Shown piece after piece: positions 1-64,000 of a stretch of 64,000 bases of DNA; the first letter of the stretch is position 1, and each line of letters starts with the position of its first letter. The position numbers and the translations under genes were made by a program. Source of the stretch: Lachnospiraceae bacterium (GTDB lineage: Bacteria; Bacillota; Clostridia; Lachnospirales; Lachnospiraceae). Where the stretch lies: NCBI GenBank assembly GCA_022774705.1, contig JALFLM010000129.1, forward strand, positions 22,628 to 86,627, in the 5' to 3' direction. A model generated the notes under the pieces. That model was not told the DNA's origin. It was given only the letters and a program-made list of their open reading frames with translations, and made no database searches.

Positions 1-8
1 CATTTCGT

Positions 9-1799
9 ATGGAATCCAGGGTGACATTTAAAGACGAGGATGGGAAGCAGCATGTCTGCGATGTACAGGAAATTTATACGGTTCAGATTTCCAACGGATA
101 CCGGTATATGCTGAATTATGAGCGTACTGCCAATGAGGTACTAACGGCTGATTCTGTGGAGGATGACCAGATCTGTCTGGGAATCGTGGAGGATGACTCC
201 ATTCATGTAATGGACAGCAATGAAGGGATGTGTCAGGCATTTGTAATGAATGGTGAGCTGTGGCTGAACCGTAAGGACGAATCCGGCAGCAGTTCTCTCA
301 TAAGAGTATTCAGCTTTGCCCAGGAGAAACCGGATATCCGTGCTGATTACAAGGAGCATGATATCAAGCTGGTTTCTGTGGATGATAAGGGCAATGTGAC
401 ATTTATTCTGTACGGATATATGAACAGCGGTATACATGAAGGCGAAGTGGGCCTTGTATTTTACAGCTACAATGCCGGGAAAAACTGTCTGGAAGAGGTG
501 TTCTATCTTCCTTTTGACCGTTCCTATTCCATTTTAAAGGAAGAGATCGGGCAGCTTGCCTATGTGAATCAGCAGGGATTGTTCTACCTTATGCTGAACG
601 GCAGGATCTATGCTATTGATTTTGCCGGTAAGGAATATATGACCGTGGTGGAAAATGTTGCGGATGATGCGCTGGTTATCAATGGAGACAGCAGTGTGAT
701 CGCCTGGGTAGAGGAACAGAAGGAAGCCGGTTCTTCCCGGATACAGATTCTCTATCTGGAAGACGGGCATCAGAATACGGTTACGGCAGAGTCCGGCGAA
801 TATCTGCATGCGGTAGGGTTTGTGGATGAAGATCTGGTGGCAGGGAAGATCAGACAGTCGGATTATGATGCATATCACCGTTACACGGACTATCCGATGT
901 ATGCCCTTGAGGTGATCGATTCGGAAGGAAAGATTGCCGCAACCTATGAAAAAGATGGAATTCTGATTACTGATACAACAGTGGAAAACGGCAGTGTGCT
1001 TCTGAAACGTTCCACAATAAACGGGTCATCTCTCACTGCGACTTCCGATGATGCACTGATTGAGAATGTCAATCAGGTGACAGATGAGGAGGAACTGCTG
1101 GTTACCGGCCAGTCTGCAGACGGATACCGCCAGTGGTATCTGAAAGTGGATAACGGGAATTCCGGTGAAGATTTTATTAAAGTGGACCGGATTTCCGTCA
1201 GTGACAGCTCCTATCTGAAGATCAGTCTGAGCGGTATTGCCGAGGATGGTATGTATTTTGCATATTCCCGGGGAAAACTTCAGGCAATCTGTTCGACTAT
1301 TGCGGAAGCGGTGAATCTTGTCTACAATGATGTGGGCTACGTTACCGACAGCAGCGGACATTATGTGATGCGGCGGGGATACCGCGGTTACAGTATGCTG
1401 GGTGTTTCTTCATCAAAGACAGCGTCCTCCCGGAAAGAACGCAGATATGTCTGCATGCAGACCTTTGCGGCATATGAAGGCGGAACTTATGCGGAATCAT
1501 TTTCCGACATGGAAGAGGAGGGACTGACCGACGCGCAGATGCTGCAGAGAGGAATGAACGCCATTACCTATGATCTGACGGGATGTTCCCTCAGTCAGAT
1601 TGCCTACTATTATATTGGACATAACCATCCGATCTATGCCATGACTTCGGAAGGCGCCGTACTGATCACGGGAATCGGCAATGAAAATGTCTATATCTGG
1701 AATCCGGAGACCGGCAGTACTGCGGGAATGCCCATAGAATCGGCGGAATCCATGTTTGAAGCTGCCGGCAATGTATTTATCAGCTGTATGGAACCGTGA
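9..1799 (+). CDS. hypothetical protein, probably beta-propeller-like / extracytoplasmic; possibly 5'-truncated by the window edge
   Basis: Long ORF of 596 aa with many beta-strand-like repeats; begins 9 nt from window start so the true start may lie upstream. Confidence 0.7.
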   Translation: MESRVTFKDEDGKQHVCDVQEIYTVQISNGYRYMLNYERTANEVLTADSVEDDQICLGIVEDDSIHVMDSNEGMCQAFVMNGELWLNRKDESGSSSLIRVFSFAQEKPDIRADYKEHDIKLVSVDDKGNVTFILYGYMNSGIHEGEVGLVFYSYNAGKNCLEEVFYLPFDRSYSILKEEIGQLAYVNQQGLFYLMLNGRIYAIDFAGKEYMTVVENVADDALVINGDSSVIAWVEEQKEAGSSRIQILYLEDGHQNTVTAESGEYLHAVGFVDEDLVAGKIRQSDYDAYHRYTDYPMYALEVIDSEGKIAATYEKDGILITDTTVENGSVLLKRSTINGSSLTATSDDALIENVNQVTDEEELLVTGQSADGYRQWYLKVDNGNSGEDFIKVDRISVSDSSYLKISLSGIAEDGMYFAYSRGKLQAICSTIAEAVNLVYNDVGYVTDSSGHYVMRRGYRGYSMLGVSSSKTASSRKERRYVCMQTFAAYEGGTYAESFSDMEEEGLTDAQMLQRGMNAITYDLTGCSLSQIAYYYIGHNHPIYAMTSEGAVLITGIGNENVYIWNPETGSTAGMPIESAESMFEAAGNVFISCMEP

Positions 1800-1823
1800 C
1801 GCAGAATCCGGTATCTGGTGTGC

Positions 1824-1851
1824 TTGCATTATTTTAATCTTATGATATAAT
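1824..1851 (+). promoter_or_regulatory. sigma70-type promoter upstream of murA
   Basis: TTGCAT (1824-1829) - 16 nt - TATAAT (1846-1851). Confidence 0.55.
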
Positions 1852-1966
1852 ATTGTCGAGATATTGTGCAGAACACGGCAGTTTATCTTTAAATAACGAG
1901 AGAGAATGAAAAAAAGGCTTTGCGGATCCGTCTATCGGAGTCAGTTGAAGTATATAGAGGTGTGAT

Positions 1967-3301
1967 ATGTTGCAGTTTTTAATGAAAGGCGGTACACCGC
2001 TTAAAGGTGAGGTAAACATCGGCGGTGCAAAGAATGCAGCATTAGGAATTCTGGCAGCAGCCATTATGACTGATGAACCTGTCGTATTGGAGAATCTTCC
2101 CGACGTGAGTGATATTAATGTTATGCTGAAGGCAATCAGTGATATTGGAGCACAGGTGGACCGCCTGGATCGTCATACGGTCCGTATTACGGCGGGCAGT
2201 ATCCATACACAGAAAGTTTTATTTGATTATGTAAGAAAGATCAGAGCTTCCTATTATCTGATCGGGGCTCTGCTTGGCAAGTATAAGACTGCAGAGGTTG
2301 CTCTCCCCGGCGGATGTGCCATCGGGGCACGGCCCATTGATCAGCATCTGAAAGGTTTTCATGCGCTGGGAGCCAGAACAGAGATTACCAATGAAGGTGC
2401 GCTGCATGCGGAAGCCGACGCGCTGGTGGGGCGCCACATTTTCATGGATGTGGTATCTGTGGGTGCCACGATTAACGTTATGCTGGCAGCTGTACTGGCA
2501 GAAGGCAGAACCGTGATCGAAAGCGCAGCCAAGGAACCCCATGTGGTTGATGTGGCCAATCTGTTAAACTGTATGGGCGCCCGGATCAAAGGTGCAGGTA
2601 CGGATGTGATTCGTATCCATGGAGTAGAAAAGCTTCATGGAACCACATATCCGATTGTACCGGACCAGATTGAAGCCGGTACATTTATGATGGCGGCAGC
2701 AGCTACCAACGGAGATGTTATGATCCGCAATGTGATTCCGAAGCATCTGGAGGTAATCAGCGCAAAACTTCTGGAGATGGGATGTACGATACAGGAATTT
2801 GACGATGCGGTACGTGTCTGCGGGAATCCCGATAAGATGTATACCAATGTCAAGACAAGCCCTTATCCCGGCTTTCCCACGGATATGCAGCCTCAGATCG
2901 CCACGGTACTGGCTCTGGCCAACGGAACCAGCATGATCACGGAAAGCATTTTCGAAAAGCGTTTTGCCTATGTGGAGGAGCTGAACCGCATGGGCGCCGA
3001 CATCACTGTCTGTGAGAAAGGTGATGTAGCCACCATCAATGGGGTGAAAGGTCTGAAAGGGGCTGATGTAACGGCACCTGACCTGAGAGCCGGAGCGGCG
3101 CTGGTGATCGCGGGCCTCTGTGCGGAAGGTTATACCTCCGTATCCGATATCAAGTATGTTCTTCGCGGATATGAAGATTTTGATGTGAAGATGCAGAAGC
3201 TGGGAGCGCAGATCATAACGGTTTCCGATGAAAAGGAAGCGGAGGAATTTATCCGCAGAACAGGTGGTATGGAACCCCTTGAACCGGCAAAAGAGGCCTG
3301 A
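1967..3301 (+). CDS. murA: UDP-N-acetylglucosamine 1-carboxyvinyltransferase
   Basis: MurA/EPSP-synthase-like sequence: GGAKNAALGILAAA, PGGCAIGARPIDQH, PGFPTDMQPQ, RAGAALVIAGL. Confidence 0.96.
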   Translation: MLQFLMKGGTPLKGEVNIGGAKNAALGILAAAIMTDEPVVLENLPDVSDINVMLKAISDIGAQVDRLDRHTVRITAGSIHTQKVLFDYVRKIRASYYLIGALLGKYKTAEVALPGGCAIGARPIDQHLKGFHALGARTEITNEGALHAEADALVGRHIFMDVVSVGATINVMLAAVLAEGRTVIESAAKEPHVVDVANLLNCMGARIKGAGTDVIRIHGVEKLHGTTYPIVPDQIEAGTFMMAAAATNGDVMIRNVIPKHLEVISAKLLEMGCTIQEFDDAVRVCGNPDKMYTNVKTSPYPGFPTDMQPQIATVLALANGTSMITESIFEKRFAYVEELNRMGADITVCEKGDVATINGVKGLKGADVTAPDLRAGAALVIAGLCAEGYTSVSDIKYVLRGYEDFDVKMQKLGAQIITVSDEKEAEEFIRRTGGMEPLEPAKEA

Positions 3302-3460
3302 ATCGGCTGCCTTTGAGAATTCCTGCAAAGAATATCGGAAAACTTACCAAAATAGCTTGCATATAGTCTCTTTTTGCAGTATACTGGCACTGTTGTATAT
3401 AATTTCATAAGGCTATCGGTTCTATGCAACAGTTGATTATGACAATTTTATATTAATTTT

Positions 3461-3560
3461 CTCTTATTCAGAGTGATGGAGATGTAAGGATCTGTGAAGT
3501 CACGGCAACCCCGGATACCGGAAGGTGCCAGCCTGAGCGAGTAATATCGAACAATAAGAG
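3461..3560 (+). promoter_or_regulatory. SAM-I (S-box) riboswitch aptamer upstream of metK
   Basis: P1 CTCTTATT...AATAAGAG; core AGAGTGATGGAG, GAAGTCACGGCAACC, AAGGTGCCAGCCTGAGCGAG as in the S-box consensus. Confidence 0.93.
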
Positions 3561-3574
3561 GGATTTGATCATTA

Positions 3575-3602
3575 ACCATCGAGTCCTTCGGTGGTTTTTT
3601 TA
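3575..3602 (+). terminator. intrinsic terminator of the SAM-I riboswitch expression platform
   Basis: ACCATCGA gtcc TTCGGTGGT hairpin followed by TTTTTTT. Confidence 0.85.
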
Positions 3603-3648
3603 TACCCGTTCAGCCAAATGAGCAGTTTCCGAAGGAGACTGCGAATGC

Positions 3649-3710
3649 ATGACTGAACAGGTATATGACTGAACAGGTATATGCATGGACAGGTATGTAC
3701 CTGAACACAG
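3649..3710 (+). repeat. 16-bp tandem repeat (2 perfect plus about 2 degenerate units) between the riboswitch terminator and metK
   Basis: ATGACTGAACAGGTAT at 3649-3664 and 3665-3680; ATGCATGGACAGGTAT 3681-3696; GTACCTGAACACAG 3697-3710. Confidence 0.8.
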
Positions 3711-3764
3711 TAAATTTGCAGCACAGGATTTATTTTTAGAAAGATTTTAGAAAGAGGGATTTTA

Positions 3765-4955
3765 ATGGAAAGACGTTTATTTACCTCCGAGTCCGTTACA
3801 GAAGGACATCCGGATAAGATGTGCGATCAGATTTCCGATGCGATTCTGGACGCATTGCTGGAACAGGACCCCATGAGCCGTGTAGCATGCGAAACATGCA
3901 CTACCACCGGTCTCGTTATGGTTATGGGAGAAGTAACAACAAAAGCATATGTGGATATTCCGAAAATCGTTCGCGATACCGTTACGGAAATCGGCTATAC
4001 CCGTGCAAAATACGGTTTTGACGCAAGCACCTGCGGTGTTATCACCACACTGGACGAGCAGTCACCGGATATCGCCATGGGTGTTGATAAGGCGCTGGAA
4101 GCAAAAGAAAATACCATGAGCGACGAAGAAATCGAAGCAATCGGTGCAGGCGATCAGGGTATGATGTTCGGTTTTGCAACCAATGAAACGGAAGAATACA
4201 TGCCTTATCCGATTGCTCTGGCTCACAAGCTGGCGCGCCGCCTGACAGAAGTCCGTAAAAACGGTACTCTTCCCTATCTGAGACCTGACGGAAAGACTCA
4301 GGTTACCGTGGAATACGATGAAAACGACAAACCGGTCCGTCTCGATGCGGTCGTACTGTCCACACAGCACGACGAGCAGGTTGCACAGGAGCAGATTCAT
4401 GCCGATATTAAGAAGTATGTATTTGATGAAATCCTGCCTGCTCATATGGTGGATGAGAATACGAAGTTCTTTATCAATCCCACAGGCCGCTTTGTAATCG
4501 GCGGACCTCAGGGTGACAGCGGTCTGACAGGCCGTAAGATCATTGTTGACACCTACGGCGGATATGCACGCCACGGCGGCGGCGCATTCTCCGGCAAAGA
4601 CTGCACAAAGGTTGACCGTTCCGCAGCCTACGCAGCACGTTACGTGGCAAAAAATATCGTAGCAGCAGGACTGGCAGATAAATGCGAAATCCAGTTATCC
4701 TACGCCATCGGCGTAGCAAGACCTACCTCAATCATGGTGGACACTTACGGAACAGGAAGACTCTGCAATGAAAGACTGGTGGAGATCATTCGTGAAAACT
4801 TTGACCTGCGCCCTGCAGGCATCATCAAAATGCTGGATCTGAGACGCCCCATCTACAAACAGACAGCAGCCTACGGACACTTCGGCCGCAATGATCTGGA
4901 CCTCAGCTGGGAAAAAACAGACAAAGCAGAAGCACTGAGAAAGTATCTGAAGTAA
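3765..4955 (+). CDS. metK: S-adenosylmethionine synthetase
   Basis: [52 protein letters not shown]. Confidence 0.98.
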
Positions 4956-4996
4956 TACGGTTCAGGATTCCGGACAGAAGGTATTATTAAATTGAC

Positions 4997-5167
4997 GCCC
5001 GGGCAGTTTACAGGAGGTTCGGGCAGGTGGAATAACATAGATTAACGCGAGGAGGAGTGATACGAGGTCTCTCCGGGAACTGAAAATGTTCCCTATGAGA
5101 CCTGCATCGCTCCTCCTCGCTGACATTCACCGGCCCACCTGCCGTAAAATCATATGACTGCCCGGGC
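4997..5167. repeat. large nested inverted repeat / rod-like structured element
   Basis: Stacked complementary arms: 4997-5006/5158-5167, 5020-5030/5135-5144, 5047-5061/5106-5120, 5065-5071/5097-5103, 5075-5080/5088-5093. Confidence 0.85.
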
Positions 5168-5367
5168 TGGGTATTGAACAACCCTATCTGTCAGAAACAC
5201 TGAACTGCATACGGGGGAAGCAGACATAAGGTAGGAGTCCTGAACGTTATCGCAACCGAAGCAAAGTGAGGCATACCATATATGTGTTTCTTCTGAACCT
5301 CAAAAACTATGGTAAATTCTCTTTAATTGTGGTATGATATCTGCAGCGGTTTGCGAGTGATTTTACA

Positions 5368-5411
5368 GGCTGTCGCAGAAAAGAGAGGCTTTTATTGTGG
5401 CAGTCCTTTTT
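5368..5411 (+). terminator. putative terminator/attenuator immediately before the glucokinase RBS
   Basis: GGCTGTCGCA ... TGTGGCAGTCC stem with wobbles followed by TTTTTATTT. Confidence 0.45.
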
Positions 5412-5428
5412 ATTTAAGGAGGTAACAT

Positions 5429-6361
5429 ATGAAAAAGTGTGTTGGCGTTGACCTTGGCGGTACGACGGTTAAGATGGGAATTCTGGGAGAAGACGGCACA
5501 ATTTTTGAGAAATGGGAGATTCCCACACGTAAAGAGGATAATGGAAAGTATATCCTGGGTGATATTGCTGCTTCTGCTAAGGAACATCTGGCTGCGGCCG
5601 GTATTGCTGACGAGGATTTTGTGGGTGTTGGAATCGGTGTCCCCGGACCGGTTCGGAGCAATGGCTATGTGGAAGTCTGCGTGAATCTGGGATGGAAGGA
5701 TATCAATCCTGCGGCTGAGCTGAGCAGTCTGCTGGGCGGTGTTCCCGTAAAGGCCGGCAACGATGCCAATGTGGCTGCTCTTGGTGAGCAGTGGATGGGC
5801 TCCGGTAAAGGACATGACTCCCTGATGTTCTTTACGCTGGGCACCGGTGTTGGCGGCGGTCTGATCATCGATGGAAAAATTGTGGCAGGCAGCAAGGGTA
5901 TGGGCGCCGAGGTCGGCCATCTGACAGTGAATCCCCATGAGAAGGATTGCTGCAACTGCGGTAATCACGGCTGTCTGGAGCAGTATGCATCCGCTACCGG
6001 TATTGTTAAGGAGATGAAGCGGACTTTGGCGGCTGAGGAAGACAGCTGTGTACTGTGCGGACGCGATTTTTCATGCAAGGATGTGCTGGATGCAGCTAAG
6101 AGCGGTGATGTACTGGCTGTAAAGACCGTGAAAAGATGTATGAATTATCTGGCCATGGCCATGTCATGGGTAACCTACGTGGCGGATCCTGAGGTTTTTG
6201 TTATTGGCGGCGGTGTGTCAAAAGCAGGCGACTATCTGGTAACGATGCTGAAAGACCGTTACAATGAGCTGACCCCCCTCAGCAGTAAGAAAGCCGATAT
6301 TTTCATTGCAAGTCTGTCCAACGATGCCGGTATGTACGGAGCAGCAAAGCTGGTACTGTAG
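5429..6361 (+). CDS. glk: ROK-family glucokinase
   Basis: VDLGGTTVKMGI, GIGVPGPV, TLGTGVGGGLI, CNCGNHGCLEQYAS ROK signature with Cys zinc motif. Confidence 0.93.
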   Translation: MKKCVGVDLGGTTVKMGILGEDGTIFEKWEIPTRKEDNGKYILGDIAASAKEHLAAAGIADEDFVGVGIGVPGPVRSNGYVEVCVNLGWKDINPAAELSSLLGGVPVKAGNDANVAALGEQWMGSGKGHDSLMFFTLGTGVGGGLIIDGKIVAGSKGMGAEVGHLTVNPHEKDCCNCGNHGCLEQYASATGIVKEMKRTLAAEEDSCVLCGRDFSCKDVLDAAKSGDVLAVKTVKRCMNYLAMAMSWVTYVADPEVFVIGGGVSKAGDYLVTMLKDRYNELTPLSSKKADIFIASLSNDAGMYGAAKLVL

Positions 6362-6362
6362 C

Positions 6363-7271
6363 ATGCAGACAGAGGAGGAATCGATATTCATATGGGAAGA
6401 GGTACAGGACGGTGCCGTAATCAGGGGCTGTACCTGTTCTCTTCGCATACTGACCGTTCCCGGGCGAATTGCCGGTCTGCCGGTTGTGCAGATCGGCGAT
6501 TATGCGTTTCAGGGAATGAATGAGCTCTGTGAGGCACATCTGCCGGAGTCACTGCAGTTTCTGGGGGACCATGTGTTTTTCAACTGTACCGGTTTGAAAA
6601 GGCTGACAGCATATGATGCCCTGACTCATGTGGGAGACGGTGCTTTTAAAAACTGTGACCGTCTGTCGGAAATTGAACTGTCTGTCAGGCAGGGACATAC
6701 CTCGACGCTGCGTCTGCTGATTTCCGATGTCATGCAGGATGTACGTGCAGACATTATTTATGAAGCAGAAGGAGAGGAGCCTGTCCGGTCACGTCTCATG
6801 TTTCCGGCATTTTATTTCGATTATATCGAGAATTATCCGGCACGTATTTTTGAAGAAGTGATATACGGTTCGGGGCAGGCCTACAGGCAGTGCTTCCGGG
6901 GCGGCGATGTGGATTACGAAGCCTATGACCGGTTGTTTGAACGTTCTGCCAGAGAGGATACGCCCCAGGCGGTGCTGGGACATGCGGTGGGTCGTCTTTC
7001 CTGTCCTTACAGACTTTCGGACGGGCGCAGAGAGGTCTACCGGGAATGGATATCTTCCCATGGACCGGAGTTCCTGAAGGAATGCATCAGTAAGGATGCA
7101 CCGGAAGATCTGGAGCGGATGCTGGAACTGGATCTTTACGATGAGGAACAGACCGGACAGCTGATTTCTCTGGCACTTCGGGAGAAGAAGCCGGAATTCA
7201 TCAGTCTGCTGATGGCTTATCAGGGACGCAGGTTTGCAGGCGGCAGGAAACGGAAAAAATATGTATTATAG
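6363..7271 (+). CDS. BspA-type leucine-rich repeat (LRR_5) protein, no evident signal peptide
   Basis: VPGRIAGLPVVQIGDYAFQGMNELCEAHLPESLQFLGDHVFFNCTGLKRL...VGDGAFKNCDRLSEIEL repeats; in-frame ATG at 6363. Confidence 0.8.
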   Translation: MQTEEESIFIWEEVQDGAVIRGCTCSLRILTVPGRIAGLPVVQIGDYAFQGMNELCEAHLPESLQFLGDHVFFNCTGLKRLTAYDALTHVGDGAFKNCDRLSEIELSVRQGHTSTLRLLISDVMQDVRADIIYEAEGEEPVRSRLMFPAFYFDYIENYPARIFEEVIYGSGQAYRQCFRGGDVDYEAYDRLFERSAREDTPQAVLGHAVGRLSCPYRLSDGRREVYREWISSHGPEFLKECISKDAPEDLERMLELDLYDEEQTGQLISLALREKKPEFISLLMAYQGRRFAGGRKRKKYVL

Positions 7272-7283
7272 GAGGAGCCGGAT

Positions 7284-8654
7284 ATGGCAGTGAATCCCGG
7301 AGAACTGGGAAGGAAGATCCTGCTTGCTTCCCGTAATGAACTGTATCTGTCCATGCGGTATATGGACCTGGCGTTTTCTGCTTTTCGATATGAGCGCAAT
7401 GACGGCAACGGATATGCGGGAACTGACGGAGAGACAATTTTTTATCATCCGCTGTTTCTTGCGGGTCTGTATGAGAAGGATCGTTTTCTTGTGAACCGTC
7501 TGTATCTGCATATGGTGCTGCACTGCATTTTCCGACATCTCTGGAAGAGGAACGGACGGGAGATACGTTACTGGAATCTGGCCTGCGATATTGTGGTGGA
7601 GTCGATCATCGACAATCTGAATATCAGAGCGGTGAAGATGAGGACACCGGGCAGGCGCTTGTATATTTACGAAGAACTTCACAAGAAGCAGAAGGTATTT
7701 ACGGCGGAGCGGACGTATCAGTATCTGCTCCGGTTTGATCCGGAAGACCGCATGCTGTCCAGATTGGAGAGCGAGTTTCTGGTGGACGACCATAATTACT
7801 GGTACCGTGAAAAAGATAGGAAAAAACGGCAGCAGCAGCAGAATAAATGGGAGGACATCAGTAATAAAACCCAGACGGAGATGGAAACCTTCGGACGGGA
7901 GGCGGGAAAAGATGCAGGCAATCTGTTTGAAACGGTGAAAACCGAAAACAGGGAACGGTATCAGTACCGCGAATTTCTGAAGCGTTTTGCTGTACTCAGA
8001 GAAGAAGTGCAGATCGACGCGGATTCATTTGATTATGTATTTTACACCTACGGACTGGAGCTTTACGGCAATATGCCGCTGATTGAGCCTCAGGAGTTCA
8101 AAGAGGTGAAAAAGATAGAACAGTTTGTCATTGCTATTGACACATCCATGTCGTGCAAGGGAGAACTGGTGCGCAGCTTTCTGTCGGAGACCTGCGCCAT
8201 TCTGCGAAACAGTGAGAATTTTTTTCGTCAGATGGAGATTCATCTGATTCAGTGCGATGCCAGGATCCAGAAGGATGATGTGGTGCACAACGAAAATGAA
8301 CTGGAGCAGTATGTGGCGGGGCTTACCATACAGGGCGGCGGCGGCACCGATTTCCGGCCGGTATTTGAATACGTGGCAGGGCTCCGGGAAAAAGGCGAAC
8401 TGGCAGATTTAAAGGGACTTATATATTTTACAGATGGTCAGGGCACGTATCCAAAAAGAAGTCCGGGGTATGATACTGCATTTGTATTTATGCGCGAAGC
8501 GGACGAAAGTGATGTGAAGGTTCCCATGTGGGCTTTGAAGCTGGTTGTGGAACCGGATGAATTTGAAAAAGATGCCGGCAGGGAAAAAGAGCGGTCTGCG
8601 GCTTCCTGCGGCGGCATTTATCAGGATGGCGGAGGTGACAGCAATGCATATTAA
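7284..8654 (+). CDS. DUF2201-like putative metallopeptidase domain fused to a VWA-type MIDAS domain
   Basis: LYLHMVLHCIFRHLW ... WNLACDIVVE N-terminal region; C-terminal FVIAIDTSMSCKGE, GGGGTDF, YFTDGQGTYP VWA motifs. Confidence 0.83.
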   Translation: MAVNPGELGRKILLASRNELYLSMRYMDLAFSAFRYERNDGNGYAGTDGETIFYHPLFLAGLYEKDRFLVNRLYLHMVLHCIFRHLWKRNGREIRYWNLACDIVVESIIDNLNIRAVKMRTPGRRLYIYEELHKKQKVFTAERTYQYLLRFDPEDRMLSRLESEFLVDDHNYWYREKDRKKRQQQQNKWEDISNKTQTEMETFGREAGKDAGNLFETVKTENRERYQYREFLKRFAVLREEVQIDADSFDYVFYTYGLELYGNMPLIEPQEFKEVKKIEQFVIAIDTSMSCKGELVRSFLSETCAILRNSENFFRQMEIHLIQCDARIQKDDVVHNENELEQYVAGLTIQGGGGTDFRPVFEYVAGLREKGELADLKGLIYFTDGQGTYPKRSPGYDTAFVFMREADESDVKVPMWALKLVVEPDEFEKDAGREKERSAASCGGIYQDGGGDSNAY

Positions 8655-10203
8655 ACGCGCAAAAGAAGAAATCCGCAATACGATCCGGGCGTATCTGATG
8701 AAGGATGAATACGGTCAGTATGTGATTCCTGCAGTAAGACAGAGACCGGTGCTTCTGATCGGCCCGCCCGGTATCGGGAAGACGGCGATTATGGAACAGG
8801 TGGCCAGAGAATGCGGAATCGGTCTGGTTTCCTATACGATTACTCATCATACGAGACAGAGTGCGGTGGGGCTGCCCTTTATCGAACATAAAATGTATGA
8901 AGGCCGGGAGTATTCCGTGACGGAATATACCATGAGCGAAATCATTGCTTCCGTTTACAACCGCATGGAGCAGACCGGGCTGAAAGAAGGGATTTTGTTT
9001 ATCGATGAGATCAACTGTGTGTCGGAGACTCTGGCTCCCACCATGCTGCAGTTTCTCCAGTGCAAGACCTTTGGTAATCAGAAGATTCCTCAGGGCTGGC
9101 TGATTGTGGCAGCGGGCAATCCGCCGGAATATAATAAATCAGTACGGGACTTTGATGTGGTGACGCTGGACCGCGTGAAGAAGATCGACGTATCGGAGGA
9201 CTACAGTGTCTGGAAAGAATACGCTTATGAGCAGAATATTCACAACAGTATTCTGACCTATCTGGAGATCAGGCGGGAGAATTTTTACGATATCGAGACA
9301 ACGTTGGACGGCAGGCGGTTTGTGACGGCGAGGGGATGGGAGGACCTGTCCCAGATTCTGTATACATATGAAAAACTGTCCATTCCTGTGGATGAAGAAC
9401 TGATTATTCAGTATCTGCAGTATCCCAGGATCGCCAAAGATTTTGCCGCTTATTACGATCTGTACAATAAATATAAAAATGATTATAAAGTCGAGGATAT
9501 TCTGGAAGGAATCCTGTCTCAGAATGCGCTGGAAAAACTGTGGCAGGCGCCTTTTGATGAGCGGCTCAGTGTTCTGGGACTGGTGATTGGCCGGCTGAAT
9601 GAGATGTTTACCCGGGTGATAGAGCGGGATTCCTATGTTTCGGAGCTTTATGAGGTGATGATCGATTACCGGGAACAGCTGGGGCAGGCCCAGGAGAGCC
9701 TTGCGGCTTCCGAACCCGGGGCTTCGCTGGGGCGCAGGGAGGCCATCAGCCTGCTGTCTCAGATGTCTGACCGGCTGACCAAAAAGCTGGAGGACAAAAA
9801 GGAAGCCGGTCTCATCAACCGGATGGAAGAGCGCTGCAGCCGCCGGGTTCTGGCAGAACTGGAGCGGGAGGAACATCTGCTGATGACAGCGGATTGCGAA
9901 ACGGCAGAAGAGTCATTTGCCATGATCAAAGCCGGATTCAACCGGGAAACGGCAGGACTCGAGGAGGAGACCGAACAGGTTTCCCAGGCGCTGGAATATG
10001 CCTTTGATTTTGTGGAAAAAGCTTTTGGCGAAGACCAGGAGCTGGTGGTATTTATCACGGAACTGTCGCTGAGTTACTATGCGATCCGTTTTATCAGCGA
10101 CAATGGATGCCCCAGATACTACCGTTACAATAAAACACTGCTGTCAGGAGAGCAGCAGAGGGAGATTCTGCAGCAGATTGAGGAACTGAGGGCAAATCAG
10201 TAG
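8644..10203 (+). CDS. MoxR-family AAA+ ATPase
   Basis: Walker A GPPGIGKTAIM, Walker B ILFIDEIN; start at ATG 8644 overlaps the preceding VWA gene. Confidence 0.87.
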   Translation: MHIKRAKEEIRNTIRAYLMKDEYGQYVIPAVRQRPVLLIGPPGIGKTAIMEQVARECGIGLVSYTITHHTRQSAVGLPFIEHKMYEGREYSVTEYTMSEIIASVYNRMEQTGLKEGILFIDEINCVSETLAPTMLQFLQCKTFGNQKIPQGWLIVAAGNPPEYNKSVRDFDVVTLDRVKKIDVSEDYSVWKEYAYEQNIHNSILTYLEIRRENFYDIETTLDGRRFVTARGWEDLSQILYTYEKLSIPVDEELIIQYLQYPRIAKDFAAYYDLYNKYKNDYKVEDILEGILSQNALEKLWQAPFDERLSVLGLVIGRLNEMFTRVIERDSYVSELYEVMIDYREQLGQAQESLAASEPGASLGRREAISLLSQMSDRLTKKLEDKKEAGLINRMEERCSRRVLAELEREEHLLMTADCETAEESFAMIKAGFNRETAGLEEETEQVSQALEYAFDFVEKAFGEDQELVVFITELSLSYYAIRFISDNGCPRYYRYNKTLLSGEQQREILQQIEELRANQ

Positions 10204-10307
10204 ATCAGGTTAAAATTGCTGTTTGCAAGCAGGACTGGCACAGCTGTTTTATCTGGAATCATGCTCTGCTGAATAGTTATTAAAAATATAATAAAGGATG
10301 GACTGCC

Positions 10308-11807
10308 ATGGAGACAACGTTAAAAAGAGGAGCGGGGATTCTGCTTCCCATATACGCGCTTCCCACACCCAACGGAATCGGCACCCTGGGTAAGGAAGCA
10401 ATGGAATTTATTGATTTTCTGAAAGAAAGCGGACAGAAATACTGGCAGGTGCTGCCGGCGGGGCCTACCAGCATCGGCGACAGCCCTTATCAGAATTTCT
10501 CGGCTTTTGCGGGAAATCCGTATTTTATCGATCTGGAGACTCTTCGTGAAGAAGGCCTGCTGAAAAGGGAGAATTACGAAGAGCGTGACTGGGGCGGGCA
10601 TCCCGGATATGTGGATTACGCTCATATTTATGAAAACCGGTTTAAGGTTCTGCGCATTGCATTCGGCAACAGCGAACATCAGGAAACAGAAGAATACAGA
10701 AATTTTGAGAAAGAAAATGCTTTCTGGCTGGAAGATTACGCCCTGTTTATGGCGGTAAAAGGCTATTTTGACGGTGCCTGCTGGCTGGACTGGGAGGAAG
10801 ATATCCGTCTTCATGAAGAAAAAGCAGTTGCCAGATATAAAGAAAAGCTGGCCTATGACATTGAATTCTGGAAATTCCTGCAGTTCAAATTTTTTGAGCA
10901 GTGGGATAAAGTGAGAGCTTATGCCAACGAGAATGAAATCGAGATCATCGGAGATATGCCCATTTATGTGGCGCTGGACAGTGCCGACACCTGGGTTTAT
11001 TATGAGCAGTTCCAGCTGGACGAGGAGCACAATCCGGAAAAAGTGGCCGGAGTACCGCCGGATGCATTTTCCGATGACGGACAGCTCTGGGGCAATCCGC
11101 TGTATGACTGGGATGCCATGGAAAAAGATGGGTTTTTCTGGTGGCGCGCCCGCGTGAAAACGGCAGCAAAGCTTTACGATGCCATTCGAATCGACCATTT
11201 TATCGGAATTGTGCGTTATTTTGCCATCCCTGCGGGAGCAAAAAACGGTATGGTTGGTGAGTTCCACTGGGGTCCCGGCAGGAAGCTGACGGACGCCATT
11301 GTGGAAGCAGCCGGAGAAACAAAGATCATTGCCGAAGATCTGGGCGTGATCATCGATGAAGTCCGCGCACTGAAAAAAGAAGCGGGATTCCCCGGTATGA
11401 AGGTGATTGAATTCGGTTTCGATTCCGGTGCAGACAATGATTACCTTCCCCACAATTATGAGCCCAACAGCATTGTTTACGCGGGTACCCATGATAATGA
11501 AACCCTGGCCGGCTATCTGCAGAACATAAGCGGATACACAAAGGAGCATCTGATGGATTATCTGGCAATCCGTGATGAGGACGAATATCAGAAATGTGCC
11601 CTTGACCGGGTAATCCGCATGGCTTATGGCAGCGTCAGCAGCGCAGCAATTCTGCAGGCGCAGGATGTACTGGGACTTGGCAATGAAGCCAGAACCAACG
11701 AGCCCTCCACTATCGGATATAACTGGAAATGGAGACTGCAGCCCGGGCAGCTGACGGAAAAGCACAGTGCTTATCTGAAAAAGCTGGCAGAACTGTACCG
11801 GAGATAG
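10308..11807 (+). CDS. malQ: 4-alpha-glucanotransferase
   Basis: GILLPIYALPTPNGIGTLG, GDSPYQNFSAFAGNPYFIDL, IRIDHFIG, AEDLG, THDNET. Confidence 0.97.
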   Translation: METTLKRGAGILLPIYALPTPNGIGTLGKEAMEFIDFLKESGQKYWQVLPAGPTSIGDSPYQNFSAFAGNPYFIDLETLREEGLLKRENYEERDWGGHPGYVDYAHIYENRFKVLRIAFGNSEHQETEEYRNFEKENAFWLEDYALFMAVKGYFDGACWLDWEEDIRLHEEKAVARYKEKLAYDIEFWKFLQFKFFEQWDKVRAYANENEIEIIGDMPIYVALDSADTWVYYEQFQLDEEHNPEKVAGVPPDAFSDDGQLWGNPLYDWDAMEKDGFFWWRARVKTAAKLYDAIRIDHFIGIVRYFAIPAGAKNGMVGEFHWGPGRKLTDAIVEAAGETKIIAEDLGVIIDEVRALKKEAGFPGMKVIEFGFDSGADNDYLPHNYEPNSIVYAGTHDNETLAGYLQNISGYTKEHLMDYLAIRDEDEYQKCALDRVIRMAYGSVSSAAILQAQDVLGLGNEARTNEPSTIGYNWKWRLQPGQLTEKHSAYLKKLAELYRR

Positions 11808-11901
11808 GAGAGCTGGTACAGCTCCGCTGTGAATCCGGTGAATGGTCTGACGAAAGGAATATAAAAAAGAGTATACAGTATAAAAGAAAGGAAGCAGTGC
11901 T

Positions 11902-14007
11902 ATGAAAAAAAGATTTCTTTTTGTTGTCATTTGTTTATTTATGGTAGTTACGGGGCCATTGGCGAATGTGGCAGCAGCGGCTGATCAGGATGCGGCTGCT
12001 TTCTGCCAGCCGGTATCTGCAGAAGAAGTGGCGGCAGATGTGTTTCAGGAAGAAGCAGAGACAAAGCTGGCAGCTGGGACCGAGGGACTGAATGTAACAG
12101 GTCGGACGGTAAGTGAAATCCGTGCCTTTGCTTTCAGTCATCCGGCAGAATTATTCCAGCGGGTGACTTATAAGACGAAGCCTTCTTTAAGCGGCACATA
12201 CAGTGCAGGTATATTGTCCGATACAACGCTGAAATCAGCATTGAATCTGCTTAACCAGTGCCGCTATATTGCCGGTCTGGATGGCAATGTGACACTGGAT
12301 GAGAATTATTCAAAAAAGGCATCGGCAGCAACTCTGGTCAACAGGCTGAACGGAGAACTGAGCCATATGCCTTCGATACCATCTGTACTGCACAATCCTG
12401 ATCTTTATAACCTGGGTGTACAAGGAGCAAGCAGTTCCAATCTTGCATCAGGATACTACAATCTGAATCAGGCAATCCTCTATGGTTGGCTGTCTGATTC
12501 AGACAGCTATAATATTGACCGCGTCGGACACAGGCGCTGGGTGCTTAATCCTGATATGGGAAAGGTTGGATTTGGAGCAACAGATAACTATTATGCCATG
12601 TATGTGTTTGACCGGTCAGGAACCGGCGGTCAGTCACGGGTGGCATGGCCTGCGCAGAATATGCCGATTCAGTATTTTGATGCAGGAGATGCATGGTCTG
12701 TTTCTTTCGGTAAATCTCTGACAGCATCCAAAATCAAGGTAACGCTTGTCAGAACATCAGACAACAAAAAATGGACGTTCAGCAGCACTTCTTCAAATGG
12801 CAACTTTTATGTAAATAACAGTGGCTACGGACAGGCGGGCTGTGTCATTTTCCGACCGGACAGTCTGACGTCCATCAAAGCCGGGGACAGCTTCACTGTA
12901 ACAATTTCAGGGGCAGAAAGTTCACCGGTTTCCTATCAGGTTAATTTCTTTGATATGGTCAGAAGTATCAGCAGCGCATCTGTTACACTGTCCAGCAAAG
13001 AATATACATATGATGGGAAAGCAAAAAAACCTTCTACAGTTGTAAAGCTGGGAAATACCACTCTGAAAAAAGGAACGGACTATACAGTAACCTATCAGAA
13101 TAATGTTAATGTGGGAACCGGAAAGGTTATTATAACGGGAATCGGTAATTACAAAGGGACTGTAACAAAAACATTTGCTATTAACAAAGCGGATCAGACC
13201 ATAAACGTATCGCTATCATCATCCAGTGTTAAGGTAGGAACAACAGTAACTATTAAAGCAGCTGCATGTGGAGCGGCCAGAATAACCTATTCTTCCAGCA
13301 ATACCAGTGTGGCAAAGGTCAGTTCAACGGGTACTGTTACCGGAACAGGTGTCGGAACGGTGACGATTACTATTAAAGCAGCGGCAACAGGTAATTATCA
13401 TCAGGCATTGAAAAAACTGCAGATCAGGGTTATTCCCAGGACGCCTTCCATTGCCGGTCTCACCAGCGTTTCCTCTGGAGTTACCGTAAAATGGAACAGG
13501 ATCAGTGAAGCAGACGGTTATTACGTATATCGAAAGAAAGGTTCGGAAACTGGCTGGACGGAGGCGGCAAATATAAAAAACGGTACTGTACTTAGCTGGA
13601 CCGATAAGCATGCCACTGAAAACGGAACAAAATATGTATACATGGTAAAAGCATATAAGACCGTATCCGGTACTGCTTACACCAGTACTTCCAGCTCCAG
13701 CAAAACCATCTACCGCCTGAGCCGTCCGACTATCTCCGGCCTGACAAACAGTGCATCGAAGACCTTTAAGGTGACTTGGGGTAAAAATACCAAAGCCAGC
13801 GGTTATCAGGTGCAGTACGCAACAGCCAGCAGCTTCAGCGGGGCGAAAACGAAAACGTACAGCGGGTACAGTTCCGTCACGAAGTCGGTGAATGGACTGA
13901 CGAAGGGCAAGACTTATTATGTGCGTGTAAGGTCTTATAAAACGGTTGGAAATGTGAAATATTATTCTGCATGGAGTACGGCGAAAAAGGTGAAGATCAC
14001 CAGGTAA
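11902..14007 (+). CDS. secreted protein with CAP/SCP-like domain, Ig-like repeats and C-terminal FN3 domains
   Basis: Signal peptide MKKRFLFVVICLFMVVTGPLANVAAAA; CAP-like VGHRRWVLNP; Ig-like SKEYTYDGKAKKP...YTVTYQNNVNVGTGKVIITG; FN3-like SGYQVQYATASSF...YYVRVRSYK. Confidence 0.85.
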   Translation: MKKRFLFVVICLFMVVTGPLANVAAAADQDAAAFCQPVSAEEVAADVFQEEAETKLAAGTEGLNVTGRTVSEIRAFAFSHPAELFQRVTYKTKPSLSGTYSAGILSDTTLKSALNLLNQCRYIAGLDGNVTLDENYSKKASAATLVNRLNGELSHMPSIPSVLHNPDLYNLGVQGASSSNLASGYYNLNQAILYGWLSDSDSYNIDRVGHRRWVLNPDMGKVGFGATDNYYAMYVFDRSGTGGQSRVAWPAQNMPIQYFDAGDAWSVSFGKSLTASKIKVTLVRTSDNKKWTFSSTSSNGNFYVNNSGYGQAGCVIFRPDSLTSIKAGDSFTVTISGAESSPVSYQVNFFDMVRSISSASVTLSSKEYTYDGKAKKPSTVVKLGNTTLKKGTDYTVTYQNNVNVGTGKVIITGIGNYKGTVTKTFAINKADQTINVSLSSSSVKVGTTVTIKAAACGAARITYSSSNTSVAKVSSTGTVTGTGVGTVTITIKAAATGNYHQALKKLQIRVIPRTPSIAGLTSVSSGVTVKWNRISEADGYYVYRKKGSETGWTEAANIKNGTVLSWTDKHATENGTKYVYMVKAYKTVSGTAYTSTSSSSKTIYRLSRPTISGLTNSASKTFKVTWGKNTKASGYQVQYATASSFSGAKTKTYSGYSSVTKSVNGLTKGKTYYVRVRSYKTVGNVKYYSAWSTAKKVKITR

Positions 14008-14032
14008 AAAGCAGTAAGTAAAGAGGAAAATA

Positions 14033-14084
14033 AAACGGCCCTTCAGAACAGTTTACAGGAACTTTGTCTGAAGGGCTGTTTTTC
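14033..14084 (+). terminator. intrinsic terminator after the CAP-domain gene
   Basis: AACGGCCCTTCAGA ... TCTGAAGGGCTGTTTTT. Confidence 0.85.
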
Positions 14085-14117
14085 CGGGCAGCAAAACCGG
14101 TTAAATATGATAATCTG

Positions 14118-14552
14118 TTAGTCTTCCCCGTCTTCATGAGCTTTTTTACGGTCGTTTGCTTTTTTTACATCCGGTACCACCAGAAACCTGCGGATGGCAA
14201 ACAGGACAGCGATGGCAAAGGTTCCGATCAATGTGTTGATGGGGCTCAGATGCTCCACAACCATCTGACGTGCGGTTGCCATCATCAGCACCTCGATGAC
14301 TGTTTCGGGGGTGTAATTGCACAGCATTTTTACGAACTCGATTCCGACAACCAGCCCCAGGGCAGAAGAAAGGAACTGGTTAAACCCATCATTTTCGATG
14401 GTGGTACTCAATGTCTCGGGCAGATGGATAATCAGATTGAAAATCATGATGATAATAACGCAGGTAATGATACAGGACATGAAAATCTCTGTGTACCGTG
14501 CGATATTGATGATAAGATCATTGAGCTTTTTTCTTGTAGGTAGTTTTTGCAT
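14118..14552 (-). CDS. small membrane protein, PsiE-like
   Basis: About 144 aa with multiple TM segments; layout resembles PsiE-type proteins; start at MQKLPTRKK. Confidence 0.55.
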   Translation of the reverse strand: MQKLPTRKKLNDLIINIARYTEIFMSCIITCVIIIMIFNLIIHLPETLSTTIENDGFNQFLSSALGLVVGIEFVKMLCNYTPETVIEVLMMATARQMVVEHLSPINTLIGTFAIAVLFAIRRFLVVPDVKKANDRKKAHEDGED

Positions 14553-14925
14553 GGTTTCCTCCTGTATGTATTGTGATGTAATTCTAACATGAGAAAACGG
14601 TTCCCGCAATGTTTTTCGGGAAAGAAACCGCTTCCATGGAAATCTATGGAATCATATAAGATTTGATTGAACACATGTTCGAAATGTGATATAATAAACA
14701 CAGATTTCATTTTACAGGAAACGCTGCAGGGCAGTTTCACACAGTTTCTCTGCGTCGGACAGATAAGAAATTTTGTTTACCGGAATACCGGTTGCAAAGT
14801 TGCTGCAATGATATTATACTGGATACGAAGTAAAAATTCAGACGATATTCAGAATTTTCAATAAAATAAATGGGTTATTGTGATAATTAATTCTACTTTA
14901 TATTAAAGAAGGGCATTAGTGTCAG

Positions 14926-15984
14926 ATGGATACAAAGATTATTAATCTTCAGTTATTAGATCAATCAGAGGTGGATACCGCTTATGCGGAGGCTGCCGGG
15001 ATTATCAGAGAGGGGGGGCTTGTGGCTTTTCCTACAGAGACGGTATACGGGCTTGGGGCCAACGCGCTGGACGAGCAGGCAGCGGCTAAAATCTACGCAG
15101 CCAAGGGGAGACCTTCAGATAACCCGCTGATCGCTCATATTTCCCGGGAACAGCAACTGGAGGAGATTGCGGCATATATCCCGGAAACCGCCCGGATTCT
15201 CATGAAGCATTACTGGCCAGGGCCGCTGACCATGATTTTCCGGAAAAAGGACATTGTTCCCCGGGGAACGACGGGAGGACTGGATACGGTGGCTGTGCGG
15301 ATGCCGGATCATCCGGTGGCAAGGCGCCTGATCGATGCGGCAGGTGTGCCGATCGCCGCACCCAGTGCCAATCTGTCGGGCAGACCCAGTCCTACCACGG
15401 CGGAACGGACGGCGGAAGACATGGAAGGCAAGATCGAGATGATTCTTGACGGGGGTCCCTGCAGGATCGGCATCGAGTCCACCATTGTGGACATGACGGA
15501 GGATATTCCCGTGATTCTCAGACCGGGTTTTATCACGTATGAGATGCTCAGGGAGCTGCTGGGAGAAGTGAGAAAAGACCGGGCTCTGGATGCGAAGGAA
15601 TGGAGATATTTCCGTCCCAAGGCACCGGGACAGAAATACCGTCATTATGCTCCCAAGGCGCCCATGACTCTGGTAGAGGGCGGAATTGAAGCGGTGACTG
15701 CGAAGATATGCGACCTGACAGATGCTTCCATCCGGGAAGGAAAAAAGGTGGGAGTGATCTGTACCGACGAGACCGAAGCCTGCTACCATCAGGGCATCGT
15801 GAAAAGCATGGGAAGCCGCGTCAGACTGGAAAGCGTGGCACATAATCTGTACGAGATTCTGCGCGAATTTGACGAGACCGGTGTGGAGGTCATCTATTCG
15901 GAAGCGTTCCCATCGGATGAACTGGGGTTTGCAGTTATGAACCGTCTTGTAAAGGCTGCCGGTCATAAAGAGATTCAGGTATAG
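14926..15984 (+). CDS. L-threonylcarbamoyladenylate synthase (Sua5/YwlC)
   Basis: VAFPTETVYGLGANALDEQAAAKIYAAKGRPSDNPLI; APSANLSGRPSPTTAE; C-terminal Sua5 domain. Confidence 0.96.
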   Translation: MDTKIINLQLLDQSEVDTAYAEAAGIIREGGLVAFPTETVYGLGANALDEQAAAKIYAAKGRPSDNPLIAHISREQQLEEIAAYIPETARILMKHYWPGPLTMIFRKKDIVPRGTTGGLDTVAVRMPDHPVARRLIDAAGVPIAAPSANLSGRPSPTTAERTAEDMEGKIEMILDGGPCRIGIESTIVDMTEDIPVILRPGFITYEMLRELLGEVRKDRALDAKEWRYFRPKAPGQKYRHYAPKAPMTLVEGGIEAVTAKICDLTDASIREGKKVGVICTDETEACYHQGIVKSMGSRVRLESVAHNLYEILREFDETGVEVIYSEAFPSDELGFAVMNRLVKAAGHKEIQV

Positions 15985-16041
15985 ATCTGCCTGACATGCA
16001 CACATAGTCATTAAGAACAATACTCAGAAAAGGGGGTGTGT

Positions 16042-16833
16042 ATGGTGAAACGTTATCGTAAGGTTATTCTGGCAGGCGCGGATAACACCTGTGAAAGTGT
16101 CATGGCGGAAGCTATTTTTAAAAATATAGCGGGAGAGCGTCCGCTGGAGATCATTTCCAGAGGGCTGGTGGTTCTGTTTCCGGAACCGGTTAATCCCAAG
16201 GCGGATGCGGTGCTGCAGGCAAATCATCTGCAGGCTTCCAAAAATTACAGTGAGAAACTGACGATTGATGACATTACGGAAGATACCCTGATTCTGGCTC
16301 TCCGGGAGACACAGGTGCAGAAGATACTGAATACGCTTGATCCGGCATGCGATGTGTCTACGCTGAGAGGTTTTGTGGGTTATAAGGGAGATACGGAAAC
16401 ACCGTCGGGTGATCTGTCCAATTATCAGGATGCATTTGAGAATCTGGATCTTCTGGTAAAGGCAGCCGCCCAGCTTATTTTTGAGCCTATCGATGATGAA
16501 CTGGCGAAGGAACCGAAATCGCTGAGTATGGCGGAAGTGGAGCGGGTTGTCCAGCAGGTTTTTGAAGAAAGTGTTCAGGAGACCATGGGATCAGAGATGG
16601 ACACCGTATCGCAGGAACTGAAGCAGAAGCATGAAAAGGAGCTGGAAGAAGAATACATGCGCGTGGTGGAGAAAACCGCCGCCCGCGAAGCGGCCAGAGA
16701 GGCGGCGAAAGAATCGGAGATTTCGGAATACAAGCTTCTGTATGAAGAAATCAAAGCAAAAAACAGTGATAGAAAATCAGAAAAAACAGATGCAGATGCT
16801 GATAAAATTCCGAAAGGAATGAAAAATATATAA
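16042..16833 (+). CDS. LMW protein phosphatase-like (YwlE-position) protein with degenerate active site and charged coiled-coil-like C-terminal extension
   Basis: VILAGADNTCESVMAEAIFKNIA aligns by eye to the LMW-PTP P-loop region FVCTGNTCRSPMAEA; located between sua5 and rpiB; SD AGGGGG before ATG 16042. Confidence 0.8.
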   Translation: MVKRYRKVILAGADNTCESVMAEAIFKNIAGERPLEIISRGLVVLFPEPVNPKADAVLQANHLQASKNYSEKLTIDDITEDTLILALRETQVQKILNTLDPACDVSTLRGFVGYKGDTETPSGDLSNYQDAFENLDLLVKAAAQLIFEPIDDELAKEPKSLSMAEVERVVQQVFEESVQETMGSEMDTVSQELKQKHEKELEEEYMRVVEKTAAREAAREAAKESEISEYKLLYEEIKAKNSDRKSEKTDADADKIPKGMKNI

Positions 16834-16862
16834 AAAAGCGTACGATGAAAGGGGAATGAACA

Positions 16863-17291
16863 ATGATAGCATTTGGATGTGATCACGGCGGATTTGAGCT
16901 GAAGGAGGAGATTCTGGCATATCTGGATAAAGAGGGAATTGAGTACAGGGATTTCGGTTGTTTTGACCGGACTTCCTGCGATTATCCCGATATTGCAAAG
17001 CCGGTGGCTCATGCAGTGGCTTCCGGAGAGTGTGAAAAAGGTATTCTGGTGTGCGGAACAGGAATCGGTATATCCATTGCCGCCAACAAGGTGAAGGGAA
17101 TCCGTGCTGCGCTGTGCGGTGACTGCTTCAGTGCACAGGCAACGAGAGAACATAATGACGCCAATATTCTGGCGCTGGGTGCCCGTGTTACAGGCCCCGG
17201 CCTGGCTGTAAAGATTGTGGATACCTTCCTTCACACGGAATTTTCCGGAGATGAAAGACATGCCAGAAGAATCGCAAAGATCGAAGATTAG
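16863..17291 (+). CDS. rpiB: ribose-5-phosphate isomerase B
   Basis: IAFGCDHGGFELKEEIL, GILVCGTGIGISIAANKVKGIRAALC. Confidence 0.97.
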   Translation: MIAFGCDHGGFELKEEILAYLDKEGIEYRDFGCFDRTSCDYPDIAKPVAHAVASGECEKGILVCGTGIGISIAANKVKGIRAALCGDCFSAQATREHNDANILALGARVTGPGLAVKIVDTFLHTEFSGDERHARRIAKIED

Positions 17292-17313
17292 ATCATGAAA
17301 GTGGTGAAAGATC

Positions 17314-17829
17314 ATGGACATGAAACCCGCTTCTGACGTTAAAAAATCTTCAAAACGTGCGGATTATATTTCATGGGATGAATATTTTATGGGGGTAGCC
17401 ATGCTGGCTTCCATGCGTTCCAAGGATCCCAATACGCAGGTGGGAGCCTGTATCGTGAGCGATACCAACAAGATTCTTTCCATGGGATACAACGGATTTC
17501 CCATCGGGTGTTCGGATGACGAATTCCCCTGGAACCGGGAAGGTGAGCCGTACGACAACAAATATTTTTATACGACCCACAGTGAACTGAATGCCATCCT
17601 TAATTACAGAGGAGGCAGTCTGGAGGGCAGCAGGCTTTATGTGACGCTGTTTCCCTGCAACGAATGTGCCAAGGCGATCATTCAGGCCGGCATCAGGACC
17701 GTAGTGTATAAAAATGACAAATATGCAGATACTCCTTCTGTGAAAGCGTCGCGCCGCATGTTCAGCGCTGCCGGCGTGGCCTGCCGCCAATACCGGGAAA
17801 CAGGAAGAACTATCCAGATTAACCTATAG
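17314..17829 (+). CDS. dCMP deaminase / cytidine deaminase-family (ComEB-like)
   Basis: SWDEYFMGVAMLASMRSKDPNTQVGACIV, HSELNAILN, TLFPCNECAKAIIQAGI zinc motif. Confidence 0.93.
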   Translation: MDMKPASDVKKSSKRADYISWDEYFMGVAMLASMRSKDPNTQVGACIVSDTNKILSMGYNGFPIGCSDDEFPWNREGEPYDNKYFYTTHSELNAILNYRGGSLEGSRLYVTLFPCNECAKAIIQAGIRTVVYKNDKYADTPSVKASRRMFSAAGVACRQYRETGRTIQINL

Positions 17830-17938
17830 GAAAAACGGTTCCTTGTATGTCTGACATTGAAAATTTTATATATTTTATAAAAAATGTATAAAAACAGAAA
17901 CATAATAGGAGAATTATGCTAAGAAACCATTTTTTGGA

Positions 17939-17966
17939 TGGACAAAAAGCTGAAAAATGATATAAT
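17939..17966 (+). promoter_or_regulatory. putative promoter for the atp operon
   Basis: TGGACA (17939-17944) - 16 nt - TATAAT (17961-17966). Confidence 0.5.
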
Positions 17967-18000
17967 AAAGACAGTTGCTATTTGGGACATATTGTAAAAC

Positions 18001-18249
18001 ATGAATGAAAAGAAGAAAAAACGTGGAGTGGTTGCCAGATGTCTGATGATGGTGACACAGGTAAGTATTACCCTGCTGGCGCCGATTATTTTGTGTACGG
18101 CGGCAGGTGTGTGGCTGGACGGCAGATATGGATGGCACACAACGGTTGTTCTCCTGATTCTGGGGATTATTGCGGGAGGCAAGAATGCCTACACCCTGGT
18201 TTCCGCCATGATTAAGGAAATCGAAAAGGAGAGCACCTATGACAGGTAA
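18001..18249 (+). CDS. AtpZ/AtpI-family small membrane protein
   Basis: About 82 aa, two TM helices, first gene of atp operon, LILGIIAGGKNAYTL. Confidence 0.75.
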   Translation: MNEKKKKRGVVARCLMMVTQVSITLLAPIILCTAAGVWLDGRYGWHTTVVLLILGIIAGGKNAYTLVSAMIKEIEKESTYDR

Positions 18250-18676
18250 TAACTGGATCAGATATACCAGGCAGACGCTGCTGGAGATCTGGATGGGAAT
18301 CGGAATTTTTGGACTGGTCGGTGTGCTGGTCATATTTTTTCTTCCCACTGAGAAACTTCCGGCAATCCTGGCGTATCTTCTGGGAGTGATCGTCAGTATC
18401 TGTGCCGTGACACATATCGCATATGTCACGGAGCTGACGATGGACATGCACAGCGTAGATCAGGCACAGAGATATACCACAACCAGATATCTTATGCGGA
18501 TGGTGGTATACGCCGCAGTGATCATCGCTGCGTATTATACTTCATATTTAAATATACCGGCTTTGGTTATTGGTTTATTTGGTACGAAGGCCGGAGCATA
18601 TTTACAACCGCTCATGCATCGTTTCCTGGAATGGGCTCGTGAGAAGGTATCTATAAAAAAAGAGGGAGGTGAGTAA
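18239..18676 (+). CDS. ATP synthase subunit I-like membrane protein
   Basis: Four-TM protein in the atpI position, overlapping neighbours. Confidence 0.7.
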   Translation: MTGNNWIRYTRQTLLEIWMGIGIFGLVGVLVIFFLPTEKLPAILAYLLGVIVSICAVTHIAYVTELTMDMHSVDQAQRYTTTRYLMRMVVYAAVIIAAYYTSYLNIPALVIGLFGTKAGAYLQPLMHRFLEWAREKVSIKKEGGE

Positions 18677-19391
18677 CATAGGAGCAATTCTGTACAGCTC
18701 GGAAGACATGGGTTATATGATCGAGGGACTGGTATCCTATGAGGTAGGAGGACAGACTTTATGGATTACAACGACTCATGTCAGCCAGCTCATCATTACA
18801 ATCGTACTGATCATAGTTGCTTTTGCAGTTCGAAACCGGATGAAAAAAGCCGAGGAAGTACCAGGAACTTTCCAGTGTCTTTGTGAAGCAGTCGTCGAGA
18901 TGCTTGACAATATGGTCATTACGAATATGGGCAAAAGAGGCAGAAAGTATTGTAACTACATTATCACGCTGTTTATCTTCATTTTGCTGAGCAATATCGG
19001 AGGTATTTTCGGACTTCGTTCTCCGACAGCGGATTACGGCGTTACTCTTATGCTGGCACTGGTAACATTTGTGATGATTCATTACAATGGTATCCGGCAT
19101 CAGAAGAAGGAGTACTGGAAGGGATATCTGGATCCGTTCCCGGTTTTCCTGCCGGTTAACATTATCAGTGAATTTGCGACGCCGGTTTCATTGTCATTGC
19201 GTCTTTTTGCCAACATGGTTTCGGGTACCCTGATTATGGCTTTATGGTATGCTTTAATGCCGCTGTTGTTCAGGTTTGTAGTTCCTGCGGCATTGAATGT
19301 TTACTTCGATCTGTTTTCGGGCGCCATCCAGACATACGTATTCTGTATGCTGACAATGATTTTTGTATCTCAGAGATTTCCTGAGGAATAG
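18669..19391 (+). CDS. atpB: F0F1 ATP synthase subunit a (GTG start)
   Basis: EFATPVSLSLRLFANMVSGTLIM; operon position. Confidence 0.95.
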   Translation: MSNIGAILYSSEDMGYMIEGLVSYEVGGQTLWITTTHVSQLIITIVLIIVAFAVRNRMKKAEEVPGTFQCLCEAVVEMLDNMVITNMGKRGRKYCNYIITLFIFILLSNIGGIFGLRSPTADYGVTLMLALVTFVMIHYNGIRHQKKEYWKGYLDPFPVFLPVNIISEFATPVSLSLRLFANMVSGTLIMALWYALMPLLFRFVVPAALNVYFDLFSGAIQTYVFCMLTMIFVSQRFPEE

Positions 19392-19503
19392 CGAAATCCC
19401 TTTAAGACGTTTTTTTTCGGAGGAGCAGGGAGATTCCGGAGAGGAAATGTGTACGACACATGGGGCTGCAGCCCTTTCTGCAGATATTTTAAAGTGATTC
19501 TAA

Positions 19504-19776
<273 letters not shown>

Positions 19777-19837
19777 TTGCTGGCATCTGGTTGGCAGATG
19801 TTCGATCAGAAATTAAGAAAGGAGGGATTGATAGTAG

Positions 19838-20353
19838 ATGGAGCGACTATTTGGATTGGATTTTCAGTTGATACAGGATGTTCTGATTACCGGTATTAAC
19901 ATTTTTATTCTGTTCCTGGTACTGTCCTATGTCTGCATTGACATGATTCGTGATTTTATCCGGAAACGTCAGGAGAAAATCAAAGGCGAACTGGACTTTG
20001 CCGCTGCAGAAAAGAAGGATGCCATTGCCTTAAAAGAAGAATATGATGTAAAACTGAGAAATATTAATGCGGAAGCTGATGAGATTCTGGATGCTGCCCG
20101 TAAGAAAGCGCTGAAACAGCAGAATGAGATCATCGATCAGGCGAAGCAGGAGGCCGCAAGAATTCTTGCCCGCGCCGAGAACGAGATCGAGCTGGAGAAG
20201 AAGAAAGCGCTGGAAGACGTAAAGCAGGAGATGATTTCAATCGCATCTTTAATGGCAGCCAAGGTTGTTGCTGCCAATATTGACACGACTATTCAGGATT
20301 CTATGGTGGACGAGACCCTTAAAGAGATAGGTGAGAATACATGGCTAAGCTGA
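19838..20353 (+). CDS. atpF: F0F1 ATP synthase subunit b
   Basis: N-terminal TM followed by long charged helix; operon position. Confidence 0.94.
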   Translation: MERLFGLDFQLIQDVLITGINIFILFLVLSYVCIDMIRDFIRKRQEKIKGELDFAAAEKKDAIALKEEYDVKLRNINAEADEILDAARKKALKQQNEIIDQAKQEAARILARAENEIELEKKKALEDVKQEMISIASLMAAKVVAANIDTTIQDSMVDETLKEIGENTWLS

Positions 20354-20889
20354 TATCAAAGACATATGGCGATGCGCTTTTTGATATTGCTGTAGAAAGT
20401 AAGAAAACAGATGTATTCTTTGAGGAAGTAAAGGGGTTGGAAAAGGTTCTCACGGAGAATCCGGAGCTTTTAAAGTTCCTCGGACATCCGGATATTGAAT
20501 TGTCAGAAAAAGTGACAACGGTGGAGAAGATTTTCCAGGGAAGGATCTCCGATGAAATCGTGGGACTTCTGCGGATCGTTGTTACCAAGGGAAGATCTTC
20601 CGAACTGATGAATATCCTGGATTATTTTATAGCAAAAACCAAGGAATTCAAAAAGATTGGTATTGCCAGTGTGACTTCTGCTTCGGAACTTTCCGATGTG
20701 CAGAAGCAGAAAATAGTAGAGAAACTGCTGTCCTCTACGTCTTACAAAGAGTTCGAGATGAGCTACAGGGTCGATCCTGAACTGATTGGCGGAATCGTGA
20801 TCCGCATCGGCGACCGTGTGGTAGACGGCAGTGTCAGAAGCAAACTTTTAAATCTGAAAAGAGAGTTAAGCGGTATACAGCTGGCTTAA
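20341..20889 (+). CDS. atpH: F0F1 ATP synthase subunit delta
   Basis: ISKTYGDALFDIAVESKK...; C-terminal DPELIGGIVIRIGDRVVDGSVRSKL. Confidence 0.95.
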   Translation: MAKLISKTYGDALFDIAVESKKTDVFFEEVKGLEKVLTENPELLKFLGHPDIELSEKVTTVEKIFQGRISDEIVGLLRIVVTKGRSSELMNILDYFIAKTKEFKKIGIASVTSASELSDVQKQKIVEKLLSSTSYKEFEMSYRVDPELIGGIVIRIGDRVVDGSVRSKLLNLKRELSGIQLA

Positions 20890-20911
20890 GGTTTGCGGGA
20901 AGGTATTCTGA

Positions 20912-22468
<1,557 letters not shown>

Positions 22469-22489
22469 TAACAGGAAGCAGGTGATCTT

Positions 22490-23356
22490 ATGGCCACAAT
22501 GAGAGAAATCAAACGGAGAAAAACGAGTATACAGAGTACTCAGCAGATCACAAAGGCCATGAAGGTAGTTTCGTCCGCGAAGCTGCAGAAGGCCAAAGCA
22601 AAAGCTGAAGGTACAAAATCATATTTCGATTACATGTATGCTACCGTTTCCTCCATGCTGGCTAAATCGGGCTCGATTGATCATCCGTACCTCAAAGCAG
22701 GACAGTCGGAGAAGAAAGCCATCATCGCCATCACCTCCAACAGAGGTCTGGCAGGGGGCTACAACTCCAATATTGTAAAGCTGATTACCGGCGGCGATTT
22801 TAAGAAAGAGGATGTCAGTGTATATACCATCGGCCGCAAGGGCCGTGAGGTTCTGACAACTAAAGGCTACGAAATCGCAGGTGACTATTCAGATGCCATC
22901 GAAGCACCCCTCTATCAGGATGCTGTCGATGTGGGCAAGGCGGTTCTTGACCGGTTTGCTGCCGGTGAGATCGGAGAAATCTATCTGGCATATACCGTAT
23001 TCAAGAACACGGTTGTTCATATTCCGAAGATGATCAAGCTTCTGCCGGTGGAGATGACACCTGCAGGAGAAGGTTCTGAAGCTTCAGCGGACGACAAGGC
23101 GCTGATGAATTATGAACCCTCTGCGGAAGAAGCTCTGGATTCCATCATTCCGAAGTATATCTACAGTCTGATCTACGGTGCCATGACCGAAGCAGTTGCT
23201 TCCGAGAATGGTGCACGTATGCAGGCGATGGATAATGCAACCAGCAATGCAGAGGCTATGATCGATTCCCTGTCCCTGTTATACAACAGAGCAAGACAGA
23301 GCTCGATTACCCAGGAATTAACAGAAATTATCGCAGGTGCAGATGCCGTAGGCTGA
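22490..23356 (+). CDS. atpG: F0F1 ATP synthase subunit gamma
   Basis: MREIKRRKTSIQSTQQITKAMKVVSSAKLQKA; C-terminal ARQSSITQELTEIIAGA. Confidence 0.97.
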   Translation: MATMREIKRRKTSIQSTQQITKAMKVVSSAKLQKAKAKAEGTKSYFDYMYATVSSMLAKSGSIDHPYLKAGQSEKKAIIAITSNRGLAGGYNSNIVKLITGGDFKKEDVSVYTIGRKGREVLTTKGYEIAGDYSDAIEAPLYQDAVDVGKAVLDRFAAGEIGEIYLAYTVFKNTVVHIPKMIKLLPVEMTPAGEGSEASADDKALMNYEPSAEEALDSIIPKYIYSLIYGAMTEAVASENGARMQAMDNATSNAEAMIDSLSLLYNRARQSSITQELTEIIAGADAVG

Positions 23357-23402
23357 TAAGCCCGGGGTTTTTGTACCGAAATATCGCATAAAAGGAGTTT
23401 AG

Positions 23403-24800
<1,398 letters not shown>

Positions 24801-24813
24801 GGGGGTATAACAG

Positions 24814-25215
24814 ATGGCAGATATGTTTAAAGTAAAAGTCATCACACCCGACCGTGTATTTTATGAGGGCGATGTAGGCATGGTGGAGCTGAAAACGACA
24901 GAAGGCGATATCGGTGTTTACAAAAACCATATTCCGCTGACCTGTATCGTAGCACCCGGTGTATTAAACCTTCATGAGGCCGATGGTGTGAAAAAGGCTG
25001 CACTGCATACGGGATTCGTTGAAATCCTTCAGGATCAGGTGACCATCCTGGCTGAAGTGGCAGAATGGCCGGAAGAGATCGACAGAAACCGTGCAGAAGA
25101 AGCACGAATCCGGGCAGAAAGAAGACTTTCCGGCTCGGAAGGCTCTATTGACGTGACAAGAGCAGAACTCGCACTCAATAAGGCACTTTTAAGATTGAAA
25201 CTCAGCGAGAAATAA
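24814..25215 (+). CDS. atpC: F0F1 ATP synthase subunit epsilon
   Basis: FKVKVITPDRVFYEGDVGMVELKTTEGDIGVYKNHIPL. Confidence 0.96.
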   Translation: MADMFKVKVITPDRVFYEGDVGMVELKTTEGDIGVYKNHIPLTCIVAPGVLNLHEADGVKKAALHTGFVEILQDQVTILAEVAEWPEEIDRNRAEEARIRAERRLSGSEGSIDVTRAELALNKALLRLKLSEK

Positions 25216-25276
25216 CATGTAACAGACCTGAGCCGTCTGGGCGGCGAAAGGGTCAGCATGCGCTGATGTATGAATA

Positions 25277-25323
25277 AAGCGGCGCCGGTTTTTCCTGAAA
25301 AGGAGAAAACGGTGCTGCTTTTG
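25277..25323 (+). terminator. intrinsic terminator after the atp operon
   Basis: AAGCGGCGCCGGTTTTTCCT gaaa AGGAGAAAACGGTGCTGCTTTT. Confidence 0.85.
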
Positions 25324-25367
25324 TATTAGTGGCAGAGCCTTCCCGGCTTTGAACAGATAATAATAAA

Positions 25368-25429
25368 ATAATAATAAAAGCCAGCTCTATCGGGGATAGC
25401 CCCCGACGAAGCCGGCTTTTATTATAATG
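25368..25429. terminator. second strong, bidirectional-looking terminator hairpin
   Basis: AATAATAAAAGCCAGCT ... CGGGGgatagCCCCCG ... AGCCGGCTTTTATTAT. Confidence 0.8.
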
Positions 25430-25485
25430 TGAGGGAAAGCTTTTTGGGAGATAGCTGTCATCTGCAAGCAGAAAAGATTCAGTAA

Positions 25486-25577
25486 AACAAAACGGAGACA
25501 ACTATCCTCAGATAGTTATCTCCGTTGATAACAGCTAAATCTTGATTTAGATTATACATAAAAAAATCAAAAGTCAA
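25486..25577 (-). ncRNA. candidate short minus-strand transcript (promoter-like plus terminator-like elements)
   Basis: On minus strand: TTGACT (25577-25572) - 15 nt - TATAAT (25556-25551), then hairpin ACGGAGATAACTAT ctgagg ATAGTTGTCTCCGT followed by TTTGTTTT; no ORF. Confidence 0.35.
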
Positions 25578-25594
25578 GAAAAGTTCCGATTTTT

Positions 25595-25634
25595 CCTGAA
25601 ACGGTACTGCTCAGCCTGAAAAGGTACTGCTCAG
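25595..25634 (+). repeat. 20-bp tandem duplication with one mismatch
   Basis: CCTGAAACGGTACTGCTCAG (25595-25614) and CCTGAAAAGGTACTGCTCAG (25615-25634). Confidence 0.9.
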
Positions 25635-25802
25635 AGTTCGGCAGATGGAAATGGATATTGAAAGAAAACTGTTGTATCTGATTGAAAATCCAATTTCCTA
25701 TTGTTTTCGCATAAATACATATGTTAGAATAAGATATCAGGCTCTACAGAGATCGGTGAGATCGGTCTTCTGATGCCGGTGAGTTTTGTATGGGAGGTCG
25801 CC

Positions 25803-26681
25803 ATGAAACAGATACGATTAAAGGCAATGGCCAAGGTGAATCTGGGACTGGATGTGGTTGGAAAGAGAGAAGATGGGTATCATGAAGTCCGGATGATCAT
25901 GCAGACAGTTAATCTTTATGATAAGATTTTTATTTCTGTCAGTGAGAAACCGGGGATACGTTTAAAGACCAATCTGAATTTTCTTCCGGTGAATGAAAAC
26001 AATCTGATTTATAAAGCGGCAAAATTGCTGATGGATGAATTTGAGATAAAAGAAGGCGTGGATATTCAGCTGCAGAAATTTATTCCTGTTGCGGCGGGGA
26101 TGGCGGGTGGAAGCACGGATGCTGCAACGACTCTGATTGGCATGAACCATCTGTTTGATCTGGGACTTTCACGCAGGCAGCTCATGGAGCGCAGCGTGAA
26201 GCTGGGAGCGGATGTTCCCTACTGTGTGACCGGCGGAACGGCTTTATCGGAAGGAATCGGGGAAATACTGACGCGGCTTCCCGATGTCCCCAGAGGTTAT
26301 GTGCTGGTTGCAAAGCCGGGCATCAGTGTTTCCACAAAATTTGTATATACAAATCTGAAACTGGATCAGCTGGAAAAACATCCTGATATTGATGCGCAGA
26401 TTGAAGCAATCCGCAGACAGGATTTTGTCCAGATGGCACGGTTGATGGGCAATGTCCTTGAAACGGTTACGATTCCTGAATATCCTGTTGTTCAGGAGAT
26501 TAAGGATTTTATGATGGACTGCGGAGCGGTGAACGCCATGATGAGCGGAAGCGGTCCCACTGTTTTCGGTTTGTATACCAATCAGATTCAGGCGGAAAAG
26601 GCCTGCGAACGTTTAAGGGATGCCGGATTGGCAAAAATGGTATTTTTGACTACGTTTGTCGGGCAGAACCCGTATGCATAA
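25803..26681 (+). CDS. ispE: 4-(cytidine 5'-diphospho)-2-C-methyl-D-erythritol kinase
   Basis: KAMAKVNLGLDVVGKREDGYHEVRMIMQTV; PVAAGMAGGSTDAATTLIGMN; ATG 25803. Confidence 0.97.
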   Translation: MKQIRLKAMAKVNLGLDVVGKREDGYHEVRMIMQTVNLYDKIFISVSEKPGIRLKTNLNFLPVNENNLIYKAAKLLMDEFEIKEGVDIQLQKFIPVAAGMAGGSTDAATTLIGMNHLFDLGLSRRQLMERSVKLGADVPYCVTGGTALSEGIGEILTRLPDVPRGYVLVAKPGISVSTKFVYTNLKLDQLEKHPDIDAQIEAIRRQDFVQMARLMGNVLETVTIPEYPVVQEIKDFMMDCGAVNAMMSGSGPTVFGLYTNQIQAEKACERLRDAGLAKMVFLTTFVGQNPYA

Positions 26682-26705
26682 AAAGTAACGTAAGGGGATG
26701 AAATT

Positions 26706-27380
26706 ATGGTAGAAGATTTGCAGCTGGTCATAGCTGACAACATTCCGCTGCGGGATGCGGTATTTGAAACATTGAGAGAAGCAATTTTAAAAGGAGTATT
26801 GTCTCCGGGACAGCATCTGATGGAGATGCAGCTGGCATATCAGCTGGGAGTCAGCCGTACGCCGGTCAGAGAAGCGATACGTATGCTGGAACTGGAAGGG
26901 CTGGTCAATATGGTCCCCAGAAAAGGCGCCCGTGTTGCGGCTATTTCGGAAAAAAGCCTGTGTGATGTGCTGGAGGTAAGAAGGGTACTGGAGGAATTGA
27001 GCGTTCGTCTGGCGTGCACGCGCATGGAACGGGATGGTCTGGAAAAACTGGATGCCATTAATCAGCAGTTTATACGGGCCTGCCAGAGTGATGACGTGGT
27101 GCAGATTGCCCGTATTGATGAGAGCTTTCATGCAGTTATTTATGAAGCAGCCGATAATGCCAAACTGCTGCAGCTGTTGAATCAGATGCAGAATCAGATG
27201 TACCGTTATCGTATCGAATACATCAAATTAAAGGAACGCCGCCAGATTCTGGTGGAGGAACATAAAAAAATTATTCACTCTCTTGCCAGAAGAGACGCCG
27301 AGGCAGCGACGGAAGCAACGCGGGCACATATTTCACATCAGGAACAGTATGTGATGTCGGTGATTCAGAGTAATAAGTAG
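26706..27380 (+). CDS. GntR-family transcriptional regulator (FadR/FCD subfamily)
   Basis: N-terminal wHTH LREAILKGVLSPGQHLMEMQLAYQLGVSRTPVREAIRMLELEGLV; C-terminal FCD-like helical domain. Confidence 0.93.
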   Translation: MVEDLQLVIADNIPLRDAVFETLREAILKGVLSPGQHLMEMQLAYQLGVSRTPVREAIRMLELEGLVNMVPRKGARVAAISEKSLCDVLEVRRVLEELSVRLACTRMERDGLEKLDAINQQFIRACQSDDVVQIARIDESFHAVIYEAADNAKLLQLLNQMQNQMYRYRIEYIKLKERRQILVEEHKKIIHSLARRDAEAATEATRAHISHQEQYVMSVIQSNK

Positions 27381-27429
27381 ATAACTGGATGGTCTGGGGA
27401 ATGCGACGCGAAGCGGGGATTGTCTGCTG

Positions 27430-28203
27430 TTACTGGAGGAGGTTTTCCAGGAGATCGGCGATGCGGAGGCGGAGGGTGATGCCCTGGGTGAGGGTGCTGT
27501 AGTCTTCTTCGGTGAGGGTTTGCTGCAGTTTGGTTTGGGCTTCTTCGGGAAACGTGGCGGTGGTTTCGTCGGTGAAACAGAGAGAGGGATAGAGGACACA
27601 CCACCAGTTGTGTCCCTGGCCGTTTCCCAGTGTTACCAGCAGGGTGCGATAACTTCCCGGGGGGAAGGTGAGGTTTCCGTATGTCCGTGTGGGGAAGATA
27701 CTTTTTGTGAAGCGGACAGTGCAGCCGGAATCGGAGGCGGATGCCGGTTGGGTTTGTACAGGAACATTTGCTGCCTGTTTACTTTGAATCAGTTCTTTTA
27801 GAATCCGGTTGGATTGTTCCTGGATGAAATCAAGATGTTCCTGAATCCATTCTGCAGCGGTATAGACACTTTCACAGTTTGAAAGGTATGGTTTCAGCAC
27901 TTCGCACAGACGGGATTTGAAGACCAGTTTCAGTTCCTGATCTTCTTCGCTGTCGCTGTTGGCTACAACCCGGAGGCGCAGGACGGAATCCGAGATGGAA
28001 TCTGCCCGGGCATAGACGGCATTGGCCTGAATCAGGGCAGTGTGAGCCAGAAGCATAAGTAAAAACAGGGTAAACAGCGCAGCTGTTTTGAGAGAAACGG
28101 GGAAATGTTCTTTATGGATTATTTTTCTGAATTTATTTTTAATTCCGGTTTTAAGTGTTTCAATATATTTGATTTTGGCTGCCTGATTTCTATAATAAAA
28201 CAT
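27430..28203 (-). CDS. spoIIR: stage II sporulation protein R
   Basis: SDSVLRLRVVANSDSEEDQELKLVFKSRL; GNGQGHNWWCVLYPSLCF. Confidence 0.92.
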   Translation of the reverse strand: MFYYRNQAAKIKYIETLKTGIKNKFRKIIHKEHFPVSLKTAALFTLFLLMLLAHTALIQANAVYARADSISDSVLRLRVVANSDSEEDQELKLVFKSRLCEVLKPYLSNCESVYTAAEWIQEHLDFIQEQSNRILKELIQSKQAANVPVQTQPASASDSGCTVRFTKSIFPTRTYGNLTFPPGSYRTLLVTLGNGQGHNWWCVLYPSLCFTDETTATFPEEAQTKLQQTLTEEDYSTLTQGITLRLRIADLLENLLQ

Positions 28204-28402
28204 GGAATATCCTCCTTTTGCGGTTCATTGCTGTCTGCGATTCCTTATTGATTGCAGCTGTTTCCGATTTATAATCAGATTATTGACCGGAAATCCGGAA
28301 TTTAATCCGGGTCAGGTCCGGAAATACTGCGCAAACATAAATTTCCCGCTCCGCATACGGTCTGCTTTTTTATTGGCAGATCAGGCGGCATTGCAAAAAC
28401 CA

Positions 28403-28477
28403 GCAGGGCGCCCATGAGGCAAGTCCTGACAGCGGCATTTTCAGCCGCAGAAGGACTTCGTCTCATGGACGCCCTGC
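28403..28477 (-). terminator. long terminator-like hairpin downstream of the FemAB-like gene
   Basis: GCAGGGCG/CGCCCTGC, CCATGAG/CTCATGG, AAGTCCT/AGGACTT, GCGGC/GCCGC nested arms; on the minus strand followed by TGGTTTTTG. Confidence 0.75.
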
Positions 28478-28577
28478 GTCCGTTTGGATATTAATTGTCC
28501 GGATAATAATCGTCTGAACGTCAATCGTCCTATTATTAATTGTTCACATACAGCCTGCCTCAAAAGCAGACCGCCTG

Positions 28578-29639
28578 TTAATTCTTCTTTTTAAGATTAC
28601 GGATCTTTTTCAGAACCTTTTTGGCCATGGGCATTGCGTTTTCAATAAAGCGGTATGCCAGCGGGCGGAATACATAGCGGTATTCGCCGACGAATTCGGT
28701 GAATTCTGCGTTGAAACCGCTCTTGAAACGGTACAGTCCGTAAAGATGATTATCTTCACTTTTGTCACCGGAGATGCCGCGGAAGTCGTAGATACGGCAT
28801 TTTTCTTCTACAGCCCAGCGGATCATCTCCCATTGAAGCAGATAGTTGGGCATCAGGTTGCGGTGGCTGTTGGAGGAGGCACCGTACATGTACCATACCT
28901 TGTCGTATACATGACAGGCGATTGTTCCGGCGATGGGTTCACCTTCTGCACTGTAAGCCATGTACAGACGGCACATGTCGCCCAGGTTGTCCAGCATGTC
29001 GGCAAAGTACTGTTCGGGACGAATCATGAACTGGTCTCTGGCGCCGGTTTCCACCATGATTTTGTAGAAGTCGGGCACAGCTTCCTTGCCGCAGATCTTA
29101 ACGGTAACGCCTTTTTTTCTGGCCAGACGAATGTTGTAGCGGGTCTTGGGCTTAAACATGGCCAGGACTTCGTCTTCGCTCTTGCCTTCGATGTGCAGCA
29201 TCATTACGTACTGGGGCTGGATATTTTCAAAATTGAGGGCCTTGGGAGCCAGAATGAATCCCAGATCTTCCATATGTTTCATAAATGTGGTCTCTGCAAA
29301 TGTAACGTCGGGATCCAGTTTCAGTACGTAGGAGCGGAACTGTTTTGCCAGATCCTTTGCACCTTTTAAGAGCTCGCTGAGTACTTCTTTGTCATTAATG
29401 TCACATACAGGGCCGCGGGCTGCATACATCAGCGTGTAGGGGGTAGCGGGGATTTTGCGGATCAGTACGGACATGGCACCGCGGATGCTGCCGTCATCAT
29501 TTCTTACAAGGATAGCACGGAAAGTCCAGAAAGGCTTCTGTTTGCTCCATGCATAAGTCTGGAGCAGCTCTCCTTTGGGATGATGTGTTACAAATTCTTC
29601 AAACTCCTCGTGATTTTCGGGACCTATAATTTCGTACAT
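28578..29639 (-). CDS. FemAB/FemX-family peptidoglycan bridge aminoacyltransferase-like (GNAT fold)
   Basis: LLQTYAWSKQKPFWTFRAILVRNDDGSIRGAMSVLIRKIP; YDFRGISGDKSEDNHLYGLYRFKSGFNAEFTEFVGEY. Confidence 0.9.
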   Translation of the reverse strand: MYEIIGPENHEEFEEFVTHHPKGELLQTYAWSKQKPFWTFRAILVRNDDGSIRGAMSVLIRKIPATPYTLMYAARGPVCDINDKEVLSELLKGAKDLAKQFRSYVLKLDPDVTFAETTFMKHMEDLGFILAPKALNFENIQPQYVMMLHIEGKSEDEVLAMFKPKTRYNIRLARKKGVTVKICGKEAVPDFYKIMVETGARDQFMIRPEQYFADMLDNLGDMCRLYMAYSAEGEPIAGTIACHVYDKVWYMYGASSNSHRNLMPNYLLQWEMIRWAVEEKCRIYDFRGISGDKSEDNHLYGLYRFKSGFNAEFTEFVGEYRYVFRPLAYRFIENAMPMAKKVLKKIRNLKKKN

Positions 29640-29664
29640 AATATAATTACTCCTTTATAACGTC

Positions 29665-30801
29665 TTACAATGATTCCACTTCTTTGGGAATAGAAGGATG
29701 TACAAACAGGGGGTTGACATTGAACTGAACAATGTCACCTTCGGCAAAGGGGGTGTCTGTCAGATCAATCATGACGTGAGCCACACCGCTGCGTCCCACG
29801 TAGGGAACACGGGCTTTTTTGCCGTTATGTGCAGAGGTTACCAGAACGGTTTTCCGGTAACGGTTTTTCAGCAGTTTTACAGCGATCAGGTGAACGATGC
29901 CGTGCATCAGCGGTTCGGGGTTATCCGCATAGCCCAGCATAATTCCGTCGCCGTGGCCGGCGCGTACCAGCCCCAGGCGGGAATCACGTTTTAAAACCGC
30001 GCAGGCCTGATAACCTGCGGTGCTGCCTTTGGGAAGCTCGGCGGTCAGGCAGATGGGTGCTTCCAGCCAGACAGAATTCTTCAGGCGGGAACCGCCGCGG
30101 GCGCATTTACCCAGAATAGCGGAACCGCATCTGACTGCATCCAGTCCCAGATTACCGAGAGACATGGTGGCTGCGGAATTGCAGATGTGGCGGATGCCGG
30201 GATCGATCCCCTGCTTTTTCAGAGCTTCTGTGGCTGAGAGAAGGCGGTCCAGCTGTCTGCGGGCTTCCTTTTCATATCCTGCGGGCTTTCCGTTCAGATG
30301 GCTGTAGCAGCCTTCGATCTTCAGAAAAGCGGGCAGCGCTGACAGATCGGGAATTCGGTTCCAGAGGAAGCCGTAACGGCCCATGCCTGTTTCGATGGCC
30401 AGATGAACCCGGGGCGCCAGCCCGGTTTCTTCTGAAAGCTCCTTTAAAAGGACTGCCTGCTTCATGCTTCCCAGCATGAAAATAATATCATTCTGCAGAA
30501 GTTCTGCGGCCTCCTCCTTATCCAGTGAAGGAGACATAAGCAGGATGTCCTCTTTGCAGCCGAAACGCCGCAGCGCAAGTGCCTCATTGGCATTGGTTAC
30601 GGCAAAAAAATCAATATGGAGATTCTTCAGAATATTATACTCCCGTTCCAGGCCCATGCCGTAGCCGTTTTCCTTGACGACGGCGATCAGGCGGGCTTTC
30701 CCGATGGTTCCGCGGATAACCTGCACATTGTGTGCAATGGCGGAGGCATCGATCTTCATAACGGTCTGTTTCTGAAAAATAAGATTTCCATCAGAGTTCA
30801 T
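29665..30801 (-). CDS. alanine racemase-fold PLP protein, divergent
   Basis: IAVVKENGYGMG (PLP Lys motif), AIETGMGRYGF, CNSAAT, VRCGSAILG; C-terminal catalytic motifs altered. Confidence 0.82.
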   Translation of the reverse strand: MNSDGNLIFQKQTVMKIDASAIAHNVQVIRGTIGKARLIAVVKENGYGMGLEREYNILKNLHIDFFAVTNANEALALRRFGCKEDILLMSPSLDKEEAAELLQNDIIFMLGSMKQAVLLKELSEETGLAPRVHLAIETGMGRYGFLWNRIPDLSALPAFLKIEGCYSHLNGKPAGYEKEARRQLDRLLSATEALKKQGIDPGIRHICNSAATMSLGNLGLDAVRCGSAILGKCARGGSRLKNSVWLEAPICLTAELPKGSTAGYQACAVLKRDSRLGLVRAGHGDGIMLGYADNPEPLMHGIVHLIAVKLLKNRYRKTVLVTSAHNGKKARVPYVGRSGVAHVMIDLTDTPFAEGDIVQFNVNPLFVHPSIPKEVESL

Positions 30802-30971
30802 GTATCGTATCCTGACTTTCTTATGTTTATAAATGATAAAATAGTAGTTTGCCCTTTGATTATATAGGCTCTTTTCTACTTTTGCAAGGTTTTGGGCGCT
30901 TCTTTTTCAGTTTACGGACATACTCCGGCATCTCCGGGGCACTTAATGAAAGGTTTGGGACATAATAGTGC

Positions 30972-31000
30972 TTGAATTCTGAGGGGATTCTGTGTAAAAT
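30972..31000 (+). promoter_or_regulatory. putative promoter for ddl
   Basis: TTGAAT - 17 nt - TAAAAT (30995-31000). Confidence 0.5.
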
Positions 31001-31068
31001 GAGGTAACAGTTCAGCAGGGGCTGAACTTTTCTGAATGAGACAGATTTTATTAAGGAGGATTTTACAG

Positions 31069-32124
31069 ATGGCTAAGACATGTGTTGCCGTAATTTTCGG
31101 TGGATGTTCTTCGGAACATGAGGTTTCCTGTGTTTCCGTACAGACAATCATCCGTGCAATGAATAGAGATAAATATGATATTGTTATGATTGGTATTACG
31201 AAAGAAGGGCAGTGGCTGAAAGCGGATTCCGTGGAGGATATCACTTCCGGTGCCTGGTACAGCAGTAAGGTGAAAGCGATGATTCTGCCTGACAGAGGCA
31301 TTCACGGAATTATGCTTCAGAAGGAGGGAGAGATGCCTTCTTTTGTAAGAATCGATGTGGCATTTCCCGTGCTTCACGGACTGAACGGGGAGGATGGTAC
31401 GATCCAGGGACTGTTTGAGCTGGCAGGTATTCCCTATGTGGGCTGCGGTGTTCTGGCCAGTGCCGCTTCCATGGATAAGTTTTATACCAAGATCATTGCA
31501 GCAACAACAGGTGTGCGTCAGGCTGCCTGGACTCCGGTGCTGGGTGAGGAACTGACAGCTGATGCGGAGTCTGTTCTTGACAGGGTGGAATCAGAGCGTA
31601 CTTATCCGGTATTTGTGAAACCCTCCCGCGCCGGTTCTTCACAGGGTGTTTCCAAAGCTCATGACAGAAAAGAACTGAAGGATGCGCTTTTACTGGCGGC
31701 AGAGCATGACCGCAAGATTCTGGTAGAGGAAACGATTAAAGGCCGTGAGATCGAATGTGCCGTACTGGGAGCTTATGATCCCAAAGCCAGCGGCGTCGGC
31801 GAGATCGTGGCAGGCGATGTATTCTACAGCTATGATGCCAAGTACAGCAATCCGGAGTCGAAGACGGTGATCGACCCCGAGATGGCTGCAGAAACAGTGG
31901 AAGCTGTCCGCAGCTATGCTGTTGCCATTTTCAAGGCGCTGGACTGCTTCGGTCTGTCCAGAGTTGATTTCTTCGTATGTGAAGATGGAACCGTTGTATT
32001 TAATGAGATCAATACCCTGCCCGGTTTTACTGCCATCAGCATGTATCCCATGCTCTGGGGCGCAAGAGGCCTTGAAAAGGAAGAACTGGTGGACCGTCTG
32101 ATCGCCATGGCAGCAGAACGTTAG
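31069..32124 (+). CDS. ddl: D-alanine--D-alanine ligase (VanG-like sequence group by eye)
   Basis: VAVIFGGCSSEHEVS; PVLHGLNGEDGTIQGLFELAGIPYVGCGVLASA; FVKPSRAGSSQGVSK; NEINTLPGFT; SD AAGGAGG before ATG 31069. Confidence 0.94.
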   Translation: MAKTCVAVIFGGCSSEHEVSCVSVQTIIRAMNRDKYDIVMIGITKEGQWLKADSVEDITSGAWYSSKVKAMILPDRGIHGIMLQKEGEMPSFVRIDVAFPVLHGLNGEDGTIQGLFELAGIPYVGCGVLASAASMDKFYTKIIAATTGVRQAAWTPVLGEELTADAESVLDRVESERTYPVFVKPSRAGSSQGVSKAHDRKELKDALLLAAEHDRKILVEETIKGREIECAVLGAYDPKASGVGEIVAGDVFYSYDAKYSNPESKTVIDPEMAAETVEAVRSYAVAIFKALDCFGLSRVDFFVCEDGTVVFNEINTLPGFTAISMYPMLWGARGLEKEELVDRLIAMAAER

Positions 32125-32141
32125 GATGATGTGAGAGACAG

Positions 32142-32576
32142 ATGAAGAAAGAAGTATTACTGACCATAAAAGGCAGACATAAGGAAAGGGGATCCGACTG
32201 GGAAGGCCTGGAGGTGATAACCACCGGCACTCTTTATGAAAAAAACAATTCTCTGTATCTGATCTATGATGAGGTGATGGGAGAGGATGAGGCGGATGTG
32301 AGTCACAGCCGGATCAAAATCCAGCAGGATCCGCTGACGGTGACAATGACAAAAAGCGGCGCGGTTGTAAGTGTCATGTCATTTTCAGAAAATTCCAGAG
32401 AAAAGTCCAGTTATGAGACACCTTTCGGAAGCTTTACCCTCGAGATCGATACAAGGGAACTCCTTTTTGAAAACCGGGAAGATTATCTCCGGCTGCAGAT
32501 CAGGTATCAGCTTGAGATGAATTACGAATATTTTTCCGAGAGTGATATCAGTATTGAAGCAAAGCCCTGTATGTAG
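32142..32576 (+). CDS. DUF1934 family protein
   Basis: Small beta-rich protein; SRIKIQQDPLTVTMTKSGAVVSVMSFSEN...SSYETPFGSFTLEIDT. Confidence 0.8.
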   Translation: MKKEVLLTIKGRHKERGSDWEGLEVITTGTLYEKNNSLYLIYDEVMGEDEADVSHSRIKIQQDPLTVTMTKSGAVVSVMSFSENSREKSSYETPFGSFTLEIDTRELLFENREDYLRLQIRYQLEMNYEYFSESDISIEAKPCM

Positions 32577-32644
32577 AAACCGCACTTTAGGTGCAGATAT
32601 GCCCGGCTCTGAACAATACCGGCTCTGAACAATAACAGAAACAC

Positions 32645-32677
32645 AAAACCCGCAGCAAAGAATCGCCTGCGGGTTTT
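32645..32677. terminator. bidirectional intrinsic terminator between convergent genes
   Basis: AAAACCCGCAG ... CTGCGGGTTTT. Confidence 0.8.
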
Positions 32678-32686
32678 GATATTGTA

Positions 32687-33139
32687 TTAGTTATTGCTGC
32701 CAGCTTTTTTAAATCTGTCCAGAAACTTTTTCTTCTTCGGCGGAGCCAGAAGAGCACCGCGGACAGGTTTTGCTTTTGTAATGTAGATACCGCTGACGGT
32801 AGCTTTCAGTTCTGTCTTTAAAGGAAGCAGATCGAAAATCGCATCATCACACATCATGGTCATAACCCTGGGTCCGACTTTGACCTTTACGACGGGTATC
32901 TTGGAACGCTTCAGGTACCAGGGGGTCTGTTCAAGAACCTGTTTGGGAAGGCTGGTCGCATCTTTGATCTTCATACGTTTCTTGTCCACGACCATCAGAC
33001 TTACTGTCTGAGCCATGGAATCCATAAGAGCCTGCTGTTCTGCCTGTTTCTTTTCCAGTTTTTTTCCTGTAAAATATAAAACGGTCAGAATTACGGCCAT
33101 AACAACCAGAATCACAATCAGGACAATCCAGAAGTTCAT
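32687..33139 (-). CDS. hypothetical protein with N-terminal TM anchor
   Basis: MNFWIVLIVILVVMAVILTVLYFTGKKLEKKQAEQQ... Confidence 0.75.
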   Translation of the reverse strand: MNFWIVLIVILVVMAVILTVLYFTGKKLEKKQAEQQALMDSMAQTVSLMVVDKKRMKIKDATSLPKQVLEQTPWYLKRSKIPVVKVKVGPRVMTMMCDDAIFDLLPLKTELKATVSGIYITKAKPVRGALLAPPKKKKFLDRFKKAGSNN

Positions 33140-33248
33140 AGAGAATATCCTCCTTTATATAATCACATATATTTTTATATTATAACATTTACAGACAAAC
33201 CTTGCAATAAGAACAGAGTTAAAAATGCAAAAAACATGAAAAAACCGG

Positions 33249-33277
33249 TTGACATAATATTCTGCGGATGTTATAGT
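33249..33277 (+). promoter_or_regulatory. near-consensus sigma70 promoter of rpoBC
   Basis: TTGACA (33249-33254) - 17 nt - TATAGT (33272-33277). Confidence 0.85.
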
Positions 33278-33447
33278 GTAAGATGCATTATTGAAAATGG
33301 TAGAATGCCCTTTTGGGGGCTTTTACTTATAGAAGTTCATTCTCCGATACTCCGAAGGAGTTCGGGAATACTGAATTCAGGTATCCGTAGTGCGGGCACC
33401 CGGATTGTCCGCATGAGTGTTTAGTTTAAATTAGGGGTGAAAGATCA

Positions 33448-36400
33448 ATGGAGAAAAACAGAATACGACCGGTTCCTGCCGGTAAAAGCATTCGAATGAG
33501 TTATTCCAGAAAAAAAGAAGTCATTGAGATGCCGAATCTGATTGAAATTCAGCGTAATTCCTATCAGTGGTTTCTCACCGAAGGACTGAAGGAAGTTCTG
33601 GATGATATCTCACCCATTTCGGATTTCAGCGGCAACATGAATCTGGAATTTGTAGATTTCGTTCTTCGTACCGACAATATCAAGTACAGTATCGAAGAAT
33701 GCAAGGAAAGAGATGCAACCTATGCAGCTCCTTTATGGGTAACCGTAAGGCTGAAGTCCACTACGGAAGAAGGAGAAATCAAAGAACATACTCATGAAGT
33801 CTATATGGGTGAACTCCCGCTTATGACCGATACGGGATCTTTTGTTATCAACGGTGCTGAGCGTGTTATCGTCAGCCAGCTGGTTCGTTCTCCGGGCATC
33901 TACTACGGTATGACCCATGATAAGCTGGGAAGTAATGAGCTGTACTCCTGTACTGTAATCCCCAACAGAGGTGCATGGCTGGAATATGAAACCGATGTCA
34001 ATGATGTGTTCTATGTACGTGTGGACAGAACAAGGAAGGTTCCCGTAACTGTTCTGATCCGTTCCCTGCTGGGTGAAGGACATGCAAGCGATGAGGATAT
34101 TTACGAATTATTCGGCCATGAATTAAAGATCGAAAAGAGTATCGAAAAAGAACCCAAACGAGTGGATGAACACGGCAATGACATCCGCGATTACAAGAGT
34201 GGTATTCTGGAACTGTACAAGAAGATCCGTCCCGGTGAACCGCCTTACGTGGAGAATGCTGCCAGCCTGATCGAGGGCATGTTCTTCGATTCCAGAAGAT
34301 ACGATCTGGCCAAAGTGGGCCGTTATAAATTCAATAAAAAGCTGCATCTGAAGAACCGGATCACAGGACATGTTCTGGCTGAGGATGTGGTATCTCCCGT
34401 AACCGGTGAGATTATTGCGGAGGCAGGAACCTGTGTAACAAAGGACATGGCAGCTGAGATTCAGAACAACGCTGTTCCCTACGTTATGATTCAGGCGAGA
34501 ACCTCCAGCGAGGAGAAGGCTGTCAAGGTTCTGTCCAATCTGATGGTTGACCTGAAGCAGTTTGTATCCTGCGAACCCCGTGAACTGGGCATCACAGAAG
34601 ATGTATTCTGGCCTGTTCTGAAAGAACTGCTGGACGAGTATTCTTCTTCTGAAGAAGAACTGTTTGCAGCAATCCGCAGAAGTGTTCATGAGCTGATTCC
34701 GAAGCATATTACGAGAGACGATATTTTTGCCTCTATTAATTATAATATTCATCTGCAGTACGGTATCGGCAATACTGACGATATCGATCACCTGGGCAAC
34801 AGAAGAATTCGTGCGGTGGGCGAGCTGCTCCAGAATCAGTACCGGATCGGTTTGTCCAGAATGGAACGTGTGGTAAGAGACCGTATGACCACACAGGACA
34901 GTGATTCCATTACGCCTCAGAATCTGATCAATATCAAGCCTGTTACGGCAGCGGTTAAGGAATTCTTCGGAAGTTCCCAGCTGTCACAGTTCATGGATCA
35001 GAACAACCCGCTGTCAGAGCTGACTCACAAGAGACGTCTGTCAGCCCTTGGTCCCGGTGGTCTGTCCCGTGACCGTGCAGGTTTCGAGGTCCGCGACGTA
35101 CATTACTCCCACTACGGACGTATGTGCCCCATTGAGACCCCGGAAGGTCCCAACATCGGTCTGATCAACTCACTGGCTACCTATGCCCGTCTGAATGAAT
35201 ACGGATTTATCGAGGCTCCCTACCGTGTGGTTGACCATCAGGAAGATCCCGAGAATCCGAGAGTAACGGATCAGGTTGTCTATATGACGGCGGATGAGGA
35301 AGATAACTATATTGTAGCGCAGGCGAATGAAGAACTGGATGAGAACGGCCATTTTGTACGTCAGAATGTGTCCGGCCGTTTCAGAGAAGAGACAGCCGAG
35401 TTCGACAGAAGAAAAGTCGATCTGATGGACGTATCTCCCAAGATGGTATTCTCCGTTGCGACAGCCATGATTCCTTTCCTGGAACACGATGATGCAAACC
35501 GTGCTCTGATGGGATCCAACATGCAGCGTCAGGCGGTACCTCTTCTGACAACAGAAGCTCCTGTTGTAGGTACCGGTATGGAAGCCAAGGCTGCCGTTGA
35601 CTCCGGTGTATGTGTAGTTGCGAAACATGCAGGTACGGTTGAGCGTGCTACTTCCAATGAGATCGTAGTCCGCACCGAAAGCGGTGAGAAGGATGTATAC
35701 CATCTGACCAAGTTCAAGAGAAGCAATCAGTCCAACTGCTATAACCAGAAGCCCATCGTGTTTAAGGGTGACAAGGTTGAGATGGGTGAGGTGATTGCGG
35801 ACGGTCCCTCCACATGCAATGGTGAGATCGCTCTGGGCAAGAACCCTCTGATCGGTTTCATGACCTGGGAAGGCTACAACTACGAGGATGCTGTACTGTT
35901 AAGCGAGCGTCTTGTAAAGGATGACGTATATACATCTGTTCATATTGAAGAATATGAAGCAGTTGCAAGAGATACAAAGCTGGGACCGGAAGAAATCACC
36001 CGTGATGTTCCAGGTATCGGCGAAGATGCACTGAAGGATCTGGACGAGCGCGGTGTGATCCGCATCGGTGCAGAGGTACGTGCAGGAGATATTCTGGTCG
36101 GTAAGGTTACACCGAAGGGTGAGACGGAACTGACTGCAGAAGAAAGACTGCTGCGTGCCATCTTTGGTGAAAAAGCAAGAGAAGTAAGAGATACTTCCCT
36201 GAAGGTTCCTCACGGTGCCTACGGTATCGTTGTGGACGCAAAGGTATTCAGCAGAGAGAACAATGATGAACTGAATCCCGGTGTGAATCAGTCTGTTCGT
36301 ATTTATATCGCACAGAAGAGAAAGATTTCCGTCGGTGATAAGATGGCCGGCCGTCACGGTAACAAGGGTGTCGTTTCCAGAGTGCTTCCGGAAGAAGATA

Positions 36401-37371
36401 TGCCTTTCCTGCCCAACGGACGTCCTCTGGACATCGTCCTGAACCCTCTGGGTGTGCCTTCACGTATGAACATCGGACAGATTCTGGAGATTCATTTAAG
36501 TCTGGCATCAAGGATCCTGGGCTTCAATGTGGCAACTCCCGTATTTGACGGTGCAAACGAAATTGATATTCAGGATACTCTGGAACTTGCCAACGATTAT
36601 GCCAATATGGAATGGGAAGATTTCCAGGAGAAATACAATGATACATTACTCCCTGAAGTGATGCAGTATCTGGGCGATCATCTGGAACACAGAGCGCTGT
36701 GGAAGGGTGTTCCGATTTCCAGAGACGGTAAGGTACAGCTCCGTGACGGCCGTACCGGCGAAGAATTCGACAGCCCGGTTACAATCGGACACATGCATTA
36801 CCTGAAACTGCATCATCTGGTAGATGATAAGATCCATGCGCGTTCTACAGGTCCTTACTCACTGGTAACACAGCAGCCTCTGGGCGGTAAAGCTCAGTTC
36901 GGCGGTCAGCGTTTCGGTGAAATGGAAGTATGGGCACTGGAAGCATATGGCGCAGCATATACCCTGCAGGAAATCCTTACCGTCAAGTCTGATGACGTTG
37001 TAGGACGTGTGAAGACTTACGAAGCGATCATCAAGGGCGAGAATATTCCGGAACCCGGTGTTCCCGAATCATTCAAGGTTCTGCTGAAGGAGATGCAGTC
37101 CCTGTGTCTCGATATGAAGCTTCTGCGTGAGGACGGTACTGAAGTTGAAATCAAGGAAAGCGTTGATTATACTCCGAATCCGGGCAGCATGAAGATGCTG
37201 GAGGAAAGCGATTCCTCCTACCGCGAATCAAAAGAGGATTTCCACGCGAAGGGATATCAGGTAGGCACCAGCAACGAAGAAGGTGAATTCATTGCGGAAG
37301 AACCTGATGAAGAATTCAATTTTGAAGAGATGTCTTTCGAAGACGAAGATGATTTCGGCGACGATAAATAA
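33448..37371 (+). CDS. rpoB: DNA-directed RNA polymerase subunit beta
   Basis: [65 protein letters not shown]. Confidence 0.99.
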
Positions 37372-37456
37372 TTACGTTAGTGATAGATATTGATGGAGGA
37401 ACCGGGAACCGCATGCGTCAGGATGCTGTTCCCGGCAATAGAAGGGAGTGCCGCTC

Positions 37457-40400
37457 ATGTCTGATTCAGCGAATGAAACCTATCAGCCTTTGGTGTTTGA
37501 TGCGATTAAAATAGGCCTTGCTTCACCGGAAAAGATTCTGGAATGGTCCAGGAAGAAGAACAGTGATGGTGAGGTTAAAAAACCCGAAACAATCAACTAC
37601 AGAACCCTGAAGCCGGAAAAAGACGGTCTGTTCTGCGAGAAGATTTTCGGACCCAGCAAGGACTGGGAATGTAACTGTGGTAGATATAAAAAGATCCGCT
37701 ATAAAGGCGTTATCTGTGACCGCTGCGGCGTTGAAGTAACGAAGGCAAGCGTCCGCAGAGAACGTATGGGTCATATCAAACTTGCAGCACCTGTATCTCA
37801 TATCTGGTACTTTAAAGGTATTCCCAGCCGTATGGGACTGATTCTGGAGATGTCTCCCAGAACTCTGGAGAAGGTACTGTACTTTGCTTCTTATGTCGTA
37901 CTGAATCCGGTACCCAAGCCGATTACCGATCCGGATCCGGAAAAGGATAAGAAGATTCCCAAATTAAAATACAAGGATGTTCTTTCCGAGAAAGAATATC
38001 GTGAAGCATATGAATATTATGGCGAAAGTCTGCGCGTAGGTATGGGTGCGGAAGCTGTTCAGGAGCTTTTACAGGACATCGATCTGGAAAAAGAATCCGA
38101 AGAACTGAAGACCGCTTTAATGACTGTTACCACCAGCCAGAAGAGAGCCAAGATTATCAAAAAGCTGGAAGTCGTGGAAGCATTCCGCAAGTCCGGCAAC
38201 AAACCGGAATGGATGATTCTGACCGTTATACCGGTTATCCCTCCGGATCTGCGTCCCATGGTTCAGCTGGACGGCGGCCGTTTCGCTACCTCCGATCTGA
38301 ACGATCTGTACCGCAGAATCATCAACAGAAACAACCGTCTTGCAAGACTGCAGGAACTGGGTGCTCCTGACATCATTGTAAGAAACGAAAAACGTATGCT
38401 GCAGGAAGCAGTTGATGCGCTGATCGATAACGGCAGAAGAGGCCGTCCCGTAACAGGCCCCGGCAACCGTCCTCTGAAATCCCTTTCCGATATGCTGAAG
38501 GGCAAACAGGGCCGCTTCCGTCAGAACCTGCTGGGTAAGCGTGTTGACTACTCCGGACGTTCCGTTATCGTCGTAGGTCCCGAACTGAAGATTTACCAGT
38601 GCGGTCTGCCCAAAGAGATGGCAATCGAGCTCTTTAAACCTTTCGTTATGAAGGAACTGGTTGCTGACGGTACCGCTCATAACATCAAGAGTGCCAAGAA
38701 GATGGTGGAGAGACTTCAGGCCGAGGTATGGGATGTGCTGGAAAAGGTTATCAAAGAACATCCTGTTATGCTGAACCGTGCTCCTACACTGCACAGACTT
38801 GGTATTCAGGCATTTGAACCCATTCTGGTTGAAGGTAAGGCAATCAAGCTGCATCCTCTGGTATGTACCGCTTACAATGCCGACTTCGACGGTGACCAGA
38901 TGGCTGCTCATCTGCCGCTGACCATGGAAGCACAGGCGGAATGCCGTTTCCTGCTGCTTTCTCCCAACAACCTGCTGAAACCTTCCGATGGTGCACCTGT
39001 AGCCGTTCCTTCACAGGATATGGTACTGGGTATTTACTATCTGACACAGGAACGTCCCGGTTCCAAAGGTGAAGGAAAGTTCTTCAAGAATCTGAATGAA
39101 GCAATTCTTGCTTACGAAAATGGATATATCACGCTGCAGAGCCGCATTACCGTCCGCGTTGTCAAGACCATGGATGACGGACGTGTTGTATCCGGCAATG
39201 TAGAGTCCACGCTGGGCCGTTTCCTGTTCAATGAGATCATTCCTCAGGATCTGGGCTTTGTGGACAGAAGCATCCCCGGCAACGAACTGAAGCTGGAGAT
39301 CGATCAGCTGGTTGCGAAGGATTCCAAGGGCGAAAAGATGGGTCTGAAGGATATCCTGAAGAGAGTTATCAATGTACATGGTGCTACGGATTCCGCAGAA
39401 GTACTCGATAATATCAAGGCCATCGGTTACAAGTATTCCACACGTGCAGCTATGACGGTATCTATTTCCGATATGTGCGTACCGAAGGATAAGAAAGTAA
39501 TGATCGCCGAAGCTCAGGCTACTGTCGACAAGATCGCCATGCATTACCGCAGAGGTCTGTTGACAGACGAAGAGCGTTATAAAGAAGTAATCAATGTATG
39601 GAAGAAGACTGACGATGAACTGTCGGCCAAACTGATGGATCTGAGCAACATGAGTGCTTACAACAACATCCGTATGATGGCTGACTCCGGTGCCCGTGGT
39701 TCTGCAAAACAGATCAAACAGCTGGCCGGTATGCGTGGTCTGATGGCCGATACAACCGGTAGAACTATCGAGCTGCCCATCAAGTCAAACTTCCGTGAAG
39801 GTATGGACGTACTGGAATACTTCATTTCCGCTCACGGCGCTAGAAAAGGTATGTCCGATACCGCTCTGCGTACTGCCGACTCCGGTTATCTGACCAGACG
39901 TCTGGTAGATGTATCACAGGATCTGATCATCCGTGAAGTAGACTGCTGTGAAGGCGAGAGCGAAATCCCCTACATGGAAGTTGCAGAGTTCCCCCGCGTG
40001 GAATCTCTTGAGCAGCGTATCACAGGACGTGTAGCAGCTGAAGATATTGTGGATCCTGCCGATCCTTCCCGCGTGATTGTGAAGAAGAACCATATGATCT
40101 ATCCTGCGAGGGTAGAGCAGATTGTGAAGGCAGGAATTAAGAGAGTCAAGATCCGTACCGTACTGAGCTGCAAGTCACATATCGGTGTCTGCGCGAAGTG
40201 CTACGGTGCCAACATGGCAACCGGACGTCTTGTACAGGTTGGTGAAGCAGTTGGTATCATCGCTGCACAGTCCATCGGTGAACCCGGTACACAGCTGACC
40301 ATGCGTACATTCCATTCCGGTGGTGTTGCCGGCGACGATATTACACAGGGTCTTCCCCGAGTTGAGGAACTTTTTGAGGCAAGAAAGCCGAAAGGTCTTG

Positions 40401-41269
40401 CCATCATTTCCGAAATCGACGGTGTAGTAACGGTTAAGGAAACAAAGAAAAAACGTGAAGTCATCATTGCCGGTGACGATGGTACGACCAAGGAATACCC
40501 TATCACCTACGGTTCACGAATCAAGGTATTCGACGGCGATGTGGTAAGAGCCGGTGACGAGCTGACAGAAGGTAGTGTAAATCCTCATGACATCCTGAAG
40601 ATCAAAGGTCTTCGTGCCGTACAGGATTACATGATCCGTGAAGTTCAGAGCGTATACCAGCTGCAGGGTGTTGATATCAACGATAAACATATCGAGATCA
40701 TCGTTCGTCAGATGCTGAAGAAGGTGAAGATCGAGGATCCCGGTGACAATACGGAACTCCTGCCCGGAACATCCGTTGATGTACTGGAATTCAATGACAT
40801 CAATGACAAACTGGCAGCGGAAGGCAAGAAGCTTATGACCGGCAAACAGGTTATGCTTGGTATCACCAAGGCTTCTCTTGCTACCAATTCCTTCCTGTCT
40901 GCAGCTTCCTTCCAGGAGACCACCAAAGTTCTGGCCGAAGCCGCAATCAACGGCAAGGTTGACCCGCTGATTGGTCTGAAAGAGAACGTTCTGATCGGTA
41001 ATCTGATTCCGGCGGGTACCGGTATGAAGAGATACCGTTCCGTTAAGCTGGATACAGATAAACCGGAAGTTATCGATATGGCAGATGATTTTGAAGAAAC
41101 AGAGGAAACATCCTATGCGGATGTACCCGGCGTGGATGCAGAAGTATCTGCCGCAGATCAGGATTTTTATGATGAAGATTCCGCTGATTCTTTCGAGGAT
41201 GGTGTGGATGCCGGATTCAGTGAACTGCTGAAAGCATTGAAGGACGAAGATTTTTCCGATAAGGAATAA
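37457..41269 (+). CDS. rpoC: DNA-directed RNA polymerase subunit beta'
   Basis: [15 protein letters not shown]; zinc-binding [27 protein letters not shown] jaw and C-terminal motifs. Confidence 0.99.
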
Positions 41270-41285
41270 CTGCTGATTTTATAAT

Positions 41286-41339
41286 AAAAACCGAAAGAAC
41301 CGGATGGCTGGTAAGGCTATCCGGTTCTTTCGGTTTTTA
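41286..41339 (+). terminator. strong intrinsic terminator after rpoC
   Basis: AAAAACCGAAAGAACCGGATgGC...GGCtATCCGGTTCTTTCGGTTTTT. Confidence 0.92.
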
Positions 41340-41492
41340 CTGTATAGATACAGAAACAAGGGCCGCCGGACAGAGTATGCGGACTTTAATTTTTTGAATT
41401 CAATATTCTTTTCATAAATCTTAAAAAGTGCATAAAATTGTGACAATAATATTCCCTAAAATTCTGGGTAATTTTACAGAATCTTTTGTAAC

Positions 41493-41530
41493 ACAACTGA
41501 TTTAAGTTGTAGAAAATGTTCATTTGAACA
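41493..41530. promoter_or_regulatory. two adjacent short palindromes upstream of hppA
   Basis: ACAACTgatttaAGTTGT (41493-41510) and TGTTCATTTGAACA (41517-41530). Confidence 0.4.
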
Positions 41531-41697
41531 AGAAAAAACAGAGCTTATATAGATTATTCTAACCAAGTTAGACTAATAAAATAAAAAACAAAATAAAATT
41601 ATAACAATTTTCGCTTGATATTTGATAGAATTATGATAAAATTATTATAGTTCATGCTACGAGCTACGAGAAATAGAATTAATGGGGAGGTAAAGTT

Positions 41698-43689
41698 ATG
41701 AACTTAATGTTTGTTGCGGCAGCTGCAGGCGTTCTTGCACTTTTATTTGCACTGGTTCTGACCGGCAAGGTTAATAAAGTGTCAGAAGGTACAGATCGGA
41801 TGAAAGAAATTGCAGCTGCAATTGCTGAAGGCGCAAGAGCATTTCTGTTTGCAGAATACAAAATTCTTGCAATTTTTATTGTAGTGCTTTTCGTCGTTAT
41901 TTTACTGGTCAGAGATCCGTTAACAGCAGTTTGTTTCCTTTGCGGCGCACTGCTTTCCATCGCTGCAGGATACTGCGGTATGAACGTTGCTACCAGGGCT
42001 AATGTAAGAACTGCCAATGCAGCAAAAGAGAGCGGTATGGCAAAAGCTTTATCAGTTGCTTTTTCCGGCGGTGCTGTTATGGGTATGTGTGTAGCAGGTC
42101 TTGGTCTTCTTGGTGTCAGTGCTATCTATGCAGTCACCGGCAATGCGGACATTCTTTTCGGTTTCAGTCTGGGTGCATCTTCCATCGCTTTATTTGCACG
42201 TGTAGGCGGCGGTATTTATACAAAGGCTGCTGACGTTGGTGCTGACCTTGTTGGTAAGGTAGAAGCAGGTATTCCTGAAGATGATCCCCGTAACCCCGCT
42301 ACCATCGCCGATAATGTTGGCGATAACGTAGGTGACGTTGCCGGTATGGGTGCCGACCTTTTTGAATCCTATGCAGGATCTCTGATTTCTGCAATCACAC
42401 TTGGTCTTGCAGGTTCTTTTGGTGCAGTTAATCTGGCGGCAGAAAAAGCAGCTGTTTTCCCGGCTCTTCTTTCAGGCCTTGGTATTGCAGCTTCCATTAT
42501 CGGTACTTTTATGGTACAGGGCAAAGAAGGCGGAAACCCTCAGAAGGCTTTGAACAGAGGTACCTATACTGCTTCTGCTATTGTAGTGGTCGGTGTAGCA
42601 GCATTAAGTTATGCTTATCTTGGCAGCATGATGCCTGCAGTTGCCATCATTGCGGGTCTGATCGTTGGTCTGCTGATTGGTACCATCACTGAAGTATACA
42701 CATCCGGTGATTACAAATCAGTTAAGAAGATTGCTGAGCAGTCTGAAACCGGTGCGGCAACAACCATTATTTCCGGTCTTGCAGTAGGTATGCAGTCTAC
42801 AGCAATCCCGATTCTTCTGATCTGTATAGGTATCTTTGTTGCATTCCAGTGCTGCGGTCTGTATGGTATCGCACTGGCAGCGGTAGGTATGCTTTCCACA
42901 ACAGGTATCACCGTAGCAGTTGATGCGTACGGTCCCATCGCTGACAATGCCGGCGGTATTGCAGAGATGTCCGGTCTGGACGAATCTGTTCGTGACATCA
43001 CAGACTCTCTTGACGCAGTCGGTAATACAACAGCAGCTATGGGTAAAGGTTTTGCTATCGGTTCGGCAGCTCTGACAGCTATGGCTCTGTTTGTATCTTA
43101 TGCACAGGCAGCTGGTCTGGAAACAATAGATGTTCTGAATCAGACAACCATTATCGGTCTTCTGATCGGAGGTATGCTTCCTTTCCTGTTCTCTGCATTT
43201 ACCATGGAATCCGTATCCAAGGCAGCTTACAGTATGATTGAAGAAGTAAGACGTCAGTTCCGCGAAATTCCCGGAATCATGGAAGGTAAAGGTAAGCCTG
43301 ACTACGCATCATGTGTAGATATTTCTACAAAAGCAGCTTTAAGAGAGATGATCATCCCCGGTATCATGGCAGTTGCAGCCCCCGTTCTGGTTGGTGTTCT
43401 GCTTGGTAAAGAAGCCGTTGGCGGTATGCTGGCAGGTTCTCTGGTTACCGGTGTACTGATGGCAATCTTCATGTCCAATGCCGGCGGTGCATGGGACAAT
43501 GCGAAGAAGTACATTGAAAACGGCAACCACGGCGGCAAAGGCAGCGAAGCACACAAAGCAGCCGTAGTCGGCGACACAGTAGGTGACCCCTTCAAAGACA
43601 CATCAGGCCCGTCCATCAACATCCTGATCAAACTCATGACCATCGTAGCACTGGTATTCTACGGATGCTTCATGGGCGTACTGCTGTAA
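41698..43689 (+). CDS. hppA: membrane-bound, K+-stimulated pyrophosphate-energized (probably Na+) pump
   Basis: [79 protein letters not shown] (K+-dependent type motif). Confidence 0.97.
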
Positions 43690-43763
43690 AAAAGTCAAAA
43701 ATCAGCCAGGCTGAGAACGACAACAAAAAAGCCGGCTGAAACAACAAAATATATACACAAAAA

Positions 43764-43803
43764 ATAAGGCGCTGTATCCCCCAACCGGACACAGCGCCTT
43801 ATT
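43764..43803 (+). terminator. intrinsic terminator after hppA
   Basis: AATAAGGCGCTGTaTCC cccaacc GGACACAGCGCCTTATT. Confidence 0.85.
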
Positions 43804-43908
43804 AATATGCGCCTTTCTCCCGTGTATCATTCACGTTCCATAGCGGATACAGAAACAACCTATGCCGGTCATTCCGCCTCATAACATAACAAATCCGCAG
43901 GAACCCAA

Positions 43909-46245
43909 ATGATAACACAACATATACTGGTTATGAGAGACTCTGGCGGTGATACTATGTCGGATTCATACGGTGCAGGAGCTGTATCTCCTTTATCCCG
44001 GCTGACACCCGGACAGGAATTTGTGATAGATGCTTTTGATGCTGAGGCCATGGATGAAAATCTCATATGTCGTCTGGAGCACCTTGGTTTTCAGGCGGGC
44101 AATAGAGGAATCTGTCTGTACCGGAATCCCGGGAAGGGCTCCCTGGCATTTCGCATTAATGGCAGTGTGATTGCGCTGCGCGTGGAGGATGCGGCAATGA
44201 TCCGGGCGGTATGTATGGAGAAGGAAAAGGAGAAAACTGTCTGCGTGATGCTCACCGGGAATCCCAATGTGGGAAAAAGTACCGTTTTTAACCGTCTGAC
44301 GGGGCTGCACCAGCACACGGGAAACTGGCCGGGGAAAACAGTGGAGCTGGCAGAAGGCTCCTACTCTTATTTATATCCGGATTCGCATGGGGCTGTTGAC
44401 ACTGTAAAACAGTACCGTGTCATCGATCTGCCGGGTACTTATTCTCTTCAGGCAAGATCGGAGGAGGAGCGTGTTACCGCGGATGCTCTGAAAGCGCGGC
44501 TGGCGGATGTGGTTGTTGTGGTGTGTGATGCCTCCTGCCTTGAAAGGAGCCTTCGATTTGCTCTGGAAGTCAGGGAAATGTGTACGGGGGAGATCCGTGA
44601 AGAGCAGAACTGCAGCAATTTCGGGGATGGAAAAGCGAAGACTTCCGACCGGGATGATTCTGTCAGGAGACCTGTATCTGTGGTTCTGTGTGTGAATCTC
44701 TGCGATGAAGCTGAGAAGAAAGGGTTCACGATTGATTATGAACGGCTGGAGCAGCTGACGGGCTGTCCGCTGGTGAGGACCTGTGCCGCCCGGGGAAAAG
44801 GCATAGAGGATCTGAAAAAAGCCGTAGCGGAATGTACTGCCGGAACATCAATGGAAGCGTGCAGTGCCGGCGCGGCGGAAATTTATTCTCCAGATCGGCA
44901 GAAAGATGCAGAGAATGGAAGACGCAGAGAGATTGCCTGCCGTGCTGCTGAGATTGTAAAACAGACGGTTCAGGTAAAAGATGAAAGATACTGGCACAGA
45001 GATTACAGGATCGACCGCTTCCTGACTTCTCCGGTGACGGGAAGCTTCTGTATGCTGTTTCTGCTTTTTATTCTGTTCTGGCTGACAATTACCGGAGCCA
45101 ACTATCCCTCTGAGTTTTTAGCCTCTCTTTTTAACTGGATGAGTATGAAAATGGAGATACTGCTGAGGGCGGTTCACTGTCCTGACCTTCCTGCAGGACT
45201 GTGGCTTGACGGAATCTGGAAAGTAAGCAGCTGGGTTGTATCGGTTATGCTTCCTCCTATGGCGATTTTTTTTCCTTTGTTCACGATTCTGGAAGATCTG
45301 GGATATCTGCCCCGTGTGGCATTTCATCTGGACGGATGCTTCAAAAAATGTCACGCCTGCGGAAAGCAGGCACTGACCATGTGCATGGGGCTGGGCTGCA
45401 ATGCGGTGGGTGTAACCGGCTGCAGGATTATCGACACGGAAAAAGAGAGGCTGGCTGCTATTCTGACCAATTCCCTGATTCCCTGCAATGGGCGTTTCCC
45501 TGCTCTGATTACCTTGATTACCATGTTCTTTGCGGGAGGCAGCGCTTTTGCCGGCGGACTGGTCATGTGCATGGCGGTTCTTCTGTCGGTTTTTATGACA
45601 TTTCTGGTGACAGCACTGCTTTCGGCCTTACTGAACAGGGGAAAACAGTCATGCTTCATTCTGGAACTTCCGCCTTACCGGAAGCCTCAGTTCGGACAGA
45701 TTCTGATCCGTTCTCTGCTGGATCGGACGATGTTCGTTCTGGGTCGCGCGGTGATGGCGGCGGCTCCGGCCGGTGCGCTGATCTGGCTTCTGGCTAATGT
45801 GCGGATAACCGGAGGAGGTCCGGGCACAGATGCCCGCACACTGCTTTCTGTTATAACCGGGGTACTGGATACGCCTGCAGCCTTCATCGGACTTGACGGG
45901 TCGATTCTGCTTGCCTTCATCCTGGGATTTCCGGCCAATGAAATCGTACTGCCGGCTATTCTGATGTGCTACCTGGCACAGGGCAGTCTGGTGGAGATAC
46001 CGGCATTGGGACAGCTGAAAGCTCTGCTTCTTGCCAACGGGTGGACCATGGAAACAGCGCTGTGTGTACTGGTGTTTACCCTGTTTCACTGGCCTTGCGC
46101 CACCACCTGCATGACGATTCACAAAGAAACGGGAAGCAGGAAATGGACTGCTGCGGCATTTCTGATACCAGCGGCTTGCGGATGTGTGCTGTGCGGGGGG
46201 ATTCATCTTTTCTTCTCCCTGCTGGATGGATACTTGCTTTTTTGA
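43909..46245 (+). CDS. feoB: ferrous iron transporter with N-terminal FeoA-like domain fused to FeoB
   Basis: FeoA-like RLTPGQEFVIDAF...LEHLGFQAGNRGICLYRNP; FeoB G1 GNPNVGKSTVFNRLTG; CMGLGCNAVGVTGCRIIDTEKERLAAILTNSLIPCNGRFP. Confidence 0.94.
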   Translation: MITQHILVMRDSGGDTMSDSYGAGAVSPLSRLTPGQEFVIDAFDAEAMDENLICRLEHLGFQAGNRGICLYRNPGKGSLAFRINGSVIALRVEDAAMIRAVCMEKEKEKTVCVMLTGNPNVGKSTVFNRLTGLHQHTGNWPGKTVELAEGSYSYLYPDSHGAVDTVKQYRVIDLPGTYSLQARSEEERVTADALKARLADVVVVVCDASCLERSLRFALEVREMCTGEIREEQNCSNFGDGKAKTSDRDDSVRRPVSVVLCVNLCDEAEKKGFTIDYERLEQLTGCPLVRTCAARGKGIEDLKKAVAECTAGTSMEACSAGAAEIYSPDRQKDAENGRRREIACRAAEIVKQTVQVKDERYWHRDYRIDRFLTSPVTGSFCMLFLLFILFWLTITGANYPSEFLASLFNWMSMKMEILLRAVHCPDLPAGLWLDGIWKVSSWVVSVMLPPMAIFFPLFTILEDLGYLPRVAFHLDGCFKKCHACGKQALTMCMGLGCNAVGVTGCRIIDTEKERLAAILTNSLIPCNGRFPALITLITMFFAGGSAFAGGLVMCMAVLLSVFMTFLVTALLSALLNRGKQSCFILELPPYRKPQFGQILIRSLLDRTMFVLGRAVMAAAPAGALIWLLANVRITGGGPGTDARTLLSVITGVLDTPAAFIGLDGSILLAFILGFPANEIVLPAILMCYLAQGSLVEIPALGQLKALLLANGWTMETALCVLVFTLFHWPCATTCMTIHKETGSRKWTAAAFLIPAACGCVLCGGIHLFFSLLDGYLLF

Positions 46246-46293
46246 GAAAATTTCGTTACTATGGAATAGAACAAAGAGAGGTAAGCTGGAATT

Positions 46294-47481
46294 ATGGCTG
46301 ATTTAAGAGACTATATAAAATGGCGCGGAGATCTGACTTTTGAGCAGTCTCCTTTTAATGAGGTGGATAACCTGATTTTTTCATATATTGCGTATATGAA
46401 TTTTTCGGGAATTGTGCCGGAAAATACCAGAGATGATCCCGACGGTGATACAGGAAATGGTACCGGCGATGATACAGGGAATGCTGCCGGCAATGATGCG
46501 GAGAAAGCTCCGGGCAGGATTACGATACGGGAGGCTTCAGAACGGTTCTGGGAGCTGCACACGGAGCAGGAGGTCCTTGACAATCCCACAATGACCAGAC
46601 CGCTTCCGTTCGTATTCCGGGATCTGGCCGCTTCCAGACGGTTCGGCAATCTGTATCTCTCCGATTACAGAAATGAAATTGATGAGGATTCCCGGAAGCA
46701 GTTTGCTGCAATCCGGATCCATCTGGGAGAGAACCGGTATTATCTGGCATTCCGTGGTACTGATGAGACGATGGTGGGATGGCAGGAGGATTTCAATATG
46801 GTCTGTATTCCTGAAGTACCATCGGAAAAACGTGCTGTGGAGTATCTCCTGGAGGCTATGCAGCGCCGGGAAAGACCCGGAGAAGAGAAACCGGAATTTT
46901 ATATCGGAGGCCATTCAAAAGGCGGCCATCTGGCCGTTTATGCGGCTGTACACTGCTATGAACGGTTTCGGGACCGGATTATTCAGGTATTCAACAATGA
47001 CGGACCGGGGGTCAGCGCAGCCATTGCAGCCGGGGAAGCTTATCAGAAAATGCTGCCGCGGCTGGTATCTTACGTTCCGGAGCAGTCCTTTTTCGGACTG
47101 ATGCTGATACATGAGGAGACCACATACACCGTAAAAAGCAGCCGGTCAGGACTGATGCAGCATGACTGTCTTTCATGGGAGGTTCTGGGGACGGAGTTTG
47201 TCAGGGTTCACGGCGTCAGCGCCCAGAGCAGAAAAACCAATGACGGGCTGAAAAAATGGCTGGAAGGTCTTACCCCGGAAGAACGGCAGAAAATTACGGA
47301 ACTGATCTTCGGCTCTTTTTCTCTTGCCGGTATTCGGAATATAGGGGATTTTGCCGCTCTGACGCCGAAAAAGCTTTATGATATGGTGTGTAACTTAAAA
47401 GGCATGGATGCAGAGCAGAAAGCTCTGGTGAACAGAGCCTTCCGTCTTCTGATCCATGCCTTAAAAGGAAAAGAAAAGTGA
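46294..47481 (+). CDS. DUF2974-type (Mbeg1-like) alpha/beta hydrolase-like protein
   Basis: YYLAFRGTDETMVGWQEDFNM; GGHSKGGHLAVYAA lipase-like nucleophile elbow. Confidence 0.88.
   Translation: MADLRDYIKWRGDLTFEQSPFNEVDNLIFSYIAYMNFSGIVPENTRDDPDGDTGNGTGDDTGNAAGNDAEKAPGRITIREASERFWELHTEQEVLDNPTMTRPLPFVFRDLAASRRFGNLYLSDYRNEIDEDSRKQFAAIRIHLGENRYYLAFRGTDETMVGWQEDFNMVCIPEVPSEKRAVEYLLEAMQRRERPGEEKPEFYIGGHSKGGHLAVYAAVHCYERFRDRIIQVFNNDGPGVSAAIAAGEAYQKMLPRLVSYVPEQSFFGLMLIHEETTYTVKSSRSGLMQHDCLSWEVLGTEFVRVHGVSAQSRKTNDGLKKWLEGLTPEERQKITELIFGSFSLAGIRNIGDFAALTPKKLYDMVCNLKGMDAEQKALVNRAFRLLIHALKGKEK
46444..46491 (+). repeat. 24-bp in-frame tandem repeat encoding an acidic/Gly-Asn linker
   Basis: GGTGATACAGGAAATGGTACCGGC / GATGATACAGGGAATGCTGCCGGC. 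Confidence 0.85.
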
Positions 47482-47495
47482 CGATTCAACCGGTA

Positions 47496-49406
47496 TTACT
47501 GGTTTTTGGTCTTCTTCTTTTTCTTGTCTTTGTCTTTGTCCTTTTTACGTTTCTCTTTTGCCTTATCAGATACACCGGAGGGATCCTCGATTACCGGTTC
47601 TGTCTCCGCCGGCCCGGGAACCGGAGTTTCTTCCGGATACACGATGGAATCCATGCTGTACTTTGCAGCATACAGATCGTAAGCATTCTGATAGGTTTCT
47701 CCGCCGTGGTGATGCATCTGGTACTGGTATTCATGGGTGTCGAGGCCGCCCTTCTGAGCTGTCTGAATCTTGTTCAGCGCGATATTGGAACAGTGGTCGG
47801 AGATTCGTTCCAGGTTATTCAGAAGTTCCACAAAAGAGATACCACTCTGTATATTGCATTCATTATTCATCAGACGCTCAATATGTTTATCCTTCAGACC
47901 GGCCTGAAGCTCATCGATAACCTCTTCCAGAGGCTCTACCTGAAGCGCCAGATTCAGATCTCCGGTCTCCGTAGCCTGGACAGTGGTATTCAGAATGTCT
48001 GTAACAGCTTCGCAGATCATCTTCAGTTCTCCAAGGGCACGGGCTGAGAAGCTGACTCCGTTTTCATGGTCGTAAATGGCAACTTCCATAATATTGACAG
48101 CATGATCGCCGATACGCTCCAGATCGACCAGACTGTGAACCATTTCGCTGACGCGCAGGTTGTCCCTGTCGGTAATATCCAGCTGGTTGATGCGGACAAG
48201 ATAGTTGCTGACGCTGCTTTCGTATTTGTCCAGGAGCTGTTCGCGCTCGTTGATTTTGGCAATCACATCTTCCGAATAATTCTCGAACAGCATCAGAGAG
48301 TCACGGAAGCTTTTGTGAGCAAGATGAGCCATGGTAATGATAGCTTTGCGGCACTGTTCGATAGCCAGGTTGGGAGAAGTCAGCAGATGCTCGTTCAGAG
48401 AATCGAGAACCTTTTCTTCACCGGTGGTTTCGTCATCTTTGATAACCGCGTAGGCAAATTTGATAATAAAGTTAACACAGGGAAGCAGAATGAGACCTGT
48501 AACCAGATTGAAACAGGTGTGGAAATCTGCGATATTACCACGGTTTACAGTAGCGGTCCAGCAGTTAAATCCGAACAGTGACTGATATCCGTAGATGGCA
48601 GCCATGAAAATAAGCATACCGACCACGTTGTTGGTTACATCGATCAGCACGGCGCGCTTTGCAGGTTTTTTGCCGCCGATGCTTGCCAGAATAACGGTAA
48701 TGCACTTACCCACATTCATACCCAGGATAACGGGAACCATAACGTTGAAACGGATGGCACCGGTGGAACTGAGAGCCTGAATGATACCGACAGATGCAGA
48801 GGAGCTCTGCAGGAGAGCGGTAATGGCTGCACCGAGAAGAACGCCGAGAACCGGGTTGTCAAACATGAGAATCAGTTCCTGGAACCAGGGCATCTCCTTC
48901 AGGGGAGTCAGTGTATTCTCCATGGTACTGATACCGAAGAAGATCATACCGAGACCGAGGAAAAGGCTGCCGATATCCTTGCGCTTCCGGTCTTTGCAGA
49001 ACAGGATCAGGAAGGCGCCGATGGCAATCAGCACAGGTCCGAAGGAGGAGGGTTTCAGCATGGAAATGAGGATGCTTCCTCCACCCAGGTCTCCCAGACG
49101 GAGAATCTGAGCAGTGACCGTCGTACCGATATTGGCACCCATGATGACGGGAACTGCGTTGGGAAGACTGATGATTCCGGCATTTAAAAGTCCGAGAACC
49201 ATAATGGTAGTGGCAGAAGAACTCTGAATCACTGCGGTTACACCGGTACCCAGTAATATACCTTTAATACGGTTGCTGGTAAGTTTTTCCAGCAGTTTTT
49301 CAAGGCGTGCACCGGCAATTTTTTCGAGGGCGGTGCTTAAGAAATTCATACCGAACAGGAACAGACCGATCCCTGCCAGCAGAGGCAGAAAGTCAATAAG
49401 ATTCAT
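47496..49406 (-). CDS. Na/Pi cotransporter family protein with C-terminal PhoU-like domain
   Basis: GMNFLSTALEKIAGARLEKLLEKLTSNRIKGILLGTGVTAVIQSSSATTIMVLGLLNAG repeat QSSSAS; PhoU-like helical C-terminus. Confidence 0.93.
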   Translation of the reverse strand: MNLIDFLPLLAGIGLFLFGMNFLSTALEKIAGARLEKLLEKLTSNRIKGILLGTGVTAVIQSSSATTIMVLGLLNAGIISLPNAVPVIMGANIGTTVTAQILRLGDLGGGSILISMLKPSSFGPVLIAIGAFLILFCKDRKRKDIGSLFLGLGMIFFGISTMENTLTPLKEMPWFQELILMFDNPVLGVLLGAAITALLQSSSASVGIIQALSSTGAIRFNVMVPVILGMNVGKCITVILASIGGKKPAKRAVLIDVTNNVVGMLIFMAAIYGYQSLFGFNCWTATVNRGNIADFHTCFNLVTGLILLPCVNFIIKFAYAVIKDDETTGEEKVLDSLNEHLLTSPNLAIEQCRKAIITMAHLAHKSFRDSLMLFENYSEDVIAKINEREQLLDKYESSVSNYLVRINQLDITDRDNLRVSEMVHSLVDLERIGDHAVNIMEVAIYDHENGVSFSARALGELKMICEAVTDILNTTVQATETGDLNLALQVEPLEEVIDELQAGLKDKHIERLMNNECNIQSGISFVELLNNLERISDHCSNIALNKIQTAQKGGLDTHEYQYQMHHHGGETYQNAYDLYAAKYSMDSIVYPEETPVPGPAETEPVIEDPSGVSDKAKEKRKKDKDKDKKKKKTKNQ

Positions 49407-49756
49407 TTGCTTTCCCTTTCTTCTGGAAACTGCCGGTATGTCTCAGAAACTGCCCGCAGTTCCGGATATAAAATGTTTCAGTTTACACAAAATTTACCGG
49501 TTTTTTACAAAACCTTTGCGTACCTTTTAAATTTACATTTTTTGACGCCATATTGCAAGAAGAAATTGAGAAAAGTGTGAAGAAAGTTTCATCTTTGACG
49601 AATAGATGGGGAAAAGAGAGAAAAATCCCTGCAGACTTTGTGAAAAATCAACAGGGATTTCAGCTGTCCTTTTTCAGGATGCTTTCTTTCAGCCGCTTCA
49701 GTTCGGGCAGCATAATAGATAACATGGTGACATAGCAGGCGGCGCCGCCTGGTACA

Positions 49757-50995
49757 TCAGTAAAGCGGATATTTATCGGTGATGGATTTTACAATGGCAG
49801 CAGCCTTATCACGGGAGCCTGAAGGATCTTTCAGAGTCATGGCGATGGCATCTGCCACCAGAACCATATCTTCCTCTTTCAGGCCACGGGTGGTTGCAGC
49901 CGCTGTACCGAGGCGCACACCGCTGGTTACGGAAGGTTTTTCCGGATCATTGACAATGGCATTTTTATTGCAGGTAATATTTACCTGATCCAGAAGCTCT
50001 TCAGCAGCCTTGCCGGTGATGCCGGTTCCGCGCAGGTCCAGCAGCATCAGATGGTTGTCGGTGCCGCCGGAGCACAGCTTGAAACCGTGTTCCATGAGAC
50101 GGTTTGCCAGAGCCGAGGCGTTGGCCACGATCTGCTTTGCATATTCGGTAAAGGAAGGATCCAGTGCTTCCTTCAGGCATACTGCTTTGCCGGCGATGAC
50201 ATGCATGAGGGGACCGCCCTGAATACCGGGGAATACGGCTTTGTCAAATTTGAACTTTTCATTCATCTCGTTGCTGGACATAATCATGCCGCCGCGGGGA
50301 CCGCGCAGCGTCTTGTGAGTCGTGGTAGTGGTAACATGAGCGTAGGGAATAGGGCTCATGTGCTGACCGCCGGCTACCAGACCTGCGATGTGAGCAATAT
50401 CTGCCATCAGATAAGCCCCTGCTTCGTCGGCAATTTCGCGGAATTTTTTGAAATCAATGGCACGTGGATAGGCGGATGCACCGCAGACGATCAGTTTCGG
50501 GCGGGCTTCCAGAGCAATCCGGCGTACATCTTCGTAATCGATCACACCATCATCATTGACGCCGTAAGGCACCACATTAAAATATTTACCGGACAGATTG
50601 GCACTGCTGCCGTGGGACAGGTGGCCGCCGTGATTCAGATTCATTCCCATGACAGTGTCACCGGGGTTTAAAATGGCAAAAAATACTGCCATATTGGCCT
50701 GTGCGCCGGAATGAGGCTGCACATTCACATATTCACAGCCGAACAGCTTTTTAGCCCGTTCTCTGGCCAGATCTTCCACAACATCTACATGAACGCATCC
50801 TCCGTAATAACGGTGTCCCGGGTAGCCTTCCGCATATTTGTTGGTCAGCGGACTGCCCATGGCAGCCATGACAGCCTTACTTACAAAATTCTCGGAAGCA
50901 ATCAGCTCGATATTGCTGTTCTGTCTTCCGATTTCCTTCTGAATTGCCTCAGCAACCTCAGGATCTGTCATTACAACTTCATTAAAATCATACAT
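49757..50995 (-). CDS. glyA: serine hydroxymethyltransferase
   Basis: [53 protein letters not shown]; likely start MYDFNEVV at 50995 (ORF track starts further upstream). Confidence 0.98.
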
Positions 50996-51167
50996 GATTA
51001 CTTTCCTCCCATATAAAAGCAGCCCGAAGGCATTAATCGCGCTGTGCGCAAGTGGTGTCATTATATCACAGACAAATGTCCGTAGCAAGAAAACAAATAC
51101 CTGAAAAATTTTGCATATTATGCGAAAAAACTGGGAAGTTGTTGCAATTTGCAAAGCATAACGGTAT

Positions 51168-51878
51168 TCATTCCTGTCTGAGCCTGAAAAGTTCTTCTTC
51201 GGTCAGCCTTCGGAAACTTCCCTCCGGAAGATTCTCATCAAGGACCAGGCTGCCCATAGTGAGGCGTTTCAGGCCGGTAACTTCACAGCCTGCGGCGTGA
51301 AACATGCGCTTGATCTGGTGGAAACGGCCTTCTCTGATGGTTACCAGTGCTTGATCTTCGCCCAGTGGTTTCAGCTCTGCCGGCAGGGTGATTTTTTCAT
51401 CTCCGATATCGATTCCTTTTCGGAAGGCTTCCACGGTTTCTTCCCTGATCCGGCCGTTCACACGCACAAAATATGTTTTATCCACATGGCGGCGGGGGGA
51501 CAGGAGGCGGTGTGACAGCGCCCCGTCATTAGTGATCAGGAGAAGACCTGTGGTGTCCTTATCCAGTCTTCCCACGGGAAACAGATCGGGCCGGCGGTCT
51601 CCGGGCGGGAGCAGATCAAGGACAGTACGATCATGATTGTCCCGCGTGGCAGATACAACGCCTGCCGGTTTATTCAGCATATAATAGACTTCCTGCTGCG
51701 AAGAAACTTCCTTTCCATCAAAACAGACCCGGTCGGAGGCCGGGTCTATTTTAAACTCAGGTTTTTTTACCATTTCTCCGTTTACAGAAACAAGACCCTT
51801 TTTCAGCAGCTGCCTGACCTCTGAACGGGTTCCCAGCTGTGAGTCTGCCAGAAATTTATCTAAACGGATCGATTTCAA
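51168..51878 (-). CDS. RsuA-family 16S rRNA pseudouridine synthase
   Basis: [31 protein letters not shown]4 domain; [37 protein letters not shown]. Confidence 0.93.
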
Positions 51879-51880
51879 GA

Positions 51881-53722
51881 TTAATTCTCACTTTCAGGTG
51901 CCGTTTCTTCTGCAGCTGTTTCAGCAGCATCTGCATCAGTGGCTGTGGTTTCCAGGAACAGTTCTTCCAGCTGCTTCGGATCAACCGGTGAAGGTGCCTC
52001 GGACATCAGATCAGAAGCATCTTTTACCTTGGGGAAGGCAATTACTTCACGGATGCTGTCGGAGCCGGTCATCAGCATGATCATACGGTCCAGGCCGTAT
52101 GCCAGACCTGCGTGAGGCGGAACACCGTATTTGAATGCGTTGATCAGGAAACCGAACTGATTGTAAGCCTGCTCCTTTGTAAAGCCCAGTGCTTCAAACA
52201 TCTTTTCCTGAATGTCAGACTGGTGGATTCTGACAGAACCGCCGCCCAGTTCCACGCCGTTTAATACGATATCGTATGCTTTTGCACGTACACGACCGGG
52301 ATCGGTGTCGATGTACTGCAGATCCTCTTCCATGGGCATGGTAAAAGGATGATGCATGGCAACATAGCGGTTTTCCTCCTCGGAATACTCAAGGAGAGGG
52401 AATTCGGTGATCCATACGAAACGGAATTCATTATTGCCCTCCAGAATGCCCAGATTTTTAGCCAGTTCCAGACGGAGTGAACCCAGAATGTTGCAGACAT
52501 TCTTCTCTTTATCGGCAGCGAAGAACAGCAGATCGCCGGCTTTTGCGTTCATGGCATCGGCCAGAGCCTGAATTTCCTCCGGTTTCATGAATTTGGCGAA
52601 AGGACATTTGATGGTGCCGTCTGCATTGATCTGCATGTAAGCCAGACCTTTTGCGCCGATACCTTTTGCAAAATTCACATAGGCATCGATCTTCTTGCGG
52701 CCCAGACTTCCCTGACCTTCCACATTGATACCGCGGACAACGCCGCCTGCTTCCAGTGCACTTTTGAATACAACAAATTCACAGTCCTTTACGGTTTCGG
52801 ATACATCCCGGATCTCCATGCCGAAACGAAGATCGGGCTTATCGGAACCGAAACGTGCCATGGCTTCCGCATAAGGCATACGCTGGATGGGAAGCTGTAC
52901 GTCCACACCGCATACTTCCTTAAATACCTTCTGCAGCAGCCGTTCGTTAACATCGATAACATCGTCGATGTCAACAAAGGAGAGCTCCATATCGATCTGG
53001 GTAAACTCGGGCTGTCTGTCGGCACGCAGATCCTCGTCACGGAAACATCTTGCAATCTGGAAATAGCGGTCATAGCCGGAGCACATCAGCAGCTGCTTGA
53101 AAATCTGGGGTGACTGGGGCAGTGCGTAGAAGCTGCCGGGATGAACGCGGCTGGGAACCAGATAGTCCCGGGCACCTTCCGGTGTACTCTTGCACAGCAT
53201 GGGTGTTTCAATCTCCAGAAATCCCTCCTGAGTCATGAAATTGCGCACCAGAGTGGTAACCTGGCTTCTCAGCATCAGATTTCTCTGGAGATTGGGGCGG
53301 CGCAGGTCAAGATAACGGTATTTCAGACGGACTTCATCCCTGGTGCTGCAGTTCTCTTCAATGGGGAAAGGCGGTGTCTGTGATTCGGAAAGGATGCGCA
53401 GATCCTTTGCGATAATCTCGATACTGCCGGTTGTCATATTGGGATTGACTGCGCCGGAACGTTTTTCCACGGTACCGGTAACAGCAATTACGTATTCATT
53501 TCTTAACTGGCCGGCACGGGCAAACCCCTCGGCGCCGGTGGTTTCTTCGCTGAAAATCAGCTGCAGCAGACCGGAACGGTCTCTTAAATCGATAAAGATC
53601 AGGCTGCCCAGATTACGTCTCTTCTGGACCCAGCCCATAACAGTAACAGTTTCGCCGATGGCAGCATTGACCGTCTCGGCGCATCGATGGGTTCTGTGCA
53701 ACCCGCTCATAGATTCAGCCAT
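51881..53722 (-). CDS. aspS: aspartate--tRNA ligase
   Basis: [63 protein letters not shown]. Confidence 0.98.
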
Positions 53723-53791
53723 AATACTTCCTCCTGCGGCGGCACGGAGGCCGCCGGCTATATCATCTCATATGCTTTTACTTATCTGTTT

Positions 53792-55039
53792 TTATCTGCT
53801 GAAAAATTCGCGGAAGGTTTCGTAGCCGTCTTTTGCAAGCTGTTCCTTCTGGAATTTCTTGTTCTTATTCATGGTTACGACCAGCACGCATTTGCCCTGT
53901 GCTCTTTCTTCTGCCGCTTCCTTCATGATCTGGCAGAGCTTTTCAGCGGGCATCTTTTTCTCAATCAGGTAGGCAATCTTTTCCGACTGACCGGGCACCT
54001 GGAAGCCGTGATCCATCAGCAGTGTGACGATTCGTTCAAAACCGATGGAGAAACCGCAGGCGCAGGTCTCCTTGCCTGTGAATTTGCCGATCATACGGTC
54101 GTAGCGGCCGCCGCCGGCAACAGAGCTGCCGAAATCAGGCATCTCGATTTCGAAAATAGTACCTGTGTAATAGGACATACCTCTTACCAGTGTGGGATCA
54201 AATACGATATCATATGCGGTGGCCTGTGTCTGTTTTACACTGGACATGATGGTTGTCAGGCTTTCTGCTGTTTCAGCAGCCAGACAGTCACCCAGTTCTT
54301 CCTTCAGCCAGCCTACAGGATCTTCCTGATTCTCCAGTTTTGTGAACAGATCAAGATATCTGTCGATGGAAACAGGATCGAATCCGCTTTCCATCAGCTC
54401 ATTCTTCACACCTTCAAGGCCGATCTTGTCCATCTTGTCCAGAATGATGAAGATTTTGTCATAGGATTCTTCTGAAAAACCGCTCCATGATGCCATGGCT
54501 TTCAGCACACCGCGGTCGTTGATGCGGACCTTGAAGTTGTCAAACAGCTTACCCAGCAGTGTGGTGGTAGCTGTGATCAGTTCGATCTCAGCCAGACAGG
54601 TGGGATCGCCCAGAATATCGATATCACACTGATAAAACTGACGGAAACGTCCCTTCTGGGGGCGCTCTGCTCTCCATACCGGTCCGATCTGCAGTGCTTT
54701 GAAAGGAGCAGGCAGCTGATTGGAGTTGTTGGAGTAGTAGCGGGACAGAGGAACGGTCAGATCGTAGCGAAGACCGCCGTCTACCAGATCCTGCTCGCCG
54801 GAAGCAGTTTCAAGATTCAGCTTTTCGCCGCGCTTTAGGATCTTGAAAATCAATTTTTCATTGTCACCGCCCTGTTTGCTGCAAAGATTTTCAATGTGTT
54901 CAACACAGGGGGTTTCTATCGGGGTAAAGCCGAAGCTTTTATATGTTTCCTTGATCAGACCGATTACGTAATCCCGGATCTGCATCTCCGCGGGCAGAAT
55001 ATCTTTCATACCGGTAACCGGTTTTTTAACCATAGCCAT
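53792..55039 (-). CDS. hisS: histidine--tRNA ligase
   Basis: GMKDILPAEMQIRDYV; GPVWRAERPQKGRFRQFYQCDIDILG; GRYDRMIGKFTGKETCACGFSIGFERI. Confidence 0.97.
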   Translation of the reverse strand: MAMVKKPVTGMKDILPAEMQIRDYVIGLIKETYKSFGFTPIETPCVEHIENLCSKQGGDNEKLIFKILKRGEKLNLETASGEQDLVDGGLRYDLTVPLSRYYSNNSNQLPAPFKALQIGPVWRAERPQKGRFRQFYQCDIDILGDPTCLAEIELITATTTLLGKLFDNFKVRINDRGVLKAMASWSGFSEESYDKIFIILDKMDKIGLEGVKNELMESGFDPVSIDRYLDLFTKLENQEDPVGWLKEELGDCLAAETAESLTTIMSSVKQTQATAYDIVFDPTLVRGMSYYTGTIFEIEMPDFGSSVAGGGRYDRMIGKFTGKETCACGFSIGFERIVTLLMDHGFQVPGQSEKIAYLIEKKMPAEKLCQIMKEAAEERAQGKCVLVVTMNKNKKFQKEQLAKDGYETFREFFSR

Positions 55040-55050
55040 AAGTTTTCATG

Positions 55051-55067
55051 CCACTCAGAATGAGTGG
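55051..55067 (-). promoter_or_regulatory. hairpin between the Shine-Dalgarno and start codon of hisS
   Basis: Minus strand AAAGGAGAGT CCACTC attct GAGTGG catgaaaactt ATGGCTATGG. Confidence 0.55.
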
Positions 55068-55230
55068 ACTCTCCTTTCATGATATTTATCCTATTGCCAT
55101 CAATCTATAAATTATAGTAAAAATACAGAAGAGATGCAAGGGGGAAATGAAAAAATAGCACGGATTCAGCTTTTTTTGAAAAGAGAGATATGAATTCCCC
55201 GGCCCGAAGCTCTGAACAGCCTGTCCTCCA

Positions 55231-56004
55231 TTACAGCCGATAGTAGCCTGTCGGGCAGCAGCAGAGGTTGCAGAAAAGATTCAGAAGGCACATATTCATA
55301 CACCAGCGGCTCATGTCATTGGTGCCGGAGCGGTACTGGCCGCCCATATTGTTGTACCACTGTCCTCCGCCCTGAAGCTGGTCCAGAAGCGCCTTGTACT
55401 GATAATTGGAGGGATCCATGGCGACAGCCTGCTTTGCATGTTCCAGTGCGGTGATATTGTTGCCCAGCCGCTGGTTGGCGAAAGCGCTGAGATAATACCA
55501 GTGCGCCGGCCGGTCCGACATTCCGTTCAGCACATTGATTGCTTCATCGTAATAGCCGCTGTTGATGTAATTGGCTGCTGCCTGCAGATGGGAATTGGTC
55601 GCACTGCCGGAAGAATAGTTCCCCTGGCTGCTCCTGCCGTTCTGCTGTTCATAGCCGCCGAAGCCGCCAAAACCGCCGAACCAGTCATCGAAGCCACCCT
55701 GACCGTTATACTGTCCCTGACCGCCGTATTGTCCCTGGCTGCCGTAGCCACCATTCTGACCGCGGCTGCTGCCGGGACCGTAGGGACCTCTCTGAGCAGA
55801 ACGTCCGCCGTGTTCCTTCTCGTCCATAATCTGCTGGTAGGCCTGCTGGATATCCTTGAATTTTTCCTCTGCCTGGGCCGCGTTGGGATTATTGATATTG
55901 GCATCGGGGTGATACTTGCGGCTGAGGGTTCGGTAAGCCTTTTTGATCTCATCGGTGGTTGCATCTCTTGATACTCCAAGCACCTCATAAGGGTCTGTAA
56001 ACAT
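55231..56004 (-). CDS. J-domain (DnaJ-like) protein with Gly/Gln-rich linker, TPR-like segment and Cys-rich C-terminus
   Basis: [33 protein letters not shown]; terminal [20 protein letters not shown]. Confidence 0.92.
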
Positions 56005-56006
56005 AA

Positions 56007-56912
56007 TTATTTCCTTTCTTTCGACAGGCTGTTTCCTGAATCTTCCGATATATGCTTCTGCGCATGTTTCTCCGAATTACGTTTGTTCAGGATCAGCTCA
56101 TACCGGGTCCAGATCCCGGAGTAAATGATATTGCGCAGGATCTCCACATCTTCGATCAGCGGAAGCCGTTCAAAATGCGCTGCGCAGTCTGCCATCACCA
56201 CAGTCATATAGCTGCGGCAGATCTCATTGAAATGGTCGGAATCTTCTTTATAAATGGGAAGCAGCGGGTTATACTTTCCCTCTGCCTGATCTTTTTCAAT
56301 ATCCTCCCAGGCATCCATCAGATAGATGAATTTGCCCAGATAAAAACCGAGCGCTGTAAGTTCATCGGTCCATTCATCGTTTACCGGAGTGAAAATCTCA
56401 GCGATGATATGGCCGGAGAAGCCGGACATCCTGTCCAGGTCGGTACAGTTCTGTGCTTCCAGTTCATGGAGCTGAGAAAGACAGTGTTCCATCCGTTCGA
56501 TTTTGCCGGGATATTGCAGCCTCAGTTTTTTAAATGCTTTCCGGTACAGCGTGAAAAGGGCACTGCCTGCCGCTTTTTCCTTTATATTTCCGGCATCGAG
56601 AATATTGTCCTGCGCCATATACAGGGTACAGAGCATATTCATGTCGGCACCGTAATCAGAAAAACGGTTGCGCAGCTCCAGATGCTTATGCAGCGGATGA
56701 AGGGCGCAGGATACCCGTCGTTCCTGCGTATCCGGCTCATAAAGGCTGGTAAGCAGCATAACCAGAAAAGTAATATCATAAGAAAGACTTAACCGGGAAC
56801 TGACACCGTAATTGTTCTTCAGGCTGCGGCAAAGACCGCAGTAAAAGCCCCGGTAGCGGGTGTATTCACGGATCTTCAGTTCCTGCTGGTTGACATTGAC
56901 ATAGCCAAACAT
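56007..56912 (-). CDS. DUF5685-like conserved protein of unknown function
   Basis: [36 protein letters not shown]...; helical, adjacent to the J-domain gene. Confidence 0.75.
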
Positions 56913-57003
56913 AAAATAACCTCCTGCGGATCTTACCGTGTCAGATTAATATTCGGATTCACACTATAACGATATAAACTGGCATGATGCAGATCTGCCT
57001 GGA

Positions 57004-57444
57004 TCAGGTGCGTTTTTTGAATTCTGTATGACATTTGGGACAGGTAATCATGATCGTACCTTTGCCTTTGGGAACGCGCACCTTCTGTTTGCAGTTGGGG
57101 CAGCGGAAGATCTTTTTAGTTTTATCTTTCGGTGTATACCAGGAACTTTTCCGGCTGCCGGAATAACTCTGGCTGCCTGTATAATAGGTTTTGCGTCCGA
57201 AACGTGACATGATACGGTCCTTCAATCTCAGAAATGCTTCATTCTCACGGTAACGGTCTTCCTGTCTGCGTGACATACAGCGGTAAAGACCGCTGAAAAG
57301 CAGTACGTAGGTAAAAAAAGAGAAAAATTTCGGAAAGATAAACATGGAAAGCACGGCGCAGATCAGGGCTCCCCACATCAGCACGCGGTTCAGGTCATCA
57401 TTGCCGTAGCGGCCATACATAAAACGGTTGAATTTGTCTCTCAA
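57004..57444 (-). CDS. small membrane protein with C-terminal zinc ribbon
   Basis: TM segments plus [34 protein letters not shown]. Confidence 0.85.
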
Positions 57445-57666
57445 ATAAATGCACCCTTTCTAACGATAGATATACGTGATAGATATACGGTAACTGTTCA
57501 GAGCCGGTTCTGCAGCCTGCCTTTGAAGAGTTACAAATTACGATATTACAAATTATAGCAAATTGTTTTTACGTGTCAATCTTTCAGAAGATTTACATAA
57601 AATATTAAGAATTTGAACACAGTATGTTCACAAAAAAACTTAAAAATATTGTAACAGTTCAGTGCA

Positions 57667-57948
57667 TCAGAACCGGAAACTGAGCCAGACAGCCAGTGCA
57701 ATCTGAAGTACCAGAATAACCGGCATCCCCAGGACAAAGTACCAGTGTTTCGTTTTGTGCCGGAACACATACATGCCTGCCAGACAGCCCGGGCAGCCGC
57801 CTGCAAGTGCCAGAAGGAACAGCGTCCGCTCTTTTATGCGCCATCTGTTTTTTCTGGCCCGCCTTTTATCGGCAAACATGGTGAAAAATCCTGCCAGATT
57901 GATCGCAAGCAGGTAGATAAGAAAAATATTTTGAAGCAAATCATTCAT
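57667..57948 (-). CDS. DUF1294 family membrane protein
   Basis: ADKRRARKNRWRIKERTLFLLALAGGCPGCLAGMYVFRHKTKHWYF. Confidence 0.9.
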   Translation of the reverse strand: MNDLLQNIFLIYLLAINLAGFFTMFADKRRARKNRWRIKERTLFLLALAGGCPGCLAGMYVFRHKTKHWYFVLGMPVILVLQIALAVWLSFRF

Positions 57949-58051
57949 CGGAGCAGCCTCCTCCTGTGTCATTTATCGTGTGCTCAGAGCGTAATCACTG
58001 TCAGTTTATCACAGAAAGCCGTATTTTACCATAGAAAAGCGATTCCGTCTA

Positions 58052-58091
58052 TTGACACCGATTCAACATTGTTATACAATCACTATAACAA
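58052..58091 (+). promoter_or_regulatory. consensus promoter with overlapping inverted repeat (putative GntR operator)
   Basis: TTGACA (58052-58057) - 17 nt - TACAAT (58075-58080); TTGTTATA (58069-58076) / TATAACAA (58084-58091) inverted repeat. Confidence 0.75.
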
Positions 58092-58112
58092 TTATAACGA
58101 GGCGGTGAACAT

Positions 58113-58511
58113 ATGATAATTCAGATTAATATGGATTTTAACAGTGATGAAGCATTGTATATTCAGCTGTGCAATGAGATTATTCGTGGAATTGCACTGG
58201 AGCAGATTCATGAAGGGGATGTATTGCCGTCGGTGCGTCAGCTGGCTGAAGTAATCGGTATTAATATGCATACAGTGAATAAAGCATATACCGTACTGAA
58301 GCAGGAAGGATTTATTAAGCTGGACCGCCGCAGAGGTGCGATAATTTCACTGGATGTGGATAAATATCAGGCGATTCAGGAATTGAGGGAGAATCTGAAT
58401 GTGGTCCTGACGCGGGCACTCTGTAAAAATGTTACCAGAGAAGAGACCCATCAGCTGGTGGATGAGATTTTTGACCGGTATATGCCTGGCGCAGGCGGTG
58501 AAGACCGGTAG
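58113..58511 (+). CDS. GntR-family regulator, short YtrA-like, heading mcsA-mcsB-clpC
   Basis: ALYIQLCNEIIRGIALEQIHEGDVLPSVRQLAEVIGINMHTVNKAYTVLKQEGFIKLDRRRGAII wHTH. Confidence 0.92.
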   Translation: MIIQINMDFNSDEALYIQLCNEIIRGIALEQIHEGDVLPSVRQLAEVIGINMHTVNKAYTVLKQEGFIKLDRRRGAIISLDVDKYQAIQELRENLNVVLTRALCKNVTREETHQLVDEIFDRYMPGAGGEDR

Positions 58512-58570
58512 AATATATCGATTGATTGTTGATACAGGACATTTGATACAGGACAAAGAAGGGAGACTAT

Positions 58571-59185
58571 ATGCTTTGTGAAAGATGTGGGCAGAGAGAG
58601 GCGAATGTGCGCTACACCGAAATCGTCAACGGTGAAGTGACAGAGCATAACCTCTGCATGGAATGCGCCAGAACAATGGATTTTGGCGGTCATAAATATG
58701 CAGCGGCTTTATTTGACGGGGAATCCCAGCTGGGCAGACTGCTGTCGGGACTTCTGGGATTCGCTGCGGATCCTGCACAGGAGGAAGCCGGTGCGGACGG
58801 AAGAAACATCGTCTGCCCCGTGTGCCATACTTCCTATGCGGAGTTCGTAAAGGAGTCCCGTTTCGGCTGTGCCGACTGTTATGAGATGTTCAAGCTGCTG
58901 ATGGGCGATCATATCAAGACCCTTCAGGGCAGTGATACGCATACCGGCAAACGTCCCATGAAATGCCGCAGCAGGATCAATCCGGCGGGAGCAAAGATTG
59001 CCGCTGACAGTGGTGAAGGGGCAGCCGAGGATATTTCCGGAAAACAGACAGTCAGCGCCGAGGAGCGGATCGCAACTCTGGAGGCGCACCTGAAGGAAGC
59101 GCTGCGGGAGGAAGAGTATGGGGCGGCAGCCAGATACCGGGATGCGATCCGGGCACTGAAAGCGGAGGTGGCATCCAATGAATAA
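58571..59185 (+). CDS. mcsA: McsA-like zinc-finger/UVR-domain protein
   Basis: MLCERCGQREANVRYTEIVNGEVTEHNLCMECA; CPVCHTSYAEFVKESRFGCADCYEMF; adjacent to mcsB. Confidence 0.92.
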   Translation: MLCERCGQREANVRYTEIVNGEVTEHNLCMECARTMDFGGHKYAAALFDGESQLGRLLSGLLGFAADPAQEEAGADGRNIVCPVCHTSYAEFVKESRFGCADCYEMFKLLMGDHIKTLQGSDTHTGKRPMKCRSRINPAGAKIAADSGEGAAEDISGKQTVSAEERIATLEAHLKEALREEEYGAAARYRDAIRALKAEVASNE

Positions 59186-60203
59186 ATGGTTTGAAGTAAC
59201 AGGAAAGCCCCAGGGCATTGTGGTGTCCAGCCGGATCCGCCTTGCCCGCAACATAGAGGGCCATGTATTTCCCGGCAAGATGCAGGAGTCTGAAAAGCAG
59301 GCACTGCTCAGGGAGCTCCGTCAGGGGCTGAGCGGATTTGATATGTCTTATACGGATCTGAGGCAGATGAATCAGAATGAAAAAAAGGCATTAAAGGAGC
59401 GAAAGTTGATCAATTCCACCATCGCGGGCCGCAATACCAGCATGGGACTCTATACCTCCGCCGATGAGTCGGTAAGTATTCTGCTGGGCGGCGATGATCA
59501 TCTGCGTTTCCAGTGTTTACTTCCCGGTTCTGCCCTTCATAAGGGATGGGAGATCATGGATGAGCTGGACGACCGGATCAATGAGTATTTTGATTACGCA
59601 TTCAGCGAAAAATACGGCTATCTGACAGCTTTTCCCACCAATATGGGGACCGGTCTGAGAGCTTCCGTTGATCTGCACCTGCCGCTTCTGTCAAAGGAGC
59701 GCAATTTCAAGCGTCTCATGGAAGAGATCGGGCGCATGGGCATCAGTCTGAAAGGGGTATGCGGCGGCGATCCTTCCGAGAATTACGGCAATCTGTACCG
59801 GTTGTCCAACCAGAAGACGCTGGGACAGACAGAGAAGGAAATTATTGAAAATGTGGAGCGCTTTGCCATGCAGCTGGCAGGCCAGGAGCGTCAGGCGGAG
59901 AATGAGATCGTCCGCACAAAGCGGGGCGACGTGGAGGATGAAATCTACAAATCCTTCGGCGTACTGCGCTATGCCAGAAAGCTTTCCTTTAAGGAAGGCA
60001 TGATGTATCTGTCTCAGATCCGCATGGGTATGGCGAATGGTCTGATTCATATGAAAGAGCCTGTAAATATCCACAGTCTTATGCTTCAGTCACAGCCGGC
60101 CAGCCTGATGCAGTATGCAGGCCGCAGCCTGACCGAGGAAGAATCACGTATCGTGAGGGCACAGTTTATCAGAGAGCATCTGCCGGAATGTGAACTGAAA
60201 TAA
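59178..60203 (+). CDS. mcsB: McsB-family protein arginine kinase, divergent active site
   Basis: GIVVSSRIRLARNIEGHVFP; PTNMGTGLRASVDLHLPLL; operon context. Confidence 0.9.
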   Translation: MNKWFEVTGKPQGIVVSSRIRLARNIEGHVFPGKMQESEKQALLRELRQGLSGFDMSYTDLRQMNQNEKKALKERKLINSTIAGRNTSMGLYTSADESVSILLGGDDHLRFQCLLPGSALHKGWEIMDELDDRINEYFDYAFSEKYGYLTAFPTNMGTGLRASVDLHLPLLSKERNFKRLMEEIGRMGISLKGVCGGDPSENYGNLYRLSNQKTLGQTEKEIIENVERFAMQLAGQERQAENEIVRTKRGDVEDEIYKSFGVLRYARKLSFKEGMMYLSQIRMGMANGLIHMKEPVNIHSLMLQSQPASLMQYAGRSLTEEESRIVRAQFIREHLPECELK

Positions 60204-60247
60204 AATCCGGAAACGGAACCGTAAAAACGTAACAGGAGGAAATTTGC

Positions 60248-62689
60248 ATGAACAGCAGATTTACAGATAAAGCAAAATCCGCAATCGGCTATGCAAGGGC
60301 AGCGGCATCTCAGCTGCAGCATGGCTATGTGGGGACCGAGCATCTTTTGATCGGTCTGCTGCAGGAAAGTGAAGGCGTGGCATCCATGGTGCTGCAGGCC
60401 AACGGAGTGGAGGAGGAGCGCCTGATCGGACTGGTCAGTCAGCTGATCACGCCCATGAGCAGTGTAAGCACTCAGGAAATCGGCAGCTACAGCCCCCGGG
60501 CCCAGTATGCGCTCAGCAACAGTGCCAAAGAGGCCAACCGTTTCCAGTCTCAGCTCATCGGAACGGAACATATTTTACTGGCAATCATCAAGGACAGTGA
60601 CTGTGTGGCAACAAGGCTGCTCAATACCATGCATGTGAAGATCCGCAAGGTATATACCGATCTTCTGCAGGCCATGGGAGAGGACGGCGGAAGCTACCGG
60701 GAAGAGCTGGAGGGCCGTGGTCAGAAGAATGCCCGGAGCAGTACGCCCACACTGGACAGCTACAGCCGTGATCTGACCGCCATGGCCCGGGAAGGAAAGC
60801 TGGATCCGGTCATCGGCAGGGAAAATGAGGTCAGCCGCGTGATTCAGATCCTGAGCCGGAGAACCAAGAATAATCCCTGCCTCATCGGTGAGCCCGGCGT
60901 GGGAAAAACGGCCATCGCAGAGGGGCTGGCCCAGGCTATCGTAGCGGGTGATATTCCCGATACGGTTAAAAACAAACGTGTGCTGACATTGGATATTTCC
61001 GGTATGGTAGCCGGTTCCAAGTACCGGGGCGAATTTGAAGAGCGCATCAAAAACGTGCTGGAGGAAGTGCGGGAAGATGGCAATGTTCTTCTGTTTATTG
61101 ATGAAATTCACACAATTATCGGAGCCGGCGGAGCGGAAGGCGCCATTGATGCTTCCAACATCATGAAGCCTTCACTGGCCCGGGGGGAGCTGCAGCTGAT
61201 CGGTGCAACGACCATTGATGAGTATCGCAAATATATCGAAAAGGATGCGGCACTGGAGCGCCGTTTCCAGCCGGTGCAGGTGGATGAGCCATCAGAGGAG
61301 GAGACATTTGAGATCCTGAAGGGGCTGCGCCATCGCTATGAAGAGCACCACAAGGTGACTATCACCGACGATGCCCTGTGGGCAGCGGTGAAATTATCGG
61401 CCCGCTATATTAACGACCGTTTTCTGCCGGACAAGGCCATTGATCTGATTGATGAGGCTTCTTCCAGAATTCGTCTGGGAGCTTACACAGCGCCTCCCGA
61501 ACTGGAAAAGCTGGAAGCACAGATCGAAGAACTGAATCAGGAGAAGGAAAAAGCGATTCAGACGGAAGCCTACGAAAAAGCAGGAGAGATCAAGCAGAAG
61601 CAGAACGAGCTGCGCAGCAGACAGGAGGCACTGCGGGAAGCCTGGGAAAAGGAGAAAAAAGAGTCATCTCTGGTGGTGGGTGACAATGATATCGCCGGAG
61701 TCGTTTCCCAGTGGACAAAGATTCCCGTTCAGAAGCTGGAGGAGACAGAGGCAGAACGTCTGATGAATCTGGAAAAGATCCTGCATGAGCGCGTCATCAG
61801 TCAGGATAAGGCGGTATCGGCTGTGGCAAGAGCCATCCGCCGCGGGCGCGTGGGTCTGAAGGATCCGAACCGCCCCATCGGTTCCTTCCTGTTCCTGGGT
61901 CCCACCGGTGTGGGCAAAACGGAGCTTTCCAAGGCACTGGCACAGGCCCTGTTCGGCACGGAGAATGCGCTGATCCGGGTTGATATGTCCGAGTACATGG
62001 AGAAACACAGCGTATCGAAGCTGGTGGGTTCACCGCCCGGATATGTGGGCTACGAAGAGGGAGGACAGCTCAGCGAAAAGGTACGCCGCAGCCCCTATTC
62101 GGTAATCCTGTTTGATGAAATCGAAAAAGCCCATCCCGATGTGTTCAATACCCTGCTGCAGGTGCTGGACGACGGCCATATCACCGACTCCCAGGGCCGG
62201 AAGATCGATTTCAAAAATACAGTCATTATCATGACCTCCAATGCCGGTGCTTCCCGGATCATTGAACCGAAGCAGCTGGGCTTCATCACTGCCGTTTCCG
62301 AGGAGGAAACCTATGATAATATGAAGCAGAACGTTATGGAGGAAGTCAACCGCCTGTTCAAACCGGAATTTCTGAACCGTATCGATGAAACCATTGTTTT
62401 CCATGCGCTGGACAGAGAGGCAGTCGGCCGGATCATGGATCTTATGCTGAAGTCCATCAACAAACGGATGAAATCCCAGATGAATCTGACGCTGCAGGTG
62501 GATGATGCGGCCCGTCAGGTTCTGATGGATAAAGGATACGACCAGAAATACGGTGCCAGACCGCTGCGTCGGACCATTCAGAATGAACTGGAGGACATGC
62601 TGGCAGAGGAAATCCTTACAGGCCGCATCAAAGGCGGCGACACGGTGGAGATTACGGCATCGGATGGAAAGCTGGCACTGAAGATGTGA
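60248..62689 (+). CDS. clpC: ClpC-type AAA+ unfoldase
   Basis: Double Clp_[11 protein letters not shown] / [53 protein letters not shown]. Confidence 0.97.
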
Positions 62690-62749
62690 TTGCTCAGAGC
62701 AGGGCGGATTCATCTGAAAATTACAGCTGAAAAACACAAAAAAGTCAGC

Positions 62750-62778
62750 TTGCAACTTTACACAAGTTATATTATACT
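62750..62778 (+). promoter_or_regulatory. promoter upstream of the orphan ORF at 62860
   Basis: TTGCAA (62750-62755) - 17 nt - TATACT (62773-62778). Confidence 0.7.
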
Positions 62779-62859
62779 GAAAATACCATGACAACTGTCC
62801 CGTCCGCCGGTTTATGCCGGCGGTACGGGTTGCAGACAAAACGATAGGAGGACATTATT

Positions 62860-63267
62860 ATGTCAGCGGTGAAGGAATTATTACGTGCGGAGAGCGATGG
62901 AAGCATCAGCTTTGGTGATTACACATTGGATAAAAAGACAAAACTGCCGGGTTTCGAGCATAAGGGAGACGAATATTACGTAAAAACCTATGCGGAAAGC
63001 ACGCATCTGGAAAAGAATGGCATGTTTGTATACGACTCCGTTCCCGGAACAGCCGTAACCGGTTTTATGGTGACGGAATCAGGTGCTGAATTTACGGTTG
63101 AAGGAGAGAAAGACGCACAGATCACACTGGAACTGGCAGCAGGAGAAAATTATACCATTTATTTTGATGAGAAACCTGTAGGACAGATGATCACCAATGC
63201 ATCCGGTAAGCTGGCCATCAGCGTTGAACTGGGAGAAGCACCGGTATTCGTTCAGGTGCGCAGATAA
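62860..63267 (+). CDS. conserved-looking hypothetical protein, 135 aa, beta-rich
   Basis: ORF with SD ATAGGAGG upstream; MSAVKELLRAESDGSISFGDYTLDKKTKLPGFEHKGDEYYVKTYAESTHLEKNGMFVYDSVPGTAVTGF. Confidence 0.8.
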   Translation: MSAVKELLRAESDGSISFGDYTLDKKTKLPGFEHKGDEYYVKTYAESTHLEKNGMFVYDSVPGTAVTGFMVTESGAEFTVEGEKDAQITLELAAGENYTIYFDEKPVGQMITNASGKLAISVELGEAPVFVQVRR

Positions 63268-63275
63268 TTACATAT

Positions 63276-64000
63276 ATGGCAAAAGCAAAATCAACTGTAT
63301 TTTTTTGTAAATCATGTGGTTTTGAGTCGTCCAAGTGGCTGGGGCAGTGCCCCGGCTGCCGGGAATGGAACACCTTTACGGAAGCTCCGGCGGCAAAAGC
63401 AAGCAAAGGTTCCGGTCAGGGAGGCCGGGGCCTCGGTGCGGCAGCCATTTCGGGAGGAAGCAGTGAGGCGGTTCGTCTGGAAGAGATTGACATGACTCAT
63501 CAGCCCCGCATGGACACAGGAAGTGCAGAACTGAACCGGGTACTGGGCGGCGGCATCGTACCCGGTTCACTTATTCTGGTGGGCGGTGATCCGGGTATCG
63601 GTAAATCCACGCTCCTTCTGCAGACCTGCAGACAGCTGGCAGCCTCCGGAAGAAAGGTTCTGTACATTTCCGGGGAGGAATCCCTGGCACAGATCCGCAT
63701 GCGGGCAGACAGGATCGGACATTTCACAGGAGATCTGACATTCTACTGTGAGACGGATCTTGATATTATTGAAGAAAAACTGAATATATGGAAGCCGGAG
63801 GTGGTGGTGATCGACTCCATCCAGACCATGTACCGGGAAGAGGTGGCGGCTGTGCCCGGCAGCGTCAGTCAGGTGAGAGAGTCCACTTCGGTACTGCTGC
63901 GGCTGGCAAAAGGGCTGGGAATCGCCATCTTCATTGTGGGACATGTGACGAAGGAAGGAACGGTGGCCGGTCCCAGGATTCTGGAGCATATGGTGGATAC
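63276..64000 (+). CDS. radA: DNA repair protein RadA, 3' end beyond window
   Basis: MAKAKSTVFFCKSCGFESSKWLGQCPGCREWNTF zinc finger; GDPGIGKSTLLLQTC Walker A; open reading frame runs off the window end. Confidence 0.96.
   Translation, partial: MAKAKSTVFFCKSCGFESSKWLGQCPGCREWNTFTEAPAAKASKGSGQGGRGLGAAAISGGSSEAVRLEEIDMTHQPRMDTGSAELNRVLGGGIVPGSLILVGGDPGIGKSTLLLQTCRQLAASGRKVLYISGEESLAQIRMRADRIGHFTGDLTFYCETDLDIIEEKLNIWKPEVVVIDSIQTMYREEVAAVPGSVSQVRESTSVLLRLAKGLGIAIFIVGHVTKEGTVAGPRILEHMVD

Follow-up and report, generated by a model that had tools for sequence, protein, structure and literature searches.

Judged from its description, the closest functional parallel to the element analyzed here would be SPRITE of pneumococcus, a short dispersed repeat in which a T-rich tract comes after a long stem, and which is enriched near gene 3' ends and whose co-option as a terminator was suggested by its authors (PMC3049150). 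SPRITE is AT-rich, carries AAAA/TTTT ends and an 18-bp stem and has no demonstrated target duplication (PMC3049150), whereas our element is ~270 bp long and possesses terminal inverted repeats (TIR) with an 8-bp duplication, several nested helices and stems that are free in sequence but compensated. The enterobacterial YPAL and ERIC repeats are palindromic MITEs of 127–168 bp with one long hairpin, TIR and target duplication; they are transcribed with upstream genes and affect, or possibly affect, transcript stability (PMC2229807, PMC10969869). They share with our element the similar size, the long hairpin, the TIR and the target duplication, but come from other bacteria and have another sequence, and the element differs from them in that its helix sequence is almost free while short motifs (GACGC/GCTG and TACGAAGTC/GACTTGTA) are fixed. 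The intergenic repeats bcr1–bcr18 of Bacillus cereus, about half of which are transcribed in UTRs or operon gaps, are, as here, from a Firmicute and either MITE-like (bcr1-3) or of conserved RNA structure (bcr10, bcr18); as far as descriptions can be compared, these are separate families in B. cereus, whereas both features meet in one family here (PMC3446304). The CGTC- and GTAG-tagged REPs, in turn, resemble the element in being palindromic, located downstream of genes and edged by a tetranucleotide, and differ in size, having stems of 5–13 bp (8–9 bp in the CGTC type), loops of 2–20 nt and a total length of only 20–40 bp (PMC3733652). No paper came up when the literature was searched for intergenic palindromic repeats of Lachnospiraceae, and the MITE family reported below is apparently undescribed, though an earlier description may exist.

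The window (the whole 64,000-nt stretch of DNA that was analyzed) carries a copy of this element on its forward strand, between metK (3765–4955, +; stop codon TAA at 4953–4955) and, 3' of it, a glucokinase-like gene (5429–6361, +), both names resting on the original prediction and on reading of the translations. The element starts a few bases after the metK stop codon, as in most copies. Sequence check confirmed the five helices proposed originally, namely helix 1 at 4997–5006/5158–5167, helix 2 at 5020–5030/5135–5144, helix 3 at 5047–5061/5106–5120, helix 4 at 5065–5071/5097–5103 and helix 5 at 5075–5080/5088–5093 around the loop TGAAAAT (5081–5087). The segment 4985–5180 folds at -100 kcal/mol (RNAfold), against -57.9 ± 4.3 kcal/mol in 200 dinucleotide shuffles (z -9.8), none of which was as good. 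The range 4997–5167 given to the element at first turned out to be too narrow: the element spans ~4959–5249 with further paired ends, in which the left flank GGTTCAGGATTCC-GGACAG (4959–4977) pairs with the right flank CTGTC...CTGAAC...GGAGTCCTGAACGTTA (5188–5249). In the fold of 4950–5260 (-137 kcal/mol) these outer flanks are paired, and they correspond to the outer helices and ends of the family. Outside the element, a SAM riboswitch (RF00162, 69.7 bits), quite ordinary, precedes metK at 3461–3560 (+). The glucokinase leader contains a possible hairpin CAGGCTGTCGCA...TGTGGCAGTCC followed by TTTTT (5344–5415, +), which is kept in the sister species (G002) and may be an attenuator or a terminator of something upstream.

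Read along the forward strand, the window copy opens with the 5' terminal inverted repeat and outer helix GGTTCAGGATTCC (4959–4971), which corresponds to GTTACTGTTCAGAGATTTC of the full-length copies in the congener G003 and pairs with positions 5234–5246 of the 3' terminal inverted repeat GGAGTCCTGAACGTTA (5234–5249). The next motif, GGACAG (4972–4977), is the 5' side of the outer helix H2 and has its partner in CTGTC (5188–5192), a motif pair common to the G003 copies; together with the 3' side of H1 (CTGAAC, 5200–5205), this partner forms a stretch (5188–5205) matching the G003 consensus CTGTCATAAAATGCTGAACAG. The 5' side of the main stem of the outer unit, i.e., helix 1, consists of GACGC, the conserved 5' edge of the stem throughout the family, and CCGGGCAG (4994–5006), which pairs with 5158–5167; in the fold, the 3' side with its GCTG occupies 5158–5169. 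Helix 2, formed by CGGGCAGGTGG (5020–5030) and CCACCTGCCG (5135–5144), is the outer helix of an inner, nested unit. The main stem of the latter begins with AACGC and the variable stem GAGGAGGAGTGAT (5045–5061, paired with 5106–5120), the columns of which are hypervariable yet paired in 86 copies. It is followed by the conserved motif TAC(G)AGGTCTC with one bulged G (5061–5071), corresponding to the family consensus TACGAAGTC paired with GACTTGTA, by the predicted apical hairpin GGGAAC-TGAAAAT-GTTCCC (5075–5093), identical in several copies, and by the 3' side of the inner stem (5097–5124; family consensus GCTGGTTTTTG), which ends in the conserved GCTG with no T's after it. The copy is double, its outer unit, with the stem shortened to GCCCGGGCAG/CTGCCCGGGC, enclosing a second unit, and this nested layout, including helix 2, is repeated in another copy of the same genome (G000), located behind sufB (C176). 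The stretch behind metK is best explained as an old, internally duplicated copy of the family. The right half of the outer helices is gone from the metK copy of G002, whose sequence ends with GCTGCTTTTTT. The core of a second copy, this one with the T-run (GCTGGTTTTTG), lies in the window at 28405–28473 (-) behind another gene of the same strand; it scored 58 and 89 bits with the covariance models R1 and R2 described below, its fold having a z of -5.9.

When the genome was searched by BLASTN with its own element, the sufB copy came up as a second place (76% identity). In relatives, BLASTN revealed copies in congeners only, apart from one 36-nt match in a genome of another family (G093), which was dismissed as chance. 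Nine copies were aligned (alignment A3) and checked for structure, and the covariance model built from them (R1) was used for a search of the genus; a second model, R2, included the conserved edges. The R1 search detected copies in three of the four species and none in the congener G001. By both models, the element occupies at least 12 places in G000, at least ~28 in G002 and at least ~100 in G003, with the best 150 candidates per genome considered for R2; the 16 R2 matches in G000, which include those to the opposite strand of the palindrome, make up 12 distinct places. Three contigs of G002 (C128 and C142 at their starts, C114 at its end) break inside or beside copies, so that the real number of copies is probably larger. 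The other genomes among 397 of Lachnospiraceae gave no R1 match, under stricter filters and with few candidates scored, and 37 other genera gave no match to R2. A search for the 19-nt apical core GGGAACTGRRAATGTTCCC across all species genomes produced matches outside the congeners that lacked the element, most of them in coding DNA, where they represent the AGTENVP motif of cysteine desulfurases; viral contigs contained nothing of this pattern. At the gathering threshold, Rfam had no match to the element in the window or at 13 other loci, the best sub-threshold match being a microRNA model with 24 of 84 bits. The family, as found so far, is confined to a single Lachnospiraceae genus of uncultured gut bacteria. 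When gene ends were compared, each of the 12 copies of G000 proved to be matched by a copy following the same gene in the sister species G002.

Signs of recent movement come from G003, in which a recent copy used as BLASTN query gave 67 matches. The full-length copies of this genome measure 268–270 bp, start with GTTACTGTTCAGAGATTTC and end with TGAACAGTAAC; the inverted ends of the recent ones read GTTACTGTTCAG...TGAACAGTAAC, and those of the window copy GGTTCAGGATTCC/GGAGTCCTGAACGTTA. The octamer GATGCCTT stands on either side of the copy at C53 as a target duplication matching at 8/8 positions, and duplications matching at 7/8 flank the copies at C173, C102, C152 and C192a; that at C181 is poor and not recognizable, and none is recognizable at the window copy, which is old. 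For the C102 copy there is also an empty site: the locus in G002 (C165) is without the element and has one target-like octamer, GCAGAGCA, the orthologous site comprising ~42 bp there versus ~350 in G003. Deletion derivatives and nested insertions occur among the G003 copies, some of which stop short at the palindrome. The inverted ends, the 8-bp duplications, the empty site and the truncated copies identify the family, which is short, non-coding and present in many dispersed copies, as a MITE. No transposase bracketed by the element ends was recognized by a search for the inverted-end pattern in three genomes and by reading the flanks of 17 loci.

On its sense strand, a typical copy consists of H1, H2, the motif UCCAGGGGACGC, a main stem of ~13 free base pairs and UAC-G-AAGUC with the bulged G, followed by an apical hairpin of variable length, GACUUGUA, the other stem arm, GCUGGUUUUUG, H2', H1' and a purine-rich tail. 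In older copies the element is a ~190-nt rod, in which the letters of the main stem (15–25 bp) are almost free but compensated. In 68 of 84 copies, the eight bases after the conserved CTG, which begin ~3 nt beyond the inner stem, include at least four T's, and in many of the predicted folds the U-run would pair with GGGG via G-U. Judged by sequence, i.e., by a GC-rich hairpin and then a U-run, these 68 copies look like intrinsic terminators and the window copy does not; the latter, having no T-run, is no textbook terminator. The original description of the element as far longer than a terminator and devoid of a U-tract therefore fits the window copy, 3' of which a U-tract is absent and around which a simple scan of 4900–5450 detected no terminator-like site, but does not extend to the family. 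It also mentioned GAGGAGGAG as a possible Shine-Dalgarno signal, which found no support because this sequence lies in the variable stem, where letters differ freely between copies.

The fold persists through changes of sequence. In 15 aligned copies, 93.8% of cells pair and 19 of 31 pairs have changed on both sides; 88 cells changed on both sides versus 21.8 in shuffles, and pairing falls to 35–45% when the partner is slid by 1–3 columns. Twelve variable stem pairs scored over 86 copies are ~95% Watson-Crick (~98% with G-U), all four Watson-Crick pair types being present at nearly every position. The outer flanks behave likewise, pairing with each other at -32.9 kcal/mol and with the flanks of other copies at -23.2 ± 0.5 kcal/mol (1000 permutations). 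As the copies are related, the events behind these counts and those that follow are not independent. Orthologous copies of G000 and G002 were also compared (11 pairs). RNAalifold was dropped here as a source of evidence for compensation, as it picks only pairs which both sequences form; instead, one ortholog was folded and the other scored. With the structure derived in this way from a single member, pairing persists in 81 of 100 pairs changed on both sides. One-sided changes comprise 78 G-U, 35 A-C and 141 other mismatches, poorly aligned flanks included; all of these counts are roughly doubled by scoring each pair both ways. Paired positions are less diverged between these orthologs than unpaired ones. 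In 77 of 86 copies the more stable fold is that of the sense strand and not of its complement, the mean difference being 14 kcal/mol. One-sided states in the variable stem point the same way (34 G-U versus 8 A-C in 86 copies), whereas in the conserved TACGAAGTC segment they are reversed (9 G-U, 27 A-C), mostly owing to one inherited column; since these counts favour opposite strands along the rod, we trust the whole-rod fold energies more. Palindromes are known to mutate by template-switch repair, and template switching in replication could imitate some of the covariation but would not produce the strand bias.

The element lies on the same strand as the upstream gene in 62 of the 82 copies with a callable one (11 of 12 in G000, 19 of 23 in G002, 32 of 47 in G003). 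In 45 of the 62 same-strand copies, the rod starts at -15 to +25 nt relative to the stop codon, with a median of +6; the rod start was set 48 nt before the model core, and genes were called by a simple caller trained on the sequence itself. Random intergenic positions at the same loci were on the same strand in 56% of cases, and 5.8% of those fell 0–25 nt after a stop codon. The place taken by the element behind metK in G000 and G002 is occupied in G003 by an ordinary intrinsic terminator. A cobalamin riboswitch (RF00174) is located near one of the G003 copies (L080:8993-9167, -).

Taking the sequence evidence as a whole, we consider it probable that the element represents a new MITE family of one Lachnospiraceae genus that was co-opted to provide hairpins at mRNA 3' ends, and that its movement, present or past, relies on a DDE-type transposase that acts on these ends of the element in trans. 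After insertion, it would become the transcribed 3' UTR of the gene in front of it (metK in the present case), with the rod being kept for making or protecting the mRNA 3' end, the long hairpin presumably blocking 3' exonucleases. Most copies would act as a terminator-like hairpin, i.e., a stem and then GCUG-U5, the 68 of 84 T-rich ones being able to terminate transcription, and the window copy would provide the long 3' hairpin only; because it is without a T-run, protection or weak rather than strong termination is expected at metK. The outer helices 3' of the T-run are compensated too, which suggests that a good part of the transcripts may read through the whole rod; such compensation exceeds what T-run termination alone needs and speaks against a role as terminator only. 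The 15 of 47 G003 copies antisense to the upstream gene count against the explanation as a whole, as do the excess of A-C states in the conserved segment and the negative search for a mobilizing transposase.

The main alternative, possible though rather unlikely in our estimate, is that the family is a purely selfish MITE with no function for the host, the hairpin serving mobility only or being kept by replication-linked template switching, and the stop-codon bias reflecting least harm or terminator hairpins as targets. The deletion derivatives and nested insertions in G003 would suit it, as would the preference of YPAL for target regions with dyad symmetry (PMC2229807) and the clustering of REPs at 3' ends in many genomes (PMC3733652), but a selfish element does not readily account for the persistence of all 12 G000 copies behind the same genes in G002, for the lower divergence of paired positions and the mostly compensated double changes between these two genomes, or for the sense-strand bias (77 of 86). 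A REP or BIME mobilized by a RAYT (Y1 tyrosine transposase), with the GACG edge as the CGTC tag of the other strand, is very unlikely, although palindromic structure, intergenic position, a conserved four-base edge and a bulge in the stem recall it. The main stem of 15–25 bp within a ~190-nt rod is far longer than that of CGTC REPs, which have 8–9 bp (PMC3733652), REPs show neither target duplications nor long inverted ends, and the association with a RAYT known for the GTAG type is lacking: PF01797, the transposase family searched for, occurs only as partial or broken fragments in the three element-bearing genomes, while complete Y1 genes were found only in the genome without copies, and a RAYT/Y1 transposase was accordingly rejected as the mobilizer. 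Still less credible is a structured ncRNA restricted to this one locus, or a riboswitch-like element regulating metK or glk; this would explain the strong fold in the metK-glk gap of two species, but it is contradicted by the presence of the element behind about a dozen unrelated genes of G000, and metK already has a SAM riboswitch upstream, G003 and G001 have no element behind metK, and no Rfam family matches it. The original prediction had left the choice between a structured ncRNA and a MITE/REP-like element to BLASTN and covariation. The former brought out dispersed copies, target duplications and an empty site, and the latter is strong, also at orthologous fixed sites. The prediction is partly supported: the family is a MITE, and a sense-strand RNA fold is conserved in its copies.

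Besides co-option of a MITE for 3'-end hairpins, a more far-reaching idea, which we hold to be doubtful, is that the mobile element is itself selected as RNA. The ~13-bp stem, near-random in sequence and almost perfectly paired between fixed motifs, might then belong to a portable 3'-UTR RNA recognized via its ends and the bulged TACGAAGTC/GACTTGTA, possibly by a protein dedicated to binding RNA or hairpins, with the stems being continually rewritten. Were this so, the copies would constitute a genus-wide system of 3'-end tags and not casual terminators. In any case, structural covariation between orthologous fixed copies is clear alongside good evidence of recent mobility, and it is this unusually clear combination that distinguishes the new family, the kind of element being already known. 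With this family a long-standing question can be tested, namely if the palindromic repeats that follow bacterial genes are just tolerated as parasites or turn into working mRNA 3' ends. It also calls for caution, as one copy viewed alone suggests a new ncRNA where the structure is better described as a member of a dispersed repeat family.

Several further sequences were noticed in the course of the searches. In G001, a Y1 transposase domain (C39:2791950-2792312) is situated in an open frame of 988 aa, an unusual length; it is perhaps a fusion or merely an open frame. A second small repeat of ~160–170 bp with the ends GTGTACTG...CAGTACAC interrupts copies of the element at C204:2346-2714 and near position 6287 of C218 in G003. 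Finally, a 71-bp repeat starting with GTTACTGTTCAGAGGTTTG occurs in G002 at C70:6270-6340 and C153:3154-3224; it shares only the inverted end with the element and may be the end of another one.
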